23,078 nucleotides of DNA from a virus: positions 1 to 23,078 of the IMG/VR virus record IMGVR_UViG_3300037584_004104, one strand, 5' to 3'. The notes beneath the pieces are model-generated. The model searched no databases, was not told the DNA's origin, and saw nothing but the letters and a program-made list of their open reading frames with translations. Positions within the stretch are counted from its first letter, which is position 1, and each line of letters begins with the position of its first letter. This document shows positions 1 to 23,078 of the stretch, one piece after another. The position numbers and the translations under genes were made by a program.

Positions 1-429
1 GGTAAGAAGAGAATTGAGGGGTCCACACTCGCTGAGGACTACCGCAAATCAACGCAAACCAAACAATCTAACGCTCACAGAAGGGCGTCACAACCAGAGG
101 CAGCCAGTTCGTCGACGCAATCTTTCGACGCGCGGATGACCAAAACGCAGGAGTACATCCCCGACTACGACGAGAGCAGAGCTAGAACAGAGCACTTAAA
201 AGCAGAATTATTAGAGCTTGATCGAAAACAAAAAGAGGGTTTGCTGGTGCCAGCAGCTGATGTTGAGAGCACTTGGATCGAGGTGATCACGATGGCGCGC
301 GGCAAGATTTTGGGCATTCCGACCAAGGCAAAGCAGCGCATACCAGACTTGGATGGAGGCGCGATGGCTTGCCTTGAAGACATCGTTCGCGAAACTCTTG
401 AAGATCTAGCTGGAGAGGCAGAGGTATGA
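1..429 (+). CDS. Terminase small subunit (Nu1-like), 5' end outside window
   Basis: Probable small terminase, the DNA-recognition partner of the large terminase that follows. The frame is open from base 1 with no stop, so the gene very likely begins left of the window; the first ATG visible is at 136, but the 45 upstream codons read as plausible charged linker (KKRIEGSTLAEDYRK). From 136 the protein has a helical, charged stretch (ESRARTEHLKAELLELDRKQ) followed by GLLVPAADVE and a C-terminal helical part with IPTKAKQRIPDLD. This pattern is typical of Nu1-family small terminases after their N-terminal helix-turn-helix, which would be off the edge. The stop overlaps the next start (ATGA), as expected for a terminase pair. 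Family assignment rests on recognised pattern and position, not on an alignment. Confidence 0.72.
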   Translation, partial: GKKRIEGSTLAEDYRKSTQTKQSNAHRRASQPEAASSSTQSFDARMTKTQEYIPDYDESRARTEHLKAELLELDRKQKEGLLVPAADVESTWIEVITMARGKILGIPTKAKQRIPDLDGGAMACLEDIVRETLEDLAGEAEV

Positions 430-2291
430 CCAATATCCAGGAGCTGCAGAAAAAGGCATATTCAGCTTTCAGGCCACCAAGAAAACTGAGTCTTAGCCAG
501 TGGGCTGACGAGAATGCGTTCCTTAGCGCAGAGTCAAGTGCTGAAGGTGGCAGGTGGAGAACACTGCCATATCAGAAAGGGATCATGGATGCGATCACCG
601 ATCCTGCGATTGAGCAGGTGACCGTGATGAAGTCGGCAAGGGTCGGCTATTCAAAGATCTTGAACCACGTTGTTGGGTTCCATATCCATCAAGACCCAGC
701 TCCGATCATGTTGGTGCAGCCAACGATTGAGGATGCTCAGGGCTACTCAAAAGAAGAGATTGCTCCGATGCTGCGTGACACCCCTTGCTTAAAGGGTTTG
801 GTGAGTGAGGCAAAGGCTAAGGATGGTGCGAACACGATTTTGCAAAAGCAGTTTCCGGGTGGAACGCTGAGCTTGGTCGGCGCAAACTCACCGCGTGGCT
901 TCAGAAGGGTCAGCCGCAGGATTGTGCTGTTCGATGAGGTGGACGGCTATCCACCATCAGCTGGATCTGAGGGTGATCAGATCAAGCTTGGAATCAGAAG
1001 GACTGAGTACTACTGGAACCGGAAGATCGTCTCGGGCTCTACTCCGACGGTGAAGGACTTTAGTCGGATTGAAAGGATGTACAGCCAGTCGGACATGCGG
1101 CGTTATTACGTGCCATGCCCAAATCCAGACTGCGGTCATATGCAGTATCTGCGCTGGACGCAGATCAAATGGGATGACGACGATCCGTCGACTGCTTGTT
1201 ACGAATGCGAGAAGTGTAATGAGCGCATCCCGCATTCAAAGAAGCGTTGGATGGTTGAGCGTGGCGAGTGGCGCAACACCAACCCGTTCAATGGCAAGCA
1301 CGCTGGTTTTCATATCTGGGCCGCGTACAGCTACTCACCAAATGCTGCATGGTCGAACTTGGTGGAGGAGTTCTTGGATGCGAAGCATGATGCCGAGCAG
1401 CTGAAGACCTGGGTGAACACGATCTTGGGCGAGGTCTGGGAAGACGAGTATGCGAGCAAAATCAGCGGTGAGTCACTGCTGCAACGAGCAGCAGAAGAGA
1501 AGTATGTACATGCAGCGCCACCAGCTGAAGTCTTGTTGCTGACGTGTGGATGTGACTGCCAAGACGACAGACTCAGTTTGTCGGTCTGGGGCTGGGCGAG
1601 AGATGAGGAGGCTTATCTGGTTGATCGAGTTGTTCTTCATGGATCACCGTCCAGGCCGGAGGTATGGAAACAGCTCGATGAGGTTTTGCAGAATCCGTAC
1701 GAGACAGAGGATGGCCGCAAGCTAAATATCGAGGTGTGCTGCATTGACTCTGGCGGTCATCACACCCAAGAGGTGTATGGCTACAGCCGAGAGCGTGCCT
1801 CGATGGGTGTAATTGCAATCAAGGGCATGGGCCAAAAGGGCAAGCCACCGTTAGGCAAGCCAAGCAAGGTTGATATCAACTTCAAGGGCAGAGCAATGAA
1901 GAATGGCGCTCAATTGTTCCCTGTTGGTGTTGACGGAGTGAAGAGTTTGCTGTTCGGCAGGCTGAAACACAATGATCCGGGGCCTGGATACTTGCATTTC
2001 TACCCAACTGTTGGCCCTGACTACTTCCAAGAGCTAACTGCCGAACGCCAGGTGCTCAGATACAGAAATGGCTTTCCTGAGCGCGTTTGGGTCAAGAAAA
2101 GCCAAAGTCCAAACGAGGCATTAGACGAAATGGTCTATGCATACGCTGCTTTGCACCGTCTTTATCAGAAATTTGACCGTCGCAGCATCTGGGAGCAGTT
2201 TGAGCGGCGTAATGAGCCTAATAAGGCGCCTCAGCTAGGATCAAAGCAACAAAAACGGCCTAATCGCCGTAATTTCGTCTCAAGCTGGTAG
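426..2291 (+). CDS. Terminase large subunit, GpA family
   Basis: DNA-packaging motor with ATPase and nuclease activities, 621 aa, close to lambda gpA in length. The N-terminal ATPase carries a Walker A-like KSARVGYSK at residues 69-77, Walker B IVLFDEVD at 166-173 and a coupling-type motif SGSTPT at 203-208. A zinc-ribbon follows with Cys231, Cys236, Cys258, Cys261 and Cys264 in CPNPDCGH and CYECEKC. The C-terminal nuclease shows the expected acidic positions: D377 in CGCDCQDD, D441 in CIDSGGHHTQEVY and D567 in NEALDEMVYA. The start ATG at 426 overlaps the upstream stop and is preceded by GAGG. Its partner is the small subunit upstream, and it docks on the portal encoded at 2871. Confidence 0.97.
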   Translation: MTNIQELQKKAYSAFRPPRKLSLSQWADENAFLSAESSAEGGRWRTLPYQKGIMDAITDPAIEQVTVMKSARVGYSKILNHVVGFHIHQDPAPIMLVQPTIEDAQGYSKEEIAPMLRDTPCLKGLVSEAKAKDGANTILQKQFPGGTLSLVGANSPRGFRRVSRRIVLFDEVDGYPPSAGSEGDQIKLGIRRTEYYWNRKIVSGSTPTVKDFSRIERMYSQSDMRRYYVPCPNPDCGHMQYLRWTQIKWDDDDPSTACYECEKCNERIPHSKKRWMVERGEWRNTNPFNGKHAGFHIWAAYSYSPNAAWSNLVEEFLDAKHDAEQLKTWVNTILGEVWEDEYASKISGESLLQRAAEEKYVHAAPPAEVLLLTCGCDCQDDRLSLSVWGWARDEEAYLVDRVVLHGSPSRPEVWKQLDEVLQNPYETEDGRKLNIEVCCIDSGGHHTQEVYGYSRERASMGVIAIKGMGQKGKPPLGKPSKVDINFKGRAMKNGAQLFPVGVDGVKSLLFGRLKHNDPGPGYLHFYPTVGPDYFQELTAERQVLRYRNGFPERVWVKKSQSPNEALDEMVYAYAALHRLYQKFDRRSIWEQFERRNEPNKAPQLGSKQQKRPNRRNFVSSW

Positions 2292-2295
2292 TCCC

Positions 2296-2868
2296 TTGAA
2301 CATCCCAAACGAGATTCGGGCTGGCGACACCATTAAGTGGAGGGATGATCCTTCTACTGATGTCTTCGGCAATGACATTAAAAGTGATGAGTGGACGCTC
2401 AAGTATTACTTGAGGTTCAACAAGGGCAGCGAGGCTCACACTTCTACTGGCACAGCATTCAATACAGGCTGGGAGTTCACCATTTCTGCGACGGATAGCG
2501 CAGATTTTGATTCTGGCACTTGGTATTGGCAGGCAGTTGCCACCAAAGCGTCCGAGACCATAACGCTGGGCTATGGAAATCTTGAGGTTGAAGACAATCT
2601 CGCTTATACAAGCGGTCCCGGGGCATATGACGGCAGGTCGCAGGTCAAGCAAGACCTTGAAGCGATTCAAGTTGCTATTCGCACGCTTGTGGCGGGTGGA
2701 GCCGTACAGGAATACAAGATTGGCAATCGCAACCTCAAGCGATATGACTTAGCTGACTTGATTCAGCTAGAGGCTCGTTACAAGGCTGAAGTCAAACGTG
2801 AGGAGCAGGCCGAGCTTATTGCTAACGGCCTTGGCAATCCCCGCAACATGTTCGTGAGGTTCAACTAA
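2296..2868 (+). CDS. gpW-like head-tail joining protein with extra N-terminal beta domain
   Basis: 190 aa. The last ~75 residues (QVAIRTLVAGGAVQEYKIGNR ... DLADLIQLEARYKAEVKRE ... FVRFN) match the layout of lambda gpW: a helix, a small beta hairpin, a second helix and a short hydrophobic tail. gpW is the 68-residue protein that plugs the portal after packaging and on which gpFII binds. The first ~105 residues (IPNEIRAGDTIKWRDDP ... WTLKYYLRF ... GTWYWQAVAT) form a predicted beta-sandwich of a type I recall as a separate small protein in other phages; its role is unknown. The gene lies exactly where gpW lies in lambda, between terminase and portal. The start is a TTG five bases after the terminase stop with no clear ribosome site; the frame is open back to 2239, so the start is uncertain by up to about 19 codons. 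Confidence 0.75.
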   Translation: MNIPNEIRAGDTIKWRDDPSTDVFGNDIKSDEWTLKYYLRFNKGSEAHTSTGTAFNTGWEFTISATDSADFDSGTWYWQAVATKASETITLGYGNLEVEDNLAYTSGPGAYDGRSQVKQDLEAIQVAIRTLVAGGAVQEYKIGNRNLKRYDLADLIQLEARYKAEVKREEQAELIANGLGNPRNMFVRFN

Positions 2869-2870
2869 TC

Positions 2871-4409
2871 ATGGGTATTCGGACTCGCCTCATGGGCTTT
2901 TTGGGTTTTGGCAATCCAAAGCCAATGCGTCGTGCATATAACGGTGCGATTGTTTCTCGTTTGACTTCTGACTGGATGACAAGCCAGTCAAGCGCTGACG
3001 CAGAGATCAAAGGCAATTTGCGGCGTTTGCGCGATCGTTCCCGCGAGATGGTGCGGAACAATCCATACGCAAGGCAAGCAAAGCGAACTACGCAGATCAA
3101 CGTTGTCGGGAGTGGGATCAAGCTTCAGTCACAGGTGCTGCAGCTGCGCGGCAACAAGCGAGATAACAGAATCAATCAAGCGATTGAGTCGAAGTGGAAA
3201 GAATGGTCACAGGCCGATAATTGTGACTGCGCTGGCAAGAATAATTTTCAAGAGTTTGAGTGGCTTGCCGCTGGCGCGATGTGTGAGTCGGGCGAGGCAA
3301 TTTTCAGGGTCGTAAGGCGCACTTTTGGCGAGTCAAAGATTCCGATTGCACTGCAGATGCTTGAAAGCGATCTGCTTGACGAGGACTACAGCGGTCCAAA
3401 GCTGAATGCAGCAAATGAATGGAGAAATGGCGTTGAGGTCAATGAATGGGGGCGCCCTGTTCGTTACGCCATTCTCACCAGGCATCCTGGCGACAATTTT
3501 GTTGGCGGTCATCCATCAGCAGGCGTAAAGCACCTGTTTTTGCCTGCAGAGGACATTATTCATCTGTTTATGCCGGAGCGCCCTGGCCAGAACAGAGGTG
3601 TGCCTTGGTTCCATAGCGTGATGGCTGATGTACATCAGCTTCAGGGCTACGAAGAAGCTGCAGTGATTCGTGCTCGTGCTGGCGCGAGCATTATGGGCTT
3701 CATCACCAACAACGAAGGTGAGCTGATTGGTGATGATGTAGAGAACAGTCAAAGAATCAGTGAGTTTGAGCCTGGCACTTTCAAGTATTTGAGTCCAGGC
3801 GAGTCTGTCTCTGTTCCCGACATCGACTCACCGGATCAGCAGTTTGAAATGTTCGTCAAGAACAAGATTCGCCGGTTTGCGTCAGGCTTTGGTTGCTCTT
3901 ATGAGACACTATCTCGTGACTTCAGCGACACCAACTACAGCAGCAGCAGGCTGAGCCTGCTCGAGGACCGCGAGCACTGGAGGGTTGTACAGAAGTATCT
4001 GATCGATAGTCTCCATAAGCGCGTTTTCAAGGAATGGTTAAATCTGGCTGTGTTGTCTGGTGAGCTTGCATTTGCCGATTATGAGCTTCGTCCTGAGAGG
4101 TACAACAAAGCCAAATGGATGCCTAGGGGTTGGAGCTGGGTTGACCCACTTAAGGAGGTCAAGGCTTTCCGCGAGGCAGAGCAAGCTGGATATCTGAGCA
4201 AGGCTGACGTTATTTCGTCTTATTCCGGCGGCGACTATGACGAGACCATCAGCGCTCTGGCAAGGGAGCAACAGTTCGCTGCTGATGCAGGTATCCAGCT
4301 GGATAAGGATTTGGATTTGACCGACGAAGGCACACAGCTTGAGTTGCTTGAATCACCACAGGCTCAGCCCACTCGCAAACGGAGTAATGGCAAACGTAAA
4401 CGGAGTTGA
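2871..4409 (+). CDS. Portal protein, lambda gpB family
   Basis: Forms the dodecameric ring at one capsid vertex through which DNA enters and leaves; 512 aa, near the usual length for this family. Typical family segments are visible: RSREMVRNNPYARQA at residues 56-70 followed by INVVGSGIKLQ, then the central stretch from about 225 to 285 (EDIIHLFMPERPGQNRGVPW, then VHQLQGYEEAAVIRARAGAS), and YSSSRLSLLEDREHWRVVQ near 355-375. The C-terminus is basic (RKRSNGKRKRS). The start ATG is two bases after the upstream stop and has no evident Shine-Dalgarno sequence. The gene overlaps the protease-capsid gene by about 23 bases. The overlap and order (terminase, gpW, portal, protease) are those of a standard lambda-type packaging and head module. 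Confidence 0.95.
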   Translation: MGIRTRLMGFLGFGNPKPMRRAYNGAIVSRLTSDWMTSQSSADAEIKGNLRRLRDRSREMVRNNPYARQAKRTTQINVVGSGIKLQSQVLQLRGNKRDNRINQAIESKWKEWSQADNCDCAGKNNFQEFEWLAAGAMCESGEAIFRVVRRTFGESKIPIALQMLESDLLDEDYSGPKLNAANEWRNGVEVNEWGRPVRYAILTRHPGDNFVGGHPSAGVKHLFLPAEDIIHLFMPERPGQNRGVPWFHSVMADVHQLQGYEEAAVIRARAGASIMGFITNNEGELIGDDVENSQRISEFEPGTFKYLSPGESVSVPDIDSPDQQFEMFVKNKIRRFASGFGCSYETLSRDFSDTNYSSSRLSLLEDREHWRVVQKYLIDSLHKRVFKEWLNLAVLSGELAFADYELRPERYNKAKWMPRGWSWVDPLKEVKAFREAEQAGYLSKADVISSYSGGDYDETISALAREQQFAADAGIQLDKDLDLTDEGTQLELLESPQAQPTRKRSNGKRKRS

Positions 4410-7137
4410 GATTGACCTTATGCCTACAGCAGGCATGAGAGAAGAGGCTCAGCGTTACCGGGACTGGAAGTCTGATGGCGAGGGTGGCGGCACTGATGTT
4501 GCCCGGACCAGAGCGAGTCAGATACTGAGTGGCAACGAGCTGAGTCCAGGCACTGTCATCACAATGTCAGCTTGGTTTGCGAGGCACGAGGTAGACAAGA
4601 GAGCCGAGGGGTTTAGGCCAGGGGAAGATGGTTATCCAAGCAATGGGCGTGTCGCATGGGCTGCATGGGGTGGTGATGCAGGCAAATCTTGGTCTGATGC
4701 GCGGTCAAAACGAATCAAAGCCGCTCAAGAGCGCTCCGAAGTCATGGAAATGGAGCGTCCTTATCCCAATGAACACGCAGCAAGGATTGTTGATCCAGGC
4801 AAATTTGAACGATTTAGGCGCTCTAATGACCGTGGAGGGGCTGGAGTTGACTTCATTTTTGGGATCATCGACGATGATGATCCTCTTGAGTTGCAGTCGA
4901 TAAGATTCAAGGTGAGTCGTTATACGGCTAGTGAAGCTAGACAATGGCTTCGCGATAATGAATACGAACCTCTTGAGTTCGAGCCCGCCACCAACGAGAA
5001 GGCTATGGAACCTGAAACTCAACGAGCAGCACCAGATGCTTTAAGTGTGGGGGACTTTGTCTCCTGGAACAGCTCTGGTGGACGTGCTCGTGGATTGATC
5101 GAGCAAATCGAGCGAGACGGGACTATCGATGTTCCCGACTCCAGCTTCACTATCACTGGCACTGCTGATGATCCAGCAGCTCTGATTTGCCTCTATCGCG
5201 ACGGCGAAAAGACTGACACTCGTGTCGGTCACAAATTCAGCACGTTGACGAAGATTGCCCCAATCAGAGAGGCAGAGGTTGAGGAAGCCTCTAAGCGCAC
5301 AAAGCTTGGCGAGCCACTCAGCCGCACCGAAGCTTCTGTTATCAGGAGCCTTCCTGGCGAGGATCGGAGCTTTGAGTTCCCGTTCAGCTCCGAGTATCCA
5401 GTCAAAAGATACTTCGGTGACGAAGTATTGAGCCATGAGGCCGGTGCGCCGGACTTTATGCGCTTGAACGATGGTGCGCCGTTCCTGTTCAACCATGATC
5501 CGAACAAAGTTTTGGGCGTAGTTGAGCGTGCGTATCTCGATGAGGAAGAAAAGCGTGCTTACGCAAAAATCCGTTTCTCACGCTCTGATTTCGCCAAGCA
5601 GTACTTAGATGACGTTAAAGACGGCATCTTGCGCGGTATTTCGTTCGGCTATCAAATCGATGATGCCGAGGAAAAAGAAGAAGGTCTGCTTGCAACACGT
5701 TGGTCGGTGCATGAATTGAGCCTTGTTTCGATTCCAGCTGACCCCACAATTGGAATCGGACGGTCACTTCTTTCGCCAGATCCTGCTATGCCTGAATCTT
5801 CTCAACCTGAAGCTACTACTATTACGAATGAAGCTCCTGTTGAAGAACAGGAAACTCGTTCAGCGGTCACGACCGCATCTACACCCACTCCTGTTATGGA
5901 AGATCAAGCTCCAAACCTGGAGGTGATCCGGTCGGAGGCTAAGAAGGCCGAAAAAGACCGCGTCGCCGCCATCAGCGCCCTCGGTGCTCAGCACCGTATG
6001 GCAGACCTGGCACAAGAATTGATCGATGGAGATAACTCCATTGATGAGGCTCGTGCTGCAATCCTCGAAAAAATCGGAACCTCTCAAGTGGAACAGCCTA
6101 TCCGTTCTACCGATGTCACCTCTAACGACCTCGGTCTTTCCAAGCAGGAGACTAAGCGTTTCAGCTTCCTCCGTGCCCTCAACTATCTGGCCAGCCCTGG
6201 CGATGCAAGCGCACGCCGTGAAGCTGAGTTCGAGATTGAAGTTGGCATTGAGGCCGCTAAAAAGTACGACCGTTCTTCCAACGGCATCGTGGTTCCCAAC
6301 GAGGTGCTGCGCCGCGACTTGACTGTCGGCACTGCAACTGCTGGCGGCAACCTTGTAGATGATGTTCTGCTTTCTGGCAGCTTCATCGACCTGCTCCGCA
6401 ACAAGCTTGCACTGGCTGGTGCAGGCATGACCACGCTGAGCGGAATCAACGGCAACATCTCAATCCCCAAGCAGTCGGCAAGCGCCACCGCTTACTGGGT
6501 TGGAGAGTCAGGCTCACCTACCGAGTCACAGCAGACCATCGAGCAGGTGAACCTTTCACCCAAGACTTGTGGTGCTTTTGTTGATTACTCACGCAAGTTG
6601 CTGCTGCAGTCCAGCATTGACGTTGAGCAGATGGTCCGTGACGACCTAGCTCAAGTTCTGGCTCTTGAGCTGGATCGCGTTGGCCTAAATGGCTCTGGTT
6701 CTTCCAACCAGCCTCTCGGCATCATCAACACCACAGGCATCGGCACTCAGTCGCTGAGCACATTCGGAACCTTCGCCGAGTACATCGGAATGGAGACCGA
6801 CGTTGCTACTGCTAACGCTGATGCTGGCGCTTTGCGTTACATCATCAACGCAGCTGCTCGCGGCGCTCTGAAGAGCACCGAGAAGGCAAGTGGCACCGCT
6901 CAGTTCGTTTACGAAAACGACGAGATCAACGGCTACCCCGTAACCGTCTCCAACCAGCTCGAAAACAACGACGCGCTGTTCGGCGACTTCTCGCAGCTGA
7001 TCATGGCGATGTGGTCCGGCTTGGATCTCACTGTTGATCCGTTCGCTGGCGCTACTTCCGGCACTGTCCGCATCATTGCTCTGCAAGATGTTGACTTCGC
7101 CGTCAAGCAGCCTGGCGCATTCTGCTACGCCACCTGA
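4387..7137 (+). CDS. Multi-module prohead protease-major capsid protein fusion
   Basis: 916 aa read from the ATG at 4387; ATG 4420 is an alternative. Modules in order: residues ~16-118, a domain with MREEAQRYRDW, SAWFARHEVDK and PGEDGYPSNGRVAWAAWGG; ~124-205, a PYPNEHAARI ... QSIRF ... SEARQWL domain; ~220-292, a compact tudor-like beta domain (GDFVSWNSSGGRARG ... VGHKFSTL); ~319-460, an HK97-type (S78) prohead protease with likely catalytic His370 (FLFNHDP) and Ser419 (GISFGY) and the HELSLVSIPADP end motif; ~465-510, an acidic Pro/Thr/Glu linker; ~510-565, a helical delta/scaffold-like segment; ~580-916, an HK97-fold capsid protein (GGNLVDD, ISIPKQSASATAYWVGESG, LSPKTCGAFVDYSRKLL). The protease would remove the delta region as the shell matures. 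No stop or frameshift separates the two halves. Codon use becomes markedly C-ending in the capsid half. Confidence 0.93.
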   Translation: MANVNGVEIDLMPTAGMREEAQRYRDWKSDGEGGGTDVARTRASQILSGNELSPGTVITMSAWFARHEVDKRAEGFRPGEDGYPSNGRVAWAAWGGDAGKSWSDARSKRIKAAQERSEVMEMERPYPNEHAARIVDPGKFERFRRSNDRGGAGVDFIFGIIDDDDPLELQSIRFKVSRYTASEARQWLRDNEYEPLEFEPATNEKAMEPETQRAAPDALSVGDFVSWNSSGGRARGLIEQIERDGTIDVPDSSFTITGTADDPAALICLYRDGEKTDTRVGHKFSTLTKIAPIREAEVEEASKRTKLGEPLSRTEASVIRSLPGEDRSFEFPFSSEYPVKRYFGDEVLSHEAGAPDFMRLNDGAPFLFNHDPNKVLGVVERAYLDEEEKRAYAKIRFSRSDFAKQYLDDVKDGILRGISFGYQIDDAEEKEEGLLATRWSVHELSLVSIPADPTIGIGRSLLSPDPAMPESSQPEATTITNEAPVEEQETRSAVTTASTPTPVMEDQAPNLEVIRSEAKKAEKDRVAAISALGAQHRMADLAQELIDGDNSIDEARAAILEKIGTSQVEQPIRSTDVTSNDLGLSKQETKRFSFLRALNYLASPGDASARREAEFEIEVGIEAAKKYDRSSNGIVVPNEVLRRDLTVGTATAGGNLVDDVLLSGSFIDLLRNKLALAGAGMTTLSGINGNISIPKQSASATAYWVGESGSPTESQQTIEQVNLSPKTCGAFVDYSRKLLLQSSIDVEQMVRDDLAQVLALELDRVGLNGSGSSNQPLGIINTTGIGTQSLSTFGTFAEYIGMETDVATANADAGALRYIINAAARGALKSTEKASGTAQFVYENDEINGYPVTVSNQLENNDALFGDFSQLIMAMWSGLDLTVDPFAGATSGTVRIIALQDVDFAVKQPGAFCYAT

Positions 7138-7164
7138 TCCAGGTAGTTTTCATCGTTCTGACTC

Positions 7165-7371
7165 ATGAAAGTTGAAATCTTGAGGCCAGTGATGATTTCA
7201 GGAAAGCCCGCTGACGCGGGCTCCATCCTGGAAGTCGATGAGGCTGATGCTGTGACTCTTGTCAGTCTCGGCAAAGCCATCGAGCACAAGGCGGAAACGG
7301 CCCCCGCTGAGGAGGAAGCCCCTTCTTGTCCACCCAAAAAGCCCACTCCTAAAAAGAGGACTAAGGAATGA
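7165..7371 (+). CDS. Small head-region protein of unknown function
   Basis: 68 aa. The N-terminal half (MKVEILRPVMISGKPADAGS, then ILEVDEADAVTLVSLGKAIE) has the form of a small beta-rich domain common directly downstream of phage capsid genes: a conserved opening strand, a G/P turn and an LEVDE...A..L...G.A pattern. The second half is a low-complexity tail, acidic then Pro/Lys-rich (PPKKPTPKKRTKE). The position between the capsid gene and a probable decoration protein suggests a head role, but no function can be assigned. The start ATG is 27 bases after the capsid stop, without a clear Shine-Dalgarno sequence. The end overlaps the next gene by ATGA, indicating translational coupling. A GC-rich hairpin (7206-7221) lies inside the coding sequence. 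Confidence 0.7.
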   Translation: MKVEILRPVMISGKPADAGSILEVDEADAVTLVSLGKAIEHKAETAPAEEEAPSCPPKKPTPKKRTKE

Positions 7372-7745
7372 GTATTGGAAACACTCGACGAACTTTGACA
7401 GTTCTGTCTTTCGCTCCAAATGACGTTGTCACTTCAACTGGCAATGAGACTGGCGTTGATCTCCTCGACTTTGAGGGTGACATCACTCTGATTCTCGACG
7501 CTGAGGCTGGTGGATCAGGCATCACCTATGCCGTAAAGGTGCAGGACTCTGCTGACAACAGCTCTTTCGCTGATGTCAGTGGTGCTGCTTTCACCACTAC
7601 GACTGCCAACACTGCGCTCGTCGAGACTCTTACGGTTAACACCGATGAGATCAAGCGTTATGCGCGTGCTGTCATCACTGTCGCTGGTGGCACTGGTGCA
7701 GGTGCTGTAAGCGTTACCGCTCTGGGACGCAAGAAGTACAACTGA
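7368..7745 (+). CDS. Probable capsid decoration / head structural protein
   Basis: 125 aa, almost all predicted beta strand, rich in Thr, Ala, Gly and Asp (TGVDLLDFEGDITLILDAEA, VKVQDSADNSSFADVSGAAF). This is the kind of small beta protein found after the capsid gene in many siphoviruses, where it sits on the outer shell or forms another abundant head component. Evidence for decoration is position and composition only; there is no recognisable catalytic motif. The start overlaps the previous stop, with AAGGA immediately before the ATG. Codons favour C-ending forms, as in the capsid gene, fitting high expression. The gene ends 12 bases before a strong intrinsic terminator, so it is probably the last gene of the abundant head transcript. 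Confidence 0.6.
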   Translation: MSIGNTRRTLTVLSFAPNDVVTSTGNETGVDLLDFEGDITLILDAEAGGSGITYAVKVQDSADNSSFADVSGAAFTTTTANTALVETLTVNTDEIKRYARAVITVAGGTGAGAVSVTALGRKKYN

Positions 7746-7757
7746 TCCCGATTCATG

Positions 7758-7782
7758 GCCCTCGCGTTTGCGGGGGCTTTTT
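7758..7782 (+). terminator. Intrinsic terminator after the head genes
   Basis: An 8-bp stem, GCCCTCGC (7758-7765) pairing with GCGGGGGC (7770-7777) with one G-U pair, a 4-base loop GTTT, then five T. It follows the decoration-like gene by 12 bases. The right arm and T run end two bases before the ATG at 7785, so the hairpin also covers the region where a ribosome site for the next gene would be. Confidence 0.85.
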
Positions 7783-7784
7783 GT

Positions 7785-8075
7785 ATGACTCTTTCCTTCA
7801 CCGAAGACTTAGACGCTTTTTTCGACACGCCGGGATTCACGGTGCCAGTGATCTTTGGCGCAACGACAAGCGTTGGCTACTTCGAATCTCCAAACGAGAT
7901 TATTGCTGACGGAGTCGTGCTGACCACTGATTACGCAGTTGTGGTCAAAACTTCTGATTTTTCTGCGGTCACGCGAGGAGACACGGTAACCGTTGAAGGC
8001 GTTGATTACACCGTCAGAGAGCCAATGCTTTTAGACGACGGTAAAATCATGCGGATCATGCTCATGAAGGATTAA
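7785..8075 (+). CDS. gpFII-like head-tail joining protein
   Basis: 96 aa when started at the ATG at 7785. The frame is open to an ATG at 7755, but that start lies upstream of and inside the terminator hairpin and adds ALAFAGAF with no family character, so 7785 is preferred. The protein is beta-rich (VPVIFGATTSVGYFESPNEI, RGDTVTVEGVDYTVREPMLL, then GKIMRIMLMKD). The VEGVDYTVRE...DG...R..L pattern near the C-terminus is typical of the lambda gpFII / phage attachment family, which caps the gpW ring and presents the surface the tail binds. Position between head genes and the tail-terminator candidate supports this. Similarity is of pattern, not a checked alignment. Confidence 0.65.
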   Translation: MTLSFTEDLDAFFDTPGFTVPVIFGATTSVGYFESPNEIIADGVVLTTDYAVVVKTSDFSAVTRGDTVTVEGVDYTVREPMLLDDGKIMRIMLMKD

Positions 8076-8077
8076 AT

Positions 8078-8503
8078 ATGACAACCAAGCGTGAAAACAT
8101 CCTCTCTGCTATCGCTACTGCTCTTTCAGGCACCTCAGGAGTAGGCACCAGGATTTACAGGAGCCGTGTAGAGCCGTTAAGCCGAGCCGAGTCTCCAGCA
8201 ATTGTTATTGAGCCAGTAAGCGACACCCCAGAGCAAAACACCAGCCTGCCAACTCTCGACTGGACCTTTAGGGTTCGCATCGTTGTCATAGAAAGGGCGA
8301 CAGTCCCCGATCAAGCTGCTGACGACACAATTGAAAGTTTGCACTCAAAGATCATGTCTGACCTGACGTTGGGCGGGCATGCGATTGACGTGGAGCCAGC
8401 CACAACAAGCTTTCAGTTGCTTGAGGCTGATGAGCCAGCTGGGGTAATTTTCTGCGAGTACGACATTCGTTACCGCACGCAGGTCGGTGATTTAACTCAG
8501 TAA
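8078..8503 (+). CDS. Tail terminator-like (gpU-type) minor tail protein
   Basis: 141 aa. It begins with a helix (TKRENILSAIATALS), then RIYRSRVEPLSRAESPAIVI, EPVSD and DWTFRVRIVVIERA, a helical QAADDTIESLHSKIMSDL and closing strands (GVIFCEYDIRYRTQVGDL). This alpha/beta layout is that of the tail completion proteins that form a ring at the head-proximal end of the tail (lambda gpU family). It sits between the gpFII-like gene and the tail tube, where lambda has Z and U; only one such gene is present here. The ATG lies two bases after the upstream stop. Assignment to gpU rather than gpZ is by size and fold pattern. Confidence 0.62.
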   Translation: MTTKRENILSAIATALSGTSGVGTRIYRSRVEPLSRAESPAIVIEPVSDTPEQNTSLPTLDWTFRVRIVVIERATVPDQAADDTIESLHSKIMSDLTLGGHAIDVEPATTSFQLLEADEPAGVIFCEYDIRYRTQVGDLTQ

Positions 8504-8546
8504 ACAGTCAGGGCTACGCTGAACCTAACCACCCTCTGCACTTACC

Positions 8547-8786
8547 ATGTTGGATGAACACACAGGCTTTGGCGGAACTTATCTGCTCGATCCTGAAACT
8601 GGCGTACGCACCCTGATTCAGCGGACGCAACCACCACAACCGTCACAGGAACAATCTGATGGCACTGCTACTCCGCAAACGACTGATCGTCATCGAGACG
8701 GAGTCGAGCTACGGGACGGATCCGACTCCGGACGGAGCCGACGCCGTTCTAGTAAGGGATCTGACAATCACTCCTCAAAGCAGTGA
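8547..8786 (+). CDS. Small unknown protein overlapping the tail tube gene
   Basis: 79 aa, no assigned function. The first ~27 residues (GFGGTYLLDPETGVRTLIQR) look like genuine coding sequence: a GG(T/S)Y..DP.TG....L..RT pattern that I associate with very short proteins encoded just before the tail tube in lambda-type phages. The remainder is Ser/Arg/Asp-rich and lies in a 128-base overlap with the tail tube gene in another frame, where it looks like a read-through shadow. A plausible reading is a real short gene of about 40-45 codons that has lost its original stop. It fills what would otherwise be a 155-base gap. Confidence 0.5.
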   Translation: MLDEHTGFGGTYLLDPETGVRTLIQRTQPPQPSQEQSDGTATPQTTDRHRDGVELRDGSDSGRSRRRSSKGSDNHSSKQ

Positions 8787-9597
8787 TGTTGTCAGCCGCG
8801 ACTTGATTCGTCCTTACCTAGGCGCCTCTCAGCAGATTTTGACGAACACTCGCGTTGAATGCACATTCAGCGTTGAGATGGCAGGGTCTGGGACTGCAGG
8901 CACTGCTCCTCAGTACGGCAAAGCACTTAAGGCTTGCGGCTTATCTGAAACTGTTGCTTCAGGCACCAGCGTCACTTACGAGCCAGTCAGCGCTGCTTTC
9001 TCCTCTGTAACCATCTACTACATGATTGATGGTGTTCGCCACAAGGCGACAGGCTGCAGGGGAACGGTCTCAATCAGCGCTGAGGTTGGATCAATTCCTA
9101 CGCTTGATTTCTCGTTCATTGGTATTTACAACGCACCCGACGACAGCGCTCTGCTGACACCTAGTTATGCCAATCAAGATGACCCGCTGGTCTTCAAGAA
9201 TGGCAATGTGACAGGCTTTCAGCTCCTCTCATACGCTGGAGCACTGCAAAGCTTCTCCTTTGACCTAGGCAACGAAACTGTTTACAGGGAGCTTGTCGGG
9301 GGAACAAAAGAGGTTTTGATCACTGACCGCGCCGCTAGTGGCTCAGTAAGTATTGAAGCAGTGCTGCTGGGGACCAAGGATTACTTCGCCTCTGCCGTCG
9401 ATGATGACGCCGCTTTGGGCAATTTGGTCTTCACACACGGCACCACGGCTGGGAACAAAGTTCAATTCACCTCAAGCAAGGTGGACATTGGCGATGTGTC
9501 GTATGGCGACTCGGATGGAATCGCAATGCTGGAGATCCCTTACACCTGCGTGCCTGACTCTGCTGCCGGAGCAGAATTTGATCTGGTTTACACCTAA
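8659..9597 (+). CDS. Major tail tube protein
   Basis: 312 aa, predicted almost entirely beta. The N-terminus (MALLLRKRLIVIETESSYGT, DPTPDGADAVLVRDLTI) is the characteristic opening of siphovirus tail tube proteins: a strand, ESSYGTDP.P.G and a strand with a polar run. It is followed by SRDLIRPYLGASQ and a Gly/Thr-rich core. The protein is somewhat longer than lambda gpV. Hexameric rings of it stack around the tape measure to form the tail shaft. The start ATG at 8659 is supported by AGGA nine bases upstream and by the family-like N-terminus. It is followed at 9626 by a terminator, as expected for one of the most abundant virion proteins. Confidence 0.88.
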   Translation: MALLLRKRLIVIETESSYGTDPTPDGADAVLVRDLTITPQSSDVVSRDLIRPYLGASQQILTNTRVECTFSVEMAGSGTAGTAPQYGKALKACGLSETVASGTSVTYEPVSAAFSSVTIYYMIDGVRHKATGCRGTVSISAEVGSIPTLDFSFIGIYNAPDDSALLTPSYANQDDPLVFKNGNVTGFQLLSYAGALQSFSFDLGNETVYRELVGGTKEVLITDRAASGSVSIEAVLLGTKDYFASAVDDDAALGNLVFTHGTTAGNKVQFTSSKVDIGDVSYGDSDGIAMLEIPYTCVPDSAAGAEFDLVYT

Positions 9598-9625
9598 GGG
9601 TCTGCCAGGTCACGAAGGGGGATGT

Positions 9626-9652
9626 GGGAGCCTTTGCGGGCTCCCTTTTTTT
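9626..9652 (+). terminator. Intrinsic terminator after the tail tube gene
   Basis: A perfect 7-bp stem, GGGAGCC (9626-9632) with GGCTCCC (9639-9645), a 6-base loop TTTGCG and seven T. It lies 28 bases after the tail tube stop, in the 87-base gap before the chaperone gene. Together with the terminator at 7758 it brackets the gpFII-gpU-tube group. Confidence 0.88.
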
Positions 9653-9684
9653 GTGTAAGCTGAGCCAGCTTATGCCCTTATCTA

Positions 9685-10017
9685 ATGGCTTTTGTTCGTA
9701 AAAAGGTTAAAACCTTCAAGTGGCCTGTTCAAGTTCAAGAGCCCAGTGACACCAAGCCAGGAGAGTTTGAAACATCTGAGTTTATCGCCATCTTCAAGAG
9801 AGAAAAGATGTCGAAGCTTCAAGACAGTAAGGACGATGACAATATTGGTTTGATCAGAAAAGTTCTTGTTGGCTGGGAAGGCATTGTTGACGAGGACGGA
9901 GAAGAAGTCCCGTTCAGCGATGAAGTGCTCGAAGAACAGGCGGATGACGCTGATTGGATTAAAGCTGTGTTGAATACTTATGCAGCGACTTACGCAGAGG
10001 CAGAAGCGGGAAACTAA
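9685..10017 (+). CDS. Tail assembly chaperone, gpG-like
   Basis: 110 aa, acidic, largely helical. It starts with a short basic strand region (MAFVRKKVKTFKWPVQVQEP), then FIAIFKREKMSKLQDSKDDD and helical segments ending TYAATYAEAEAGN. In siphoviruses the gene between tail tube and tape measure encodes a chaperone (lambda gpG) that coats the tape measure and recruits tube protein. It is not part of the finished virion. The stop TAA at 10015 follows directly after the heptamer GGGAAAC, where a fraction of ribosomes is expected to slip by -1 into the T frame. No Shine-Dalgarno sequence is evident before the ATG. Assignment rests on position, size, acidity and the frameshift element. Confidence 0.8.
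   Translation: MAFVRKKVKTFKWPVQVQEPSDTKPGEFETSEFIAIFKREKMSKLQDSKDDDNIGLIRKVLVGWEGIVDEDGEEVPFSDEVLEEQADDADWIKAVLNTYAATYAEAEAGN
10008..10014 (+). promoter_or_regulatory. Slippery heptamer GGGAAAC for -1 frameshifting
   Basis: GGGAAAC read in the zero frame as G GGA AAC, exactly the X XXY YYZ form, followed by the zero-frame stop TAA at 10015-10017. A -1 slip gives GGG AAA and continues in the frame that stays open to 10367. Lambda uses GGGAAAG at the same place between G and T. Confidence 0.88.
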
Positions 10018-10367
10018 AAGCAGCCGCTGCTTATTGGGCCTCAGGTGATGCCCCTGTCGAGGACAAGACAGGGGAGGACGCAGCGGCTTTTGGGTTGGCT
10101 TTGCCAAAGCAAAAACCAAAGGAGTCAAACGACTTTGAGGTTTGGGAAGAGAACTGGGAAGCAGTAATGATGTTTTTGCGCATGCAGACTCAATGGCAAG
10201 TGACCATGGGTGGGTTTGTTGGCTTGAGATATGAGGTTTTGCTGTGTTCCGGGGGCTTGTTTGACCTCTACAATGTGGAAGATCGTCGCGACACGCTGGA
10301 ACGTCTTCAAATCTTGGAGGCAGCAGCCCTTAACGAACTGAGGAAGCGCTCTGATGGCAAAAGTTAA
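10014..10367 (+). CDS. gpT-like C-terminal part of the G-T frameshift fusion
   Basis: This frame is entered by the -1 slip at 10008-10014, so the full product covers 9685-10367, about 227 aa. After the slip the reading is LKAAAAYWASGDAPVEDKTG, continuing to ALPKQKPKESNDFEVWEENW, EAVMMFLRMQTQWQVTMGGF and a C-terminal helix (TLERLQILEAAALNELRKR). The VWEENW..V..FL..QTQW....GG..GL.YE pattern resembles the short phage family DUF1799. The region before the first possible internal start (TTG 10095) keeps protein-like sequence, which favours fusion over a separate gene. In lambda gpGT binds the tape measure through its T part. The ORF overlaps the tape measure start by 14 bases. Confidence 0.8.
   Translation, partial: LKAAAAYWASGDAPVEDKTGEDAAAFGLALPKQKPKESNDFEVWEENWEAVMMFLRMQTQWQVTMGGFVGLRYEVLLCSGGLFDLYNVEDRRDTLERLQILEAAALNELRKRSDGKS
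10022..10088 (+). promoter_or_regulatory. Nested RNA stem predicted to stimulate the frameshift
   Basis: AGCCGCTGC (10022-10030) is a perfect 9-base complement of GCAGCGGCT (10080-10088). This outer stem begins 7 bases after the slippery heptamer, the usual spacer for a stimulatory structure. Inside it CCCCTGTC (10051-10058) pairs perfectly with GACAGGGG (10067-10074) around an 8-base loop. A competing local hairpin AGCAG/CTGCT exists at 10019-10031. Pairing was read by eye; no folding energy was calculated. Confidence 0.6.
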
Positions 10368-13300
10368 GACTCTTTCCATCGAGGTTGACTTAAGGGATAA
10401 AGGCGCTCAGGCAGTAATTGAAAAGATTGGCGGCTCAATTAAAAGGCTGCAAGTAATATCTGGCCCAACCAGCCAAACAATTCAAAAACTTAGGCAACAG
10501 GTAACTCAGTTAGGGCAGAAAGGCAATAACAGCATTAGCACCATTGAAGGTCAGATTGGTGCTTTGCGTGGATTAAGAAGAGAAGCGGATTTAAACAGCA
10601 AAGAGTTCAAGGAGCTGACTGCTGATATTGATAAATACACCCAAAAATTGAAGAAAGCCCAGGGCCAGAAAAAGAAGGGTGGACTCGGGGCTAGAGCCAC
10701 CACTCAAATTGCTGGAGCAGTTGTATCTGGCGGTATCTTTGGAGGGCCAGAGGGTGCGCTTGGCGCAGCAGGAGGCGCGATTTTTGGGGGCGTGCAGGGC
10801 GCGTTTGCTGGAGCAGCTATTGGCGCTCAAATGGGAATGCTGCGAAAGCAATTGGGCGAATTCGCCTCTTACGCAGCACAACTTGAAAAACTAAGAATAT
10901 CTCTGAGGGGAATAACTGGAACGCAGGAAGCATATACACAAGCGCTAAGCGCTTCTACAAAGGTAACTAACGACTTCAATATTCCGCAAGATGTTGCGAT
11001 AAGAGGCATGACTCGCTTGACGGCAGCAGTAAAGGGAGCGGGTGGCAATATTACCGATACTGAGCTGGCATTTAGAAATATCAACGCTGCAATTATTGCT
11101 ACTGGTGGTGACGCACTGCAAGCAGAGGGTGCTATCACGGCTCTCGTACAAATTTTCTCAAAAGGCAAAGTCTCTGCAGAAGAAATTAATCAAATTGCTG
11201 AAAGATTGCCTGGTGCTTTTACAAAAATTGCTGACGCCTCGGGAAGAACAGGTCCTCAGCTCACAAAGGATTTGCAGGACGGAAAAGTTGGGCTGAATGA
11301 TTTGATGCTGTTCCTTAGGCAGCTAGGGGTTGACTATGAAGAGCTAGCTTTGAAGATTGCTGCTTCAGACGAATCAGCAGGAGCGAGACTCGGAGTTGTG
11401 TACGACGATTTGCGTGAGCAGCTAGGAAGTGCTTTGAAGCCAATCGGAGCTGAACTGCAAAACGCACTTAATGATTTTATTAAAAAGAATGGGCCTGATC
11501 TTGTAAACACAGCCAAACAAATAGGCGAAGCTTTGATGTTTATAGTTAAAAACAGGGGTGCAATTAAAACTGTTGCCGAAATTGCAGCGAAGCTTCTTCT
11601 CGTAAACCTTGCCATCAAGGGACTGATCGCTTTAAAAGGCCCGGCAAGGCTTACGCTTCAGATGCTTCAAGTGCAGTTTGGAACAACAGCGGCTAGGGCT
11701 AGGCTTGCTAATAAGCAGTTGCTGGCTGTTAAGTCAACACTTGGCTCACTTGCTCTTATTGGGCTGGTAACTGTTGGAGTCGATATTGCAATAACTGGAT
11801 TTGCTAAATTGCAATCAACCCTTAAACAGATAAGAGAGCTAAAAAATAGAACTGAGGGGGGTGCTGCTGCGCGCTTTGCAGGGGAAACCCGTGAGGGTGG
11901 AATACGAAGAGTAAGTACTGCCAAAGCTACTGAAGCAGCCATTTTAAGGGAGCAAGCAGACAGGGAGTCGCTTAGCGGTAAAGCGTTAGGGGCTGCGAGA
12001 ACACTTACTGGCGGCTTTCTTGGTCCTTTCATACCCGCCTTAAATCAACAAGCCGATGCAGGTAGAAATAAGTTGCTGGAGACAAGATTAAAAGAAGCGC
12101 GTGAAAACGCCGCTCTACCTATACCAGCCGCTGTAAAGAAGCCAGAATTAACTGAGTTCAAGGATCCATTTAACGAAGAAGACAAAGAAGATAAAGATAA
12201 AGGCGGCGCCAAGTCTGCAAGATCCAAAGACATATCGGAGCTTCGCAAACAGCTTGAATTCACAAAGATACTTGTTGGTCGCAACAAAGATAACTTTGCT
12301 TTGAGGGAAAAAATGCTCTTTGTTCAAAGAGCGGCAGCGGTAAGGGCCTCTGAAGAGTTAGATGCGAACAAGCAAGAGGTAGCAGTCTTGAGGGCAAGCG
12401 AAGAATTTAGGAAAGGGATGCTGCAAATTGATGAGGATAGGAAAAAAGCAAGAGAGAAAGCGGCAGAAGCTGCAGATAAAGAAGCGGAGGCAGAGCGCAA
12501 GTTGCTCGACGCACGAATGCAGCTTAGAGATCAGCTTGGACTGCTTAGCCCTGAAGAGCGCGTGAAGGCTGCACAGGACAGCTTTATACAAGACAATCCT
12601 AAAGCAACACCTAAAGATCTTGATCTAATCAGGCAGTCAATCGATCCGACGTTATTTGAGCAGGGCACTGCTCGAATCAGAGAGATGAGGGAAGAGCTGG
12701 CACAGCTTGTCAATCCAATCAATGTAGTGGCGAATGCGGGCGCAGCCATCGGCACTGCATTCACCGATTCATTCAGAAGCGTTATTGATGGCAGCGCTAC
12801 TACTCAAGAAGCACTTGCAAGTTTCTTCAAAAACATTGGCAACTTCTTCATGGATATGGCCGCGCAGATTATTCAAAAGATGATCACGATGTATATCTTG
12901 AACACTTTTGTTGGACTGTTGCCAGGCGGGGGTGGAGGCGGCCTGCAGAAAGGTGCAGGACTGTTTAAGTCAGGTCTTGGCTTTGGAGGTTTTGGTGCTG
13001 CCCCTGCGGGCTTGAATACGTCGATTAATCTTGCTGGAAACGGTGCTTATTTCAGCAACGGTATCGCCAAGTTTGCCCGAGGCGGCATCGTCAACAAGCC
13101 AACAATGTTTGCTTACGCCGATGGCGGCGCCGGTCGTTTCGGAATTATGGGCGAGGCTGGCCCAGAAGCTATCCTTCCTCTACGTCGCGGTCCTGGCGGC
13201 AAGCTAGGAGTTGAGAGTTCTGGCGGAGGAGTTAAGGTAGGCACAATCAACATCAACGTCGAGAACACCGGAGAGAACTTGTCCCCCGCAGCCCAAAAAC

Positions 13301-13374
13301 AAATCGCCAATCAAGTAAGGGGCATTGTTATCGGCACTTTGGCCGATGAACGTCGCAGTGGGGGAATGCTCTGA
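10354..13374 (+). CDS. Tape measure protein
   Basis: 1006 aa, the longest helical protein of the cluster; it fills the tail tube and sets tail length. From the 1.5-1.7 angstrom per residue rule a tail of roughly 150-170 nm follows. Visible parts: N-terminal coiled-coil-like region to ~115; a Gly/Ala-rich hydrophobic stretch ~121-164 (VVSGGIFGGPEGALGAAGG); ~190-330, the tape-measure domain ending in SAEEINQIAERLPGAF and LQDGKVGLNDLMLFLRQLG; hydrophobic segments ~412-429 and ~462-486 that could insert in a membrane at ejection; a long charged coiled coil ~590-740; and a lambda-type C-terminus at ~909-945 with RGGIVNKPTMFAYADGGAG, then GIMGEAGPEAILPLRRG. The start has GAGGA about ten bases upstream. 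The stop overlaps the gpM-like start (TGATG). Confidence 0.94.
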   Translation: MAKVKTLSIEVDLRDKGAQAVIEKIGGSIKRLQVISGPTSQTIQKLRQQVTQLGQKGNNSISTIEGQIGALRGLRREADLNSKEFKELTADIDKYTQKLKKAQGQKKKGGLGARATTQIAGAVVSGGIFGGPEGALGAAGGAIFGGVQGAFAGAAIGAQMGMLRKQLGEFASYAAQLEKLRISLRGITGTQEAYTQALSASTKVTNDFNIPQDVAIRGMTRLTAAVKGAGGNITDTELAFRNINAAIIATGGDALQAEGAITALVQIFSKGKVSAEEINQIAERLPGAFTKIADASGRTGPQLTKDLQDGKVGLNDLMLFLRQLGVDYEELALKIAASDESAGARLGVVYDDLREQLGSALKPIGAELQNALNDFIKKNGPDLVNTAKQIGEALMFIVKNRGAIKTVAEIAAKLLLVNLAIKGLIALKGPARLTLQMLQVQFGTTAARARLANKQLLAVKSTLGSLALIGLVTVGVDIAITGFAKLQSTLKQIRELKNRTEGGAAARFAGETREGGIRRVSTAKATEAAILREQADRESLSGKALGAARTLTGGFLGPFIPALNQQADAGRNKLLETRLKEARENAALPIPAAVKKPELTEFKDPFNEEDKEDKDKGGAKSARSKDISELRKQLEFTKILVGRNKDNFALREKMLFVQRAAAVRASEELDANKQEVAVLRASEEFRKGMLQIDEDRKKAREKAAEAADKEAEAERKLLDARMQLRDQLGLLSPEERVKAAQDSFIQDNPKATPKDLDLIRQSIDPTLFEQGTARIREMREELAQLVNPINVVANAGAAIGTAFTDSFRSVIDGSATTQEALASFFKNIGNFFMDMAAQIIQKMITMYILNTFVGLLPGGGGGGLQKGAGLFKSGLGFGGFGAAPAGLNTSINLAGNGAYFSNGIAKFARGGIVNKPTMFAYADGGAGRFGIMGEAGPEAILPLRRGPGGKLGVESSGGGVKVGTININVENTGENLSPAAQKQIANQVRGIVIGTLADERRSGGML

Positions 13375-13895
13375 TGACTTACTTGGCTTTCAATGACATC
13401 AAGTTGGACTTTGCCACTCAGGCAAAGCGCAGCACAAGAATACAAAGAGCACAGTTTGGTGATGGTTACTCGCAGATATTGACAGACGGCTTGAACACTG
13501 ATGTTGAGAAGTGGGACTGCACATCGGCCCTGCTTACAAATGATGAGGCAAATTCAATTGAGAGCTACTTGCTTTCCTTAAGGGGTGCTGCTATTCCATG
13601 GACACCGCCTTTGAATACTAAAACTTTTTCAAGGCCATTTGAGAGCGGAAAGCTGCACTTGGGATATACAAATATAAGCAGTTTGACGCTCACAGGTTTT
13701 ACTAGACCTGCAAACTACAGGGCAAATTTAGTCACCGGGCTTTTAACTTCTGTCGATATAGCCAATGGCACAGTCGTTGCAATTACACTTACGCAGTCAC
13801 CCAAAAATTACGCTTTAGATTCTGGCTGGACGTTTGAGCTGGTTACCCCAATTTATTCTCGACTAAAGTTTAGCTTGACGCAGGTGTATGTATGA
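13374..13895 (+). CDS. Minor tail protein, gpM-like
   Basis: 173 aa. The N-terminal ~100 residues carry the pattern of the lambda gpM / phage minor tail family: RIQRAQFGDGYSQILTDGLN, VEKWDC, a helix with NDEANSIESYLLSLRG and the aromatic-proline WTPP. The family acts at the tail tip, next to the tape measure C-terminus. The C-terminal ~65 residues (from GFTRPANYRANLV to SRLKFSLTQVYV) are extra relative to lambda gpM (109 aa) and form what looks like an additional beta domain. The start overlaps the tape measure stop, with a purine-rich GGGGGA upstream. The end overlaps the gpL-like gene by ATGA. Order H-M-L supports the call. Confidence 0.82.
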   Translation: MTYLAFNDIKLDFATQAKRSTRIQRAQFGDGYSQILTDGLNTDVEKWDCTSALLTNDEANSIESYLLSLRGAAIPWTPPLNTKTFSRPFESGKLHLGYTNISSLTLTGFTRPANYRANLVTGLLTSVDIANGTVVAITLTQSPKNYALDSGWTFELVTPIYSRLKFSLTQVYV

Positions 13896-14596
13896 CGCAA
13901 ACCCCGCCAAACGCTGAAACTTTTAAAACTGAACTGCCGCAAATTATTGATCTATTCACTCTTGACATTGCAGCTATTTTGCCTCCAGGGTCTTCAGACC
14001 AAAGCATTTATAGATTCGCAAACTGGTCGCAGGTCAACGGGGCTGATGTGGTCTACAAGACTCATTCCTATACGGCATTGCCGCTTGAAACATCTGGGTT
14101 TGAGTTAAATACAACCGGCCAGCTGGCAAGACCTAGTATTACTTTTGCCAATGTAGGGCTTGGAATCACTGCTCTGACCAATACCTATGATGATTTGGTT
14201 GGCGCGACTGTCCAACGTATTCGCACTTTGACTACCTATTTAGATGGCGCTCCTGGCGCTGACCCTAATGCTTTTTGGGGGCCTGATGAGTGGATCGTTG
14301 AGCAAAAAAGCAGTGAGAATAAGCTGGCTATATCGTTTCAGCTAGCCATACCTTTTGACCTTGAGGGTCGATCTTTGCCGGGGCGAAGGTTGTTGCGTGA
14401 GCAATGCCAGTGGATTTACAAAAACAGCATTGGCTGTGGCTATGCAGGCAGTAGTTTTTTTGATGCTAATGATCAAGTCACTACAGCTGCAAATGATGTT
14501 TGCGGCAAGCGTTTAACGAGCTGCAAGCTACGCTTTGGGAGCACTTCACGTTTGCCTTTTGGCGGCTTCCCCGGCCTGACCGACGCAATGGGCTGA
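13892..14596 (+). CDS. Minor tail protein, gpL-like (iron-sulfur)
   Basis: 234 aa, essentially the length of lambda gpL (232 aa). The N-terminal part is a beta domain (FTLDIAAILPPG, SIYRFANWSQVNGADVVYKT, YTALPLETSGFELN, GQLARPSITFANV). The C-terminal part has exactly four cysteines, Cys172, Cys182, Cys204 and Cys211, in CQWIYK, GCGY, DVCGKRL and SCKLRFG. As I recall it, lambda gpL binds a 4Fe-4S cluster through Cys173, 182, 205 and 212, so the spacing is almost identical and cluster binding is a strong inference. The C-terminus (RFGSTSRLPFGGFPGL) is a family signature. The protein forms part of the tail-tip ring, overlaps gpM-like by ATGA and precedes gpK-like by two bases. Confidence 0.94.
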   Translation: MTQTPPNAETFKTELPQIIDLFTLDIAAILPPGSSDQSIYRFANWSQVNGADVVYKTHSYTALPLETSGFELNTTGQLARPSITFANVGLGITALTNTYDDLVGATVQRIRTLTTYLDGAPGADPNAFWGPDEWIVEQKSSENKLAISFQLAIPFDLEGRSLPGRRLLREQCQWIYKNSIGCGYAGSSFFDANDQVTTAANDVCGKRLTSCKLRFGSTSRLPFGGFPGLTDAMG

Positions 14597-14598
14597 TT

Positions 14599-15321
14599 AT
14601 GCTTTCTTCTTTTAACAACCCGACTACGAACGAGCAGCAAGCCAAGATTCGGGAATGTGCAGAGGTTGCACACCCTGTTGAAGCGTGTGGCTTTGTTTTG
14701 AACAATGGAGACGTTGTTGAATGCACTAACACGTCTAAAGAAGAGAACACTTTTACGATTAGCGCTGAAGAGACTGCTTTGTATCTTGACGACGCGGCAG
14801 CGTCTTGGCATAGCCATATCGACTATGGGACCGTCAGTTTCGCGGACATCAATGCTTCCAAGGCATTGAACCTGCCGTATGCAATTTTTAATTGTGCAGG
14901 CACGGAGCATTTTTACTTTGATCCGGGTCAGTCAGCTGGCTTGCTGGGGCGCCCATGGCTGTATGGCGGTTACGACTGTTATTCAGCAGTGCGTGACTGG
15001 TACAGCCAAGAGATGGGTGTTGCTATGGGCGACTATGAACGCTTGTACGAGGGCGAATGGGTGCAGCGTGGTTTTACCCACTTTGAAGACAACTTTGCGG
15101 CTGAAGGCTTTGTGCGGATCCCCCCGTCAGTGCCGTTGGAGCGGGGCGACGTGTTTCTTATGAAGATTAAAAACGACGATGCTTGCAACCATGTCGCAGT
15201 GCTGGAAGACCCAGAGGCCAATCAGATTTACCAGCATTTAGTAGGCCGCAAGTCTGAGGTGATGTCCTACAGCGGCTATTTCCGCGATAATACGGCCATG
15301 GTCGTTCGGCGGATTGCCTAA
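14599..15321 (+). CDS. Tail tip assembly protein, gpK-like (JAMM + NlpC/P60)
   Basis: 240 aa from the ATG at 14599; the frame is open to a TTG at 14500, but that extension lies inside the gpL gene and has no family character. Two hydrolase-type domains. An N-terminal JAB/MPN metalloprotease fold carries the metal motif His71-x-His73...Ser80-x-x-Asp83 (SWHSHIDYGTVSFADI). A C-terminal NlpC/P60 cysteine peptidase domain has Cys127 (GGYDCYSAVRDWY), His198 (ACNHVAVLED) and His213 (IYQHLVG) as likely triad. This pairing is the hallmark of lambda gpK, which helps assemble the tip and may cut the cell wall on entry. All expected catalytic residues are present. The stop overlaps the gpI-like ATG. Confidence 0.93.
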   Translation: MLSSFNNPTTNEQQAKIRECAEVAHPVEACGFVLNNGDVVECTNTSKEENTFTISAEETALYLDDAAASWHSHIDYGTVSFADINASKALNLPYAIFNCAGTEHFYFDPGQSAGLLGRPWLYGGYDCYSAVRDWYSQEMGVAMGDYERLYEGEWVQRGFTHFEDNFAAEGFVRIPPSVPLERGDVFLMKIKNDDACNHVAVLEDPEANQIYQHLVGRKSEVMSYSGYFRDNTAMVVRRIA

Positions 15322-15971
15322 TGGTTACGATCCGATTGGTTGGTGAAGCTGGACGCAGGTTTGGCCGCAAATTCCAGCTAGCTATTAAAACGCCTGCTGA
15401 GGGCTTGCGAGCTTTGATGCTGCAGATCCCTGGCCTGCGGCAATACCTGCTGGAGTCGGGTGACAAGGGTGTTGCTTGGAAGGTGATAACTGATTACGCG
15501 CAAGATGGTATTGACGAAGAGCAGCTGTTGTGGCCGATCAGCCAGCGGTTAGTGCTTGCCCCTGTCCCTGTGGGTCGCGGTGGCGTGGGCAAAATCATTG
15601 CCGGTGTTGCTTTGGTTACTGCAGCAATCCTGTTTGCGCCTGCAGGAGCTTTCTTGGGGTTAGGCGGTGGCCTCGCCGGGGGGTTTTTGGGGCTTGCTGG
15701 AGCGACTGCAGTTGGATCAATAGGCCTTTCACTGATTTTTGGCGGCGTAGCAGAGCTTCTGACGCCAACGCCCAAGATGCCAAATGTCAAGTTTGGCGGC
15801 TCCAGCGCAACGACAGGCCGTAACCAAGTTGAGCAATTGAACTCATTTACGTTCGACAAGTCAAACGCGAACACAGTCCAAGGTGACGTTGTGCCGGTGC
15901 TATATGGGGAACGTATCATTGGTGCATTGCCTGTCCTTTCGTTCGGCCTTGAGCTGCAGAACTTCTTGTGA
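15321..15971 (+). CDS. Tail tip assembly protein, gpI-like
   Basis: 216 aa, near lambda gpI in length. It has an N-terminal beta-grasp-like region (MVTIRLVGEAGRRFGRKFQL), a helix with LRALMLQIPGLRQYL, a Gly/Ala-rich hydrophobic central segment at residues ~88-147 (VGKIIAGVALVTAAILFAPA, then two further GLGGG/GLAGA runs) and a conserved C-terminus at ~185-213 (TVQGDVVPVLYGERIIGALP, then VLSFGLE). The last motif is diagnostic of the lambda tail assembly I family. gpI is needed for tip formation together with gpK, and the hydrophobic stretch may interact with the host membrane. Coupled at both ends: its ATG shares a base with the gpK stop, and its TGA overlaps the gpJ ATG. Confidence 0.92.
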   Translation: MVTIRLVGEAGRRFGRKFQLAIKTPAEGLRALMLQIPGLRQYLLESGDKGVAWKVITDYAQDGIDEEQLLWPISQRLVLAPVPVGRGGVGKIIAGVALVTAAILFAPAGAFLGLGGGLAGGFLGLAGATAVGSIGLSLIFGGVAELLTPTPKMPNVKFGGSSATTGRNQVEQLNSFTFDKSNANTVQGDVVPVLYGERIIGALPVLSFGLELQNFL

Positions 15972-18900
15972 TGGACAGTGACACTCAAGCAACAGAAGTA
16001 GAAGTCAGCGGCGCTGGCGGTGGAGGTGGCGGGCGGTCACAGCCCAAGACTGTTGTTCAGCAAACAATTGTTCAGGCTCCTAAGGCGCGTCAGCCAGTAG
16101 AAGCAGCTAACAATCTTTTTTCGGTTGCATTTGCCAAGACTGTTTATGCGTTATCTGAGGGTGAAGTAGAAGGTTTCCCAAACGGCATTGAGAAGGACGT
16201 TTATCTTGATGGCGTCCCAATCCGTAACCCAGACAATTCTGCAAATTTTGAAGGATTTACGCTCGACTCTCGCGATGGCGACGATGCGACTCAAACCCCT
16301 ATCTCAGGTTTTAGCCAAGTAGAAAACACTGTTGGCGTAAATGTTGGGGTTACTCAGGCCACTGGAGCGATCACGCGGGCGATTACTGACACAGATACTG
16401 AGCGTGCAAGAGTCATTATTACGCATGCTGCGCTGCAGGCTCAGAACCAAGACAATGGAGACATCAATGGCACTTCTGTTAGCTACAGAATTGAAGTCAA
16501 TTCAAATGGTGGTGCTTTTACAACTATTTCAGAGCCAACAGTTACTGGCAAATCAAACAGCGAATTTCAAAGGGCTTATGAGTTTGACTTGCCTGGGACA
16601 GGGCCTTGGAACCTGCGTGTTTCTCGTTTGACTGCGGATAGTAGTTCTGCTTTCATTCAAAACAGTATTTCGTGGCAAAGTTACGTTGAAATTATCGACG
16701 AAAAACTTGCTTATCCCAATACAGCATGTGTCGCGCTCAAGGTTGACGCTAGGCAGTTCAATACTATCCCTGACGTATCTGTAAAGCTGCGCGGCAAACG
16801 TGTTCAGGTCCCTACTAACTACAACGCAGCGACTCGAACTTATACAGGCGTGTGGGACGGGACATTCCAAATGGCATGGACCGATAACCCTGCTTGGATC
16901 TTTAGAGATATTGTTTTAAACGAAAGGTTTGGCGTCAAGCGTTATATCAATTCAATTGCTATTGACCCTTGGTATCTCTACACCGTTAGTCAGTATTGCG
17001 ACGAAAGCGTGCCTAATGGCTCTGGCGGCACTGAGCCTCGCTTTACGTGCAACGTGTATCTGCAAAACCCAGGCAGTGTGTATGACGTATTGAATGCGTT
17101 GGCATCTTGCTTCCGTGGGTTGATTTACTACAGCGAAGGTGAACTATATCTAACGCAAGATCGCCTACAGGATCCAGTTCAGCAGTTTAGTGAAGCAAAT
17201 GTCATTCAAGATGTTGCGGAGAATGGCGAGGTCTCCAGCCCATGCTTTAACTATTCAGGCTCTGCGCGTGCAGCGCGTAAAACTGTTGTTCTTGCAAACT
17301 GGGATGACCCTAATCAGGTTTACAGCTCAGTTACTGAGTATCAGCAAGATGATGAGTTGCTGGATAAGCTTGGATATAACCCTGTTGATCTTCGCTTAAT
17401 TGGAGTTACTTCTCGCGGCCAAGCCTTGCGAGCAGCTAAGCACACACTGTTTAGCGACAGATACGAGACTGAAAAAGTAAGTTTTCGCATTGGAGCGGAA
17501 GGGTTAGCCGCTGGTGTTGGCGAAGTTATTCAAATTGCCGATCCACTCAAGCAAGGGCAGCGCTTGGGTGGACGCATTGTGGCGATAGATGGAAACACCG
17601 TCACGCTAGATGCAGTCTTGGCGCTGGTTGATGGCACGTCGTACACCTTGACGCTTGTTATCCCTGACGGCGAGACATTGACAAATGGAGATGGCACAAA
17701 AACTACAAGGCCTAAGCTTCAAGTTTTTAACGTAGTTAGCTCGACCGATGTCAATAATGAAGTCCAAGAGATGAGGATACAGCGCCAAAGTACAACAGAC
17801 AATTTGCTGACGCAAAGCAGCAATAATTTGGTGGCTCGTGTTGTAACAAGTGACGCAAAAAACACAAAGCTTGAATTAGACGCAGCTGTCAATTCACAAA
17901 TAGGCGCGTTATGGGTGCTTGAGTGGAGCGCGATGCAAGCGGCCACCTATAGGATCGTTTCAATTGCAGAAACAGAGCCGTTAATTTATCAAGTTGAGGC
18001 AATCCAATACAACCTTAGCAAGTATGGATATGTTGATAATGATTTGCCAGTAGCTATACCGAAAGATCGATTTCAGTTGCGTCAAATTACGCCGCCAACC
18101 AGCCTTGATGCAGATCTTGAGTTTTCTAATGGGCAAACATCAATCAAGGCGTCTTGGAAAGCGCCTCAGTTCAACAATTCGGTTGACCTGTTGATTCGCG
18201 GTTACAGATACCAATGGCGGAAGAGCGGGGATACTGAATGGCATGACGTGGTTTCAGTGCAAGCGACGACAGTCGAGATACCTTTGCAAAACCATGTTTT
18301 CGGTAGTTCGTACCAAGTGCGGGTTGCCGCTGTAAATCGACTTGGCACTCAGTCTGACTGGGTGACCTATGACGTTGACTCGTTCCCTGCGATTCCAGAT
18401 TTAAGCGCATCTAAGTTTGGCGCGACATTGACGCATGCAAGCCAGCCAGACGGGACGCATTTGTTGATTGTAAATTCTGGAACGTGCCCAATCCCTGAGC
18501 GAATTAATGGCTATCGATGCTGGGTTAGGCCGCGCACTTTGACTTCAGGTGAGATCCCTGGCGTCAAGACGCCCGACTCTGAGGGCTGGTATTTCTTGGC
18601 TGATATTCCGCTTACTGGGTATTACACGCAAGCGTTTCACGCGCCAGACACCTATGACGTGCGCGTGAATTTTACTAGCGCAATTTTTGGCGAAAACCCT
18701 ACTAATTACATATTTGACGTTGTGGAGCGGGATGAAATCGCCCCACCAACTCCAAGCAATTTCAGTGTTGTTGAGAATCAAGATAGTAGCGGTAAGCGTT
18801 TTAGCTGGTCTTTGCCAATTACCCAATATGGCAGTTGGGATCAAAACATTGTTGCAGACATCACTGGCTATGAAGTTAAATACAAAAAAGGCACTTTAGC

Positions 18901-20098
18901 TTTAAACAGCGTTGGGTTTGATGTCGCAACGGATTTGGTTACCGTAAAAACTTCAACGGTTATTGGAACTTTAACCAACCAACATTTGTTGAACAAGGGC
19001 GATGAAATTGTTTTCGCCGTTTCTTCTGGATCGCTACCAACTGGGGTTGCAGCAGGAACAACTTATTTTGTGGCGAACGATGGATTTACCAGTACAACTT
19101 TTAAACTTGCCGCCACGAATGGAGGCGCTGCAATTAATTTAACTGGCACGGCGACAGGCACATACAATGTGTCAGCGCCAGCAGCTTTAAAAACACGTTT
19201 AGACACTCAGGCAACTTGGGGCGCAGGCATTGAATTAGCTTCTGGAGGTTTGCCAGCGCAACAGCAATGGTTTGAAACAGCTTTGTTTGATACTGACAGT
19301 TTTGTTGTCATGGTCAAATCAGTTGATGCAACTCAGTGGCGAGCTGACGTCCCAGCTTTTGTCCTTGTAAACATTGGGGCTCCACCAGTTAGCAATGCAG
19401 TTCAGTCTATCGATGCTAAAAATGCACCGTCTAATGATTGGCCTGGAACGTATGACAATTGCTCTGTGGTTGGTGGCAGCCTAGTTCAAACCAATGCTGA
19501 GTTAGACAGTATATTTACTTGGAATTTTGACAACAACAACCTGCAAAGCGCTTTGTTGTTTAGCACCACATCCACTGCAACTTATGCTCATTCTTTAGTT
19601 GCCCTGACCGGTCAAGCCACTGAGATCACAAAAGAAGATGATTTTAATTTGCTCAAAGAAGACGGGGACAAGCTTGTTGGCGAACAACGTTTTTACAGTG
19701 CAACAGAACTTTCAGAGGGCGGCATCGTTCACCCTTATGCACCGTTTGAAAAACTGCTTGGCGATGTTTACCGCGTTGAGACTCGATTTAAAAGCCCAGA
19801 CGGTGGCGTAACAGCAGGCAACATTAGTGCGTTGACTGCACAGCTGGACTACCCAGACGTCATTGAGAAACAGAACGATGTTGTCATTGGGGCGTCGGGA
19901 ACGGCGGTATCTCTGACCAAGACATTTAGGGCAGTTGCGAGTGTGTCAATAACTGCTTTGCAGACGGGAGGCAGCCCTTCAACTGCTGTGACTGCTGTTG
20001 TAACGGCCAAAAGCACGAGTTCCGTTACCATTAAGTGTCTGAACTCCGCTGGCACCGGGGTCACTGGCCTTGTTGACATCACTGTGATTGGTTACTGA
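15971..20098 (+). CDS. Central tail tip / host-recognition protein, gpJ-like
   Basis: 1375 aa from the ATG at 15971 (a GTG directly before it is less likely; the ATG overlaps the gpI stop). Residues ~16-24 are Gly-rich (GAGGGGGGR) as in lambda gpJ. The next ~650 residues follow the J/tail-hub plan: NNLFSVAFAKTVYALSEGEV, VYLDGVPIRN, KLAYPNTACVALKVDARQFN, TDNPAWIFRDIVLNERFG and VYDVLNALASCFRGLIYYSE. A fibronectin III-like domain lies at ~706-806 (IRGYRYQWRKSGDTEWHDV ... YQVRVAAVNRLG). A second, starting near 923, is interrupted at ~980-1068 by an inserted beta module. The C-terminal ~85 residues (from LDYPDVIEKQNDVVIGASG) form a beta module also seen at the end of other J proteins. The C-terminal half is the likely receptor-contact part. 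Confidence 0.94.
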   Translation: MDSDTQATEVEVSGAGGGGGGRSQPKTVVQQTIVQAPKARQPVEAANNLFSVAFAKTVYALSEGEVEGFPNGIEKDVYLDGVPIRNPDNSANFEGFTLDSRDGDDATQTPISGFSQVENTVGVNVGVTQATGAITRAITDTDTERARVIITHAALQAQNQDNGDINGTSVSYRIEVNSNGGAFTTISEPTVTGKSNSEFQRAYEFDLPGTGPWNLRVSRLTADSSSAFIQNSISWQSYVEIIDEKLAYPNTACVALKVDARQFNTIPDVSVKLRGKRVQVPTNYNAATRTYTGVWDGTFQMAWTDNPAWIFRDIVLNERFGVKRYINSIAIDPWYLYTVSQYCDESVPNGSGGTEPRFTCNVYLQNPGSVYDVLNALASCFRGLIYYSEGELYLTQDRLQDPVQQFSEANVIQDVAENGEVSSPCFNYSGSARAARKTVVLANWDDPNQVYSSVTEYQQDDELLDKLGYNPVDLRLIGVTSRGQALRAAKHTLFSDRYETEKVSFRIGAEGLAAGVGEVIQIADPLKQGQRLGGRIVAIDGNTVTLDAVLALVDGTSYTLTLVIPDGETLTNGDGTKTTRPKLQVFNVVSSTDVNNEVQEMRIQRQSTTDNLLTQSSNNLVARVVTSDAKNTKLELDAAVNSQIGALWVLEWSAMQAATYRIVSIAETEPLIYQVEAIQYNLSKYGYVDNDLPVAIPKDRFQLRQITPPTSLDADLEFSNGQTSIKASWKAPQFNNSVDLLIRGYRYQWRKSGDTEWHDVVSVQATTVEIPLQNHVFGSSYQVRVAAVNRLGTQSDWVTYDVDSFPAIPDLSASKFGATLTHASQPDGTHLLIVNSGTCPIPERINGYRCWVRPRTLTSGEIPGVKTPDSEGWYFLADIPLTGYYTQAFHAPDTYDVRVNFTSAIFGENPTNYIFDVVERDEIAPPTPSNFSVVENQDSSGKRFSWSLPITQYGSWDQNIVADITGYEVKYKKGTLALNSVGFDVATDLVTVKTSTVIGTLTNQHLLNKGDEIVFAVSSGSLPTGVAAGTTYFVANDGFTSTTFKLAATNGGAAINLTGTATGTYNVSAPAALKTRLDTQATWGAGIELASGGLPAQQQWFETALFDTDSFVVMVKSVDATQWRADVPAFVLVNIGAPPVSNAVQSIDAKNAPSNDWPGTYDNCSVVGGSLVQTNAELDSIFTWNFDNNNLQSALLFSTTSTATYAHSLVALTGQATEITKEDDFNLLKEDGDKLVGEQRFYSATELSEGGIVHPYAPFEKLLGDVYRVETRFKSPDGGVTAGNISALTAQLDYPDVIEKQNDVVIGASGTAVSLTKTFRAVASVSITALQTGGSPSTAVTAVVTAKSTSSVTIKCLNSAGTGVTGLVDITVIGY

Positions 20099-21231
20099 TG
20101 GCTGACGCACGCATTTCGCAGCTCCCAGCAGCTACAACGCTGGCCAGCGCTGACATCATTCCGTTTAGCAGTATCAGCGCAAGCGAAACGCGCAAGATCA
20201 CAGCAAACAACCTTGGTCTTGCATTGACCACGTTGGGCTTATCGGTTGGAACGGCTACTCCAGGCACGCCGTACACAGGTCAGCTTTGGGTCAATACCTC
20301 AACAAACCCGCCAAAGTTGTTTGTCTACAATGGCGCAACTTTTGTTGAGATCAGTTTTCACCCAGCAGACATTGGCACTAGCGCTGGAAGCATTGCAACC
20401 AACCCTGGCAGCAGCGCTCCAACAACTAATGCCTTGGGGCAGCTATGGCTTGACACAAGCCAAACGCCTGACGAGCTGAAGGTCTTTGATGGGTCTGCGT
20501 TTGTCCGCGTTGATCCGCAAGGCATTACGCAAGCCGCAGGTGATGCAAGGTATTTAAGGATCACAAACGCCAACGCTAATTTCTTGCAATTAGCCGGTGG
20601 GACGCTGACGGGCGATTTGACGTTGGCAGGCAATCCAACCACGAACAACATGGCCTCAAACAAGGCTTATGTTGACACACAGATTGCTGCTATCCCTGCA
20701 GCAACAGATTTAACACCTGCTGGAACGGTTATTTATTCAGCGAGGTCAACAGCTCCAACTGGATATTTGCACGCCAATGGTGCAGCAGTTAGCCGAACAA
20801 CATTTGCGACGTTGTTTGCTGCGATTGATACGACTTACGGCGCTGGTAACGGCTCAACGACGTTTAATGTTCCAGATTTACGTGGCGAGTTTCTGCGTGG
20901 ATTAGATAGCGGCAGAGGCGTTGATAGCGGTCGAGGGCTTGGAAGTGCTCAGGGCGGTCAAAACGCTAGTCACGATCACAGCGTTAGCGGAACAACTAGC
21001 ACAAAAAGCTTGACAGGCTCTTTCCGCCCAGGCACTCACAGTCAAATCAATGCAACTGGTGTCTTTTCAGACGTTGGCAACGTTGGGTCGGTGGAGGGCC
21101 ATGACGCGAATAATGGTCGTCAAATCAACTTCAATGCAAGCCACAACCATACTTTTTCGGCCACTACCAGTAGCAACGGTTCTGAAGCACGCCCGCGCAA
21201 CATTGCCTTGCTGCCCTGTATCAAGACCTAA
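20098..21231 (+). CDS. Tail fibre protein with phage tail collar domain
   Basis: 377 aa. Order: residues 1-42, N-terminal module (MADARISQLPAATTLASADI ... TRKITANNL), also found in the next gene and likely the attachment part; 61-85 and 114-138, two copies of a GQLW..TS..P..L.V..G..FV unit; ~145-198, a fibre-shaft segment (GDARYL ... GGTLTGDLTLAGNPTTNNMA ... KAYVDTQI); 205-262, a collar domain (PAGTVIYSARSTAPTGYLHA ... FNVPDLRGEFLRG); and a Gly/Ser/His tail with His-x-His pairs at 292/294 and 349/351, as in metal-binding collar proteins, ending in the typical ARPRNIALLPCIK. It is a trimeric adhesin-type protein of the tail tip. The ATG overlaps the J stop. Confidence 0.9.
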   Translation: MADARISQLPAATTLASADIIPFSSISASETRKITANNLGLALTTLGLSVGTATPGTPYTGQLWVNTSTNPPKLFVYNGATFVEISFHPADIGTSAGSIATNPGSSAPTTNALGQLWLDTSQTPDELKVFDGSAFVRVDPQGITQAAGDARYLRITNANANFLQLAGGTLTGDLTLAGNPTTNNMASNKAYVDTQIAAIPAATDLTPAGTVIYSARSTAPTGYLHANGAAVSRTTFATLFAAIDTTYGAGNGSTTFNVPDLRGEFLRGLDSGRGVDSGRGLGSAQGGQNASHDHSVSGTTSTKSLTGSFRPGTHSQINATGVFSDVGNVGSVEGHDANNGRQINFNASHNHTFSATTSSNGSEARPRNIALLPCIKT

Positions 21232-21267
21232 GGCAGGGCTAAAATCTGGTTACTGCACGGCTGAGCT

Positions 21268-23078
21268 ATGGCTGACGTCAAAATCACAGACCTAGCCGCG
21301 TACAGCGTGCCAACAAGCACTGACGTTTTAGCGGTAGTTGACGTAGGCAGTGACCTAACCAAAAAAGTCAGCATTGCTGACCTGATGGAGAATGCAGGCA
21401 CTGGAACGGCGGCGGCTCCTGGCATTTCTTTTGATGGTGACAACGACACTGGTGTTTACCACCCAGCAAATAATCAGGTTGCTTTAACGGCTGGTGGGAC
21501 GCAGGCGCTGTTAGCAGAAAGCACTGGGATCACCATTCCGGGCAACCTAACGGTGTCTGGAACGACCACGACGATTGATACAACGACGCTGGTTGTTGAA
21601 GACAAGAACATTGAGATTGGCAAGGTCAGCACGCCGAGTGACACGACTGCTGATGGCGGCGGAATCACGCTGAAGGGTGCAAGCGATAAAACAATTACTT
21701 GGGTGAACAGCACTGATTGCTGGACGTTTAATCAGTCAGTGGACGTCGGCGGCAACGTTCGAATCGACAGTACGGGCAAATTGGGTGTGGGGACGGCGAG
21801 CCCTCAAGATTTGCTCCACCTTTCTGGCACAGTGCCAGACATTAGGTACACCGACACAACTGGCGATGAGTACAAAGTTGGAAATAATAATGGAGTTTTT
21901 CGCGTCTATAACGTAACGGATGCAAATACTCCATTTGTGATAAACGGTGCGGGCAAAGTTGGTGTTGGAACGACAAGCCCAGTATTTAAGTTTCACGCTA
22001 ATGAAACAAGCGGTTCATCTATTGCTGGGTTGTTTCAGACAAATCAAACGGAGTCTTTTATCTCTTTTGCAGCAAGCGGGACCACAGCCACTTCAACTGT
22101 CCGCTTTGGCGCAAATGGAGACAACTTAATTGCATTCGTGAACGGCGGTGAGCGCCTACGAATCGACAGCTCAGGCCGAGTTGGAATTGGAACGTCGACT
22201 GTCGGAGCTACCTTGCATCTAAACAATGCTACGGAAGGCGATGTCTATTTAAAAGCTAACTCAGGCGACGGCGGAGCTGATCGAGGGTTAGAAATTAAAT
22301 CAGGCACCGGAGCTTTTACTGGATCCAAGCATATCTTTGACGCAAAGTCGTCAGGCGGCCAGCTTGAATTTAGGACTGCAAGCTCTCCAGCATTATTTAT
22401 TAACCAGACACAGCAAGTAGGCATTGGCACGACGTCGCCTTTGTCAAAACTTAACATCAAGGGAACACAAGGAAATTGGCGTGTCGACCCTGATTCTGTA
22501 TCTGGAGAAATCCAAGTTCTTTCCACTAACACAGCTAATTCAGGTTTCATAAATTATAGATTACGCGCTAATGATAGTATTTTTGAAAATGGCGGCATCG
22601 AGCGCCTACGCATCAACAGCTCGGGCAATGTTGGGATAGGCACCTCAGCGCCCTTCGACACTTTGCAGGTAAAAACAGGAGCTAACGCAAACTTCCTGTT
22701 TAGCACTGCTTCTACTGAGCCAAGCCTTGAAATTTTTAATGATGCAGGAAACACAAATGTTCCATTAAACATAAGAGCGTCGGAATACAAATTTAAAATT
22801 CAAGGCACCGAAAAAGTACGAATCGACAGCTCGGGCAGGTTGTTAATAAACAATACTACTGCAGGCGATAATCATCCACTTCAAGTTACGGCTTCTAGTA
22901 CAAGTAATGCTATTGCAATTATTGGCAGAGCGGCAGATGATATTGGTTCGCTGACTTTTTACGAAAATGATAGAAGCACAAATCTTGGTGAGATTCAATA
23001 TCGCCAAGATCACGTTAATTTTAGACACCGTGTAGGCGACATTCGTTTTGCAACTGGTGGTGTAACTGAGCGCATGCG
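21268..23078 (+). CDS. Long repetitive tail fibre protein, 3' end outside window
   Basis: The frame starting at ATG 21268 stays open to the right edge (603 complete codons), so the C-terminus is missing. Residues 1-42 (MADVKITDLAAYSVPTSTDV ... TKKVSIADLM) match the N-terminal module of the preceding fibre. Then come GISFDGDNDTGVYHPANNQV and a conserved block at ~98-160 (TTTIDTTTLVVEDKNIEIGK ... GGGITLKGASDKTITWVNST) familiar from cyanophage and other aquatic phage structural proteins. After that, at least six beta repeats of the form (ERLRIDSSG)xVGIGTxSP have turn motifs near residues 171, 230, 304, 383, 454 and 524. A further repeat (TERM) begins at the edge. This looks like the shaft of a trimeric fibre, probably for host binding. 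It may end in a chaperone or receptor domain beyond the window. Confidence 0.85.
   Translation, partial: MADVKITDLAAYSVPTSTDVLAVVDVGSDLTKKVSIADLMENAGTGTAAAPGISFDGDNDTGVYHPANNQVALTAGGTQALLAESTGITIPGNLTVSGTTTTIDTTTLVVEDKNIEIGKVSTPSDTTADGGGITLKGASDKTITWVNSTDCWTFNQSVDVGGNVRIDSTGKLGVGTASPQDLLHLSGTVPDIRYTDTTGDEYKVGNNNGVFRVYNVTDANTPFVINGAGKVGVGTTSPVFKFHANETSGSSIAGLFQTNQTESFISFAASGTTATSTVRFGANGDNLIAFVNGGERLRIDSSGRVGIGTSTVGATLHLNNATEGDVYLKANSGDGGADRGLEIKSGTGAFTGSKHIFDAKSSGGQLEFRTASSPALFINQTQQVGIGTTSPLSKLNIKGTQGNWRVDPDSVSGEIQVLSTNTANSGFINYRLRANDSIFENGGIERLRINSSGNVGIGTSAPFDTLQVKTGANANFLFSTASTEPSLEIFNDAGNTNVPLNIRASEYKFKIQGTEKVRIDSSGRLLINNTTAGDNHPLQVTASSTSNAIAIIGRAADDIGSLTFYENDRSTNLGEIQYRQDHVNFRHRVGDIRFATGGVTERM
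21760..23078 (+). repeat. Dispersed DNA repeats inside the fibre gene
   Basis: Near-identical 18-base units, CGAATCGACAGCTCGGGC and variants, occur at 21760-21777, 22159-22176, 22609-22626 and 22819-22836, each encoding RI(D/N)S(S/T)G. Several are preceded by GAGCGCCTA (22150, 22600) and followed by a GTTGGxATxGGxAC tract encoding VGIGT. Related VGIGT/VGVGT units without the first half occur near 21955 and 22414. A partial copy (GAGCGCATGCG) starts at the right edge. They are in frame and spaced 210-450 bases apart, so they are peptide-coding repeats, not CRISPR. Confidence 0.8.

Follow-up and report, generated by a model that had tools for sequence, protein, structure and literature searches.

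A single gene of a marine phage, contained in a 23-kb virus record (the window, 23,078 nucleotides), joins in one frame three small N-terminal modules (M1 to M3) and an S78 prohead protease to an HK97 capsid domain, with a disordered linker and a delta-like helical region in between, and probably yields two nested products. From the conservation of the protease/delta junction we infer that an internal translation start is in use there. ATG 4387 would give rise to a minor 100-kDa protein that spans the whole frame, from the modules to the capsid domain, and Met504 (5896) to a major 44-kDa delta-capsid protein with a layout like that of HK97 gp5. Both products would co-assemble via their common delta-capsid part, and a limited number of proteases would be present per prohead, tethered to the shell. 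The protease would then remove everything upstream of about residues 640-653, leaving a shell protein of 264-277 residues, and the modules would be accessory cassettes on the protease arm, exposed inside the prohead.

A protease on every shell subunit is an assembly problem, with excess protease and too little space. A conserved internal start, if real, would settle this within a single gene and account for the viability of such fusions across many phage lineages. If two products are made, database entries named major capsid protein need rereading, as their lengths, structure models and proteomic searches presume one product. The coordinates of all features are collected in Table 1.

Table 1. 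Features of the fusion gene and of its proposed products (positions in the window; residues of the full-length product).
Feature	Positions	Strand	Basis or remark
Module-protease-delta-capsid fusion, full-length product	4387..7137	+	916 aa, 99.7 kDa
M1, residues 1-118	4387..4740	+	all-helical; phrog_2859 segment, no Pfam family
M2, residues 119-208	4741..5010	+	alpha/beta with motif RPYPNEHAAR; in this analysis seen only in protease-capsid fusions
M3, residues 213-297	5020..5277	+	beta-barrel, Hva1_TUDOR-like; present once or twice in relatives
Peptidase S78 prohead protease domain, residues 326-462	5362..5772	+	Pfam, AlphaFold, alignment
Predicted catalytic His370 codon	5494..5496	+	invariant in relatives
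Predicted catalytic Ser419 codon	5641..5643	+	invariant in relatives
Disordered protease/delta linker, residues 463-503	5773..5895	+	pLDDT 33-39
Met468, second possible start	5788..5790	+	AAGGAG at 6 nt in close relatives; degenerate in the window
Synonymous-variation trough at proposed internal start, residues 496-508	5869..5907	+	codon comparison
Met504, proposed internal translation start of short delta-capsid form	5896..5898	+	sequence comparison
Proposed short product, delta and capsid, residues 504-916	5896..7137	+	inferred; 413 aa, 43.9 kDa
Delta-like helical region, residues 505-600	5899..6186	+	AlphaFold helices
Mature HK97-fold shell protein, residues 653-916	6343..7134	+	aligned with chain modelled in PDB 8GTA

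The fused frame and its domains

The frame runs from ATG 4387 to the stop codon at 7135-7137 without an internal stop or frameshift in the window sequence, which agrees with the uninterrupted fusion claimed in an earlier note on this DNA. Upstream of it lie the genes for terminase, head-tail joining and portal; downstream come head-tail genes and lambda-like tail genes. Complete copies of the fused frame are present at 60 loci, namely the window copy and 59 related viral contigs, and the frame is also intact in the isolates S-CBS1, S-CBS3, CRP-811 and CRP-821. The chance that errors of sequencing or assembly created the fusion, a concern which the earlier note had raised and which the split frame of the roseophage record CRP-823 (broken upstream of the protease) might encourage, is therefore vanishingly small. 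At the right end of the window, about 1.8 kb (21232-23078) contains short frames only and no recognised gene; the sole frame tested there, 22245-22550 on the minus strand, had no PHROG match.

The tudor-like, protease, delta-like and capsid domains originally read from the sequence all find support in Pfam matches or AlphaFold models. The models fold the three modules as helical, alpha/beta and beta-barrel, respectively, and show the protease domain with confidence, then a disordered linker (about 458-508), helices and the capsid fold. Peptidase_S78 (PF04586) matches residues 351-453 with 42.1 bits (gathering score 21; 1.3e-10). His370 and Ser419, already suspected of forming the catalytic pair, show no variation among 60 close relatives or among 41 aligned diverse fusions, down to about 33% identity, and together with the profile match this places the domain in the S78 family, with predicted catalytic activity.

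The capsid domain belongs to the HK97 fold (Phage_capsid, PF05065, residues 653-915, 151 bits, 5.9e-44), and among PDB structures its model is closest to 8GTA (2.6e-22), followed by the HK97 and GTA capsids. Entry 8GTA is the shell of phage R4C, resolved at 3.63 A, with T=7 geometry and 415 copies; its deposited chain covers residues 362-629 of the 629-aa R4C product, and the start of that chain aligns with window residue 653. Since the solved shell of this relative begins at the aligned residue, the published structure supports a mature boundary near 653, where the ordered shell would start, with cleavage there or somewhat upstream. Trimming probably occurs at about 640-653, and not at 560-600, where the capsid N-terminus had been expected. 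The R4C structure paper does not discuss the protease.

Turnover of the N-terminal modules

Residues 1-312 are modelled with a mean pLDDT of 85.7 (AlphaFold), and the modules are thus confidently predicted. Hva1_TUDOR (PF11160; gathering score 24.1) scores 25.8 bits at residues 222-267 (1.1e-5) when the region is searched alone and 21.7 bits in a whole-protein search, and structural tudor/PWWP matches are weak. PDB searches by sequence with M1 and with modules 1-3 returned no credible match, and a Foldseek search of modules 1-3 against the PDB found none at E<=0.001, only weak tudor/PWWP/KOW-type matches.

According to per-module profiles, the protease-delta-capsid core is constant, and it is preceded by M1-M2-M3, M1-M3, M1-M3-M3, M1-M2, M1-M3-M2, M2-M3 or no module; the fusion relatives S-LBS1, VP882, RcRhea and R4C belong to the last kind. 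Judged from these arrangements, the modules are swappable cassettes, which relatives have gained, lost, duplicated and reordered. Further domains occur as well, including a cysteine-rich domain inserted in L069 and L075 and a DUF5824-like domain in CRP-821. The cysteine-rich insert (CSNCAFYAGPRACEIVSGDIAPEG) lies between M1 and M2 and resembles a HiPIP-like module of the phiPsal1 and DSL-LC01 head proteins. The capsid-gene products of L019 and L049 carry two adjoining tudor-like modules, an apparent duplication. In CRP-823 (L088:980-3908) and in L112 (3932-6211) the modules occupy a separate upstream frame and the protease-capsid frame is intact, which reflects either a natural split or a sequence error. 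Apart from these few cases the modules are fused in most relatives found, hence the suggestion that they might always be separate genes elsewhere does not hold.

M1 is also found on other proteases, N-terminally on one of the XkdF type (DC31) and close to the N-terminus of the stand-alone S78 protease of phiPsal1. A DUF2213-type protein (Vibrio 1.122) likewise carries it close to the N-terminus, haloviral portals (HATV-3, HRTV-4) carry it C-terminally, and it forms small single-domain proteins in phages and on alphaproteobacterial chromosomes. In total, at least 593 stretches in viral contigs match M1. In a set of 65 M1-bearing viral proteins, which was picked by M1 and is silent on how often fusions lack it, Pfam identified S78 domains in 40, capsid domains in 38, DUF5824 in 18 and tudor in 12, as well as portal families in 8 and 3. 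M1 is thus joined mostly to prohead-interior proteins, usually the protease. Stand-alone M1 proteins of roughly 100-135 aa were observed in many Rhizobiales, Henriciella, Sphingomonas and Verrucomicrobia (L114-L177; e.g. L135:3986-4306, L158:3977-4378), for which no Pfam family was found and whose gene neighbours revealed no common function.

In pairwise comparisons, M1 identity follows that of the protease more closely than that of the capsid (rho 0.86 versus 0.71; the pairs are not independent), a correlation that is suggestive only with regard to module exchange. The earlier note had considered that the modules might act as an internal scaffold or bind cargo or DNA. Being tethered to the shell protein they would sit inside the prohead, as a scaffold should; however, S-LBS1 (46.5% identical over the protease-capsid part), R4C, RcRhea and VP882 form heads without them, and module identity, order and number differ even between close relatives. 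Because capsid relatives lack the modules and stand-alone proteases and portals carry them elsewhere, the modules look like accessories of the protease arm, and an obligatory scaffold role is very improbable. The modules may serve as accessory cargo or as an assembly hub. A conjecture, doubtful as it stands, is that the nested cassette sets a dose: the internal start would determine the number of protease-module arms per head, the modules would be head cargo that the protease releases for delivery together with the DNA, and the cassettes would be recombined in front of proteases, portals and scaffolds. In any case, these domains recur on head-interior proteins as a set that is mostly unnamed, which makes their role worth pursuing.

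A start-like signal at the protease/delta junction

Across most of the wider family, an in-frame ATG lies at the protease/delta junction, downstream of a Shine-Dalgarno (SD) sequence at normal spacing, such as TAAGGAGG-CTACC-ATG in L178, AAGGAGG in L186 and L187, and CGGAGGACGCA-ATG in R4C, whose 629-aa precursor has an SD-led Met189. Dereplication below 70% identity left 34 fusions, and in 17 of them a junction ATG has an SD match of at least 5 nt, compared to 6.6 expected from synonymous codon shuffling (P 3e-8), although only the best among a few ATGs counts for each junction in this test, which makes an equal-window duplex test fairer; at other internal ATGs such matches occur in 18 of 616. 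In equal-sized windows, the duplex energy at the junction has a median of -5.95, and that of 358 control windows a median of -2.8 (P 6e-7); in 17/34 fusions the junction ranks first among the windows of its own gene (3.1 expected). The junction is often directly followed by start residues of the MSE, MTE or MSD type. Because the residues preceding the ATG vary (KETK, KVKI, KGEP, RGAE, SEDA) and the SD is kept, the signal looks to act at the nucleotide level. No report of an internal start in capsid-protease genes was found in a literature search confined largely to openly accessible papers. The papers on R4C, S-LBS1, CRP-822-type phages and Murka contain no protein-level data on the protease part, and a look for proteomic or ribosome-profiling data on the family found none.

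The conserved junction could instead mark a site at which the protease parts itself from the delta-capsid region, with no start codon involved. A cut there would be useful, and many relatives share a K-E-x-x-M pattern at the junction. Nevertheless, the residues before Met are not conserved, the SD is conserved in more than one reading phase, AAG and GAG codons are chosen above synonymous expectation, and neither the suppressed synonymous variation nor the restriction to ATG or GTG described below is explained by a cleavage site, which makes this reading improbable.

Within the branch of the window, which includes S-CBS1, S-CBS3 and S-LBS1, the junction SD is absent. In the window itself neither Met504 (duplex +3.0 kcal/mol) nor Met468 (+0.4) is preceded by an SD; in L020, L032, L033, L035, L036 and L071 an AAGGAG, decayed in the window, lies six bases upstream of Met468. 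Half of the window's other gene starts have a weak SD too, so its lack at Met504 is not decisive. Despite a linker that varies in length and sequence, the junction codon of this branch is ATG in 142 and GTG in 19 of 161 sequences (10 of them assigned by eye where the script gave none) and never any other codon. The argument from GTG is modest, as 3 of 19 always-Val columns, presumably counting the junction, are all GTG.

Synonymous variation has its gene-wide minimum at codons 497-507 in the window-type clade (observed/expected 0.14) and at codons 492-502 in a second clade (0.10), and amino-acid change at these minima is 1.5-1.7 times the average in both. The minima are unchanged after correction for amino-acid type; for comparison, synonymous variation at the true gene start of the window-type clade is 0.47 of expectation. 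The minimum fell at 484-506 in 109/200 and 49/200 half-samples of the two clades, with about 2.5% expected. Since the trough is broad (about 467-520) and this half-sample support is moderate, the case for an internal start is weaker in the window itself than in its SD-bearing relatives. RNA folding around Met504 is no more stable than in shuffled sequences (z -0.79). A further synonymous trough, at codons 559-569 (window 6058-6090) in both clades, coincides with above-average amino-acid change and is unexplained.

A possible, rather unlikely alternative is that only the full-length protein is made, that all subunits hold protease and modules inside, and that self-cleavage frees the shell protein, as is usually described for Gifsy-2. 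Fusions with about 300-400 pre-capsid residues exist, Gifsy-2 heads are T=7, and the window junction lacks an SD. Against this stand the SD enrichment and start-codon conservation in relatives, the synonymous trough in the window's own clade, and the space required. The lumen of a T=7 prohead measures about 30,000-45,000 nm3. Residues 1-652 of 415 full-length copies amount to 29.9 MDa, or about 36,000 nm3 to be fitted inside the shell, roughly the whole lumen, whereas 415 copies of the short form would need about 8,100 nm3. Together with the apparent accessory nature of the modules, these findings suggest that the original view, in which every shell copy carries modules and protease, is probably wrong. 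The earlier idea of a shorter capsid form stands, and cleavage would not be its sole route: the SD-led junction ATG in relatives and the kept ATG or GTG with low synonymous variation point to internal initiation as well.

Comparison with known systems

Protease-capsid fusions are already known, as the earlier note had stated, and are named in NCBIfam NF045541 (phrog_617, phrog_4523; R4C, the RcCronus group, VP882, Murka/FoX1, S-LBS1). These share with the window a single frame that runs from the S78-type protease through the linker and the delta-like helices to the HK97 capsid, the site after the portal gene, and the shell boundary that aligns in R4C. The NF045541 model scores 173 bits over residues 325-593 of the window product, below its cut-off of 525, thus the window gene appears to be of the same kind, with protease and capsid in one frame, and not a member of that model. 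Most described isolates of this kind lack the N-terminal modules, unlike the window; modules are present in the deposited Synechococcus phages S-CBS1 and S-CBS3. These and the CRP-822-type roseophages are cultured phages with module-bearing fusions annotated merely as major capsid protein, and their content differs from that of the window (M1 and M2 in S-CBS3; M1 and M3 in CRP-811; M1, the DUF5824-like module and M2 in CRP-821). What is further described here is the turnover of the cassettes and the nested-start reading.

The tripartite genes of Gifsy-2 and MD8 likewise combine protease, scaffold-like region and capsid, but their protease is ClpP-like, not S78, and M1 to M3 are missing. The Gifsy-2 gene is said to yield only a full-length product that cleaves itself. 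Its Met221 (L267:23131-23133), at the protease/scaffold junction, is preceded by AGGAG, a single weak case of a possible internal start.

In phage lambda, an internal in-frame start in the protease gene C yields the scaffold Nu3 alone, the two products are made in different amounts, and the capsid protein E is encoded by a separate gene. The mechanism proposed here would resemble lambda C/Nu3 extended to the capsid, with a short form like HK97 gp5; in contrast to lambda, the capsid domain would belong to both nested products.
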